From the NCBI GenBank assembly GCA_009602725.1, contig WELB01000188.1:195766-255145 (forward strand): a stretch of 59,380 nucleotides of DNA, read 5' to 3'. Positions within the stretch are counted from its first letter, which is position 1. Every line of letters begins with the position of its first letter. Under the pieces are notes generated by a model. It searched no databases. It was not told the DNA's origin and saw only the letters and a list, made by a program, of their open reading frames with translations. Made by a program: the position numbers and the translations under genes. This document shows, one piece after another, positions 1 through 59,380 of the stretch. This stretch comes from Spirogloea muscicola (Eukaryota; Streptophyta; Zygnematophyceae; Spirogloeales; Spirogloeaceae).

Positions 1-123
1 CCGACGCCGGCGCCGTGGCTCCGCGGCTACCGCGTCGGTGCCGCCGCCGCCGCCGCCGGCGCTCTGGCTCGCGGCGTCCGCCCCGCTGACGAAACCTCCA
101 CTGCGCCGCCGCCGCCGCTGTAG

Positions 124-722
124 GCGCCGAAGAAGGAGCAGCCGTCGAAGGTGGCCAAGGCGGCCAAGGCGGGGGGTAAGCAGAAGAAGAAGAAGTGGAG
201 CAAGGGGAAGCAGAAGGAGAAGGTGAACAACATGGTGCTGTTCGACCAGGCGACGTACGACAAGCTGCTCGCCGAAGCGCCCAAGTACAAGCTCATCACG
301 CCCTCCGTTCTCTCCGACCGCCTCCGGGTCAGCCCCCCCAGCCCCATGGCGCTGCTCTTGCGTGTGGGGCTACAAGGCTCTACTGACGACTCTGACGACC
401 TTGTGCTTAATGATGGGCAGCCTGTCTCTTGCTCACGCTTCTGGCGCTGCAGCCGCCATTGCGCATCATTGACGTTGTGCATCCATCGCTTACATGGCTG
501 AAGACGAGGGTAACATAGAGCATGGTTGTGTGAGGCGCTGGCAAAGGCACAGAGACTGACGCTTGCTCTTTCTCCACGGTGGGGCTGCCATGACCTCGTG
601 GAACGCAGATATCGGGCTCGCTGGCACGCAAGGCCGTGCGCGACCTCATGGACAAGGGCGTTATTCGCCTCGTCTCGTCGCACGCCACACAGCAGATCTA
701 CACGCGGGCTACCAACACTTAG
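124..722 (+). CDS. RPS25: 40S ribosomal protein S25 (eS25), start off window
   Basis: This is the small-subunit cytosolic ribosomal protein eS25. Exon 124-327 is Lys-rich and encodes the conserved [14 protein letters not shown] and LSDRLR segments. Exon 609-722 encodes [18 protein letters not shown] and ends in the family's usual YTRATNT before the stop. The intron at 328-608 starts GTCAGC and ends GCAG. Joined, the two exons give 105 residues, close to the usual length of about 108. The first exon begins with APKKEQ directly after a TGTAG acceptor at 119-123, and TAG is in frame just upstream. There is no ATG in bases 1-123, so the start codon must lie in an earlier exon beyond the left edge. 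The protein sits near the exit side of the 40S head and is involved in IRES-type initiation in other eukaryotes. Recognition is firm and only the start is missing. Confidence 0.95.
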
Positions 723-1286
723 GCATGCACGCCACTGTGATGATGGACACGTGATACATCATGATCTGGAAGCTGCCTGGTCCGACTCGCCAGCAGCCCA
801 CACCTTGACCGGCGAAGTAGCCAGTTGGCAGCTGTAGATGCGTGCATCTCTTGCAAATTTGCTGCCTGGCTTTGACCAGTGTTGGGATTGGATTCGACGA
901 AGAAGTACACATTCTACTGGGCGCAATTTGGAGCCCTGTCATTTGTACCTGTGGATCAGTCAGACGGGCAGCCCAAATGCTTGCACTCATGACTTTGAAT
1001 TCTCCAGTAGTGAGGGACATGGCAATACATTTGGGCCACCCGTTTATCCTACATCCGCTGGACTACGCGTGTAGTATTGTGTTTGTATGCCTTCGGCAAT
1101 AGGCTCAAGCACTACGACAGCTTGTGCATCACACATAGCATGCAGGCTGCATTCAATGGACCTCTGCTTTCAGTCAGGAGGAAGATGACTTTGACGACTT
1201 CAGCAAGCTCACCTTGCTTGCTGCTCTTGACTTCACGATTGCAGAGGGGGCGAGCTGATCTGTCGCATCTGTGCCCTAAACGGTGT

Positions 1287-1421
1287 CATTCATGCGCGTC
1301 AAGCTGATATGCCCTGCATGTCAGGGTTGAAGATATGCAGCACGTGAGCTGTCAATTTGAAAATTCTCATACCTCTGTGCCATTCATGAACGTCAAGCTG
1401 AGTTGCCCTGCATGTACGGGC
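1287..1421 (+). repeat. Diverged tandem duplication, about 94-base period
   Basis: Two 40-base segments, at 1287-1326 and 1381-1421, share CATTCATG, CGTCAAGCTGA and TGCCCTGCATGT with a few changes. The bases between them are not clearly duplicated, so this may be an old dispersed duplication. Confidence 0.7.
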
Positions 1422-2360
1422 TAGTAAAGTGCAATGCGCGGTCAGCTTGGACTTTGTTACACCTTTGCATTTGAAGCAACCAGTGGAGATGGACCTGGTC
1501 ATGCACGAACACAGCTTGCATGAGAAGGCGAAACGGCCGCTTGGTCACACAAGGCTCATGAGAGCCCAGTGGTTGGGAACCCATTGGACACCAACCCTGG
1601 GCACATGTAGACACTCAAGCTCTGGCATAACTAAAAGTCAGTTGCCCAGCCACCTGGACTGCAGCCTTAGGAGAAGGTGAGACATGAGCAACAGTGACGA
1701 AGTCAAGATGATGGCATAGGGGCGAGCGTTTGTCTGGTTGTGCAGCTTGGTAGCTCTACCACGCTCTTAAGTCAAGTTGCGTGAGGTAGATGACATGGCA
1801 CCGTCCAGCATCATAAAGACGACAGACGGAGTGGTTGGTCAAGTTGATGAATGAGGTCTTACATGTGACATCGGCCAAACATAAGAGCAGGTTCTTGACA
1901 TTTATCTATTGAAGTGCAGACATGCGATACAGTGCACTACATACTTGTTGGGATGTTTGCAGCTCTCCGCCTACCATCGTTATACATGTCCTTGTACAGA
2001 CTTCGCTGGCATTCGCAGCTGCTCTACTTCATACCAGCAACAGCGAGCCAATAATTAGTCCTGAACAAGGGGATGGCAGCTGGGAGGATGTTTGGTTATT
2101 TCACCACCCTGCCTAATTGTTGGGCAGCACGTCACACTTATGGGATACTACAGGCTACATGTAGTGAAGTCTCGTGAAGTCTCAGCAGCGCTGCTCTGCG
2201 CTGCTCTGCCTAACAGCAGTAAGGTGGATCCGAACCAATCGAAAGCAGACGTGTCGCCCAAGCTGTCCGCATTTGTGCCAAATGACATCAAAGACGCATC
2301 AACTCAACATTGTGGTCATGACCACCTTGACCTTTTCAAGGCTGCAAGCTACTCTGACTT

Positions 2361-2505
2361 GCGGCCGCTGACTAGGGCTTATTGAGCACCCTATGAATGT
2401 AGCCACTTGCGCAGGTGTTTAGCCCCTTCCGGCGTCTTTGAACCTTGTCCAGTTTTTGGGCTGGCCTTTCACAGCCATCGCCCCCTTTCAGGGAAAATGT
2501 CAATA
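2361..2505 (-). repeat. Copy of the GGGCTG-hairpin interspersed repeat
   Basis: Read on the minus strand, this segment carries the GGGGGCGATGGCTGTGAAAG-like core followed by CCAGCCC and the TTCAAAG/GGGGC module. The same order is seen in the copies at 13.2, 14.3, 15.4 and 27.7 kb. It is more diverged than those copies and is isolated from the main cluster. Confidence 0.6.
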
Positions 2506-3470
2506 TCAACTGTTGTACCTCTCGACTGAACCTCAATAGCAGCATTTGTAGAGTCCATGCTTGACTAGTATTGCTTCTCATCTACTTCCCGCCTTTCATC
2601 ATCGGGCATCTGCTCTTTGGGCACCAAGTCCCCTAGTCATTCAAATTACGGGAGACACAAGGACCCACGAGCATTCCCAACAAAATGGCATAAATGCACG
2701 TACATTAACGATCATCATCACATCACCACATCTAATAACAAAACAGTCCTCGCCCAGCAACAACAGATTTCTGGTCCGACCATCATTGCAATGTTTCTGC
2801 ACAAGATCTGCGTCTGGATCAAGCTGTGAGTGGAGGTTCTCAACAGGCCGTGAGCCTTGCAAATCGTGGCGGCAAGAGTTCGTGAGTGACTAGGTACTGC
2901 ATCATGCTCCACTGAAGATCCTCAAATTGCAGGGCTGGGTATGGAACTGAAGAGGAGAGCAACTGTTGCAAGAATGTATGAAGAGGCAGCTAAGCAAGGC
3001 CTCCTACTCCACATCTAAAATCGTCAAGCACGTCGTGTCACGTGTTGGGCATTCGGTTGCTAGAGTGCCACCTCTTGGGCCTCGAGTGACTAGACAATGT
3101 GGAGATGATGGCAATCGTGGCTACAGCACGTGTCCTATCACGCCGCCATCTATAGGCAACCGCCATACCATTGTCCACACTTTGTATTTGTTCTCAGTGA
3201 GGCTTGGACACCCAATTCTCAGAAATTCTTTGATTGCTATTTGAGCCATATCTGCCAAATCATTTTTGGCAGGGGGACCCTAGAATTGCACAGAGATGGT
3301 ACAAGCGGTTGCCTTGATGCTGCGCAGTTGAGCTGCCTCTTTGCCTAGCCATGGCATATCCCTAGAGGAATTCGCCTCAGCATAACGTGGGCAAGGGCGC
3401 TTGAAGGCGCGATGGCAGAAGTAGACTAAGAAGAGAGCAAAATCGCTAAGTGGGCCATTGGAAGCAGACA

Positions 3471-6400
3471 CTACCGCAGCACAGACATACGCTCCAGAAG
3501 CAGGCTCTGCTCAAATTGCCCATTTGAGATGGAGGCCTTCCTCAACTCCGGAATAAAGTGCGACATCTGAATGGTCAAGGTCTGGTGGAAAGCACAGAGG
3601 CACACAGTCTTTCAGCCAAAGCAAGGAAAACGCTCTCTGTAAAGACAGCCCATTGTTGAGCTGTCAGCAATAGCATTTCTGAAACGATAAGTCCAAGTAC
3701 TTGGTGCCATTGTTGTGGTCTGATAAGGCAGCATACGCAGCTGAAGGATGCACAGTGTCTCGAGTTGGTAATAACCAAAAGTAAGTCTATGTTCTAAGCA
3801 AGTCTGACATAAATAGACAACAGACAACAAACAAGATGAGATGTGCAATTAACAGCATGCCTTTGTTATACTCACTTCAAAACCATGGACAAGCTCGTCA
3901 TGAAAGGTCTGGTCATCCATGCCCATCAAGTTGACGTGTACAGCAAGTGCCATCTTGCATGTTGCAGTGAAGACCAGGATGGAGTCTACGAGCTCATGCA
4001 GCTCTCCAGAGCTTGTCCGCGATGAACGTGCAACCGAGTTGCTGCCATCTGTTGGGATGAGGAAAGCGCGGCACACCCCCATCACCCCGCTGTTTACCTG
4101 AACGGCCACGCTGCCCTGCAGCAACCTTTGGAGGGCCTGCACGGCACCAATCACATCAACATAAGTATTCTCCACCCTACTTTTTGCTACATTCCTGCCT
4201 CCACTCTTGAGCAAATCCCTTTGCCTGTTATTAAAATCCCAAGTGGGTCGTGCTATACCACCAGTGTGGCACGTTTGACATTCAATTCAACACTGAAATG
4301 ACAGATCCAAGAATTCAGTCCAAGATTGCATAGAAGCAATGCTGTTAGAAGTAGAGAACTGCTGGCAAACCTGCACGCGTTCTGGCAAGGGAGCAATCTC
4401 CTGGGCGTCGAGCTCGGCCCTCAGTGCCATCGTCCGAGAGCTAATCATGGACACCGCTCCTTGTACAGGCGTGAACTCTTGCAGCTGGGGCACGTAAGCA
4501 GCTACCCATACCATCAGCAGCAGGCCTCCCACTGCTCAGATGGCATGTTCACCAGCCAAGACGGAGTCCTTCCAGCAGTACATCAGAGCACAACCTGCTA
4601 GCAACTATCTCTACTTAGGATATCTTTCAGTCTCAAGGGCCAAGATCTAGATCAACCTGGTAGGAAGTAACTCGCAGGCGGTTGACGAGGCAAGGGAAGG
4701 AGGACTCTGTGCGCAGCACTGTCCGTCGCTTCCACTGGTTCTCAAGGCCGCCCTGTGACTTGCCATCCTTCGTGAAGGGCGTCTCAAATACAAAGCAGCG
4801 AACGGGAGCTTGGCAGTATACAACCTCGCCTTTTGCAACAGAGGACATGTATGTAACATCTGACTCCTCCTGGAGGGGCTCCACGGATGTAATCTGAACG
4901 TAGCAATGTGTCGGGTCCAGCTCATCCAGGTTGACCTGAATGCAAGGAATGGTTGATCATTGCCTGTGCAGTATGATTCGCACGAGACTTAAGAAATTTG
5001 CACCGGCAGTTTGTAGACGTGCATTAAATTATGAAAGCAATCCCAAGACTGACCTGTCGGGAGTCAGGAAGAAAGGACAGAGGGATGCTGCCACTGCTTG
5101 ATTGCTCGTGCACAGCTCTCATCTTCTTCATGATGTCACCAAGCCTGACTTCTGGTCCCTCCTTATAAATGAATTCTCTGCCCAGCAACAATACATACAA
5201 TGAGCTCATCGACTGGGCAAGCGAAGGCTCTGCCTTCGTGAGCCTTCAGTGTCACCACGCGTGTAATTCTTTCCTGGACACTCAGCTATGCTAGTTACTC
5301 AAATACCAAACAATTCATCTCGACAAGAAATAGGCTTCCAGCGAAGCAACCTTATAGGGGACTTAGAAACCCTCAATGATTAAGGCAACAGTACCTGAAA
5401 GCAAGCACTCCGAATTGGTCCCCATAAAAGCCTACGCGGTAGTAAGCCGCATCTTTGACAGGGATAAGATGAAGTTTCTGAAACATACAGAAGTGATACA
5501 ACACAGGGGTACAATCAGCATCACAGGATTCTACTCACTATTGCAATTTAATCTTCGCAAAATAGAGAGGATTAGTTCAGTAGACATGGTCACCTGCTCA
5601 GCCAGCCAAGCATAGTGCTTGCTCAACTCAAGCTCCATGAGTGAAACCTGCAGCAGCAGACAAGGTGAAGCAGGCACATGCAGATTCAGCGACAGTCAAG
5701 ATGCCCAACCAATCAGTCAGTCAGTCAAACCATCAATCAATCAACGTAACACTCAAATAGATTATATGAAATCAAGCATCCAGTCGAACTTGCATTCAGT
5801 CCGTCAATTAATCTCAGAAATCCTGTAAGAGGCATGAATAAGGCCATGCCGCAGAGTTCTGAGTGAACGGCAAAGAATGTCATCCAGATGAGCTGACTCA
5901 AGGCATCAGATGACCCAGCAGTGCATGCAGTGAAGCACATTAGAAGTAACCTGAACTTCGTCTAGTGAAGCACAGTATACAGGAAGAATGAGCTCAAGCA
6001 GGTATGCGCCAAAGTGCCTGAGTTCTGCCTTCACAAACAAATCATGAGCCATCTGCAGAAGAAGTAGACAAAGTCAGATGTGGTCCTTATAATCAGAAAT
6101 GTATATTCTGCAACACTGCAAACTGCTATAGAGACACATTAGCTTGCTTGACCTCAGACGCAAGATGTTTGCTTTCATCACAAGCCAATGCACTTGCAAA
6201 GGGCCACCAGCAAGCACCTGCATGTACTTGAGTGCAGCCTCTGCATTGAGCTTAGAGGCACCATAGCCATAGATCTCCATGTCTGCACAATGACAAGCTC
6301 CTCCATTGAGGCGCAACACAGGTCACCCACAAGTATGCACGCCCATCACCGTGTCATCAATCTCAACAACTTGCCCGCCTCTCTCTATCATGTGAAGTAG

Positions 6401-9400
6401 GAGTAGTGCTGCGCAGCTGAGCTTAAGTCTGTCAGCTCTGGGCTCTAGGAGATGATTGCATGCTTTTGTACAACCAGCTAGCTGAAATTCATCTGGTATG
6501 TCCTTCCAATTGGCATCAAAATAGAATTCGAGATGCAAATTCTGACTGCCCAGATTTGCACCACAAATAAGAATATGAGCATGCTCTGCAAGCGCGAAGC
6601 CAACCTGCAGCAGTGGCTGAATCAAGCATGGCAACTTGCAGATGCTGCAAACTGGGGCACAGCAATACCAATATTGCTACATGGGTCTTGTCCCAGGGCG
6701 AGTCCTTCCTGGCAACAGTGGCCTACAGACAAAGATGGAGGCATTGTCAGCACAGAAGAAGGGTTAGTGTTCGTGGAGCATTCGTGCCAGTTTCGAGTGC
6801 ACCCATATCATCGTCAGCACTGGGCAAGAACACAGTCAAATAATGCACAAAGGAATCCACTGCACAATGTGGTGAAAGAGGACACTGCTCTGCTGCTGCT
6901 CCTTACCAGGACCATCATGCCGGCAATGGCCAAGGTGCATTGGCCAGCCTCCGCCCAGGAGCTGTTCTCAATGTGCCGGTTGCTGAGGTGCATCAGCCAC
7001 ATGATGTGGAGTTCTGGCACATGCGCATATGCCATTGCCAGGGCCTCCAGCGTCTCCAGCTGCAGGTGGGAGTCAGTCGACATCATCATCTCCTGCACAA
7101 CAACATCAGCTACTGTCATGATCATGACTCACCAGCAGGGTTGACAAAATGACCTGCATTAAAAATTTCTAGCATGTTTGAAGGTGTTAAGAGAGCAAAC
7201 CAAGCGGGAGTGCTCCACAAATGCCTCCAGCACCCTCAGCTGCACCTCCCGCAAATCATGGACGTCCTCCCAATTCCACCTGACGAAGAAACATTTAACA
7301 ACCTTACAGAGTTTGACATAGGAGCAACGGCCACCACAGTTAGACAGACAAAGTGCTCAACACAGCGCACATGCAATATTGCTGCGCTGAGGACGTGGTC
7401 TGGAAACCTTGCATCCTCTCCAAGGAATCTGCTCATGATTATTATCAAGGTACACAGGGCACATGGTGATGTCTAAGCTAGCAGACCTGTTAATGCTTTC
7501 GCCAGGTCGGACTGCCTCCAGGCTGGTATTGGCAAGGCCGCATTCTACCAAGGAAGCTGATATCTCATCCTGGCCCATGGTCAAATTCGCACAACTCAAT
7601 ACCTCCTTGTCATGACAGTGTGTATGACATGCCTTGCTTGCCATGAAGGTATTGATCGAAATGCTTGAAGCTGTAGCCCAGGGGCTCTATCAAGCTTCCA
7701 GGCATGCATAACACCTCAACACGCTACAGTCAAAGACAAACCTGGCCGTCCCCTCAGTTTGTGCAAATTTCTGTAAGCTCTACAGACAGGTAGCTCAGCT
7801 AGACTGACGCACAACTATCAAGCACTCTCAACCGTCCATGTCCTCGTCTGACAGGCATACTATAAATTTCCCAAGTGGACATACCCACGATCCGAGCTGG
7901 AGGAGGGAGTGGCGCAAGCGGCGAACTCCGCTTGTGAGTTCCAGCATGAGGAAGTCGGAGTGCGAACGGTCCAGGAGGCCCATCTTCGACAAAATTTCTG
8001 ACATGGTCAGTGATAGCATCACCTTCAGCCGGCTGATGCTGCCCAGGTGCAGGAACGAGTTCTGAGGAGGAAACATGGAAGTAGAGCAGAGGTCGTAAGC
8101 ACCACTTGTCAAAAAGCTGGCCCTGTCGCCTAGCATGTAGAGATCCTATCAACTACTACTGCCAGGGTGCTTCAAAGATACCATCAATGTCTGACCAATG
8201 CATTGAGCATGGCAAGGACTGCTACACTTGCCCACGCCAGCTAGCATCACTTGCCCACATGCATGCAACACAATCAAATTTGTGAAAACGTCCAGCTTGC
8301 TAGTGCCAGCCATAACATGCTTGCTAGACTTGCTGTAAGCAAGCAATCAACTGTACCCGTATGAGCAGTAGCATGGCAACCACGGCTCGCTTACGCAATG
8401 CAACGCTGTGGACCACCATCAAGCGCATCAACTGCACGCATCCAGACGTGTGTCAGCCAAGTGATATGTGGGCTCTCATAGTCAGCACTGTGATGACCAC
8501 CTTGACTAATTTCCACATTATCAACAGCTTGTTGATCAGGGCACTACGAATATGATGGGCCTTAGCGTCTGTCGGCTATATACACCAACTCGAGATCGTT
8601 CTAACTTCTGGTCATCATGAAGCCTTTGGTCTACAGGTGCTTGACAAAACCTGCTGACCTGAAAGAGGATCTCTCTGAGCGCCTTGTCGTCGAAACCAAG
8701 GAGCAAGTCGCCGTTCTCCTCAAAGAGGCTCGCGAATGTTGGCAGGAATGCTGCCCAGCTGTCCAGGTTTGCACATCCCGACTGCAGGAAACTGGTGAGG
8801 AGCCCAGCCATGCTGCCGCTACCAGCAACACCACCACCTTCGCTGTGCAGGTCCGACTCAGCGTCGCTGCTCATGGCTGGGTCGTCAAAGCAGGCATCCA
8901 GTGACATGGCTCGCCGTATGCCAGCTGGTGCCATGGCTGACGACGCGTTTAGCACAGGGCTCTCATCAGGTGAGGACTTGGCCGCCCTCCTTGCGGAGCC
9001 ACCATACCGCTTCAGGAGGTTGGCACCAAGGCCCCGGCCGTGAATGAACCCTGGTGTCTTTCGCACCATCGGCGATGTTTCGCTCTCGCTTGTATTCGAC
9101 GAGGGCGGCGGCGAGTGCCGAGCAACCTGGCCAGCCTTCCCAGGAGGGCGTTGCCAGCCCACCATGCCTCTTTTGGGAGGCGAGCCAGCAGGCGAGCTGG
9201 CACTGGAGGTCGGTAGTGAGTCCGACAGAATGCCCTCAGGGTGGATGCGGGATGATGCGGTGGGCTGCAGGTTGCGCTGATGGTGCGGCACAGCAAAATG
9301 AGAGGCATTGCCGGCAAGAGATTGGCCATGGCTGGCGCCGCCACTTTCGCCCGAATCAGCCATCCGTGCCTTGGCTGCTAGTGGCGGGAGGCTGCGAGTC

Positions 9401-12400
9401 CGCAGGATTGGCAATGGTGGTGGAAACGAAGTGGCACAGAGGGCGGCGCCGCCGGCGCCACTGCCATCGCCGCCGCTGCCGTTGGGCTTGCTTGTTGGCG
9501 AGATGGGCTCATGTGGCCGCCACTCCTCCTCCAACGGCGCCGGTGCTGTGTACTGTACCTTGATGGGGTAGAGCTCCTTGATGTGAGGAGGTGGACTCGC
9601 TACGACGCTTGACGCCACCCTGCCCTCGGCTGCCGCCACTGGCTCAACCTCTTCCAACTCCGTGATGGACGCCAGGCTCGACGTGTGCGAGAGCGTGCGT
9701 GCCATCCCTTGGCTCTTCAAAGGCGACAGACCTGGTGACTGCCTGCGGCCCCCTGATACTGGGGACAGGCCCGCTGCTGCTGACGTCGCCGCATCGTCCT
9801 GGGAGGGGTAAGTCAGTGCGGGCAGTTCACCAGCCAGAGCAGCACGGCGGCGCACCGTGTTGGGAGTGTGTGGCAGCCTACCACTGCCCTCCATGGAGGA
9901 CGTGGACGGCGTCCCGATGGAGGATGATGACGACCCGCCTTTGTCTGCAGCCAGCATCTCAGGGATGCGGATGGCCAGGGCCGGGAGGCGCCGCGGCAGC
10001 ATGTCATAAGAGATTTCCGCTGTACTGCAGCGGACGTCCATGGCACCTTGGGTCTCCTCGCCAGCCAGCTGCGCTGTGAGCCCGCTGCCAACTGGCCTCG
10101 TGAGGTCCACTTGGAGATCAGGACCGGCCGCTCTGGCGGCGCTCTGTGACTCCAGCTTGGGCTCTGCATTCGAGTTGTCCAGCTTGTGCTGCAATGACGG
10201 CCCCAGCCAGCTGCCGGACTTGGGCGGCAGGGCCTCAGGTGACAGAGCCATGCGTGGCGTGTTGCCCTGCTGTGGTGATTGAGGACTGGACAGGTAATTA
10301 GCATCGCCGTCTTTGTTTGAATCCACTAGGGTGAGGACATTCGCAGACGTTGATGCAAAATCCACCGAGTCGGCGATGGCGGCAACGCCATCTGCCATCC
10401 CAAAGTTGTCAGCCCAACTTGGTAAGACTGCATCAATGTATTAGACGAGGGCTTAGCGCTTGGGTCTGGGACCATGGGGTCACGTATACGAAACATGACT
10501 ACGAGTAGGGAACATGTTGGACAGGGCCCACACCTTGCCCCTGCATGAGCACGTCATTGCGGCGCACGACATACACGGCACAGCCCCTGGGCGCGCTCCG
10601 CACGAGGATCTTCCCGAGCGCCCCCTTGTTGCTGCTGGCTCGCAAAACCATCGGATTACGCTGCCCGTCAACTAAGTCCTCCCCCACAAGAGCGAAAGCA
10701 CAGCTTGACAGGCACAGGGTCAAGTGCAACTGCGCACGCTGAGTTGGTAAAACTCCTCTACTGCATTGAAACTGTGCAGCTGCCGCACACAACTTTGCTG
10801 GATGCTAACCCACAAGGAGATGATGTGCTTTGGTCCAGGCAAGTGCAACGCAGGCTTGACCTGAAGAAGTGCGTCTTGGAGCTGCCCACGACGAGCGCCG
10901 ATGCGCTCAGCTCTTGGAGCTTAAGCGCAATGCCTTTCTCGACGACCTCGCACATGGCCTTCGCCACCCCAACTTGGACCTGCAAGTTGCAGAACATCCG
11001 CCATGTCAGGGCCCAAGATCCAAGCTCTGTTGCACCCTCCTGGCGTCCACTTTCTCCAGTACACGATGGAGCTTTGGATACTGTCCACCACGACGCACTA
11101 ATCATTGAGCATCATGAAGGCTCCCCAGACCTTATTACCGCAGCTTCCTTCCCGGAGGCACGAAGGCCTGATCAGCGTCGCCGCTGAGGGCCTCTACTTG
11201 CGCAAGCCGCACGCACCTGTGGCCTGGCCTTGGCCCTGATCACCTCCTGGTAGTGGACAGTGAGTGCAGAGCGCCGATGCACTGCCGCGGTCCGAGCCTG
11301 CGCCGCCTTCTCGAACGGCGTTGGACTGACGTCCATACCAGTCTGCAACGCCGGGCTCGGCAGCACAGACCTTGTCACCGGCACAGACTTGGAACATGGA
11401 CTCTGGACATTGGACTGCAGAGTTCGACTTTGAATCTAGACTGAGGATCAGAGGCGGCCCAAGGCCATGAACATCAGAAAGAGGCAGAGGATGACTCTGT
11501 AAACACGGGCCAGGCGTCGAGTCCACTATGGTCAAGTCTGACGAGTCCGCCACATACCTTTCTCAGCCATTCCGCCAAAGGCGAATCATGGCAGCCCGTG
11601 GTTGGTAGCTGGTAGAGTGGCCTTACCAGTTGCTTCGCCATGGCGCGCGTTGCTATCTCGTACTGCGTCATGAGCGGGTCCACGGCCTGCTTAGAGTACG
11701 TTTCCGCGCTAGCTTTGGGCACTGCACTCAGTGGCACCAGCTTGCCATCTGCAATGCCGGCGATGGCACCCACCCGCCACCGTCAGCTCAGAGCCGATGG
11801 CAGAGGCTGGGAGGCTGCCCATCAGACTAAAGCGCTAGACTCTGGCAACATAGAGCATTGCCAGAAGTACGCTGGTTTGCTGCTGGTGTCCAGTCTGTGC
11901 CCGACTGCAGCCAGCTTGTGACCTGACCTGGCATAGCCAGCCGGCTGATTATGCACGAAGTGCACAACACAAAAGCCCTGCGCAGACAGCTAACAGAGGG
12001 CGGAGCCACTGGCGCCAGCGGTGCCGAGCCAGGTCCAACACACCCGCCACGGAGTAGCTAGCAGCCAGGGAGCGAGCCCCGGGCCCCGGGAGGCTCACCA
12101 GCTGTTGGGACCTTCGTGAGGATGTGCAGCAGGATGATGGTCGCCTCCTTGCCGCCCTGGCGCGGGTCAGCGCCGCAGAGAGCCGAGCCGTCAGGGCCGG
12201 CAAAGCCGGCGGCCGCCGCACGAGCGCCGCAAAGCCGGCGCTGTCCCAGCAGGCCCAGCCGCAGCTGCTCAAGTCGTAACTACCTGTGGCCATGAGCAAG
12301 CTGGGACTCGCTCACCTGGCCCTGCGCGAGGTTACGCAGCGCCCAGCGGATGGCGTCCAGGCTCGCCTGGTCCACAGCCGGGCCGCCGCGCAGGCTCACC

Positions 12401-12480
12401 GCCACCACAATCCTCCGCGGCGGCGGGCAGCTCGCCGGCGCCGCCGCCTTACCGCCGCCGTCGGGCCGCAGGCCCGTCAT
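3471..12480 (-). CDS. SPK1: SPIKE1-like DOCK-family guanine nucleotide exchange factor
   Basis: This is a plant-type DOCK protein, an activator of Rho/ROP GTPases that signals to the actin machinery. The last 15 exons are phase-consistent: 8431-8357, 8061-7885, 7569-7487, 7279-7201, 7059-6907, 6722-6605, 6282-6218, 6052-5951, 5647-5594, 5477-5395, 5177-5054, 4935-4657, 4484-4371, 4136-3876 and 3581-3471. They encode the C-terminal 625 residues with a full DHR2 domain. Visible blocks include VPELHIMWLMHL, YGYGASKLNAEAALKY, YYRVGFYG, FETPFTKDGKSQGGLENQW and the nucleotide-sensor region LQGSVAVQVNSG. A large exon (8659 to about 10398) ends in a conserved stretch but is mostly Ser/Pro/Ala-rich. 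Exons near 12100-12290 and 12316-12480 match the armadillo-like middle region (KEATIILLHILTK). Boundaries at 10.4-12.1 kb are not resolved. No DHR1/C2 domain was found. The start at 12480 is the first ATG of the last supported exon. Confidence 0.85.
8659..10398 (-). other. SPK1 giant exon with disordered Ser/Pro/Ala-rich insert
   Basis: This exon of about 580 codons belongs to the SPK1 gene rather than to a gene of its own. Its last 50 residues (WAAFLPTFASLFEENGD to ILFQ) fit the family region just before the exon at 8431, and its donor CAG|GTCAGC keeps phase. The preceding 520 or so residues are rich in Ser, Pro, Ala and Gly and have no recognisable domain. The equivalent linker in land-plant SPIKE1 is much shorter. 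The upstream acceptor was not fixed. The reading frame remains open above the ATG at 10398 for at least several codons. Confidence 0.7.
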
Positions 12481-12552
12481 GACGGCCGCTCACAGGCCCC
12501 TAGCCTCCGCACCGCGCCAGCCGCGGCCTCCAAGTGCCGCTATTGCCACCGC

Positions 12553-12595
12553 AACCACCGCCGCCGCCGCCGCCGCCGCCGCCGCGCGGCATTCG
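12553..12595 (+). repeat. GCC/CGC triplet tract at SPK1 5' side
   Basis: An almost pure CCGCCG run lies just upstream of the proposed SPK1 start. Similar runs occur at the 5' ends of most other genes in the window. Confidence 0.85.
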
Positions 12596-14730
12596 GCAGG
12601 CCGCCTTGGCAGCTACGGAGTGNGCAGCCGTGTGGCGCTGCCCGCCGCTGTGGCGGCGGGTCCGGCTCGAGGGCGTCGACGACGAGCCCCTGGCTCGCCG
12701 CAGGCGCCCGCTAATTCTTAGCGCGGGGCCTGCTGAGCCCACGGCGGCGGGAGGGGGACTCTTCGCCGTCGCCGCCACCGAAGGCTGGGGCACACAGAGC
12801 GGCGCACCGTTTGCGCCGCAAGGCACGCCGCGCCCGCCGCCGCCGCCGTATATCGCGGCGCCAGGCGCGGCGCGGGAGGGGGTGGGCGAGCGTGCGGGGC
12901 TCCTGGCGGGGCCAGCCGCGGGGGCGGGAGGGAGATGGAGGGGGGAAGGAGGGAGGGCCAGGCAAGTTTGCCAGCGCCCCTCTCCTCCCCCCCTCCTCCA
13001 GTGGGCCCCCCCGGATCCCCGCCGCAGCGCCCCTCCAGGCACCCGCACCAGCCCCCCGTCGCCGTCCCGTTACCCTTTCGCGGCTCCGCCGTCTTTTCCC
13101 CGTCAAAAAACCCGCCCCGTCCTGGAGTCGCCACGTGGCCGGCGGCGGGCAGGTTCACGCCCAGCCGGCCTGCTGGCCCTGAGGCCCACGAACGGAGGTA
13201 ACCGGCTGGAAGAAAGAAGAAGTGGCTCTCCCAATGGGGGCAAGGGCTGTGAGAAGCCAGCCCGAAGAGAATTGACAAGGTTCGAAGGGGCCAAACTACG
13301 AGCTAAGCAGCGACTGCGGGGCCTGAAGAGGCTCCGGCAGGACGGGGGAGGATGGAAGAAAGCGCGGCCAGATTAATTGGTGGCTGGGAGAGGCCAGCCC
13401 AAGTAAGGAATGGACAATGTCCGAAGCCAAAGAAAGAGGAGCCGGAACAAGGACTACACTACAAAACAACACTACAAAACACTGCAAATCACATAGACGA
13501 TGCGGAGGGAAGCTCAGTACCCACAAGTGAGCAACATCAGGTCTGAGTAGCTCGCTGCAGGGAAAGAAGAAGAAGTGGCTCTCTCAGGGAAAGAGGCACT
13601 CCACCGAGACCTAGAGGCGGCGGCCATAGCTTTGGCGAGGAAAATCGAATCCGTCAGGCAACGGACCGCCGCCCCCGCAATTTGCGCCGCGAACTTCGCT
13701 TCCGCCCGCCGCCGCGGGCGGCGACGTCGTCGTCTTGGCGACGTCCCCGTGGCCACACTGTCCCGTTCGTCGCCCAGCTGGCTCCCCCACCCCCCACCCC
13801 CAGGGGGCTCGCGGCATCTTCCGCAGGCGAGGTCACCAAGTAAGTCTCCTACGTGGTACTGGCTTAGTCATGTGTTCGGGCGCTTTTCGCGCTTTCGCGC
13901 TTGACCTTGTCCATTCTTTTGGGCTGGCCTCTCCCAGCCACCAGTTAATCTGGCCGCGCTTGCTTTTCGGGCACCTTCGGACATTGTCAATTGTTTGGGC
14001 TGACTTTCAAAGCAGAATCAGAGCGAAGGGCTCGCCCATTGAGGATAGGGGCTGGAAAAACCCAGCCCAGAAAGAACAAAGGACGAGAAGGGGCCAGGGG
14101 AAGTACGAAGAACAACAAGCACAGAATCGCGCGGAACGCGCCGCTGGCGACGAGTTTGTCGCGCTTGCACGACGGGGCGGCCACGGGGCCTTCGGGACCC
14201 GCTGGGTCGGCCTACCCCAGCGGCTTGCGCGGCGTGCTGTGTCCAGCCGCCAAGGGCAGCAGATCGAGCAGCCCGGCTTCAATGCCGCCGGAAGGAAAGA
14301 AGTGGCTCTCCTAATGGGGGCAAGGGCTGTGAAAAGCCAGCCAGAAAAGATTTGAAAGGGTTCGAAAGGAGCCGAATCATTGGACTCGCTTGCTCAAGTG
14401 TATAGGATGCGACACTTGCCATCTCCCTGCAGCGGTCCGCAGCATTCGCCGTCCACTTGCGAGCAGGCCGCGCCTTGGCGAGAGAAGGGCTCGCCCATTG
14501 AAAAGAAAGAAGTGGCTCTCCCAAAGGGGGCAAGGGCTGTGAGAAGCCAGCCCGGATAGAATTGGCAAGGAATTGAAAATATGGGCTGGGAAAGGCCAGC
14601 CCAAAAAAAGAATGGACAAAGTACTTGGCAGCTGCCTCCCGGTTCCGACAGGACGACGTATTCCCGCCCTCTAGTTATTCTGATCTGCACTTGCTGACTA
14701 GAGGTTTTTGACTAGAGGTTATTGAGCTGA

Positions 14731-15077
14731 CTTCAACGCCGCTGGCTCGTGGGCCCAGGTATATTGCATGCGATTGTCAGTCTCCCTTCAGCGGTCCATG
14801 GCCCACGCCTTGCATCTGCGTGCTGGCCGTGCTTTCGCTGCGGCCTCAGGCTTTCGGCAGGGGGATAATTTTCCGGCAGCTGGTTTGTCGGATTTGAGGC
14901 TCCTCGTAACTACTGAGTGGTCCATCCTCCCTTGTTCTGACATAGCATCTTCAGGCCCCTTCGTCGCTGCTTAGCGCCTTTTAGGCCCCTCCATCGTTTG
15001 GCCCCTTCGAACCTTTGTCAACTCTTTCTCGGGCTGGCTTTTCACAGCCCTTGCCCCCATTGTGAGTGCCACTTCTC
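14731..15077 (+). repeat. Left arm of a large inverted repeat
   Basis: The reverse complement of 15413-15808 aligns to this segment over nearly its whole length. Matching stretches include CTTCAACGCCGCTGGCTCGT, CTTCAGCGGTCCATGGCC, CTACTGAGTGGTCCATCCTC and CAGGCCCCTTCGTCGCTGCT. Point differences are few, and an extra block of roughly 45 bases in the right arm is absent here. Confidence 0.9.
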
Positions 15078-15412
15078 TCTATTGAGCCACAGCCACTGCC
15101 CCCTCCTGGAAGCGTCTTTTCTTCTTCTAATTGAGCACTCACTCGCAGGAGTCATACAGAGGTGTTTCATGCTTTTTGCGCCTCTCAGCCCTTTCATTTT
15201 AGTCCTTGTACATTCCTTAAAAAGGAGAGCGCGGCCAGATTGACTGGTGGCTGGGAGAGCCCAGCCCCAAGGAATGGACAAGGTCTGAAGGTTTGGGCTG
15301 GCCTCTCACGTTGTGTAACGAAGTTACACAGGCGGAACATCAATATCATAGGAATGATAGCTGGAGGGTACTGAGAGAAGGGCTCGCCGAGGATAGGGGC
15401 TGGAATAAGAAG

Positions 15413-15808
15413 AAGAAGTGGCATTCCCAATAGGGGCAAGGGCTGTGAAAAGCCAGCCCGAGAAAGAGTTGACAAAGGTTCGAAGGGGCCAAATGATGGA
15501 GGGGCCTAAAAGGCGCTAAGCAGCGACGAAGGGGCCTGAAGATGCTATGTCAGAAGGGGGGAGGATGGACCACTCAGTAGTTACGAGTGAGGAGCCTCAA
15601 ATCCGACAGACTAGCTGCGAGAGAAGGCGCGCTGTGCGCATGAAATTGAAAGGGAGGCCTGCCGGAAAACTATCCCCCTGACGAAAGCCGGAGGCCGCAG
15701 CGAGAGCACGGCCAGCACGCAAGATGCAAGGCGTTGGCCATGGACCGCTGAAGGGAGACGGACAATCGCATACGATATACCTGAGCCCACGAGCCAGCGG
15801 CGTTGAAG
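15413..15808 (-). repeat. Right arm of a large inverted repeat
   Basis: This is the reverse-oriented partner of 14731-15077, separated by a spacer of about 335 bases. It contains extra sequence near 15605-15650 that is missing from the left arm. The two arms could form a long cruciform, or a long hairpin RNA if transcribed. Confidence 0.9.
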
Positions 15809-15822
15809 TGAGCCGGCTCACC

Positions 15823-16667
15823 GCGCCTGCGGGACACAGCGCGCCGCGCAAGCCTGGCCAGCAGGTCGAGCCGCTGGACCCGAGAGCCCCGTGCACGTCC
15901 ACGGCCAGGGGTACGAACTCATCTGCAGCCGGGTGGTCAGCGTGTTTGGCCTCACCAGGGGGTCCCATTCGGCACGCCGTCTTCCGTCTGCGGGCAACTG
16001 CGCGACCGGCTCCTGGAGCACCTCCAGCCGGTGGCCCGCCTCCCCGAGCTGCAGGATTTGCAGCTGGCGCTTGCTATGCTCACAGATGCATTATTGCAGC
16101 GTCCCCACTACCTGGCGCGCTAGAGGACCCCCATGAAAGCCAGTGGCTTGGCTTAGTGCGCGCCCAGCACTCTGACGAACAGCTAAAGCTTAGTAGCGCT
16201 GCAAACCTAGTGAAAGCAGCATCCTGTAACAAGCAACGAAAGATGGCAGGAAGCAAGGTGCAAAACTTCGCAGATCACCCTGCTGATGACCGTTCTGACG
16301 CGTTTGCGGTCAACGTCCACAACTGGCTCGATTCGCTGGCTCGATTCACTCCAGCAGCTCGCGCCACATTCTATAACCTGCCGTCTAGGGCAGCAGAGCA
16401 AGCAGCCCAGCTCTGACGCTATAGGTCGCTCGCTCAGGTGCACAGAATGCGCCTTGCCATCTCTCTGCAGTGTTCCTTGCACGGTGCCTGCAGGGAATGC
16501 TGCATCTTGCTTGGGGCGCCGCTGGTCGGCTTGAAAGGCCAGCAGCGGAAGTGACGAGGACCACCAACCCCGCAAGTCCTGTGGATATTCATGGCCAGCA
16601 GGTGGAAGGTATGCCCAGTAGGATGGTCCTTGTGTTCACGGACTTTCGTCTGCTCGGCTACCTTCAC
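15823..16667. mobile_element. Degenerate peptide-coding remnants inside the repeat cluster
   Basis: Translations of three nearby segments share a diverged pattern: DHPAADEFVPLAVDVHGALG (minus, about 15947-15888), DHPADDRSDAFAVNVHNWLD (plus, about 16273-16332) and DHPTGHTFHLLAMNIH (minus, about 16632-16585). A related DEFVALARRGGHGAFG lies on the plus strand near 14148. The pattern recalls a short domain found at the C-terminus of some non-LTR retrotransposon polyproteins in green algae. That link is recalled, not computed. No intact reverse transcriptase or transposase is present. Confidence 0.4.
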
Positions 16668-17511
16668 ATCGTAGCCGGCCTCTTAGTGACAGGACCCTTC
16701 TTTCAGCAGCTGTAGGTAAGTACGATGTATATGAGGATGAGCTCTTGCAAAGGAGGCGACTGCTACAAAAGCGAGCCCAAACAGGCACGGACAAGGTCCA
16801 GGGGGGGCCCAAGAGACGCAGCAAAGCAAGTGTCTTTGAGAGAAGAGAGACGCTGCCCGGTGCACATGAAATGAGAGGGAGGACAACCTAAGCCAACACA
16901 CTGTTCAGGCAAAAGCTTGTGCAGAGAGTGGGACTACCTATGCTAACCGAGCATAAGGTAACAGTGCGAACGCGAGCTGAAGGGAGACTTCAGTACCTCC
17001 TCAAGAGAGGAAAGACAAGAGAACAAGAGAACAAGCAGCTCTTGCAAACAAATTGAAGCGTGAAGGGACTGAGTGGTCAAGCACAAGCACAAGGGCAAGC
17101 ACATCGGCACATGTACATCGCCTGCTGCTAAGCTGACCCGCTCAGTACCTCCGAGTCAGCACGTAGAGCGGGCAAGGGCTGTGAAGCAAGCTCTTCCAAA
17201 GGGGGCCCTGGAAAGAGGACGCGGCTGCTGATATCCAGGGGCGGCTGTGAAAAGCCAGCCGAGTGCATGCCGAGGGGCGAGCACTTTCTTTTACTCGGAG
17301 TGAGTCTAGATTATGCTGAAAGAGAGCATGCGGCTGCCGATAAGAAACGCTAGAATGCGGCTTCAGAGGTCAGCCAGGTGCATGCAGAGGGTGTTCATGC
17401 ATGCTAGCATAGTTCATGACTATGCTAGCGGAGCCACAGGCCAAGCAGACAGGGCGCTCTTGGTACTCCCGTGTCAGCATTAGGAAGCCAGATGAGCTCA
17501 GGGGAAAACCT

Positions 17512-17557
17512 GAACCCCTGAAACCTTTAACCCCTAAACTCCCAAACCCTAACCCTC
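17512..17557 (+). repeat. Degenerate telomere-like tract (CCCTAAA type)
   Basis: The run AACCCCTGAAACCTTTAACC, followed by CCTAAACTCCCAAACCCTAA and CCCTCG, approximates imperfect copies of the plant and algal telomere unit CCCTAAA. It sits just upstream of CCDC97 and is far too short and degenerate to be a chromosome end. Confidence 0.55.
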
Positions 17558-17612
17558 GACAGGTGCTGGAAAGCGGCGGGCGAGTGGCAGAGGCCCTCCA
17601 AGCTTCTAGTAG

Positions 17613-19673
17613 CGCACTTGGCCGTCCGTCAGGGTACTGGGGCTCGTCAGTCCGCACCCGCCGCGCAGCCTCCGCCAGGCCCGCCGCAGGCCGCGCCTCG
17701 CCGGCGGCGGCGGCGACGGCGGCGGCGGCGCGGAGGCCTTGGAGGCCCACCTGGTCGCCCTCCTGCGGCGCGACGCCGCCATCTTCCTAGGTGCGACCCC
17801 CGCCGCCGCTGGCTGGGCAGCTCCGCCGCCGCCTCTGACGGCCGCCAGGGCCGGCTGCATAGCCGCAGAAAGCCCGGCGGCCGTTGCAGAGACCAGACGC
17901 CGTCAGTCTGAGCGTCGCCGTTAAGTGAATGCCGCCATCGGTGTTGGCAAGAGCACGACCCATCTGGGCTGCCGGTCCACTGCTGTCCTGGCACTCGTGT
18001 GACGGCCCATGACGCTGATTTCGCGCTCTGACACCGGCGCCGCCGCTGCGGCCCGCCCGTGTGCCCGCAGAGCGCTACGGCAAAGACCTTGAGGACGGCG
18101 AGCTGGCGCCGTTCGAGGAGCTGGAGGCGCGCGACTACGAGGTGGCCTGGCACCTCGGCCGCCTCCGCGCGGCGCTGCACCCAACCGAGCAGCAGCGCCG
18201 CGCGCAGGCCGCGGTCGTCAAGAACCGGCGGCTCGCCTACATGGGCAGGTCAGGCCTTGGCTGGCCCTGCTCGGCAGCCCCATCTCCGCCTGCGCTGGGC
18301 CCACCTCAATTGCCGCCAGGCTTCGAGGAGCTCGGCGTGGTTGAGAAACTCGAGCTGCCACGCTTTGGCTAGGCGATGCTGCAAGATGGCATCAGTAAGA
18401 CCTTGCAGCACCTGCTGCACGCAGGGCCCTGGAGCTGCTCATGACAGAAGCTCCGACCCGTTGACTCAGCCTCCTGTTTCTTTACCTGCTCAGGCTTGTG
18501 GAGGGTGGTCAGTACTTCGAGGAGGACGCGATGCGCCTGCGAGCGCCCCTGCTGCACCACCAATACGTTGGCCGCTTCCAGGATAGTGAAGGCGGCTTGC
18601 CGCGACCCGAAGAGCGCTACTCCGAGAGCCTCATTCGGCAGTGGCGTGAGGCCGATTACCAGGCCCGCCTCCGCGCCGAGCAGGAGCGGGAGTGCGGCGG
18701 TGATGCTGGCAGGGGCCCGGCTGGCAATGATTCGGAGGAGGAGGAGGAGGAGGAGGAGGAGGAGGAGGAGGAGGAGGAGGAGGACGTGGTAGAGGAGGTA
18801 CATGATAACCTCCACTCGACAACTCTATGCAAAGCCCAAAGCCCTTGTGGATTCGTAATGCTTACTCTTGCATCCCCCACTACTCTTATGATTCAGCTAT
18901 AATATAAAGGGAGGTATGCTTTGTGCTTATTTTCACCTCTGCAAGAGTATGCTGCTGCATGAGCCATGTGGTGGGTTGGCAACTTCTTTTGCGTTGTATT
19001 CGCAGTGATTGTGCTTTGATAGCGAGCCAAGGGAAGCTCACCAGCAGCTGTGTGCGCTTGTGCAATCAATGGGTCCTTGAGGACCAGCACCTAGGCTCGG
19101 GGTGTGAGCGATGTCACAGTGCCATGGGCGCTGCCAACTGAAGCGCTCTCCATCAAGCGCGTGCAGGTTGCCCCAACCGCTGGAAGAGGCGATTTGGAGG
19201 TTGCAGCGGTCAGCGGAGCGGCTGCGAGGAGTAGAGTGGCTGGGGGGCTGACGCCCGCCCCTGGCATCAGGGAGGCTGTTGACAGGTCTCACTGGGGCAG
19301 CGGCTCCAAGGACCACGCCCAGCATGCTGAGACTAGAAGTGGAGGAGGCGATAGTGACAGCGTCAGCCTGCAAACAGCAGGCATTCCTGCAGCTGATGCT
19401 GGGCGCGGGAGGCCGATGGAGCCTGCGCCACTGCCGCCGTCTTCGACGTCAGGAAGGCAGCCAAGCAGTGGCGGGGGGTTACGGAAGCTCTCGTCGGAGG
19501 AGCTCCAGGGGCGACTGAACGCCTTCACGCGGCTGATGCAGGAAAAGTTCCTGGTAGGTGGCGACAGCGAGCACGTGGACTATGCCGCGATCGACACGGA
19601 TGCCTCGCTGGACGATGACTGGCTGCAAGAGGTCGGGCGTGATGCCGAGGACAAGTATTTTGACGAGGACTAA
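17613..19673 (+). CDS. CCDC97: CCDC97 family protein (SF3b-associated)
   Basis: This belongs to the CCDC97/DUF2052 family, reported in proteomics as a partner of the SF3b part of the U2 snRNP. Four exons are visible: about 17613-17790, 18071-18248, 18494-18797 and 19167-19673. The junctions restore family motifs: exon 1 to 2 gives FLERYGKDL, and exon 2 to 3 gives NRRLAYMGRLVEGGQYFEED. Exon 3 continues with LLHHQYVGRF. A run of about 16 glutamates (18736-18783) follows. The last exon carries a low-complexity linker, then FTRLMQEKFLVGG, DYAAIDTDASLDDDW and the typical acidic end DKYFDED. No ATG lies in frame between the TAG at 17610 and 17790, so an upstream exon or another start must exist. 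The 5' boundary is therefore provisional. Confidence 0.85.
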
Positions 19674-20194
19674 GTCGAGCTCTTCGGAATGCACATCACC
19701 CTCAACGATAGCAATTAATGACTAGGCCTGCTGGCCAACAGGACGTGGTAACCCCTTGTAATTACATGTACACAGAGCCGCTTGGCTAATTTGAGACCGC
19801 CGCACCACCTGGCTGTAGGTCCTCCTTGCCACCTTGGTGTGCAGGCGGGGTACCTGGCTTGTTATCCCACTCGCACTAGAGTGACCACAATGACACTCCT
19901 GATCGTCATCAATTCCGCTTGCAAAAGTGGTGATTGCTCAAGCAACACGTACAGGAGATGTGCCCCCGTGGCCTCTTCTTGGTCAATGCTCCCCTCGTAA
20001 TGCACCATTGGTGGTCTGGCCCTGGGCCTCGTTGTTGGCGGAAGGTAGAACGAGGAATCGAGGTTTTGGTGCGCTTCAGCTGGTCCCCAGATCAGAATAC
20101 AGGGCCACAAGGTATGTTAAAAGTGAGAGCAGCTACACGGCCAAACGAGTCAAGAGCAGGTGGCGTGTGCCTTGTGGGTTGTCTTATGGAATGC
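19674..20194. other. Convergent 3'-3' gap CCDC97 / SMC1
   Basis: About 520 bases lie between two stop codons. They must hold both 3' UTRs. Nothing else was recognised. Confidence 0.6.
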
Positions 20195-23100
20195 TCAATC
20201 AGGGTACTTGCTCAGGTCGAATGTCAACGTCCGAGAGCAGCTGCAGGTATCATGGCAAGCACTGGCTGTTAACACTTCCTCCTAACAGCAATACTTGGCT
20301 GTCAATCAAGTAAGTGAGCAGTCAAACTTCTACACCAAAGTCACCATTCAAGCAGTCTGTTGACAATCATTGTGCTGGCAAGCTTACACAAGCGCTAGCC
20401 ATTCCCTTATAACTCATGGCAGTAATATGTTGAGAAGCAGGATTACGTATCATTCAGTAGTGTCTCTCTCAGATATTTGTCAATTTACCTCTGCTCTGAG
20501 TCGTGGTAGACGCCCACCAATGCATCCGCCTTGTCATAGAATTGATCTTTGAGAGAGATGACAACGCTTTGGAATCCTGCTCCAAGCTCGGATGCAGTCG
20601 TTGCTTCGGACCTGCTTGTATTTGTTGGGGCCTCCTTAGACCTGCTGCGTATGTACGCTGCCACCTTGGCCACATTGAGGTTGTCGAGGGCAGCATCCAC
20701 TTCATCGAGGACAAAGAAGGGGGAGGGCCGGAAACTGCAACCATGTCCAAACACACAGCTTGGTGAGCTTTCTACCTTGTTGCAATCCCTTGACCTCGGT
20801 ACGCATACATGTAAACTTACCATCAGCGATATCAGTGTATTACCAGCTTGTCTTCCTGGTAAAAGTGCACTTGCTCTGAGAATCTAGTATTGAGAGGACA
20901 TAACCACCAGCGCTTGCACCTCAAGGGATGAGCAGATGGTTGTCTAACCCTCCGTTGTCTTCTGTGATGGTCTTCTTACAGTGTGTCTTGACTACCAAAA
21001 ACCCTAATCTATCAATGCAGGCCTACATGGGTGGCCAATGACTGACGTGACAGGTATGTCCACTTCCCATGAAAGAGCTTTGCATGCGCATGACCAACCT
21101 GTGAACAGCAAAGAGAAGAGCAAGCGCGGCCACTGTTTTCTCCCCGCCAGACAGCTGCTCCATGTCTCGGAATCGCTTTGTCGGAGGCATGGCAGTGAAC
21201 TTGATGCCATGCAAGTATGGGTCGTCCTCATTTTCCAGAGTGAGGTAGGCTGTCCCCCCTAAGGGGTGTGTAGAGCTCACTGTCAAATCCTTGTAAATGT
21301 TGTTGATGTTACCAGATATGTGATTGAAGGCCTCCATAACAAGGTCATACCTAGTACAGGTCACCACATTCCTGTGTAAGCTTGTATGTGATCAAACAGC
21401 TGACGCTAACGACTGAGCAACAGGGAGACAGCTTGCCATTCTACAATCTCCATTCCTCATTTTTGAGCAAAATCACTATCGTAGGCTGTGAGGTAGCTAT
21501 GTCACCTGAGAAGTAGTGGCGATACTCACAGATTGAGCATATTTCAAACAATTTAGGAGTACATGGAAACATGGAAGGCAGGAGAACAATCTATGGTTGC
21601 TTAGGAGCTGACCGTTTCTGCTTTATCAAGTTGTAACTCTCTGTGATTGTCCGTGCTTCTTGTCGAGCAACCTCAAATGCCTCCACGGCTTCTCTTTCCT
21701 TCTCTTTGAGTGCCTCGTACTGATCCAGAGCCCGAAGATTCGGTGCTGTCTGCTCAATCTCAGCAGATAAAGCCTCTATCTTGCTAGCGAAGTCTCTTTC
21801 TACAGCCTCCCTCTCGCTTGCATCCATCTCCTGTGAGATCCAGCAAGTACATCAGTGCGAGGGATAGGCAAGGATGGTAAACTAGCTTCAGAAGCCTGGA
21901 GACTCAGTAAGAAGAGGCAAGCAGTGGTAGTTATTTCACTGACTGCCAAGTGAAACTCCTGAGCCATATGTGGGGTTTAAATCAGCAAATGCAATTTTGC
22001 AAAGTATCGCTGTATGATACAAGAATGGGATCGCACGCTTCTGCTAGCTCCTTACAGCCAAAAGTATAATTTGAGACCTCGCTAGTGGAGGAGTAGTTTG
22101 GAATCCATGAGACGACTTGTACCTTTTGTAACTTGCGACTCAAATTGCTGTAATCCAACTGCACGGCCGTTTCTGTAGCTGGTGCAGAAGTGGGCAGACC
22201 ACCTGATTCGACTTCCATGAGCTCGTATCCACCCCCCAGCATGGGAAGCTCAATCTGCTCAAGCTCAGCAGTCTCAAGAATCTCTTTCCTCTTTGCTCTC
22301 AGCTGTTCTAGGCGAGCTTCCTACACTCAGATAATGATATAGTTAGTACTCCAATGTCAGGCCTAAGCAGTGAGAATTGAGGACCACAAACACTGACTGC
22401 AGACATTTGAAAATGCGAATGCTTGATGGATCGCCTCAAGACAGTAATGTAAGGCACGTGGCAGTAGCCTCTTGCCACTATATTGGTGCATACCAAAGTT
22501 GCTGTTTGCCGTTTTAGCTTTCCAGCAGCTGTGCTGAGGCTACTACTCAGCTTCTGTATATCCTGGAGCTGTCTGTTGATGTCTTCGAGAAGTGTTTGCA
22601 GCTCTGTAAACAGTCAGACCAGGTCAACAATCCCCTCAGCTATTGGTAGTGATGTGACATATGTCACATATGTTCACTTTAAATGTGGACGATTACTTTT
22701 GAGACTATCAGAAGCATCAATCATATCATATTTGCTCTTATGAGAAGTATCTAGATTGGCCTTAAACGCTTGGAGTCACTGACCTTGAAGCTTTTGTCTC
22801 AACTTGTCAAGCTCTTCTTGAATCTCATGTACTGCTCCTTTCACAGTTGACTCTTCCTTGGCGAGACTTTCAAGTTTCGCTTTGTTCGTAGCGATGCTAT
22901 CCCGTGAGCGTTCCAATTGAGCAGTGCTGTGCTTCCGTGTCTCAAACTCCAGCCTACACAAGGTATACAATTCTCCATCAATGCACATAACAGCATAAGC
23001 AAAATTTCCTTGTGGCTCCTTGTGGCATTTGACCTGTGCTACGAACTGGAACAGATCCACTAAGCTGAACGTCAGACTTACTGGTTTTTAAGTTTTGCCA

Positions 23101-26100
23101 CTTGGCCCTTCAATCTCATCTTCCTCTCAGCAAGCTGCTGGGCTTGTCGTAGATGATTCTCCTCATATTCACGAATATTTGTTACCCCAACTGTCCTGCT
23201 GAACTCACGGTACACACTGTCTACAACTTGGTTGATCTCATCTTCAAGCTTTGCTATCGCCTTGCTTCGCAGGGCCATGGCCTTCTTCACCTGCATATAT
23301 GTATAGTTGATGTGCCATCACTTACAGAGCGTGGACAAACAATTTACACCATAGGATTGAGGAAAGTGTGTTGGCTTGGCCCTCAGGTACAGCAAAATAC
23401 AGCAGGGAAGGTGTAGTATAAAAGCTTGTAGTACTGTAGGCAATTTTCTCATCTGCAAGTTGCCCACAAGTTGCCCCTTACCATGTCAACTTCTGAGACA
23501 GGCTGTTGCTTGTGATCAGTGATAGTCTGCAACTCTATCTGGGTGCGCTGTACTTTATCTCCTGTGTGAAGCTGGAGTTATTGAGACCAGCATGCTCTCA
23601 GTCATGGGACTACGGCTGGGCTGGTCATACCGTCAGTGCTTTGACAAATTTACTTAACAGGAAATGCAAGTGACCAGCCAGAATTGTCAGCTCACAATGC
23701 CTTGGGCAAGAAAAGCAACAGAAGATGGTAATGGGCAGGTACCGTGCAGAGTATGATAGTCTGACAGGTCCATCGGATGTACCTGCTCTGTCTTGGCATA
23801 CTGGATTTTCCGCTCCAGATCACCAAGCTTCACAGAAAGTTCTTGCTCAAGCACCCGCATGCCTCTTGCAGACCCAAGATCAGCCAGCTCCTTCTCGTAC
23901 TGCTCTTTCTTAGCCTTGAGATCTGCACATGTAATTGCTGTCTTGTCAGTCGTCATGCTGATAATGCTGGAAGCTTTCGCTAATAGGTCATAATAGCAAG
24001 GTCACGGCCTGTTAGCTTGTACGCCACTGAGATGCTCATGGGCCTGGGTGTTAGCAGATTGTCCCTGCACTCAGTTTGCAGTAGATTTCTTACAGTAGAT
24101 AACCCCTAGCACATGGAAGCCTGGAATTCAGCTCCAGTGTGCCGTGCCCAACAAGGAAAGAATCCTCTCTCACTTGCAATTGCTTTCTCATCCCATCGCT
24201 GGGACTTTGAGTCCATGTTGCCACTGATGCCGCCAGTCATTGCGCCTGACTTGGAGAGGAGCGTCCCATCAAGTGCAACCACTGCAGCCAAAGCTGTGCT
24301 ACTTAGTCATATGTTTCTTATTGTCAATACCATGTCAAGATCAATACATGCAGCCTTCACGTGGTACTGAAAACATCACAATATTACTGCTCCTCATATG
24401 TGCATGGACCTTTGTGGCGCTCTGCTCCAAATGCTAAGGAACGGGCTTCCTCAACAGTATCACAGACAAGAGTGTTGCCAACTGCAAAAAGCATCGCTCT
24501 TTCGACGGAATTGTCAAATGTGCACCAGAAGGTCAAGGATGTCAGATTCACACTTGAAAACAGTCCTGCAAGCCTGCAGAAGTTACAATCTGAAGCTGCT
24601 GAACAAGCTCTGGCATACAGGCTAATGATTCCCATCTGTCAGACAGATTTATCTGTAAGATGTTGCCTACGCACAGCTAGCGGCACACTTGTGGTGATTC
24701 CGTGGTCTGGATATTGTATGACATCTATCATCAGCTTTGATGTCCTGCCCAGGGTCCGGAGTCGTTCCTGGACTGGTTTCACTCTGACCGATTGCAAGGG
24801 GATGAAGGTCATAGGTGGCTGCCGGTGGTTTTTGAGGTACTGCAAGCAGTGTCAGGTCGTTATTTATGTCAGATGTACAAAGCAAAAGCCAGTAGTGATG
24901 GTGCTTGTGGAGCTTCATGGAAGACGCAGCCAAGATGAAATACTCTATCAGATTTTACCTGGATGCACTCCTTTCCTGCCGTGTCATCCTCAACAACAAT
25001 AGCCTCCATCATCTTGCCCATCGCCACAGTCAAAGCCAGATTATACTTTTTCTGAGTTGGCCTGCACAAGTCTGTCATTCGCCCATGGACTCCAGAGAAC
25101 AGTCTCTTCATGGTGGTGACATTCTCAGCCATCTTGACATCTCGCTCACTCTCTTTCCTGTCAGCTTTCACATCCCGCAACTGTACTTCTAGGTCGTTCA
25201 GCTTTGTCAAGAGACCTTCACTTCGCGATCTGCGATAAGAGACATAGAGCATGGTCTTCAATATTGGAAAGCAAGCACGGCTCTTGGTACCTACATTGAG
25301 CCGTCAGCATTGCGTCTCTCTGTAATCAAACACATGCTGTCCAAGCCCAAATTTCTTGCATAACAAGTCAATGACAATGAAGTGCAAGGAAGATAAGAGG
25401 AGAGTCAGTGCTCACAGACTGACCTCTGCTTGCGTTGCCGCTCTTGTACTTCTGAGAGTTGACTTCTTATGTGCACTAACTCCTCCTCGGCAGCTGCCAA
25501 GTCTTGTGCCACTCGCTGCTTCCGATTCACAACCTGCTCCAGTTGAGCCTTCAGCTGCTGCTCGCGAGCAGTCTGCTGCTGTATGGTGGCCTCAAGGTTG
25601 TTTGCCACCGCCTGATCGACTTCTTGCTGCCTGTCCAGCACTTCTTTCTCCTGCCTCAAGGTGGAAGTCTTTGCCCCAGCCTCTGCCTTTCTGCATGCAA
25701 GCACACAGGAATGATGTCAAGCTGATAGAAAGCATGATCTATTCTGGAATGTAGACAGCAAGTCGTCGATGGAGTCAACGATCATAATGTGTGCGCGGCT
25801 TGGTGCTGATGAACTTACACGCGGTTGTATTCAGCTATCTGGCTCTCTGCAAGCTGCAACTCCTTGCCAGTCCCCTGACCTTGCTGCATCAGCTCCTCAA
25901 TCTGAGCCGTTGCACGCTCAAGGTCCTTCTGTAAGTCACCAATCTCCCTCTGCTTCCTCTCGTACTCGCTCGACTTGACTGCAAGCGCAGACTCCTCATT
26001 GCTGATGTGAAGCTGCAGACGCTTGACAGCTTCCTTGCACTTGAGCATATCTGGTTGCTGTACAGCCAGGCCATGGCAAGACCTGTCAGCATAACAAGCA

Positions 26101-27373
26101 CTGACCGCAACTGCATAGAGCACGGACACAGCATCAAGGACTCTGAACCAGCTGATGTACGTGCGTAAGTACCTGAACAGCTGTAAGACAGTGGACAGGC
26201 TCACCTTCTTGTCAATGTCGTTTTGCTTCTTCTTCATCGTCTTCTCACAGAGTAGGACTTCCTTCTGCCGACCGGCCTGCTCCTTCTTCAACTCCTTGAC
26301 CTGGCTGTCCAAAGTCCCCTGTTCCCCTTCTATTTGTCGAAGCTTGTCCATAGCGTCATCAACTTCCTCTTGGGTGCTGGCAATCTCTTTGTCATGGTTG
26401 AACAAATTCCACAGAGAGTGGCTAGACTTGAGGTTTAACTGCAAATTGTTGACAAGTGTGAAAGAGAGGTCTGAAACAATCTCCACTGAAGGCACACTTG
26501 TCTGTATGTATTGGCAACTGCAGATACACCAAGATCAGCAACTATGACTCTGTAGGCAACACAAGCTGATTGCAATCCACTTCACTCACAAGCTCCTTCT
26601 GCAATCTCAGATGGCGCTCCGCCTCGTCCTTCTGCTCTTTCTTTTGCTTCCTCTCAGACGCCATGTTCCTCTTCTTCTGGTAGCTGAGCAGCGTCGCTTC
26701 CTCGGCCTTGCCCTTTTTCTCTTCCAGCTCCTCATACTCCTTCTTCAGCTCCTCAGACCCAGAAATTTGCTCAAAGAGCATCATGAGCTCCTTGGCCGAC
26801 CTTGACGCAATGGATTCCACGTCACCCTGCAATCAACAACAATGAGTCCAAGTGATAATAGAAGACAGACCAGCGCACTCATGAGAGTAGACACGGCAAT
26901 GTGCGAGCTGCAGGCCTGGCAAAAATTTAAACCTGGAAGACCAGAAAGTTGCGAGCCTTGACAAGGATTCCGATGGAGCGCATATGCGCATTGTAGTCCT
27001 CCCAGGATACGCTCCTGCCGTTTACTTTGTACTCACTGGTGCCGCCACCAGTTACCGACCTCGCGAAAGTTAGCTCTTCCCCTGTGACCGTCCTGTAGAC
27101 GAGCTTAACGGAGCCCTTGCGGCCTCTCTCGTTACGCTCGCTGTCGTCGAAGGCGTAGATGAGGTCCTTGAGCTGGCTGCCCCGGAGCTGCATGGACTTG
27201 ACGCCGAGCACGAAGCTGATTGCGTCCATGAGGTTCGACTTGCCGGCGCCATTGGGCCCGATGATGGCAGTGAAGGTCTTGAAGGGACCGATCACTTGGT
27301 GGCCCTTGTAGGACTTGAAGTTGTCCACCTCGAGCCGGTGGATGCTGCCACGGGCCAGCTCCATCGACGGCAT
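20195..27373 (-). CDS. SMC1: Cohesin subunit SMC1
   Basis: SMC1 pairs with SMC3 in the cohesin ring that holds sister chromatids. Nineteen exons join in frame to 1236 residues, the normal length: 27373-26933, 26826-26590, 26438-26205, 26057-25819, 25690-25424, 25229-24959, 24839-24715, 24519-24410, 24281-24174, 23922-23783, 23571-23482, 23290-23082, 22953-22784, 22603-22494, 22320-22123, 21830-21613, 21350-21099, 20734-20489 and 20240-20195. Domains in order are Walker A (GPNGAGKSN, exon 1), a coiled coil, the hinge ([11 protein letters not shown] to SGAMTGG, exons 6-9), a second coiled coil, the ABC signature LSGGEKT (exon 17) and Walker [13 protein letters not shown] (exon 18). The tiny last exon supplies [10 protein letters not shown]. 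If it were skipped, a TAA at 20487-20485 would end the protein early. A second ATG at 27364 is an equally possible start. Intron 7 (24520-24714) is AT-AC and is listed separately. Confidence 0.95.
24520..24714 (-). other. U12-type AT-AC intron in SMC1
   Basis: Read on the minus strand, the intron begins ATATCCAGAC at 24714 and ends GGTGCAC at 24520. The element TCCTTGAC (24539-24532) matches the U12 branch-site consensus, with its adenosine 13 bases from the intron end. Splicing joins GATGTCATACA to ATTTGACAAT and gives [13 protein letters not shown], which fits plant SMC1 with no gap. Both flanking exons keep phase (125 and 110 bases). No GT-AG pair gives an equally conserved join: the nearest alternative (GT after ACCACAA, AG before GACTG) keeps frame but inserts about 25 extra residues. 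The donor departs from the full ATATCCTT consensus at positions 7 and 8. Confidence 0.85.
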
Positions 27374-27524
27374 GGCGTGGCCACGAGGCCCTCCCGCGGC
27401 GCTGGTCGAGCTCGCCCCCTCCGCCTGACCACGTCGATGCAGACGTGCTTCCGCAGCGGCAGAGGCCGCGATGCAGCACAGCTGCCAGAAGCTGCTTGGT
27501 ACATGGCCCAAGCCGCGTTGACGG

Positions 27525-27558
27525 CGGCGACGGCGGCGGCGGCGACGGCGGCGGCGCG
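27525..27558 (+). repeat. GGC/GCG triplet tract at SMC1 5' side
   Basis: A run of GGCGGCGAC-type triplets lies about 160 bases upstream of the SMC1 start, probably in the 5' UTR or promoter. Confidence 0.8.
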
Positions 27559-27704
27559 TCCTGGACTCGCGGCGGGGCAGCTCTGTTGAAGGCTCAGCTC
27601 CCGTCGAGCCGAAGCTAACGTAGCGCTGGGCCGAAGCGGCCTTGCGGACTGATGGACCACCAAGAGGAGAAAGTAAGCTCATCCGAAGGTGGCGAGGGCT
27701 GTGG

Positions 27705-27897
27705 AACGAAGTGGTGGCACTCCCAATGGATGCAAGGGCTGTGAAAAGCCAGCCCGAAAAGAATTGACAAAGGTTCGAAGGGGCCAAATGACGGAGGGGC
27801 CTAAATAGCGCTAAGCAGCTACGAAGGGGCCTGAAGATGCTATGTCAGAACGGGGGAGGGATGGACCACTCAGTAGTGACGAGTGAGGAGCCTCAAA
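27705..27897 (+). repeat. Copy of the GGGCTG-hairpin repeat upstream of SMC1
   Basis: This is nearly the same as 15415-15600. It has the core AAGGGCTGTGAAAAGCCAGC, the GACAAAGGTTCGAAGGGGCC module, CTGAAGATGCTATGTCAGAA and ATGGACCACTCAGTAG, ending at GAGGAGCCTCAAA. It lies 330-525 bases above the SMC1 start codon. It is the best copy outside the main cluster and shares that copy's 3' breakpoint region. Confidence 0.9.
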
Positions 27898-28177
27898 ACC
27901 AGGTGGAAAGCCAGCCCGGAAACGATGGACAAGATAGATGGGCCACCAGTGAGTTCCGCCGTTAGAAGGGGCTCGGGGGTCGTTAGCAGGTCGAGCCCGG
28001 CGGTTGGGGCTGTTTCGCGTCCACGCTCTTGGCGCGCGCGGGAGGCGGGCCGGCCGACGATGCGCTCCCCCAGGCGATGGTCGGGCATCGCCGCTCCACG
28101 TTCGTCGGCCGGTCAACGCCTGGGAGGTGGGAGGGGGCCAGGTGTCAGGCGGGGTCCTTGCTCTGTTGTTCGTCGGA

Positions 28178-28206
28178 CGACGATGACCGACGATGACCGA
28201 CGATGA
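28178..28206 (+). repeat. Short tandem repeat, 10-base unit, about 3 copies
   Basis: The unit CGACGATGAC is repeated three times with the last copy incomplete. Confidence 0.8.
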
Positions 28207-28741
28207 GCAGTGCCGGGCTCGTCGGTAAAGTCGGTAAACCGACACTAGCTGCGTCGACAGCCAGACGGCCGGCGGGGGGGCCCGCGGGCGGCGGCAATCC
28301 CGAGGGCGCGCGCGGCCGCGGCCGACACGACGGGGAACCATCCGCCTGCGTCTGGTCAGACCACCTGGGGGGCATTCATCCACGGTTTCGATTCCGCACC
28401 CCCGGAGCGCTCCCCTCCAAGTAGCTATTACCGGCAGGGCCGGCGTGGCGGATATTTACCCCAACCCCCAGGTGGGGGGCTTATCCGGCGACACCTTGCC
28501 CTGTCGGTAGGCCGGCGAGTTCGAGGCGGAGGAGGGGGGGAGGAGGGAGGTGGGCGTGCATGGAGCCGCCCTCCATGGCTGGGTCCCCGCCTCCTCCGCC
28601 CGGAGCGGGCAGCCCGGCCGCTGACCCCCCCCACCTCGGAGCTCCGGCGCCATCCCCACTTCTCCCCGCCCCCCTTCGCCTCTCCGCCGCCTCCGCCGCC
28701 GCCGCCGCCGCCGCCGCGGCGCCCGCCCGACGTCGTCGCCG

Positions 28742-29511
28742 NNNNNNNNNNNNNNNNNNNNNNNNNNNNNNNNNNNNNNNNNNNNNNNNNNNNNNNNNNN
28801 NNNNNNNNNNNNNNNNNNNNNNNNNNNNNNNNNNNNNNNNNNNNNNNNNNNNNNNNNNNNNNNNNNNNNNNNNNNNNNNNNNNNNNNNNNNNNNNNNNNN
28901 NNNNNNNNNNNNNNNNNNNNNNNNNNNNNNNNNNNNNNNNNNNNNNNNNNNNNNNNNNNNNNNNNNNNNNNNNNNNNNNNNNNNNNNNNNNNNNNNNNNN
29001 NNNNNNNNNNNNNNNNNNNNNNNNNNNNNNNNNNNNNNNNNNNNNNNNNNNNNNNNNNNNNNNNNNNNNNNNNNNNNNNNNNNNNNNNNNNNNNNNNNNN
29101 NNNNNNNNNNNNNNNNNNNNNNNNNNNNNNNNNNNNNNNNNNNNNNNNNNNNNNNNNNNNNNNNNNNNNNNNNNNNNNNNNNNNNNNNNNNNNNNNNNNN
29201 NNNNNNNNNNNNNNNNNNNNNNNNNNNNNNNNNNNNNNNNNNNNNNNNNNNNNNNNNNNNNNNNNNNNNNNNNNNNNNNNNNNNNNNNNNNNNNNNNNNN
29301 NNNNNNNNNNNNNNNNNNNNNNNNNNNNNNNNNNNNNNNNNNNNNNNNNNNNNNNNNNNNNNNNNNNNNNNNNNNNNNNNNNNNNNNNNNNNNNNNNNNN
29401 NNNNNNNNNNNNNNNNNNNNNNNNNNNNNNNNNNNNNNNNNNNNNNNNNNNNNNNNNNNNNNNNNNNNNNNNNNNNNNNNNNNNNNNNNNNNNNNNNNNN
29501 NNNNNNNNNNN
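28742..29511. other. Assembly gap (770 N)
   Basis: An unbroken run of N lies between a GCC triplet tract and a C-rich tract. Open frames that cross it are artefacts. The gap probably hides the 5' part of the downstream membrane-protein gene. Confidence 0.99.
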
Positions 29512-29910
29512 CCCCCCCCTTGCTCTTTGTCCCTCTCCGCCTCCTCTTTCCCATTTACTTTCCCAATTTTGGTGAGGCAACTCATCTCTCCCACATCCAC
29601 CCTCATTCAATCTTCACCCTGTCCCTCCTACTCCTTCACCCTCTTCCTCTCGCATACCCCTCTTCCTCGCCCTCCTTCCCTCCCTCCCCATTCCTACTGT
29701 CGTGCCCCTCTTCTCCCACTGCCCCAAGCTTCTTGTCCATTCCTTCCGTCAGTCCCCCTCACTCATAAACCCCCCCTCCCCCCCAACCCCTTCCCCGCCA
29801 TATCTCCCACCCCCACTTTCGGGCGCTCGCAAGTGCGACAGTCAAGACTGACCTGTTTGTGACGGTAGTAACATGAGCTGACGACGGAGCACCGCCGTCT
29901 TGCCTCGCAG

Positions 29911-32257
29911 CACAACGGCCTGCAGTGGGTCCTGACGTGTGTGCCGGTGCTGAAGTCACTCGTCCTCGGCCTCTCCTTCCTCTTCTGGTGAGCACGCCCT
30001 TACCACCTCCCTCCATACCCACCTCCCTCCATTCCCGTCCCATCCCGTGCCAGCCGTCGCCGCGGATATCAAACTCTGCAAGCGGGGCACTCATGCAGGC
30101 CGGCCGCCACCGCGTCGCGTGCAGGCACTCGTGCCTGGACCTGAGCACGTGCTCGTTCTGGATCGCCTTCGGCGTCTTCGTGTCGCGCATCTTCTTCGAG
30201 ACGGCTGCCTTCGTCTGCTTCCTGCTCATCGCGCACGGCTACTGCGTAACGCACGAGCAGCTCTCCCTCGCCGACCGCCGCAACATCGCTGGTGCGAGCT
30301 GCGGCGCCTCATCTCCCCGCCCCACTTGCCACCATTGACTTGGCTGGCACCTTCAACGCCTAACGCAGAGCAAGCGCTCGCTGCCATCGTGGTGCCCACC
30401 AGGCCTGGCGTCGCTGCTGTACCTCACGCTCACCGGCTACAAAGCCTCCGTCCCGCAGTTTGCGGTACGCCGGCGCCCGCCTTGCTGTCTTCGCAGCTGC
30501 GGCTGTCGACAATGCTTCTGCCCTTTCATAGCCATCTCCTAGAGAAACCATTAGAGTGCCCCTGCCAACAAGTTAACGAGGGTTATCTGCGCCGGCCGGA
30601 GGAAGTGCAGGTACTGGTGCTGGTGATCTACTGCGTGCTGCTGGGCGTGATCTTCCAGCACGCAGCGCGCAACGCTGCGCTGCTGCGCGAGCAGCTGCAG
30701 CAGCTCGAGGCCGATGGCATCGCTGCCATGCATGCCGCCGTCCACACCAAGTACTGCATGTTTCGGTGAGCCCACAGACTGAGTTCATTCTGATTTGCTC
30801 GCTGCCAGCACTGCATGGCTGCCGCCAGGGCATGGTGCAGCAGCTGAGGTGATAGCAGCCCTGCATAATTATCTTCTGAAAAATTATGATCAATGAGAGT
30901 GTCGTTCACCATGTTGCCTTTACCTTACAGGCGATTTCAGGCGGCGCTTGTTGTCATGGTCATGATGGAAATCGTGGTGAGCAGCCAGCGCCCTCGCCAG
31001 GGCCGACTTGCGCCGCCGAGCTGCTGGGCCGCCGTCAGAACGATCGATGTCGACCACCACTTGCAGGCTGCAAGCGATAACACAATGCGTTCTTGTCCGT
31101 GCTGCCGCCCAGATGCATGCAAACGCGGAGACGGCGACGATACAGTACTGGGTGCGGCTGCTCGCTCGCGAGTGGGCTGAGATTGCCGTCTTCGCGTACA
31201 TCGGGTGCGCTGTGCTTGACGGCCCTGCAAAACCTCTAGGTTTTCACGTGGTCAAGAATGACATTACGCTTGAGGTGATGAAGCTTCAAGGTTTGGAAGT
31301 TTAGCGATTCAGAGGGTTCTGTCTTTCTTCCGTGCGTCCAAATGGGCAGCATGATGGCTGAGCCTGCCGTGCATGTACGTTGCAGATGGACGTTTCGGTC
31401 GCGGCAGCCGAGCCCGTTCTACTCGATGATCCCCGCTGCAGCGCCGCCGGCGCAGCGCCTCCTGCCGCCCATCCACAAGATTGTGCGTGGCCCCCTGTGC
31501 CTTTCCCCTCTTTTCCTCCGGCCTCGTCTCATTACATGGGCGCATGAATATTACGCTTAACGAAGAGCTTAGCCAGAGTGCATTTGCTGCACAAGAGAGT
31601 GTTATCTCCAGACACTTAACAGTGCCTGACCAGCTGTCGTGTCCGCTGTCGGCGCTGCCGCCCGGCTGCTGCAGGAGCTCAAGGAGTCTGAGTACCGCAG
31701 CATGGAGTACCGCGACTGGCACATTGGCATCGTGAGACCCTCTGGGCCATCCTTTCTTGCTACTATATTTCACTCATGATGCATCTGACTGCCAATACCA
31801 TTGCGCCGAGTGTGACCGCTCGGTGCCACTAGTCTATCAAGCTTCAGGATTTTGCTGTCGATGCAGTGTTGTCCATGACTGACCATGCACCTACTCCTGC
31901 TCGTTCTTGGTGCAGCCTGTCTTGCCGGACCATTGCACTGCCGCCAGCCCGCCCGTGCTCATCGTCATCCAGAACCCCACTGCGCGGTCACTGTGCACTC
32001 GGCGAGCACCCTCGAGCGTGGCGCCGGCCCAGAAGCCGGCAACGGCAGTGCCGGCAGCCTTGAGTGATGCTCGCGTTGAGACCCTGCCTCAGCTCCTTCC
32101 TGCAGCAACTGCAGTGATGACGACGTCGCCTTGTCAGAGAGTGAACTGTGACTGCTTCGACGGTGATGCGGCCAAGGCCGCTTGGAGTCCTTGCGGCGTG
32201 CCCGTGCCACTGGACGTCGTCATGGAGGTCCTGGGGAGCGCCACTTGCCGAGCATAG
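29911..32257 (+). CDS. Multi-pass membrane protein, unidentified plant-type family (5' partial)
   Basis: Nine exons join in frame: 29911-29987, 30125-30291, 30403-30464, 30611-30765, 30931-30976, 31113-31204, 31386-31482, 31675-31731 and 31915-32257. The predicted protein has about six hydrophobic segments: LQWVLTCVPVLKSLVLGLSF, FWIAFGVFVSRIFFETAAFV, LASLLYLTLTGY, FAVLVLVIYCVLLGVIF, FQAALVVMVMMEIV and EWAEIAVFAYIGWTF. Other conserved-looking blocks are HGYCVTHEQLSLADRRNIAG, MHAAVHTKYCMFRRFQ and MEYRDWHIGI. The pattern is that of a polytopic receptor-like or Golgi-type membrane protein with a soluble N-terminal part, now lost upstream or in the gap. I could not name the family. The start is missing, and the last 80 residues are low-complexity and may include misread sequence. 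Confidence 0.7.
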
Positions 32258-33482
32258 TCCTGCCGCTGCCTCTGTTGCCACCAGTGCTGCCTCTCAGTCA
32301 GGTTCCATATGTGGAGGCTCTTACCCAACTCTTATCAACTTGGCCCAACTTTAGAACCTTAGACCCCATTCTCCATGGCCTCTTGCAGCCCGAGGCCTGC
32401 TGCGACGCTGCAGGAAAGCGCCACAGCAGGCTGCTGGGCTGCTGGAGCTCTTGCTGGTCCCATGTACTAGTTCAACATTGACATTGCTGGCTTTGCCTTG
32501 TATACTACGACACTTTGGAGATGCCCCATGATTGAGCACAGAGGCCGGTCCACCATGACCGCTAGTCTGCCAAGCAGGTACTGGTAGTGGACTTGCTGAG
32601 CTAGATTCTTGCTACATATCTGAGATCTAGCCGCGGCAATCTTACGAACAGATACTTTTTGGGTATGCCGTTTTGCCCATTCGGTCCATCTGGTCGGAAG
32701 ATTATCATGAATACCTGTGAAGCGCGTGGGCTTCTTGACCAGTGTATGAGTTTCTAGTCAAATTGTTACTGGAGAATCATGTGGTTGTCATGATGAGAAT
32801 GGTCTGCAATTGGCTGCTAAGCTCAGTATAAGGCACAGGAGCATTTGCAGCTAGCGCAGCAGCAAGGGAGCTGGAGCACAATCAACAGTCAATTGCCTCC
32901 GTGGTGGGGCACCTTCTTATCTACTTCGTCAATGCTGGCCAAGCTGCAAAGGCTGCAACATCATCCTCAAACAGACAATCACATGCATCATAGCTTTGAT
33001 GCAATTTCCACCAATTGAACGCCAGAAATTGCTCATTCAACAATAGCTCATTGATGCAGAAGAGATGTAATAGTGCATCAAGAATGTCATTGAGCAAGTA
33101 AAATTACAGGACTCGTTAAGGGAGAAGTGAAGCCTGACATGCAACACTCGAGATAGACGGCCTAACGTTTGCAACAACTTCAGGCCTGGAGGCTTGGCTC
33201 GTGCTGGAGCCGCTGCTGAGCTGCATGCAAGGGTGAATTGCCATGAATCTTTGACAATCATCCAACGCTTGCATGCAACAGGGCCTGCAACAGACTGAAG
33301 GTTTGACACCCAGAAATCAACACCTGCTCAGGGGGACTCAGTCCTCATGGCCTGAGCACGTCACGCCACGCTGCTCACTGCCAACGAGATGACGCAAAAG
33401 TGACATGCTACTTGGTGTTTCCAGTGGCTGCTCCAGATACACTTGCAGCCTTGCAAGCTTGCTGCGAGCAATGAACTCCAGA
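32258..33482. other. Convergent intergenic region, no gene seen
   Basis: About 1.2 kb lie between the stop of the membrane-protein gene and the stop of glutathione transferase 1. The sequence is AT-richer than its surroundings. No open frame with a recognisable domain, RNA gene or repeat was found. Confidence 0.5.
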
Positions 33483-36120
33483 TCAAAATTTGCCGCAGCA
33501 GCTTCGCCACCAGATTGCCATCATGGACGCCACCTCTGTGCGCCACCTCAAGAATTTGCCGGAGTACTGGCCAATGACCACCTGGTAGCTCGGTCGCTCC
33601 TGCAGGGCTCACAGTGAGACTTTATTTACTATAAAGTTTCAAAATATGACATTTGGCTGTCATGACGTGGATCACATTCAGGTATTCTTGCACAAGATGC
33701 CATATTGTGGTCCACAGATCTCAGGCGAGCATTGCCACATTGAAGCATTGGGGAAGACCCATCAAAGAATCTTAAATGATAAGTACTGCTTCAGGTTCAT
33801 AATCATCCTGCCATATATCATGGCAGAGTTGAGCACGACCAAAGGTCCATGAGCAGTGCTCAGCGTCAGATCTTTAGAGAGCTTCTGAAGACCCCAACAT
33901 CCTGACCTCCACATTGCACCTAGCAATGAGATCACACGGCAGAAAGCACAAGACTGTAGATCTCACCATAAACCCTGATCTGCGGTTCTGACTCTTAGGG
34001 TCTACACCCTGGGCGCTGGGAGCGAGGGCAGGGCCAGGCGCCCTCACCTTCATGCGCTGGAAGTACTTGAGCAGGTTTGAGCGCGGTTGGAGATATCGGC
34101 CGCCGGCGTCCAGCGACTCCAGCATTGCAGGGATGGGCACGAAGCAGGCATCGGCCATGGAGAAGGCCTCTCCTGCGAGGAACTCGGACGCCCGCAGCTG
34201 CTCCTCCGCAGCATCCAGCATCTCTACCAGCTGCAGGGCGGGAGCAGCATCTGCATGCAGTCATTTCCCTAGAATCACAATCCTCATCCCAGAAAATGAT
34301 TGCATGGTGGGTCTGACCTTGTTGTCGATCCAATGCATCTACACTGACTTGCACAGACTGCTTGCACCTCAATGTGATGCCATGGTCTTACGCACTAACT
34401 AGCCAATCGATAACAGAATAGTAGACAGATGAGCAGGTGGCCACATCCTGACAGCGCGGCCATCTCTGCTCAGTGCTTGTGGAGCCAGATGCAATCAGAA
34501 CTTGGCTCTAAACATGTTGCGATTTCTGCGGTCCCACGGTGTCGTGCTAATTCCTATGATTCTTATGTGACACTCTGCTCAACTCCTCCTTGCTGCAACT
34601 GCAGCAAATCACTAGGCAGGGCACAAATAATGTTCCACCTGATAGTGCCTAGTGTGCTTCAGGTTAGAGTAAGATTGCCCATAATCAGGGACTATCAGAA
34701 ACCAGTGTATAAGTGGATGAGTCAGGCGGGTAATCTGAGGGACACGCACCTGCCTCTCACTGGCCTGCATCACATCTCGGCTCTGGCACGTCTCGATGAG
34801 GTCCTGCCGTCACACTCGCAAAAAGTTCCTTATCAGTACTGACACTTAACCGACGCATACGTCGAAGCTGATGCTGCCGCTGCTTGCCGATGCCGCACCT
34901 CCTACAATCGCCGTAAGCAGTTGCAGCTTCAGCTTTATCACGTTGCAAATTCAGTATTTGCACCTAAACTGTATGCAGACTGATCTGGGGGCTCGCGATC
35001 AGGCAACCAATCTTCCGAGCTGCGGCTTGACTGGGAGCAACAGGGCATGGGTCAGCCGCCACTGGCGGCGGCAGCAGGCGTGGACTGGCTGGACCTGATA
35101 GTACTGGAGGCGCTTGCTGTAGTGCGGCCCGAGCTCAGGGTGCTGCGCCATGCGGGCAATGCACACGCGCCGCTTGAACTTGCTCAGCGCCCGCGCGCGC
35201 TGCGGCCGGTAGTGCGCGAACGCAAACATCTGCACGTCCCACGCCTCGATCGTCTGCGCGGCGGCGGCGTGCTCGGCAGTTCAGCATCAGCGGCAGACGT
35301 GGAGCACGGCCCAGGTAAGACGGCAGCTCTGGTGAGGCTCTCGAGGGCCCACAAAACTAACAATTACAGCAAATGTTCTAAGAAGCTCTTTACTTTCCTA
35401 TTATCGCGTTATCGCGTTATCGCGTTATCGCGTTGGCCGTTGAAGCAGGCGTCCAAGCCTTCCCCTCATTAAGCGCATGCAATGCTCTGGCCCTGACTCA
35501 CAATTCCCGGGTTGGCAGTCAGGGAAGGGCTTGAACCTCAGACCTGAAGCCAGTAGTGGACCCTGGTCCGGTCCACCACGCCGTGGCCCAGCGGCTGGTC
35601 GATGGCATCGGCGTACCTGGCCGTGGCAGCGCCAGCGGCAGGCAGTCAGTGAGCGAGTAATGATCGCTGCTCGGGCGTCGGCAGGCGGCTGGCCTCAATC
35701 GCTTGGCCAGCGGACGCAGCTCCACTTCGACGACGCTCTTTCCCGTTTATCTTCCGTTCGCGAGAACGAGCTCTAAGTAGCCTCGGCCAACGATGCCACT
35801 GATGTGTCGACGGATGCCGACGACGCCATTGCCAGCCATTGCCAATCGAGCGCACCCGCCGCTGCCGTGGAAGCGGCCGGGAGGAGGTTCCGGCGAGGGC
35901 CCTCACTCGGCGATGGCGCGGGCGTCGCAGATGACGCGGGGCCCGTCGACGAGGACCGGCACGGTGGCGGCGTGGTTGCGGCGCACGAAGTCGGGCGCGA
36001 GGTTGGCGGCGGCGGCGACGTCCACCGCCGCTGGCGTGTAGTCCACCGCCTTCTCCTCCAGCGCCAGCCGCGCCTTGTGGCTGCTCGCCGACCACGGGCT
36101 GTGGTACAGTACCATTGCCA

Positions 36121-36121
<1 letters not shown>
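33483..36121 (-). CDS. TCHQD: TCHQD-class glutathione S-transferase 1
   Basis: This belongs to the plant tetrachlorohydroquinone-dehalogenase-like glutathione transferase class, whose natural substrate is unknown. Six exons are used: 36121-35907, 35616-35544, 35253-35095, 34803-34750, 34230-34048 and 33599-33483. The N-terminal thioredoxin fold begins LYHSPWSASSHKARLALEEK, with serines at the usual glutathione-activating site, followed by VPVLVDGPRVICDA. The all-helical part shows KFKRRVCIARMAQHPEL and ASEFLAGEAFSMADACF. The tail VIGQYSGKFLRWR is typical of the class. Starting at the ATG at 36121 gives 266 residues, the normal length. An in-frame ATG at 36211 would add 30 mostly Ala residues encoded by a GGC run and a short hydrophobic lead. 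A transit peptide is possible but not shown. Confidence 0.9.
35401..35432 (+). repeat. Tandem repeat TTATCGCG x4
   Basis: Four perfect copies of the 8-base unit TTATCGCG lie in the intron between exons 2 and 3 of glutathione transferase 1. This is a likely length polymorphism. Confidence 0.95.
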
Positions 36122-36151
<30 letters not shown>

Positions 36152-36523
36152 CGCGGTGGCGGCGGCGGAAACGCTGGTCAGGGTGGTGAGGAAAATGCTG
36201 AGACAGACCACGTGGCGGTCCGCTGCGCCGCGTTGTTATCGTCAAACCAGCCATTAGCCGTCAGTCCGCCGATAGTGGACAATTCATCACTCAATTCTCA
36301 ATGACTGAAACAGAAACAGATCTTCAAGGCAAATGAAGGCAAAGGCTGAGAGAGGCTCAGCAAACGAAATGTACACAGGCTGAAGAAGGGGAAAGACTTC
36401 GCCGCTAGTTTCGAGATAGCTTGCAGCTTAGCCAGGGTGGCGCTCGCGGCGCCTCATTGGTCGATCAGGATGTCGGTATCCGACGTGGCCGCCACGTCCG
36501 CCGACCAGGCCATCAGCTCCACC

Positions 36524-36563
<40 letters not shown>

Positions 36564-36570
36564 GTCAGGC
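36122..36570. promoter_or_regulatory. Divergent promoter interval GST1 / CCDC12
   Basis: The proposed starts of two opposite-strand genes lie only about 450 bases apart, so their promoters must share or abut here. GGC (36121-36175) and GCC (36524-36561) triplet runs mark both ends. No TATA box or other core motif was identified with confidence. Confidence 0.4.
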
Positions 36571-37343
36571 GCCATGGGCCNCGGCGACGGCGCCGCTGAC
36601 GCGGGGCCTCTCGATGTCCGCAGCGAGCGCAACGTGACGTTCCGCAACTACCTGCCGCGAGACCAGGAGCTCGCGCGCGGCAAGCTCGCGCCGCCGCCGC
36701 AGGCCCGCTTCGACGACCCGCTCGCCGCCGCAGCCAAGGGCGCTGACGCCGCCGCTGCAGACGCCGGCGCCACTGAGGTGAGCCCGGCTGGCCCTGGCCA
36801 CGCTGCCGCCGCCGACGGCGGCGAACGCTAGATGGCGGCTGAGCTTGCAGCGCCGGCCGCTGGCGCAGGACCCTGTCGTGAGCATCGCCCCCAAGAAGCC
36901 CAACTGGGACCTCCGCCGCGACGTCGCCAAGAAGCTCGAGAAGCTCGAGCGCCGCACGCAGCGCGCCATGGTCGAGCTCATGCGTGAGTTGCTCCGCCGA
37001 GGCCACTCCGGCTCGTGCCCGCCGCCTCCTACGACGTGGCCAGTGCTGCGAGGTTTTGCATGTGCTTGGAGCTCGCATGCATCTGCTTGCCTACGCGCTT
37101 GCAAGACGCAAGCTTCAGGCCAGAGACAGCTCCCAGTCCCGGTTTTCCCAAGGCTCAACTTGTTCTTCGGCTAAACCCCAACTCGAGCCTGCAACTCTTG
37201 CACGAACCACATGCATTTAGTTCGGACCCATGTTGATGTGGATGGCCGTCCTCAGCGGCAGATTCGTGACTGCTTGCTCTGCAGAGGAGGAGGAGAGACT
37301 GCGGCAGGAGGCGGCTGGAGAGCCCAAGGAGGGGTCGCCGTGA
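36571..37343 (+). CDS. CCDC12: CCDC12 / Cwf18 spliceosome component
   Basis: This is the CCDC12 (yeast Cwf18) family, a small protein found in activated spliceosomes. Three exons are visible: 36571-36777, 36869-36983 and 37285-37343. Exon 1 carries the conserved VTFRNYLPRDQELARGK. Exon 2 carries APKKPNWDLRRDVAKKLEKL and RRTQRAMVELM. Exon 3 ends EEERLRQEAAGEPKEGSP. The start is uncertain. The usual N-terminal helix (RRKERLKAL type) is missing from the frame after ATG 36571, and a good acceptor (TCCGCAG at 36617-36623) sits just before the conserved block. A true first exon may therefore lie upstream. An ambiguous base at 36581 falls in this doubtful part. The exon 2-3 intron is about 300 bases. 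Confidence 0.85.
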
Positions 37344-38135
37344 CCCCACCTCGGCATAGGGAAGCGCATGCGGAAAGTGCACCTGCAACTCTTGCAACTC
37401 GTACCTACAGCACAGCCGCCGCTTGTTCCACAGATCGACTTTGCTGCACTTAAAGCGCCAATGTGCAAAGCTTGCAGCACTCTTTCTGGCCTGAGAGCGT
37501 CTGACGCACCAGCCTTGTTTCCTTCTGCAGCGACTGCCTGCCAGCCCCTCTGCCTGCTGGCAGAAGCTCACTAGAAGCTGTGCCCACCACCGCTAAGTTG
37601 TACTCCTTTGCTCTTGGGGTCTAAGTGTCGCCGAGACTCCTCTCATAGCAAGTGACCACTCACAGCTGTGAGGCAAGTCCAAGACATTGTGCCTCAGATG
37701 ATTCCAGCAGCACCCAAGAAGTACCAGTACCATTCTTTTGATAGGGAGGAATAGTAATCTGACATAATACCTCCAGAGCAAGACTGACTCGCTTTCAGTT
37801 ACGAATTTGCACAAGAGCAAGACTGACTCGCTTTCAGTTAAGAGTTTGCACGATGGCAGCTGCCAAAGCTTCGGTAATTATAAGTTGGTGGGCTTACAAG
37901 GGCTTGTTAGGATATGAGAAGGATAAAAGAGCAGCAGCAACGAAGCAATGAAAGTTGATCAACAACCTCCACATACACAGAGCACTGGACAAACAGGGCA
38001 ATGCACTGATTGACGTGCAGTCTACCTAACACATCACACGGGCTTGAATTTGGGGCTCAAGGTGATCTACAGCTCGACTGCCACGTAATGCCTGCTCTGG
38101 GATACCACAGTCTGAGCTCGCTACTCAATCTGGGA
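37344..38135. other. Convergent intergenic region CCDC12 / GST2
   Basis: About 800 bases lie between two 3' ends. Apart from a perfect-looking 39-base tandem duplication at 37775-37852, nothing was recognised. Confidence 0.6.
37775..37852 (+). repeat. 39-base tandem duplication
   Basis: Two adjacent 39-base units start AGAGCAAGACTGACTCGCTT and continue through TCAGTTA. They differ only in the last third (ACGAATTTGCACA versus AGAGTTTGCACG). This is a recent duplication. Confidence 0.95.
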
Positions 38136-40122
38136 CTAGTAAGCCTTGAACAGGCTCCGTACTTGGAGGGCGAAGACGAGTGGGATAACTATGGGAAGTG
38201 CGCCCAGACCTTCATATTTTCCAATAACGTGCTTGTAACTGCCAGCAATACCGAGCTTAGGCAGGAAGTCAAAGCATGTCACAAGCATACAGTGCTTGAC
38301 AGAGGAGGAGAAGCAGGTTGAATGCAGCACAATTTCAAGCTAGAATGTGATAGAGAAGGTCTCACCTAGGACGTGCCTTGACTGCTCCAAAGAACTCTTT
38401 GACATGAGGCTTTTCATTCATCAAGGGTACGTGCACCTTCACAAACTCAACCCTTGCCAGCACTGCCGTGAAAAATGCGTCTGCCAAGGAGTACTCTGAG
38501 CCGGCAAGCCACTTTGTTGTGGACAACTGCTTCTCGGCGTCATCCAAGAGATTAATAAGCTGCGCATAAGGCCGAGCAAGTCAGCAAGAACGAGTCAGGT
38601 GATACCCTAAAAAGTCACAGCTCCGTCATCAGTGCGCAGCCCAGGTATGCCAGTGCCTTGATGATGGTCAAAAGGAATATCATGACATGTCAAGGATGAC
38701 ACTCTTCTCATGCTTGGCTGGACAGTAGATGTGCTCCATTTCTTCTTACAGAGGTTGACTGTTGTAGCTATATTGAGACAGATTCACATTCTGGTAGGCG
38801 CACCTCGGCATCAAGCTTGGCAACATAATCCTTATCTTGAAAGTTTTTCTCTGTCTCCCTCATGACTTCCAGACGCTTGCTGAGAGAAAGATAGAGAGCT
38901 GCGGTGAGACAGACTGACTGCAAGCGAAAGAATGGCAATTGAAAGGCTTTTGTTGTAAAGCATCTTGCACTGATGACATCCGAAAACAACCCAACCCTGT
39001 TGTTTGCAAATTCAGCTGCTTTGACCACACATCATCCTAGAGCAAGCTCATGTGGTATTGTATATGACAAGCATCTCAGAGAACTTATGCATTGCTGCTC
39101 AACTGCCCTGTCAACATACTTGTAAATGTCAGCCATCTCGGGATGCTCCTTAAGTCGTGCTTCTGCAACTTTGATTCGGAACTGGCTTATCTGCAAGCTC
39201 TGCTTCAAGTTGCCATGAGCAAATGTGTACGGTGTGTCCTCCCAGTGGTTCGACTTTGTCAACCATTCGTCCACCTTTGCAGAGTCCACAGCATCACCTC
39301 CCAGAGGCTTCCCAATGCTGTTCACATATCTGAAGCATCAACATTGTCCAGAATTCAAGTGATCAGCTATGGGAAATGGAGTGACTGCTTTTATTCATCA
39401 GCTGTGAGGCTCTCGAGTTCCTAGAAACTCTTCTCAGAATGCTAGCTTAAGACTGTTAGCGCGACTTACGATTGAAGTGCGCATAAAAGCAGTGTCCTGT
39501 AAACAACTCTCCAACAATGTGGACTTCTGTCTCAGCAGATATCAACTACTTCCATTGGCTGGAATTGAACAGATTCTTGTGAGGCTGAATCACTCCTAAG
39601 TCCAGGTTCTTGACCAATTGTTTTTGTCTGGTCTGAAGTAATCATGTGAAGCAAGGCATGACCCTGAAAGTCATCATGCCGGGGTGCAGCACCCCTATTG
39701 ATGCAGTAAGACCACTTACTCCGCAATCGACTTGCTATCCCTAAAGACTTTCTCGCCATCCACTAGTACTGGAAGAGTACCCCCAGGGGAGATCTTCAGA
39801 AAGTCAGGATTGGCATTGTCTCCCTTCAAGATGTTGATGCTCTTCGTTGTATACTGCGAGGAGCAAGACTCACGGGAACAAGTGAGCGGATCTTTGAGCA
39901 GTCGTGAACAACACAGTCAAGTCACAGGCATCCCCCTGAACGCCACAAGAGCTGGAATAATTGTCAAGTCATGCAAAGCCTGCCCTCGTTTGTGGGAGGC
40001 ATTGCTGGGTGCGCGTCAGTGGCAAGTGCAGTTGGTGGCGTTGTGACCTTGACGCCGCATTCTTCCAGGACGAGCTTCGCCTTGTGCACGTTGATCGACA
40101 GCGGGAACTCGTACAGCAACAT
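38136..40122 (-). CDS. TCHQD-like glutathione S-transferase 2
   Basis: This is a second member of the same glutathione transferase class. Six exons join to 263 residues: 40122-40048, 39853-39720, 39329-39120, 38879-38804, 38559-38366 and 38238-38136. It starts MLLYEFPLSINVHKAKLVLE, followed by GGTLPVLVDGEKVFRDSKSI. The helical part carries FAHGNLKQSLQISQF, EMADIYNKRLEVMRETEKNF and TTKWLAGSEYSLADAFFTAV. The protein ends in a hydrophobic stretch, LGALPIVIPLVFALQVRSLF, that could anchor it in a membrane in the manner of GDAP1-type transferases. The usual TCHQD tail is also hydrophobic there. It shares domain order and most intron positions with transferase 1, so the pair probably arose by duplication. 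CCDC12 lies between them on the other strand. Confidence 0.88.
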
Positions 40123-41263
40123 GATGCCACCAGCAAATGCTTTGTCTTAGTCCCAATGCCTGAGACAGCGGTCTCCTCTGCAACGGCCGTGCGATGGACG
40201 CGGAAAAGTCCACAGGCGCCGCCGCGAAAGTTGCTGGCGGCGGCGCCGCGACCGCCGCTGTCGCCGCCGCTGTAGAGAGCCGTGGAGGCCGGAGGTGACG
40301 GTGCGGGAATGACTGATGAAGGCTCACCTTACGTCACTTATTGCCACAGCGGGCTCGCCGAGGAGGCCGGGGTTGTCCTCGCTAACTTACTGGTAGCTCG
40401 TTGCCCACCGGGTTCCTGCGACTACCGCTACGACGAGGCACACGCGCCGGCGGCAGTGCAAAACAGCTAACATCTCCGTAAGTCCCCGCTAGGCAGACGG
40501 TGCCTCAGACGCAAGCGGGTGGAAACCAGGGCCCCGCCACATCTGGCGGCTCTGTCAGCTGTGCCCGGCTCGCGGACGGCGCCACAGTGCGCGACTTCTG
40601 GGCTTACAAGCGGCGCCGTCAGTCGTCGGCTCCTTTCCTCCACATTTAGCGGCGGCCCTGGAGATGGTTGTCCACTCTTGCCTCCACGTGCCAGGCGCAC
40701 TTGATGATGTCAGGTGGTGGGGTGGAAGAGCAGCCCACACGTGGCAACTGTCTTGACGGGCCTCGCTAACGGCGCCGGGGTGACCTCCATAATAATGCGA
40801 TCGAATGCTCGCCTGGAACTGGCGACAGTGTCATGCTTTCTGCAGTGGCCGGCCTCTTATTCGCCTACAGAATTGTCCCGTTATTTCCGGTTCTCCCAAG
40901 CTGCCACCTCCTGCCAGGGCCCGCTCATGCCAGTCATCAGCTGGCCGTCCTGCAGCAGGCACGCCGCCTGGCGGGCGTCGCCGCCGCCGTCGCCGCAGCC
41001 GCCGCCGCCGTAATTGGACAGCTGGTCTTGTCTCTCCTTAGGTTCGGCTGGCTGGATCGCTGCCACAAGACGACTGCTCCATAGCGAGTGCTCGGCTGCT
41101 ACTCTGCCGCAGATGGATCTCCGGCTTCCGGACGCGCACCGCTGCGGCGGAGCGCCGCACTCGTTCCCGAGCTGCTAGTTGGATGTTCCAGGCGTCGCGC
41201 CCTCGCTGTTGAAAATCCCCAGTACGAGGACCGAGCATTGCTCCGCCAGGAGCATTGGCAGCC
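40123..41263. other. Divergent intergenic region GST2 / EDR2-like gene
   Basis: About 1.1 kb of GC-rich DNA lies between two start codons. A GCC-type run occurs at 40978-41010. Short open frames on both strands (for example plus 40833-41084, which starts with a hydrophobic stretch) have no recognisable domain. Part of this region may be 5' UTR. Confidence 0.5.
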
Positions 41264-44200
41264 ATGGCCACATTCGAGGGCTGGATTTACATCGTCGGCA
41301 CCAACGTGCTCGGTCTGCAGTATTGCAAGCCGAGATTCATGCGCATCCAGGGCCGCACCATAGCCATGTTCAAGCGCGACCCCACACACTTCCCACAAGA
41401 GGTGTGTGCTGCCGCATCCGCTCCCGCTCCTGTTCCAACCTGCGCTGGTCTCTGGGACGATCATCCGTGGCCTCAATGTGGCCCGCTTCATTTCAGCCAG
41501 TACGGGTCGGCATGGTCGGCAGGACGATGATAGCCAAGGACATGGGGCGTGGCATTTACAAGGACAAGGTTAGCATGAGTCCTTCTTGCCCCTCTTGTCC
41601 TCAACCCCTCCCCTCCCGCACCTTCTCGTTACCTTCCTTCTGATGAGTGACGAGGTAATAGATGTAAGGGGGCCAGAAATTTAAGGGGGGCAAAGTTGTC
41701 TTGTAAAGCCTGCAGCTCTGTGTCGCTGCAGGTGTTATACATCCTGAGGCTCTACGATAAGGTGCACCCCAAGTATGAGGGCTTGGTGAGACCATCTAGC
41801 TCCTCACACACGGGAGTTTTTCCAGACTGCCTAATGGGTTTACAGCCTGATTGCTACCAAGTTGTGGATCTGCAGAATAATATCTCATAAGGCGCCCGCA
41901 CTAGAGCTCCATGATTAAGTGCACCTTCTGCCTGCAGTTTGGCTGCACCAGTGCCGAGGGGGCGAGCCAATGGCTGTCGGCTTTTGAGCATGCCAAGGGG
42001 GAGGTATGTTGTCTCTGCAATATACTTTTCTAAATTGATGCTAGAGTGGCAGGACTACATTGGTACCAGCCACCTCCACGTTTACCTTTGACAGTGAACT
42101 CCCCTTCGTGCACAATCTTGTCTCCCTTCAATAGCTTGTTACTCTGACACAACCTTTCCCATTTGCTTGGCATTAGGCAGAGAAGTACTTATCCAGAAGA
42201 GATGGCAACAACCACAGTGCACCTGAGGATGATGAACAGTAAGTGTGCAGTTGCCATGCTCCTGTATGCATTGCACCTGTAGAACATGAGTTGCTCTCCA
42301 GCCATATTCAGCCAAGATGTAGGTCATGGCATGAGCTTCACAAGAGAAAAAGAGACGCTTCTCAGGCTGCTACAGCATGGCCACTTAATCATGATATCCT
42401 ACTACTGTATCGCTGGTTTTGTAGGAGAGGTCATGCTTCCAGCTGTATGCTTTCGCTTTATCTGACTGCCGTTACTCAGCTGTTAGGGTTGCAACATTCA
42501 AAACAAGAATATCACAAGCACATGACACTAGAGCCACTGTCCCTCTGTCCTTCAGATTCAGGATGACAGGAAAGCGCAACAAACCCCCGACGATGGATAC
42601 GAGCAAGGATGCAAACGCCGACCCTGGATCTGTTCCACAGTCTGGAGAGCTTACTGCAGGTGGCAAGAGCCTCCAGCGGATTGTCAGCATTGGCAAAGGT
42701 GAGCTGGTTCACGTTCACGTGGCTTGCTCTGGCATATGTTCACATGTTTGGGCAACGGTTTGATAATGTACTTTTGGCAAGTACTTGTGAGTGTACGTAT
42801 TCCAACCGTCTGGCATTTGAATGACCCTAGTGCCCTGACCATGCTCAGAGCGAACAGAGGTCTCTGAGGGCGTGGGCTCCACGTCAGCCTCAGACTTGGG
42901 CATGATGGAGGACGCTGCACTGAGTGCAAAAGCAATTCAGAGTGACCTCGCAGATGCATATGCCTGGCGGGTTTTTAGGGTCGAGAATGGTAAGCTTCAA
43001 TCTGTAGTACTGTAAGTGGAACATAGAGATGCAGCCGCAAGAGGCAAGCTACCTGCTTACATTGTACATCAGGCTCTTGTTAGTCATGTCAGCTTATGCT
43101 TTTTAAGTATGCAGTCACTCATCCACTTTGAATTTGCCTTTTTGTTTGTCCTCTTGCCAGGACTTCGGTTCTTTGAGGATGTGGAACATGCGAAGGTGTC
43201 CCTTGTAGTGCAGTCTGCCCTCTGTGACACTACCTTCTGATCAATTTTGTGGGGTCTAAGGTTTTGCTGAATGTGTTGGTGGTCAGGTTGTGTGACCCAA
43301 TCTTTCATATGCTGAACATATACCTGGCAATTGCAGGAGAATAAAACGGCAATTGTGAAGGCAGTTGGGGTCGTGGCTGCTTCTTCTGACGCTATATTTG
43401 AGGCCATAATGACATCTAATCCAGCAACACGTTACCAGTATGGCTCTGAGTCTCATTTCCTTCACAGACTCTGGTCTTATGCCGGCAACTGCTCCTGATT
43501 GGGATCATAATACTCATGTATCGAATATTTAAAGTTGCACTGAGATATACATCCCCTCACAGTAGCACCGCTGAGCAAGGACTTTCTATGCTCTTTGCAC
43601 AGGTGGGATCAGATTTCTGGGGATGTGAGGTGCATCGAGCACGTGGACGGCCACCTGGACGTCATGTACACCAGCATCAACCCTAAGTACTACAAGAAGT
43701 ATGTCCTCTCCTGGCAGTCCACGTCCTGCATTCCTTCGAGTGTTGGTATTTAGTCAGGACTAGGTTTTGTCCCATTTTGAACGGTTGTGCTCTTCACGTG
43801 CAATGGCAGGTGGCATTCACCTCGTGACATGGTCACTGCACGGTATTGGCGGCGGGACTCCAGTGGCGCCTACAGTGTGTGCCTTTGCGCCTATGTCTTG
43901 CTCAAGCTCGGGAGAGCCTTTGTCGGATGTATGACGGTTGATCATGATTCGGGGTTTGCAGCATCTAGCTGTCACACGAAGTCACCATGCTCATCCCTGG
44001 CATGTTGCAGCCATCACATCCTTGGCGACGACACATGTTGATGCCCCCGAGTATCCGACGCACGAACGCATGACAGCTAATCGTGAGTGTCTTGCTCAAT
44101 TGAAAAGATCATCTGGAGCAAGTGGCAGCTTAAATTTTGCCATGCACGCAATCATGTTGCGGTCAATCTATCTCAATCGCTTGTGCAGTCTATTGCAGCA

Positions 44201-47200
44201 ACAAGTCTTACTAACAAGGTGCGATGTTGCTGGCACTGTCAATCAGCCGGCAGCTGGGAGATTGTTCCGCTCGGAAGGTCCAAGTCCCAGGTCACTCAGT
44301 ATATGGAGCTCACGAGCACCGGATGGAGCAAGTGGAAGCCAACCGAGTTTGGCAGATTCCATGTCACAATACCCTACTTTCTCCTCTCTCGCATTGCAGG
44401 TGCCTAAGTCTGTTGAATATTAGTTATCAGGTCTACTGTATCACTGTCACAAATTATCGAATTTGAGCACTTGCGTATCAAGTTCATTGGCGTGCCTTCT
44501 ACTGAAGTCTGCTTAATTGAGCAACCCCACTTGTACACTGCATTGTCTTCGTTATCAATGTCTGTATCTTGTAGACAAGGTTTACGTTATGACTTGAGTC
44601 ACATTTGGTTGACCAGGATTGAGGGAGTTTTTCGCGGCCAGACCAGATTTGGCAAGCGGAAGCATCTCTATCCGCCACTCTGAGATTGCCCCGTCCTTGG
44701 GAGAGGGGGACAGCAGGCTCTTCGACCTGACCAGCGTGGGAGAGCCAAGCGGCGATGAGGCCGAAGACGACGAAGAGGAGGATGAGGAGTACTATGATGC
44801 TGCTCCGAGCATCGGTGACATGGTCAGCATCTGTATATTGGCCCGAGAGGACATCTTGTTGGCCGCCCTGTCCCGGCCAGAGCTGGCTTCTAGCTTGGAT
44901 GCTGGTTCAGTCACAAATACAAAGCAGTGCTTTGCATAAACAGGCGGCAGTTCCTGTTGGAGATGTTAGTAGTCTCCCTAACATACTCTCGCGTGACGTC
45001 TTACCCCAGCAATTGGTCAGTCCACCATCAAGACTTCTCAGAAAGAAGTCGAGCATCGCCAAGCCCACAAGAGGTGCGGCTGATTGTTCTTTCACTTGCC
45101 ATTTGTCCGAGCAACTTATGGATGTTTACAGCATCCAAGCGGGGGACCGAGCATGAGTAAAATTGAAAATAGTGGAACTCTGCTCCTCCTCCTCCTTTGT
45201 CCTGCAGCTCCTCCTTTGGCATCAGACTTGCAGGAGGATGCTCAACCTGTAGTAGTTGACGAGAGAAACTTCCAGGGGAATATGGCACGGGAGGGCTGGA
45301 GTCAGCCAGAGATTCCCAAGCTGATCCAACAGAGTTCGCGGAGCAAATCCACCACGGTGGGGGCAATTTGCTCGATGGAGCAGTCAACCTTAAACTATGA
45401 CTGGTCTTCTGGTGTAGCATCCAGCAAAGTCTGACAATTGTCCATCCTTCTGCTATTCAGAACAAGGCTTATGCTGCTGTCACAGTGAACATATATATAC
45501 CCTCGTATGAGTTATAAGGTGAAATCACTGCCTGGCGTACAGGTTGATGTTGGAGAGCCTCTGCTGAAGTTGCTGGCTGTGGATTGCTACAAGCATGAGG
45601 GCAAGCTTGATGCATTTGCCACAACACCGGGCTGCATTGTGCAGGTAAGCTTCTGCGTATGACACTTTGGCAAGCTTGCGAATGGTTATGCTGATACACA
45701 TAGTCAACAATGTGTTGTATGAGTTGTGCTTTCTGGCATCATGCTACCATGTATATCGTCGAACTACACTGCGGTCAAGCTCACACCCAGTTCGCTTGAA
45801 AGTCACAAATCCAGACCTCTTGTGGTTTGTTACAGTCACCTGAAGGAAAGCGACTTCCATTCATCCTAGTTGTGAATCTCCAGGTAGTTGCCGTAAGCAC
45901 AGCTATGCAAGGTGGATCGTGTCAAAGGTTAAAGCGTGACTATGGTCCATTGAGAAATATCTAGTACAACTTGATCACTCGTGACGATGCTTAATTCTAG
46001 GGTAATAAGGTTAGGCCGTGGCGGTTAGTCTGTGACTTTGCTTAACAGTTGCTTACAAGTCAAGCCCTTCTGTCATTCCTCTCTCTTCACCTGGCAAATC
46101 CACAGATACCAGGCAAGCCTAGGAATTATAGTGTTGTAGCCTACCTTGTGGCGCCCAAGCCCATCAGGCCTGGCTCATTGCTGGACAAGTTTGTGAACGG
46201 AAGCGACAGCTTCCGCGACGCCTCCTTCAAGCTTCTTCCTGCAGTAGTCAAGGTGACCGAATGGCACTTGCCCTGCTTTTCCACCTTACTGTGGCTTATG
46301 TTATGCTTGTCAGATGTGCACAAGGTCCGCTTTCCGTCTGCTCCTTGGTGCCCCTAATGTGTCCAAGTTTGCTAGACATGCTCATCAGTCATGCCCTATG
46401 CTGGCTTTAGCCTCAGAATGAAGTTCTGGAGGCATACTGCTCGCAATCATTTTCCAGCCATCTCACTATAGCAGGTGCCCTTCATTTTGGCAGTAAGAGT
46501 ATCTAAAATTGAGTATCACCGGCCCTGAATCTTCCGAACGTTGCGCACCTGAGCCCAGGGCTATTGGATTGTGAAGAGGGCTGTGGGAAAAACTGTGGTG
46601 ACAGTTGCCCAGAGCCTGAGCTGCAATTACATTCGGGGTCCCAATTTCTTGGAGGTATGCTCTGGGAAATTTTATCCCCCATGCTCTCCAACGTGCAGGT
46701 CTGGAGGAAGCTTCCAAGTATCAGCTTCCAAGTAGCAGTGTCCTGGGTCAATTGTAATTAGAGAAGATAAATTGTACCTGGATCGTGTAGCAGGTTCACA
46801 GGAACCAGAGATGAGGAAGGCTTGCAGCCATTGCACAGGTGCTACGACAATGCTGAACGTGCTATCTGTGTGTTTGCAGATTGACATTGATATTGGTTCG
46901 TCATCAGTTGCACGGGGCATGATGAGCCTTGTCCTCAAATTCATTGCGTCCCTTGTGATAGATCTGGCCATATTCATTGAGGTACCAGCGCTCCTGACAT
47001 TGCGCTGCTTGCTTGCGTAGCATACCTTCCAATCATGTGACATCCGCTGAAGACTCAAGTTGTGACCCGACCGACTCAAGCACTACTTAAGTAGGAGCAA
47101 TTAAATAAATACTCAGCACCATTTTCCAAGGTGCCCATGGTCTCTGTTGCTGAGGCCTTTCTTGTGTGAAATATTGACAGCCGCCGCCGGAGGAATGGGT

Positions 47201-47279
47201 CCGTGCTGACAACTACCTGCTGGGTGCAATGCGGGTGAATCACCTCAAGCCCGACAATGCAGTATTGGTAGGCAGGTAG
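41264..47279 (+). CDS. EDR2-like PH-START-EDR2_C protein
   Basis: This resembles plant ENHANCED DISEASE RESISTANCE 2, a phosphoinositide-binding negative regulator of cell death. Twenty-two exons join in frame to 759 residues: 41264-41401, 41497-41568, 41732-41785, 41938-42003, 42177-42238, 42556-42698, 42849-42989, 43161-43195, 43337-43437, 43603-43698, 43810-43874, 44011-44082, 44247-44399, 44617-44832, 44951-45073, 45208-45356, 45543-45644, 45836-45883, 46106-46252, 46559-46654, 46880-46981 and 47181-47279. In order these encode a PH domain (EGWIYIVGTNVLGLQYCKPR, SQWLSAFEHA), START (YQWDQISGDVRCIEHVDGH, SPRDMVTARYWRRD), an acidic linker and EDR2_C (GYWIVKRAVGKTVV, CNYIRGPNFLE, IDIDIGSSSVA). 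The joins at 44832 and 45356 are the least certain. It probably acts at membranes in lipid transfer or signalling. Confidence 0.9.
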
Positions 47280-48168
47280 GCAATCTTCAGCACTTCATAA
47301 GAGGATGCTTAGAAGCTGTGGGGTTGCAGCGCATATAGGTGCGGCTCTCCCACTACTCTCGCTGCAGCAGACAGTAATCAGGAGCTTTTTGGGCTGCCCA
47401 TCTTGTGCCCACATGCCAAGGCGCCTTTCAAATTGTTGAACATTCTGGCATGTCAGAGTCACGCTGTACTTGAGAGTTGCCTCATTAGGCCGCTGCTTCA
47501 TTAGGCAGCTGTGATGCCCACATATGCTGTCATTTCCGTCTGCAAATGCCAACACCGCCCTACTAGTCACTAGTCTGAAACTAGAATTCATTAGGAGATC
47601 GGACGACTTGTGAGAGCTGGATGCAAGTGCAGAAATAGCGAATGTCAGTGTCACACACTAGTGCCATGGAACACACAGGAATGCAAGGACAGGAAACTGT
47701 TACTAAGTGTAGGAATGATGGACGTAACTGTTTGCTTACAGTCAATGCATGGACAGAATGTAGCCACATAAGTAAACAAGTCCAACACCATGGCTATCGA
47801 ATCAGGCAGCTGGCAGCTGGCAGGTCAGCTGCAAACTTAATTAAGAATATATTGGGTGTGTACTCCAGCAGATAATTGTGACCCCTCTATAAAGAGCATG
47901 CTAATTGACGTGGCTCTAGATTGAATTGCGGTTGGCTTGGTAATTCACCAGATGTGACTAGAGCGGCTGCCTAGCAGATTAACTCAATGAAATGAGTGCT
48001 ACATTGGTGATTGTATGTGCATGCTCTGCAGCTAGCAAATGAATAGATCATGCGCGCGGCAGCCCAGAATCTTTACAGGGTGATGGAGCTACTGAGCAAT
48101 GGTAAATAACGCAGAAAGGTTGTCTGTGGCTGTGCGTCAAGCTGGGTTCCTCAGTACAACCTTCGCAC
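47280..48168. other. Convergent intergenic region EDR2-like / ICL
   Basis: About 890 bases lie between two stop codons. No gene, RNA or repeat was recognised. Confidence 0.6.
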
Positions 48169-51100
48169 TCAGAGCTTGGCATAGACACCATCCCCTTCCA
48201 TGGAGCTGGCTGCTGCAGGCGCCCAGGTGCTCTTGAACTGGTCCTCTGTCACACCTGCTCGCATGGGTGCACAAGAGCAAAGCATCAGCTGCTCCGACCC
48301 CTTGCAGTCACTGCTCCTAGTGCTGACGAGCCGGCATGAATGCCCAAAGTCGTCAAGAAGCCTCGTTCAAGGAGCGGCTTGTCGAGCAGCACAGTGCATG
48401 TTGCAGCCTTTGGGATGCAAGTTGTCAGGATCAGATAGCCATCTTGTCAATCTTGCAGTACTGACCCTTGCCCATGGCGGCAGTGGACGAAATGCCGCCC
48501 GTCACCGTCTTCATCAGCGAGTCATAATAATTGGCGCCAGACCATGTCTGGTGCGCCAGCGTCTCGACGGCGCCAGTACGCTCTGGTCGCTGGATGTCCT
48601 GCACAGCCCAAAGCACAAAGACACCATGTCAGCCACAAGTACGAGAGCATCTGGAACGAGCTGGGCTGCGCTTGAAATGGCAATGGTAGTGCGTCTGACT
48701 CCAGATCCCAGGCCAAGCGAGGCATCCAAAGCTCTTAAATTGTGAAAGGGCTGCTGGCTAGAGTGGCTCACCTGGACATAGGCGAGCATGCCGCGCTGCA
48801 CGTAGTCGCGGGCAAACATGTCGGTGATGAGCGCATCGGCGTGGAAGCCGGCCAGCGTGATGAACTGCCAGACGTAGCCCATCTTGGCCAGCGCTGGGAT
48901 GTAGTCCGCCATCTGCGGGCAGGGCCGGCCAGAGCGCACCGGTGACAGTCAGCCAAGCAGTAACCGAGCCCCCACCAAAGCTAAGGGCAACAGCCGCAGC
49001 CGATGCACACTGCTTGATGCGAAGCAATCGCAGGCCAGGGGGCCAGATCTCGTGGGAGCGGCGCAGGATTATGGGGTGATCTTTCTTTCTGGAATGACAA
49101 GTCATTTACATAAGAGCTATTATGCAAACGAGCTAACATAAGAGTACATACGAGAAGTGACCAGAATGTTAAGGGGCGGACCTGCTGGTCAGTCATGCCC
49201 GACGCGTCCCAGTTGAAGGAGGGCGAGTTGTTGTAGGCCAGCATGGCCCAGGGGCAGCGTGCGCGCACGCCCTCGGCAAAGTCGCGCGCCTCGTGCACGT
49301 CGGGCTTGGCCGTCTCCATCCAGATGAGGTCGGCGTGCGGCGCGAAGGCGGCGGCGCGCGCGATGGCCGCCTTGACGCCGCCCTGGAAGCGGTAGTAGCC
49401 CTCGCGGGTGCGCGCTGCGTCCCAGTCCCAGAACACGGCGGGCGCGCCCAGCTTGGACGCCAGCGCGCGCGCCTCGTGGTGCGCCTTGCCCTCTGACTGC
49501 GCGAACCACTCGTCCAGGCGGCGCGCCTTCTCGCCCTCGGGGATGCCCAGCTTGCGAATGGCGTCCGCCACCGCGTCGGCGTACAGCCGCAGGTCCGCCG
49601 ACGCCAGCCACTTGTCCTCCAGCGCTGCCGCAGCGCAGCAGCAAAGGGCAGAGATAGGTCAGGCGAGAGCCCATCTTCTGGACCAACGACACAAGAACGT
49701 CTACGCCGACAAGCACCGGAGCCAGCAGTCATGGCCGCCAGCAACTTGCAACTGGGCGCAGCACCTTGGAGCTCGGGCCCGGTCTTGCCGGCGGCCTGCG
49801 CGTCGTTGAGGACCTCCACCAGGCTCTGCGCCAGGTGGGGGTTGGTGTTGCCCAGGATGAAAGAGTGGTCGCGGGGGTCGATGTTGGTCATGATCAGCGT
49901 CGCCGCCTCCGAGTCCGTCCGCGCAATCAGCACTTGCTCCACGCCCATGATGTCAAACTGCGCGCCGGGCGCACCCACGTCAGAGTCAGCTCCACAACGG
50001 CGAAGCCAACTCAAAGATCAAGGCCAAGATCGAGTCAAGGCCGTCTGCATGCATGTCCCTAGAGGGTTAACAGCAGATCAGAGTCCGGTGGATCCCAGTG
50101 GCGGGCGTCAGGACCAGGCACCGGTTGACAGTTGATCAGAGTCTGGCGGATCCCAGTGGCGGGCGTCAGGACCAGGCACCGGCTGACCGATTCATCTGCA
50201 GGCCCTCCGACAGCCGTCTCCGCGAGCGGCCGGCGCTCACCTGCAGGCGGGCAGCCACCAGGCGGTTGACGTGCTCCGACGTGGCAACCAGGACCTTGCC
50301 GGCCATATGCCCGCACTTCTTGGTGACCGACGCCTGGTCCTCCATGTGGATGCCCGCCGCGCCCCGCTCCACAAACATTTTCACGAGCTTCACCGTCGCG
50401 CTGATGCCGCCGAAGCCCGTGTCGCCGTCGGCAATGAGCGGCGCCAGGTAGTCAATGTACGGCGTCTTGGCCCGCTGCTCCCGGGTCATGCTGCAGACAA
50501 CACGCCCAGCAGCGGCGTCAGATGACGTCTGGATCTGCAACTCAATTGACGGACTGGACACTGCCGCCGCTGCCTCAATCATCCGTGACCGTGCCAAACG
50601 TGACGGTGGAGACAACTGTGCTCATCAATACAATCTTGACATTGACGCGACTGAGATGATCGTGATGTATGGTGTTGATGATGTGATGTTCTCCATGGCT
50701 CTGAATGATATAAATGAGCAGCTGCAAGTTGACAGTAGTTGTGATCGAAGTGACGACCGAAACAATCAAGATTATCATATTGTTGGTCCCAATTTCCCGT
50801 ACGCCAGGCCCAGATCCCAGCCAAGCGGGGCGGTCAGTGGGCCGGCGCACGAACCTCATGCGGGCCTCCTTCTGCTTGCGGTCGTGGAAGAGCTGCGCCA
50901 GGAACAGGTGCTCGACCTTGTTGGGCACGGTGTCCATGGGGTAGTCGGCGAGGTCGGGGCCCGGCTCGTTGGACGACGACGCCGTGGAGGCGCACTGCCA
51001 CCCAGAGACGTAGATCGTGTCCAGGTACTTGGCCATCTGCGCCACCTGGACGGGGTCCAGCGACCCGAAGGTGCGCGAGGCGGTGCCGCCGGCCTGGTGC

Positions 51101-51288
51101 GACTTGAGGATGCGCCACAGCTTCTTGGCCTGGTCGCTCGACGCGTAGTGCACGGGCATGGTGCCGCGCAACTTCACGACGTCGCGTGCCGAGTAGGGCC
51201 GCTTCGTGTGCTGAAACCGCTCCTGCCGCCACCAGGCCTCCACGGCCGCCACCTCGGCGTTGAACAGCCGGTCCTCCTCCTCCACAAA
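48169..51288 (-). CDS. ICL: Isocitrate lyase (glyoxylate cycle), first exon missing
   Basis: Isocitrate lyase cleaves isocitrate to succinate and glyoxylate, allowing growth on acetate or stored fat. Seven exons join to 559 residues: 51288-50855, 50490-50241, 49957-49765, 49624-49182, 48912-48772, 48598-48466 and 48254-48169. Visible blocks are [48 protein letters not shown], the catalytic signature [47 protein letters not shown] and [14 protein letters not shown]. The last exon ends VYAKL, and AKL is a recognised peroxisomal targeting tripeptide. The first listed exon starts at [12 protein letters not shown] after a GCACAG acceptor, so only a short start exon upstream (51289-51941) is missing. 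It was not identified. One intron (50056-50192) holds a 58-base tandem duplication. Confidence 0.95.
50076..50191 (+). repeat. 58-base tandem duplication in an ICL intron
   Basis: Two units start GATCAGAGTC at 50076 and 50134 and share GGATCCCAGTGGCGGGCGTC and AGGACCAGGCACCGG. They differ at a few bases. They lie in the intron between ICL exons 2 and 3. Confidence 0.95.
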
Positions 51289-51941
51289 CTGTGCACGCGA
51301 GACCATCCGATGCACGTGCACGCCGATCAGGGCCGACGGACTCCACGATCAGCAACTAGCTGCACACCAGATCCCTTTTCCCTCCCCCCTTACAATGGCG
51401 GAGAAGGACTTGCACGGACATGCATGCATGCAATCAGCAGCGGATCTGCCGAATCTCGTAAAGCTTCCATGATATGGCGGGCGATGGCGGCTGCCTCATC
51501 TGCTTCGCGGATGCTGCAAACTCTCGCTGTAGGTGGTGGAGGCTGGCAGACTCACTCTCTGGACCTGAGGCGGGCTGGCGCCGGCGAGCGCGCCGTGCTG
51601 GAAGGTCCCTGCAGAGTAGCCGCGGCCACCAACTCAGCGGGCAAGCTATTATGCAAGTGAATTTCTTAATCGCAGGCGCACATCGAGGGATGCCTATGAT
51701 AGCACATCTACATCAATGGCGCGGACAATTGGTGCTCCTTGATGCGACTGTGCTCAAAGACCAGACAACCGCCGTCCCGGTTGCGGCGGCAAGCCTGCCG
51801 GCAAGTCAGGCGAGGCCACGCAGCCTGACGGCGGCTGGGCTGGTGGAGCTTGCCTGCCATGGTGACGGAGACCAACGGAATTCCCTGCCGCGCGCCGGGT
51901 GACACAGAAAGCAGCGCCGAAGCTAGCAGCANGACCAGCCG
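51289..51941. promoter_or_regulatory. Divergent promoter interval ICL / AGO
   Basis: About 650 bases separate the first recognised ICL exon from the Argonaute ATG on the other strand. The interval must hold the ICL start exon and both promoters. No TATA box or other factor site was recognised. An ambiguous base is at 51931, just before the AGO start. Confidence 0.4.
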
Positions 51942-54900
51942 ATGGCCGTGGAGCTACCGCCGCCTCCTGCCGGCGCCGCCGCCGGCCCGTCCCAGCCCCC
52001 CCCGCCGCTGCCGGCGCTGCCGCCGACGTCAAGCCGGTCGATCACATTCCCGGCGCGGCCGGACTACGGCACAGCCGGCAGGCCCATGCGCGTCCGCGCC
52101 AACCACTTCCTGGCCGAGCTTCCCACCCGGGAGATCGTGCTCTACCATGTGAGGCTGCTCGGCCGCCATCTCCCAACCTGGCCCCCATGCGGCGGCGCCG
52201 CGGTCCAGTCCAAGGAATGGTCCACCGCCACTACGCTACCACTGACGGCCACCACCGCGCCGCATGTGCGCAGGTCGGCATCTCGCCGGAAGTGACGTCG
52301 CGGGGCGTCAACCGCGCCGTCATCAACCAGATGGTGCAGATGTACCGGCGCTCCCACCTCGGCGACCGCCTGCCTGTCTACGATGGCCGCGCCAGCCTCT
52401 ACACCGCCGGCCTCCTGCCACACGACGAGATCACGCTGAATGTTGAGCTCGAAGACGAGGAGCCTCGTCCCCCTGGCAGCCGTCCGTCGCGGTAAGCCTT
52501 CTTCCATGTCTGCTCCTCCGCCATTTGCAAGCGGCTGATTGTATATCGGTGACAAGCTCTGCAGTTCACAAGCCTTGCCTGAAGCCCCTCAGCACACGCG
52601 ATTCAGTAATGGCTTGACGTGGCTGCTTGCTGCTTGCATCATGCACACAGGCGCGACCGGAATTTCCGCATCACGCTCCGGCTGGGTGCACGGGCGAACC
52701 TGCACCACCTGGAACAGTTCCTGGCCGGTCGCCAGCGAGACGTTAATTACGAAGCCCTGCAAGCACTGGACATTGTGCTCAGGGAGCTTCCCACCACCAA
52801 GTTGGTCGATGTCTGGCCCTGACTCTTGATCTTGTGTTGTCAGAGATTCCTTGTTAATGCTAGCTGTCCTTCACTGTGCTTAACATGCACGTGTGTGGTG
52901 ACTGTACTAGTTGGGTGGCCCGCTCATTTGTCAGCAGTGCTTATGCGTGGTAGGCAGCGGTCCTCATTTTGTGCTTGATGGCACCTTATTAAATGCTGTT
53001 CCATCGTTGCGGCCCCCTGCCTGCTACCACAGATTTGCGCCAGTGGGGCGGTCATTCTACTCGCCAGAGCTGGGCAAACCAGTGTCTCTGGAGGGTGGCC
53101 TGTGCGCCTGGCGCGGCTTCTACCAGAGCTTGCGCCCAACACAGCAGGGCCTCTCCTTGAACATTGGTGAGCGGCTGCTGCCATTGCGGGGGACGCACGT
53201 GGTGCTGCATCCTGCTATAGTGGACCAGGTAGTGCAGCCAAAGGTTGGTGCTTAGCAGCATTCATGCCCTTGCGATGCTCAGATATGTCGTCTACAGCGT
53301 TCCTGGAGCCGATCAAGGTGACAGACTTCCTGATGCAGCTATTGGACCGGCGAGACTTTCGCCAGCCCCTCACAGATTACGAGCGCGTCAAGGTAGCTGC
53401 ATGGCCACGCCCATGCCACTCAGGTCCTTGCTGCAAGCTCAAGCATTTGCATGGACTAATGACCAGATAAATCCCCTTCCCGTGAGTGTTCCAGGATAGA
53501 CAGCCTTCTATTATCCCTCCTTGACCATCTGGTACATAGGTGATTCTGTTCTCCGTTCTCGTTGTTGCTCGTCGTGACGACCGCAGAAGGGGGCTGGTCC
53601 ACTTGCAGGTGAGAAGGGTTCTGAAGGGCGTGCGTGTAGAGGTGACGCACCGCGGGGACATGCGCCGTAAGCACCGCATTGCCGGCCTGACAACGCAGAA
53701 GACAAGTGAGCTCACCTTTTCCCTCGGCGACGATGGCCACACAATGTCCGTGGCGGACTACTTCCGAAACACGTACAATTACCAAATACAATTTCTCACT
53801 CTGCCCTGCCTCCAAGTGGGCAGTGAGAAGAGGCCTAACTATCTACCCATGGAGGTGCGCACCTTCCTCTCTATGTTGTCACAGTCAGTTGCGTAATCAA
53901 CAGCCTGGTGATTGCCTGCTGCAGCTTTGGAGCCTCAGCATAATCTGTACACGTAATCATTGCACGCAGGTCTGCAAGATCGTCCAGGGACAGCGGTATC
54001 CGAAAAAGTTGAATGAACGCCAAGTCACCAACCTCCTTCGCGTGACCTGCCAGCGGCCTACCGATCGTGAGCGGGACATCAAAGAGGTTGTTGTCCAGCT
54101 CAGCTTCCCACCACCCCATGCTGTCCGTGGTCAACCATTGCAAACAAGCCGACAGCTAAGCATGGTGGGTTGCTTGTGCTGGGACAGACAGTCAGGGCCA
54201 ACAACTACAGCCAAGACCCGTACGTACGGGAGTTTGGGCTGGAAGTGAGGCCAGAGATGGCGCAGATTGATGCGCGAGTTCTGGAGCCCCCAAGGGTATG
54301 TCCAGGAATGCGAAGCTTGCCTGTCTTAGGAGATCAGGGGTAAAGCACCCCAAATGCATACTGTAGACGTCATGCTATGTCATGCTTTGAAATGAAGATC
54401 CAGGAAGTGACCTCACAAGTCTTTGATGTTTCTTTGGTCGTCGGCTTGTTGGTCTGCAGTTGAGGTACCACTCAACAAGCCGGGAGAGCGAGGTTATGCC
54501 CAACGTTGGCCAGTGGAATCTGCTAAACAGGGCAAGCTCCACATCCACGATCTGTCTTGCTGAAGGGGTTCAGGTTCCTACGGCTTACTGCATTCTGATG
54601 TCTGCTGGTGGCAGGCTGCACATTGCAAAGGTGCTGTCCATGACCCAAGTACTTGGGAGAAGTTGCACACTTGAGGTGCTGCCCGTGACCGAATTGCACC
54701 ACCTTCATTGCTGCAGAAAATGGTGAATCCTGGCAAGCTGGAGAGGTGGGCGTGCATCAACTTCACCCGCCTGCCCTCCAACCTGGCAACAGCTTTTGCA
54801 AGGGAGCTGGCCAGCATGTGCAAGATCCATGGCTGTGTAAGTGTGTAGGACATTCAGATGTGGCATGCCTGCGGCGCATGTTTGGGTCTTGGCTGAGGGG

Positions 54901-57468
54901 CGAGAGAACGGCATGACCTATGCTGCTCTCAGTTGAGGTGCTCGTATGCGTGGCGCTTGCCTGTCCAGGACATGGCGTCAAATTCGGTGCTGCCAGTGTA
55001 TTCGCCCCAGAGGGAGCCTGTCGAGCAGGCGCTGAGGAGGGTGACTGAAGATTGCAAGAAAGAGAGTAAAGGTGAAAAGTTGCAGCTCATGCTCTGCCTC
55101 TTGCCAACATCGAACGGCAGCCTATACGGGGACATCAAGCGCATCCTGGAGACCGAAATTGGCGTCGTGTCGCAATGCTGCCTCGAGAAGCACGTTGGCA
55201 AGATGGCAAAGCAGTACATGGCCAATGTTGCCCTCAAAATCAATGTTAAGGTGATGGCCACTTACAGCGCCGGCGGGAAGCTATAAGCACCGCATCACGA
55301 GGACCAAGGAGCTCAAAAGTGCTGTCCTCGAGGCTGATGCAAGTGACTGCGTGCTGGGGTTGGGGCCAGTCAGAGGCTGCTGTCTGGCTAACGAGATGCC
55401 CCATATGCCACGAGAGACAGCAGCCGCATGTCAGACATCAGAGGGCCTTGGTGCAACAGGTCTACCTGCATTGACATGTGTGGCTAGGTTTTGAGCACTG
55501 TGTGCGCTGATTGGTACAGGTAGGAGGCAGGAATATGATTCTGTCGGACACGCAGTCACCGCAGGCTGGGCGGCTGCGGATTCTCACGAGCGCACCGACT
55601 ATCATCTTCGGCGCTGATGTTACCCATCCAAATCCTGGGGAGGAGTCTGCACCATCCATAGCAGCAGTAAGTTCGTTCAGCTCTCTGCTCGCTGATGCAG
55701 AATCCGAAGTTACACGTTTTTTGCTTTTGACTCCAGGACCTCGAATGGGCTGTACAGACTTCTAGCCCTCCAACCGCGGCTGGTTTGAGTGCTTTCAGGT
55801 GGTTGCCAGCATTGACTGGCCGGAGGCTTCGTTCTACCGGGGAAATGTCAGAGCACAATCTCACAGGCAGGAGCTCATTGAGGACCTGTATACGCCTGTG
55901 ACAATCAACGGCGTTACTCAAGATGAAGGGATGGTGCGGTGAGCACAAGCGCAAGGGTTGAGCCAGAAGCACTCAGCTGAGGTTCTTGTATCAAAGTGCA
56001 CAGTCCATCGAACTCACCTGATCGTTTGGCATGGGAGGCAGGGAGCTGCTCTTGGGATTCTACAGGAAGAACAACGCACGGAAGCCCGAACGAATCTTAT
56101 TTTTCAGGTCATAAGCAATACCCTGTATGCTGCTTGAGTAATTGACCAGGTCATCAACCTCTTGCGTTATGCTTGCTGCCTTGCTCGCTTTCATTGCGCC
56201 AAAGGCTGACTGACTATTCAATCTGATTATGAGGGAGTTGTCAGTCATGCTGACAACAACGGAGCCCATATTTGGTCAAATATGTAGGGACGGTGTGAGC
56301 GAGGGCCAGTTTGATCAAGTCCTGAAGTTCGAGCTTGAATCCATTTGCAAGGTCTGTGCAATATGCTGCATAGTACAATCTCTTTCTGCAACTGTAAGTA
56401 AGCTTTGCAGAGATGGGAGCTCTGCTCCTTTGTGGTGAGGGTCCAGTGCTTGTTGGGCCTGTGAAGTTGCCGTTGGCAGAAGCTACCTTGAGTTTGGATA
56501 AGAGGACATTATCTTCAATGCAGGCCTGCGAGGTCATCGAGCCGAATTACCGGCCTCGCATCACCTTTGTGGTGGTTCAGAAGCGCCATCACACCCGGCT
56601 CTTTCCGTTCAACCACCAGGACCGGTCGAGCACGGACCGCTCCGGCAACATCCTTCCAGGTCACTGCCGCAAAGTGTCTGCCCTGGCTCTGCTCTTGAGC
56701 AGTACGAAGTGCCTGGCTTGGGACTGTGGATCAATAGCTAAGGACCTGTACAACATGAAGTTCACAATGGTGTGCCCAGACTGTGTTTGGATCTGATTGA
56801 GCCTCTATCTTTTGATTGCTATTAGCCCATGACTGTTAACCAGATCCGTTGTGTGCGGTTGGGCAGGCACTGTTGTGGACCGAACAATATGCCACCCCAC
56901 AGAGTTTGACTTTTACCTTTGCAGCCACGCGGGTATTCAGGTGTGCACAGCATGAGGAGGTGGTGATGAATGTCTGCTATGAGCAGCAAGCCCAAATCTG
57001 TTCCTACTTCAGTGGCTGACAAGTTCCTTGCACTTGTAGGGGACTAGTCGGCCAGCGCACTACCACGTGCTACATGACGAAAACGGATTCACGGCTGACG
57101 ACCTACAAACCCTGACAAACGACTTATGTTATACGTATGCTCGATGCACGCGATCTGTCTCAATCGGTGAGTTGGACGAGACTTGGAATGCATTCTGCTG
57201 GTGACATTGCAATCGATGGGCTCTGGACAGGAGCAGTGCGTGACGTTGACTCGAGTCAGCATCTGCATGTGCAGTGCCGGCGGCGTACTATGCACACCTG
57301 GCAGCATTTCGAGCTCGCTTCTATGCATCTGCGGAACCCAGTGAGGGTGGCTCAGCAACAACTGACCCATTTGCGCGGAGCACCGCTGGTGGCCCTGGAC
57401 CTGAGGCGGTTGTGCGGCAGCTCCCACCAATATGCAACGAAGTCAGGCAGTTCATGTTTTACTGCTGA
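51942..57468 (+). CDS. AGO: Argonaute, slicer residues intact
   Basis: Argonaute binds small RNAs and guides silencing. Nineteen exons join in frame to 903 residues: 51942-52148, 52274-52491, 52651-52800, 53033-53166, 53283-53392, 53609-53854, 53970-54086, 54188-54295, 54460-54531, 54717-54836, 54969-55250, 55520-55666, 55799-55938, 56042-56107, 56288-56351, 56524-56659, 56867-56940, 57040-57166 and 57275-57468. Domains in order are a Pro-rich N-terminus, the N domain ([14 protein letters not shown]), the ArgoL linker ([20 protein letters not shown]), PAZ (53283-54086), MID and Piwi. The DEDH slicer residues are all visible: [28 protein letters not shown] and [11 protein letters not shown]. 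The C-terminus FMFYC is typical. The intron at 54532 begins with GC. It is plant/algal AGO type rather than PIWI. The N-terminal start is the first ATG that keeps frame, close to an ambiguous base at 51931. Confidence 0.95.
54532..54716 (+). other. GC-AG intron in AGO
   Basis: The donor reads AACAGG|GCAAGC and the acceptor is TGCTGCAG. Joining gives [15 protein letters not shown], matching the conserved Argonaute MID region, and both flanking exons (72 and 120 bases) keep phase 0. No GT nearby would preserve the alignment. Confidence 0.8.
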
Positions 57469-58134
57469 AGGAGTGTCGGATAAGCTTGTCAACTGAGCTG
57501 CAGCTGGCGACAGGCAGCGTACTTGAGGGGTCCTTTGATGTGATCACTTGGCTCCAGGAGGAACAATTCCCTCGTTGTCTGTCATAAGGGCCTCTGACAA
57601 GGCTTGCAACTTGCCCGAGGCTCGAGTTTGCACCTTAGTTGCTATCATGATGTAGTGCTCTCTCAAGTTAGCTTCCGTTTTCCTGACACCTGCTGCTGTG
57701 AGGCCGCGCGAGCACCACAATGGCTGATCACCTGGTGTTACGCACAATCTAGCAATCGGCAATGAGGTGCAGTGTCATGTAAGTGATGCATAAGGAGAGA
57801 ACTTCGATGCCTATGATTCAGTGGCACGCACAATATGCAGATTGTGGTGCTGAGTAGTCCTTTGGCTCCTTGGGTGGTGAGTCTGCGATAGGTGAGAATT
57901 TGAAGAAAGCCATTGAGGCACTTGTTAAGACAGCACAGCTCGAGAGGAGGGCCCTAGCCATGGCATGGCTTTTCCTCCACACCTTGGGCAACTGCTGATA
58001 CTGGGGCTGCCCTGTCTACAGTGCAGTCCCAGCGTTGCAACGCACAGAAGCGTGAGCCACAAAGCAGAGCGCAATCTATGCAAGTCGCCTGCCCGTTGCA
58101 AGCATGCCCAAGGCAATGAAGCAGAGGTGTGGGG
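57469..58134. other. Convergent intergenic region AGO / RMI1
   Basis: About 670 bases lie between two 3' ends. No gene or repeat was recognised. Confidence 0.6.
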
Positions 58135-59338
58135 CTATGGGGACTGTGTCAGGTCAATCAAGGTGGACAAGGCAGCTCGCACAGTCAGCGGAGCAGGCGA
58201 ATGCAACGACGAACCATCACATGCTGCGGCGAGGACACGCAGCAGCAACCTGCGAGAGTCCAAGCCCTTGATGCCCTGCTGCATGCCGACCACCTCAATG
58301 TCTGCCACTGGGCCGCCGCCAATCATGCCGCCGTGGCCGGCCTCAGGCTGCAAGCGGAGGACTTGCACGAGGCCCTCGAATAATGCCAGGAAGGCTTGGA
58401 AGGCATGCAGGGCGGCCTTGACAGGCGCAGATGCGGGGCCTGCCAACGCCACCGTCGCCTTGGCCAGGGACTGCCCCAGAAAGCGCTCCACCACCTGGAC
58501 AGCGCAATTGGTGTGGCAGTCATGGGCGATTCCATGGGCCAGCGGCGCCTGCCGGAGCGTGCGCATGCAGGGAGAGTACGAACGTTGGAGCAGACAGTGG
58601 CGCGGCAGATACGGGAGCCGTCATCGAGCGAGACGACGAGGCGGAAGGGCGCGCCGTGCCGGAGCTGGAACTCGTGCACGCCCACGACGACGCACTGCCA
58701 CACGCGGCATGGTCTGCTCGCCTCACATTGCCCAGGTGAGAATGTCACTAGCCTCCGGCCCCTCACCACAAAGTTCAAGCAATGCAGGTGAAGGCCGGCA
58801 CTGGTGGCGAGGTGACAGGGCGGGCGCGCACGTGGAGGCAGGCCTCCTGGGGTCCCGTCCACGCGCTGGCCAGCAGCTGCTCCAGGTACGAGAACTCGGG
58901 CGCCCCCCTCTCCTGCTCACCACCACCATTGCCAGCAGCGCCGGTGTCGTCGACAGAATGTCGCGGTGGCCGTTGCTGAGCCTCCACGTCCTGCTGTGGC
59001 CGTGGCGGCAGGGGCTCCGGCTGCTCCGGCTGCTGCCGGTTGTGGTTGGTGGGCTGGTGGTGCTGGCCATGGACATGGGAGCGCGATGCACGACCCGTGC
59101 TGGCTGTGGCTGCCCCCGAGCTGCTCCGGATGGCACGGTCACCTTCTCCTTCTTCTCTGGCTGCTGCCGCCTGCTGCGAGGGGGCAACCCCACAGCCGTG
59201 GCTGTCCCGCGGGGGTCCTTCGGGGGCTTCTTCAGCCGGCGGCCAGGCGGCGCGAGTTGTAGCCTCCAGCCAATGCAGCTCGGGCTGCCCCCTTGCGCCG
59301 CTGGCGCGACACGCCCAGGCTGCAGCAGTGAGACACAC
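58135..59338 (-). CDS. RMI1: RMI1-like subunit of the BLM/RecQ-TOP3 complex (N-terminus off window)
   Basis: RMI1 acts with topoisomerase 3 and a RecQ helicase to dissolve double Holliday junctions. Three exons are supported. One ends near 58790-58820 and reaches toward the right edge. It has a Gln/Pro-rich linker, then PEFSYLEQLLASAW and QEACLHVRARP. Exon 58694-58584 gives CVVVGVHEFQLRHGAPFRLV and DDGSRICRATVCSN. Exon 58494-58135 gives VVERFLGQSLAKATVAL, HAFQAFLALFEGLVQVL, DIEVVGMQQGIKGLDSRRLL and the stop. This order matches the C-terminal OB-fold and tail of plant RMI1 (YLASL, GVKGFQF, DDGS, VVQ.GIG, F..FLVNFEGTMLVE, LEMNQG, LLLRRL). The first boundary and the last 25 residues are less sure. 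The N-terminal DUF1767/OB1 part lies beyond 59380. Confidence 0.75.
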
Positions 59339-59380
59339 AAGCGAGGGCAGGGGGGTTCGTGTAGGAGGGAGGGAGGGAGG

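Follow-up and report, generated by a model that had tools for sequence, protein, structure and literature searches.

A U12-type AT-AC intron in a cohesin SMC1 gene of a streptophyte alga, most likely Spirogloea muscicola

Does a green alga hold an intron of the minor, U12-type class in its SMC1 gene, and does it keep the spliceosome that would remove such an intron? The question is raised by a 195-nt segment within a stretch of 59,380 nucleotides (the window), which an earlier note, made from the letters alone, had read as an AT-AC intron of SMC1. We conclude, with high confidence, that this is a genuine U12-type AT-AC intron in the cohesin SMC1 gene of a streptophyte alga. The genome is triplicated, and its owner is most likely Spirogloea muscicola, a zygnematophyte. 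The intron itself is very nearly certain, and both the intron and the snRNAs that accompany it are of a known kind.

The SMC1 intron and its signals

The U12-type AT-AC intron occupies positions 24520..24714 of the window on the minus strand, is 195 nt long and lies in phase 2. Its 5' splice site, ATATCCAGAC (24705..24714, minus strand), carries an ATATCC core. Its branch site, TCCTTGAC (24532..24539, minus strand), places the branch A at 24533, 13 nt from the intron end, and the 3' splice site reads GCAC (24520..24523, minus strand). In minus-strand context, the exon letters GATGTCATACA adjoin the intron start ATATCCAGACC, and the intron end ATCCTTGACCTTCTGGTGCAC adjoins the exon letters ATTTGACAATTCC. 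The donor, branch site and GCAC end, as well as the coordinates 24714-24520, had all been given in the earlier note and hold on rechecking. The intron combines AT-AC ends (GT-AG ends would also qualify as U12-type) and an RTATCC donor with a TCCTTRAC branch site near the 3' end, the latter in all three copies of the gene. Positions +7 to +9 of the donor are AGA or AAA in the SMC1 copies and differ from the usual TTT consensus, which is not obligatory for every U12-type intron.

Both flanking exons encode the SMC1 hinge and are placed by PDB match, homeolog alignment and frame. The upstream exon (24715..24839, minus strand) ends in ...SKLMIDVI plus CA, and the downstream exon (24410..24519, minus strand) starts with (Q)FDNSVERAM. 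Ordinary GT-AG introns, located by the frame of the neighbouring exons, precede and follow this pair: one of 119 nt (24840..24958, minus strand) and one of 128 nt with the donor GTCCATGC (24282..24409, minus strand). Once the 195 nt and these two introns are removed, four consecutive exons form a single frame, which bears out the proposal that the flanking exons stay in phase. Among PDB chains, those of cohesin SMC1 are the leading matches of the spliced hinge (best E 2.2e-26), with bacterial SMC, SMC2 and SMC4 behind them. The N-terminal ATPase part of the same gene (26933..27349, minus strand; Pfam SMC_N) likewise has cohesin SMC1A as its best PDB match (E 2.7e-39).

Elsewhere in the window, a CCG-repeat-rich stretch at 28249-29862 contains long open frames (316 to 537 aa) that overlap in several frames on both strands; the one long frame tested there has no Pfam match. 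An isocitrate lyase exon (PF00463, E 2.1e-21) lies at 49193-50017 on the minus strand and is the sole Pfam match among the ten long window frames scanned.

Conservation across three SMC1 copies

A genome search finds the SMC1 locus in three copies, namely in the window and at two further loci, L015 (89% identical) and L016 (86%). The intron measures 195, 199 and 221 nt in the three. Identical columns number 121 of 126 in the exon before the donor and 95 of 105 in the exon after it. Within the intron, all three copies agree at 9 of the first 10 bases, at 8/8 columns of the branch site and at the last three bases (3/3). The intron middle is identical at 122 of 191 columns, and the stretch between the branch site and the intron end at 5 of 9. 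All three copies thus preserve the donor core, branch site and acceptor, while the length and interior of the intron drift.

If the intron were retained, each of the three copies would run into an in-frame stop 25 to 40 codons beyond the donor, so SMC1 would depend on the minor spliceosome. The earlier proposal that expression of SMC1 requires minor splicing is therefore soundly argued, as far as the three sequences speak to it.

Minor spliceosomal snRNA genes

Rfam searches of the genome return U12 (three matches, best 81.1 bits, cut-off 53), U11 (four matches, best 59.6 bits, cut-off 39) and U6atac (three matches, best 85.5 bits, cut-off 33). The three snRNA genes taken as the mark of a minor spliceosome are all in the genome, which is accordingly not devoid of minor-spliceosome components. 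Together with two further AT-AC U12 introns described below, they support the claim that the alga retains this machinery. U12 retains ATGAGTAAGGAAAA, the complement of the branch site; close to its 5' end, U11 retains AAAGGG. An upstream ATCCCA promoter-like element is present at all nine loci inspected (L001-L009, covering U11, U12 and U6atac with the fourth U11 match excluded). In the U11 and U12 genes it lies at -75 or -76; in U6atac it is about 8 nt nearer, at -67 or -68. In plants, snRNA promoters for Pol II differ in spacing from those for Pol III, and the shift of ATCCCA in U6atac recalls this difference.

The snRNA search that the earlier note had proposed thus accounts for three of the four minor snRNAs, U11, U12 and U6atac. 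It yields no Rfam match for U4atac among the 48 candidates scored out of 1771, with a silent control. A U4atac pattern derived from the predicted U6atac partner gives one match (L010), equal to the control; this locus was rejected as U4atac, having no U4atac score and no ATCCCA seen in its upstream letters. U4atac and specific minor-spliceosome proteins are presumably present as well.

A divergent block in U6atac

The three U6atac copies (L007, L008 and L009, on contigs C40, C294 and C69) all start with GUGUUCGUUGAGCCGAGAGAAGG, where the Rfam consensus has GUGUUGUaUGAAAGGAGAGAAGG. The U6atac block pairing with the 5' splice site is not canonical: it reads AGCCGA in 3/3 copies, against AAAGGA in the consensus. 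The first 66 nt are identical at 66/66 positions in the three copies, while the flanks are identical at 53/100 positions upstream and 15/100 downstream. Because the 66 identical 5' nucleotides stand amid diverged flanks, the block is constrained rather than decayed.

Canonical AAAGGA would pair with donor positions +9 to +4. In every intron family, SMC1 and the two antiporter introns, the algal AGCCGA pairs at +4 and +5 and mismatches +6 and +7; it pairs again at +8/+9 in the antiporter introns only. Of the two blocks, AAAGGA is the better fit to the donors. The pairing of U11 with each donor is that expected of a human-type U11, and with the SMC1 donor it is short because +7 to +9 are not TTT.

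The search for a compensating partner of the U6atac block covered U12, U11, the intron and the remainder of U6atac, and established none. Two candidates were rejected: a helix with U12 (-15.3 kcal/mol) is equalled by 28% of shuffled blocks, and for intron positions +7 to +15, taken in a fixed register, 8% to 30% of shuffles are equally good. Predicted helices of the block with U11 and with the rest of U6atac reach -8.6 and -8.1 kcal/mol, respectively, both as raw energies.

We tentatively suggest, as a possibility that falls short of even chances, that U6atac in this alga gave up its canonical helix with the U12-type 5' splice site. AGCCGA would be kept unchanged by selection, the introns would keep RUAUCC for U11, and recognition of the donor at the catalytic stage would use two base pairs (+4 and +5) plus proteins or an unknown partner. 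A hidden gene offers another explanation: the three loci may not be the working U6atac, and a canonical AAAGGA copy may sit in sequence missing from the assembly, which has gaps. We consider this unlikely, though worth weighing, since the better fit of the donors to AAAGGA speaks for it. On the other hand, the known copies have the ATCCCA promoter-like element, a 3' U-run and the invariant 66/66 bases, the model search of the genome gave these three loci alone, and any second gene must then have escaped the assembly in all three copies of the genome.

A U6atac decoupled from the donor, if true, would conflict with results from mammals, where U6atac pairing is needed. According to passages of PMC4980772, altering the donor at +5/+6 in mammalian cells called for corresponding changes in both U11 (6/7) and U6atac (14/15), and the requirement for U6atac pairing is stated in a title cited in PMC3584512. 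A natural U6atac whose block mismatches its own introns would make the dispensability or replacement of this pairing testable.

Further U12-type introns

Two antiporter genes found via PF00999 (L064 and L065, on contigs C90 and C155) each contain two AT-AC introns with U12 signals, at L064:1360-1706 and 3390-3536 and at the equivalent places in L065. The first (ATATCCTCTTA...TTCCTTGACTCCCCTGTGCCTCAC) measures 347 and 370 nt in the two copies, and the second (ATATCCTTTCA...GTCCTTGACACAAGCCCAC) 147 and 149 nt. One antiporter intron has a perfect ATATCCTTT donor, and positions +7 to +9 of the antiporter donors are TTT or TCT. PDB matches to NHE1 (E 9.1e-5), NHE6 (2.2e-4) and NHE9 identify the gene, at the level of sequence, as NHE/NHX-type, and from reading we would call it NHX5/6-like. 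The first splice is predicted to give PPIIY/WSGFSL (the slash marks the junction), gap-free against NHE6 in a stretch that is weak alone (i-Evalue 0.084). The second gives VALLCAL/LFKYAGLSVYK, with one residue different in the other copy. All three intron families, SMC1 and the two in the antiporter gene, are AT-AC with TCCTTGAC. No recognisable U12 intron was found in the other antiporter genes examined, which were the first NHX candidates and one of which is KefC-like.

The antiporter genes form triplets in the PF00999 search, and the U11 and antiporter triplets sit on the same three contigs. Genes in threes recur throughout the searches, for example on contigs C42/C8/C39 and C188/C115/C98.

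Four whole-genome motif scans recovered the three SMC1 copies and no further validated intron among the matches inspected. RTATCC..TTCCTTAAC gave one match (20 in the reversed control, about 5 expected by a Markov estimate), and TATC..TTCCTTAAC gave 33 against 127 in the reversed control, with no excess. ATATCC..WTCCTTRAC gave 28 matches, three of them SMC1, against 10 in the reversed control, and GTATCC..WTCCTTRAC gave 21 against 30 in its own reversed control. Inspection by eye of 20 of the 25 non-SMC1 ATATCC matches led to their rejection, two clusters resembling repeats without coding capacity and the rest having no convincing coding flanks. Among the GTATCC matches (19 of 21 inspected by eye, and rejected), TCCTTGAC seems to be coding in L043/44, L048/49 and L050/51 (e.g. 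I-L-D-E-A-D), and L045-47 look like an ordinary exon end. A near-extinction of minor introns in this genome was considered and withdrawn once the antiporter introns were found; these fall outside the scanned lengths and have a different branch-site letter.

Streptophyte affinity and known minor splicing in algae

The earlier note had set the find against Chlamydomonas-like chlorophytes. This contrast is not supported: the plastid protein PsaB indicates a streptophyte, and PsaA does so with less clarity. In a comparison of PsaB (contig C392) with PDB chains, the top four score 1623-1627 bits; we take these to be moss chains, 6l35 presumably being from Physcomitrium. Chains that we assign to seed plants follow at 1529-1594 bits, and those that we assign to chlorophytes, 6zzx, 6igz and 6ijj among them, score 1524 or less. 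The lowest seed-plant and highest chlorophyte scores are 5 bits apart, the organism labels being presumed and several chains being unassigned. PsaA has the same three moss-like leaders, followed by seed plants mixed with Chlamydomonas. The plastid proteins are thus not nearest to those of chlorophytes, which is clear at the top of the list for PsaB and less so for PsaA. Eight short psaA/psaB-like fragments, some with stops, lie outside C392 (on C74, C93, C136, C17, C22, C36, C148 and C132) and are possibly plastid DNA moved to the nucleus.

The genome looks triplicated from its sequence, and a recent whole-genome triplication of Spirogloea muscicola, a zygnematophyte, is mentioned in passages of PMC10487979. 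It is very improbable that the organism, green alga though it is, represents a chlorophyte in which the minor spliceosome has unexpectedly survived. The presence of Chlamydomonas among the seed plants below the top three PsaA chains would agree with such an origin, but those three chains are the same moss-like ones, and PsaB places presumed land-plant chains above presumed chlorophyte chains. Moreover, the three SMC1 homeologs, three U12 genes, three U6atac genes and antiporter triplets fit the triplicated S. muscicola as these passages portray it (PMC10487979).

For a streptophyte, retention of minor introns is expected rather than surprising, because Chara braunii and Klebsormidium nitens are already reported to have them (excerpts of PMC10639083). 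Where U12 introns were earlier declared absent from green algae, the basis is Chlamydomonas, in the portion of PMC2846911 consulted. The combination of SMC1 with a U12 intron was not found in the main texts of the open-access library searched. Terms for minor splicing and for zygnematophytes or Spirogloea co-occur there in PMC12027700 and in PMC6865273, in the latter with the algal term in the reference list. With the present locus, minor splicing probably reaches a zygnematophyte, a member of the algal group nearest to land plants, and is linked to an essential cohesin gene through each of its three copies.

Alternative splices at the AT-AC boundary

Human SMC1A alone leaves the boundary undecided because the human protein has one extra residue in the hinge loop. 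Among 171 in-frame, stop-free splice pairs scored by this alignment, AT-AC 24714/24520 reaches 186, and 4 of the other 170 score higher (187 to 192): another AT-AC pair (192), a GT-AG pair (188), a GT-AC pair (188) and a GC-AG pair (187). Pfam SMC_hinge ranks the AT-AC splice best, at 47.2 bits; the four other splices compared with it reach 43.1, 36.4, 39.6 and 39.9. There are 57 in-frame, stop-free pairs at the same alignment columns in all three SMC1 copies. None of these with GT-AG or GC-AG ends keeps FDNSVER, in line with the earlier claim that no GT-AG choice fits.

Across both window strands, a single RTATCC is accompanied by a TCCTTRAC-like site at a distance of up to 700 nt. When the branch site must be exact and the end YAC/YAG, the window has one such combination, whereas 100 Markov-simulated windows have 0.2 on average. 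At least one exact donor/branch-site pair occurs in 18 of the 100 simulated windows, so motif co-occurrence is weak evidence alone. The case for the AT-AC intron is carried by the frame and the homeologs, the homeologs being strongest, and the SMC_hinge score adds to it. A U2-type GT-AG or GC-AG intron with slightly shifted ends and coincidental AT-AC motifs is extremely improbable: such pairs do edge past AT-AC in the SMC1A scoring (188 and 187 vs 186), but the best GT-AG pair, 24688/24497, has no GT in either homeolog, deletes NSVER and is the one scored 43.1 by SMC_hinge, and FDNSVER is lost in every conserved pair of this kind.

Proposed splicing and comparison with known systems

We infer from these sequences that the SMC1 intron is spliced by the minor spliceosome. 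U11 would pair with UCC at +4 to +6 of the SMC1 donor and U12 (GUAAGGA) with UCCUUGAC at the branch site, after which a U4atac/U6atac.U5 particle would join. The intron would leave as a lariat, restoring the frame of the hinge. If minor splicing failed, translation would stop inside the intron, and full-length SMC1 from any of the three copies would need this machinery.

The AT-AC U12 introns of land plants, Chara and Klebsormidium share with those described here the AT-AC ends, the ATATCC donor core and a TCCTTRAC branch site placed 10-15 nt before the intron ends, as well as the U11, U12 and U6atac genes. The alga differs in that all three intron families use TCCTTGAC, with G before the branch A, and in that the SMC1 donor has no TTT at +7 to +9. 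Animals and plants share two U12 positions in Na+/H+ antiporter genes, according to sections of PMC2426677; the NHE/NHX gene of this genome also has two AT-AC U12 introns. The human U6atac suppressor GG14/15CC, as presented in passages of PMC4980772, alters the same block that diverges here, the alga having G12 C13 C14 G15 where human U6atac has A12 A13 G14 G15. The suppressor acts on introns mutated to match it, whereas the algal donors keep CC at +5/+6 (PMC4980772).
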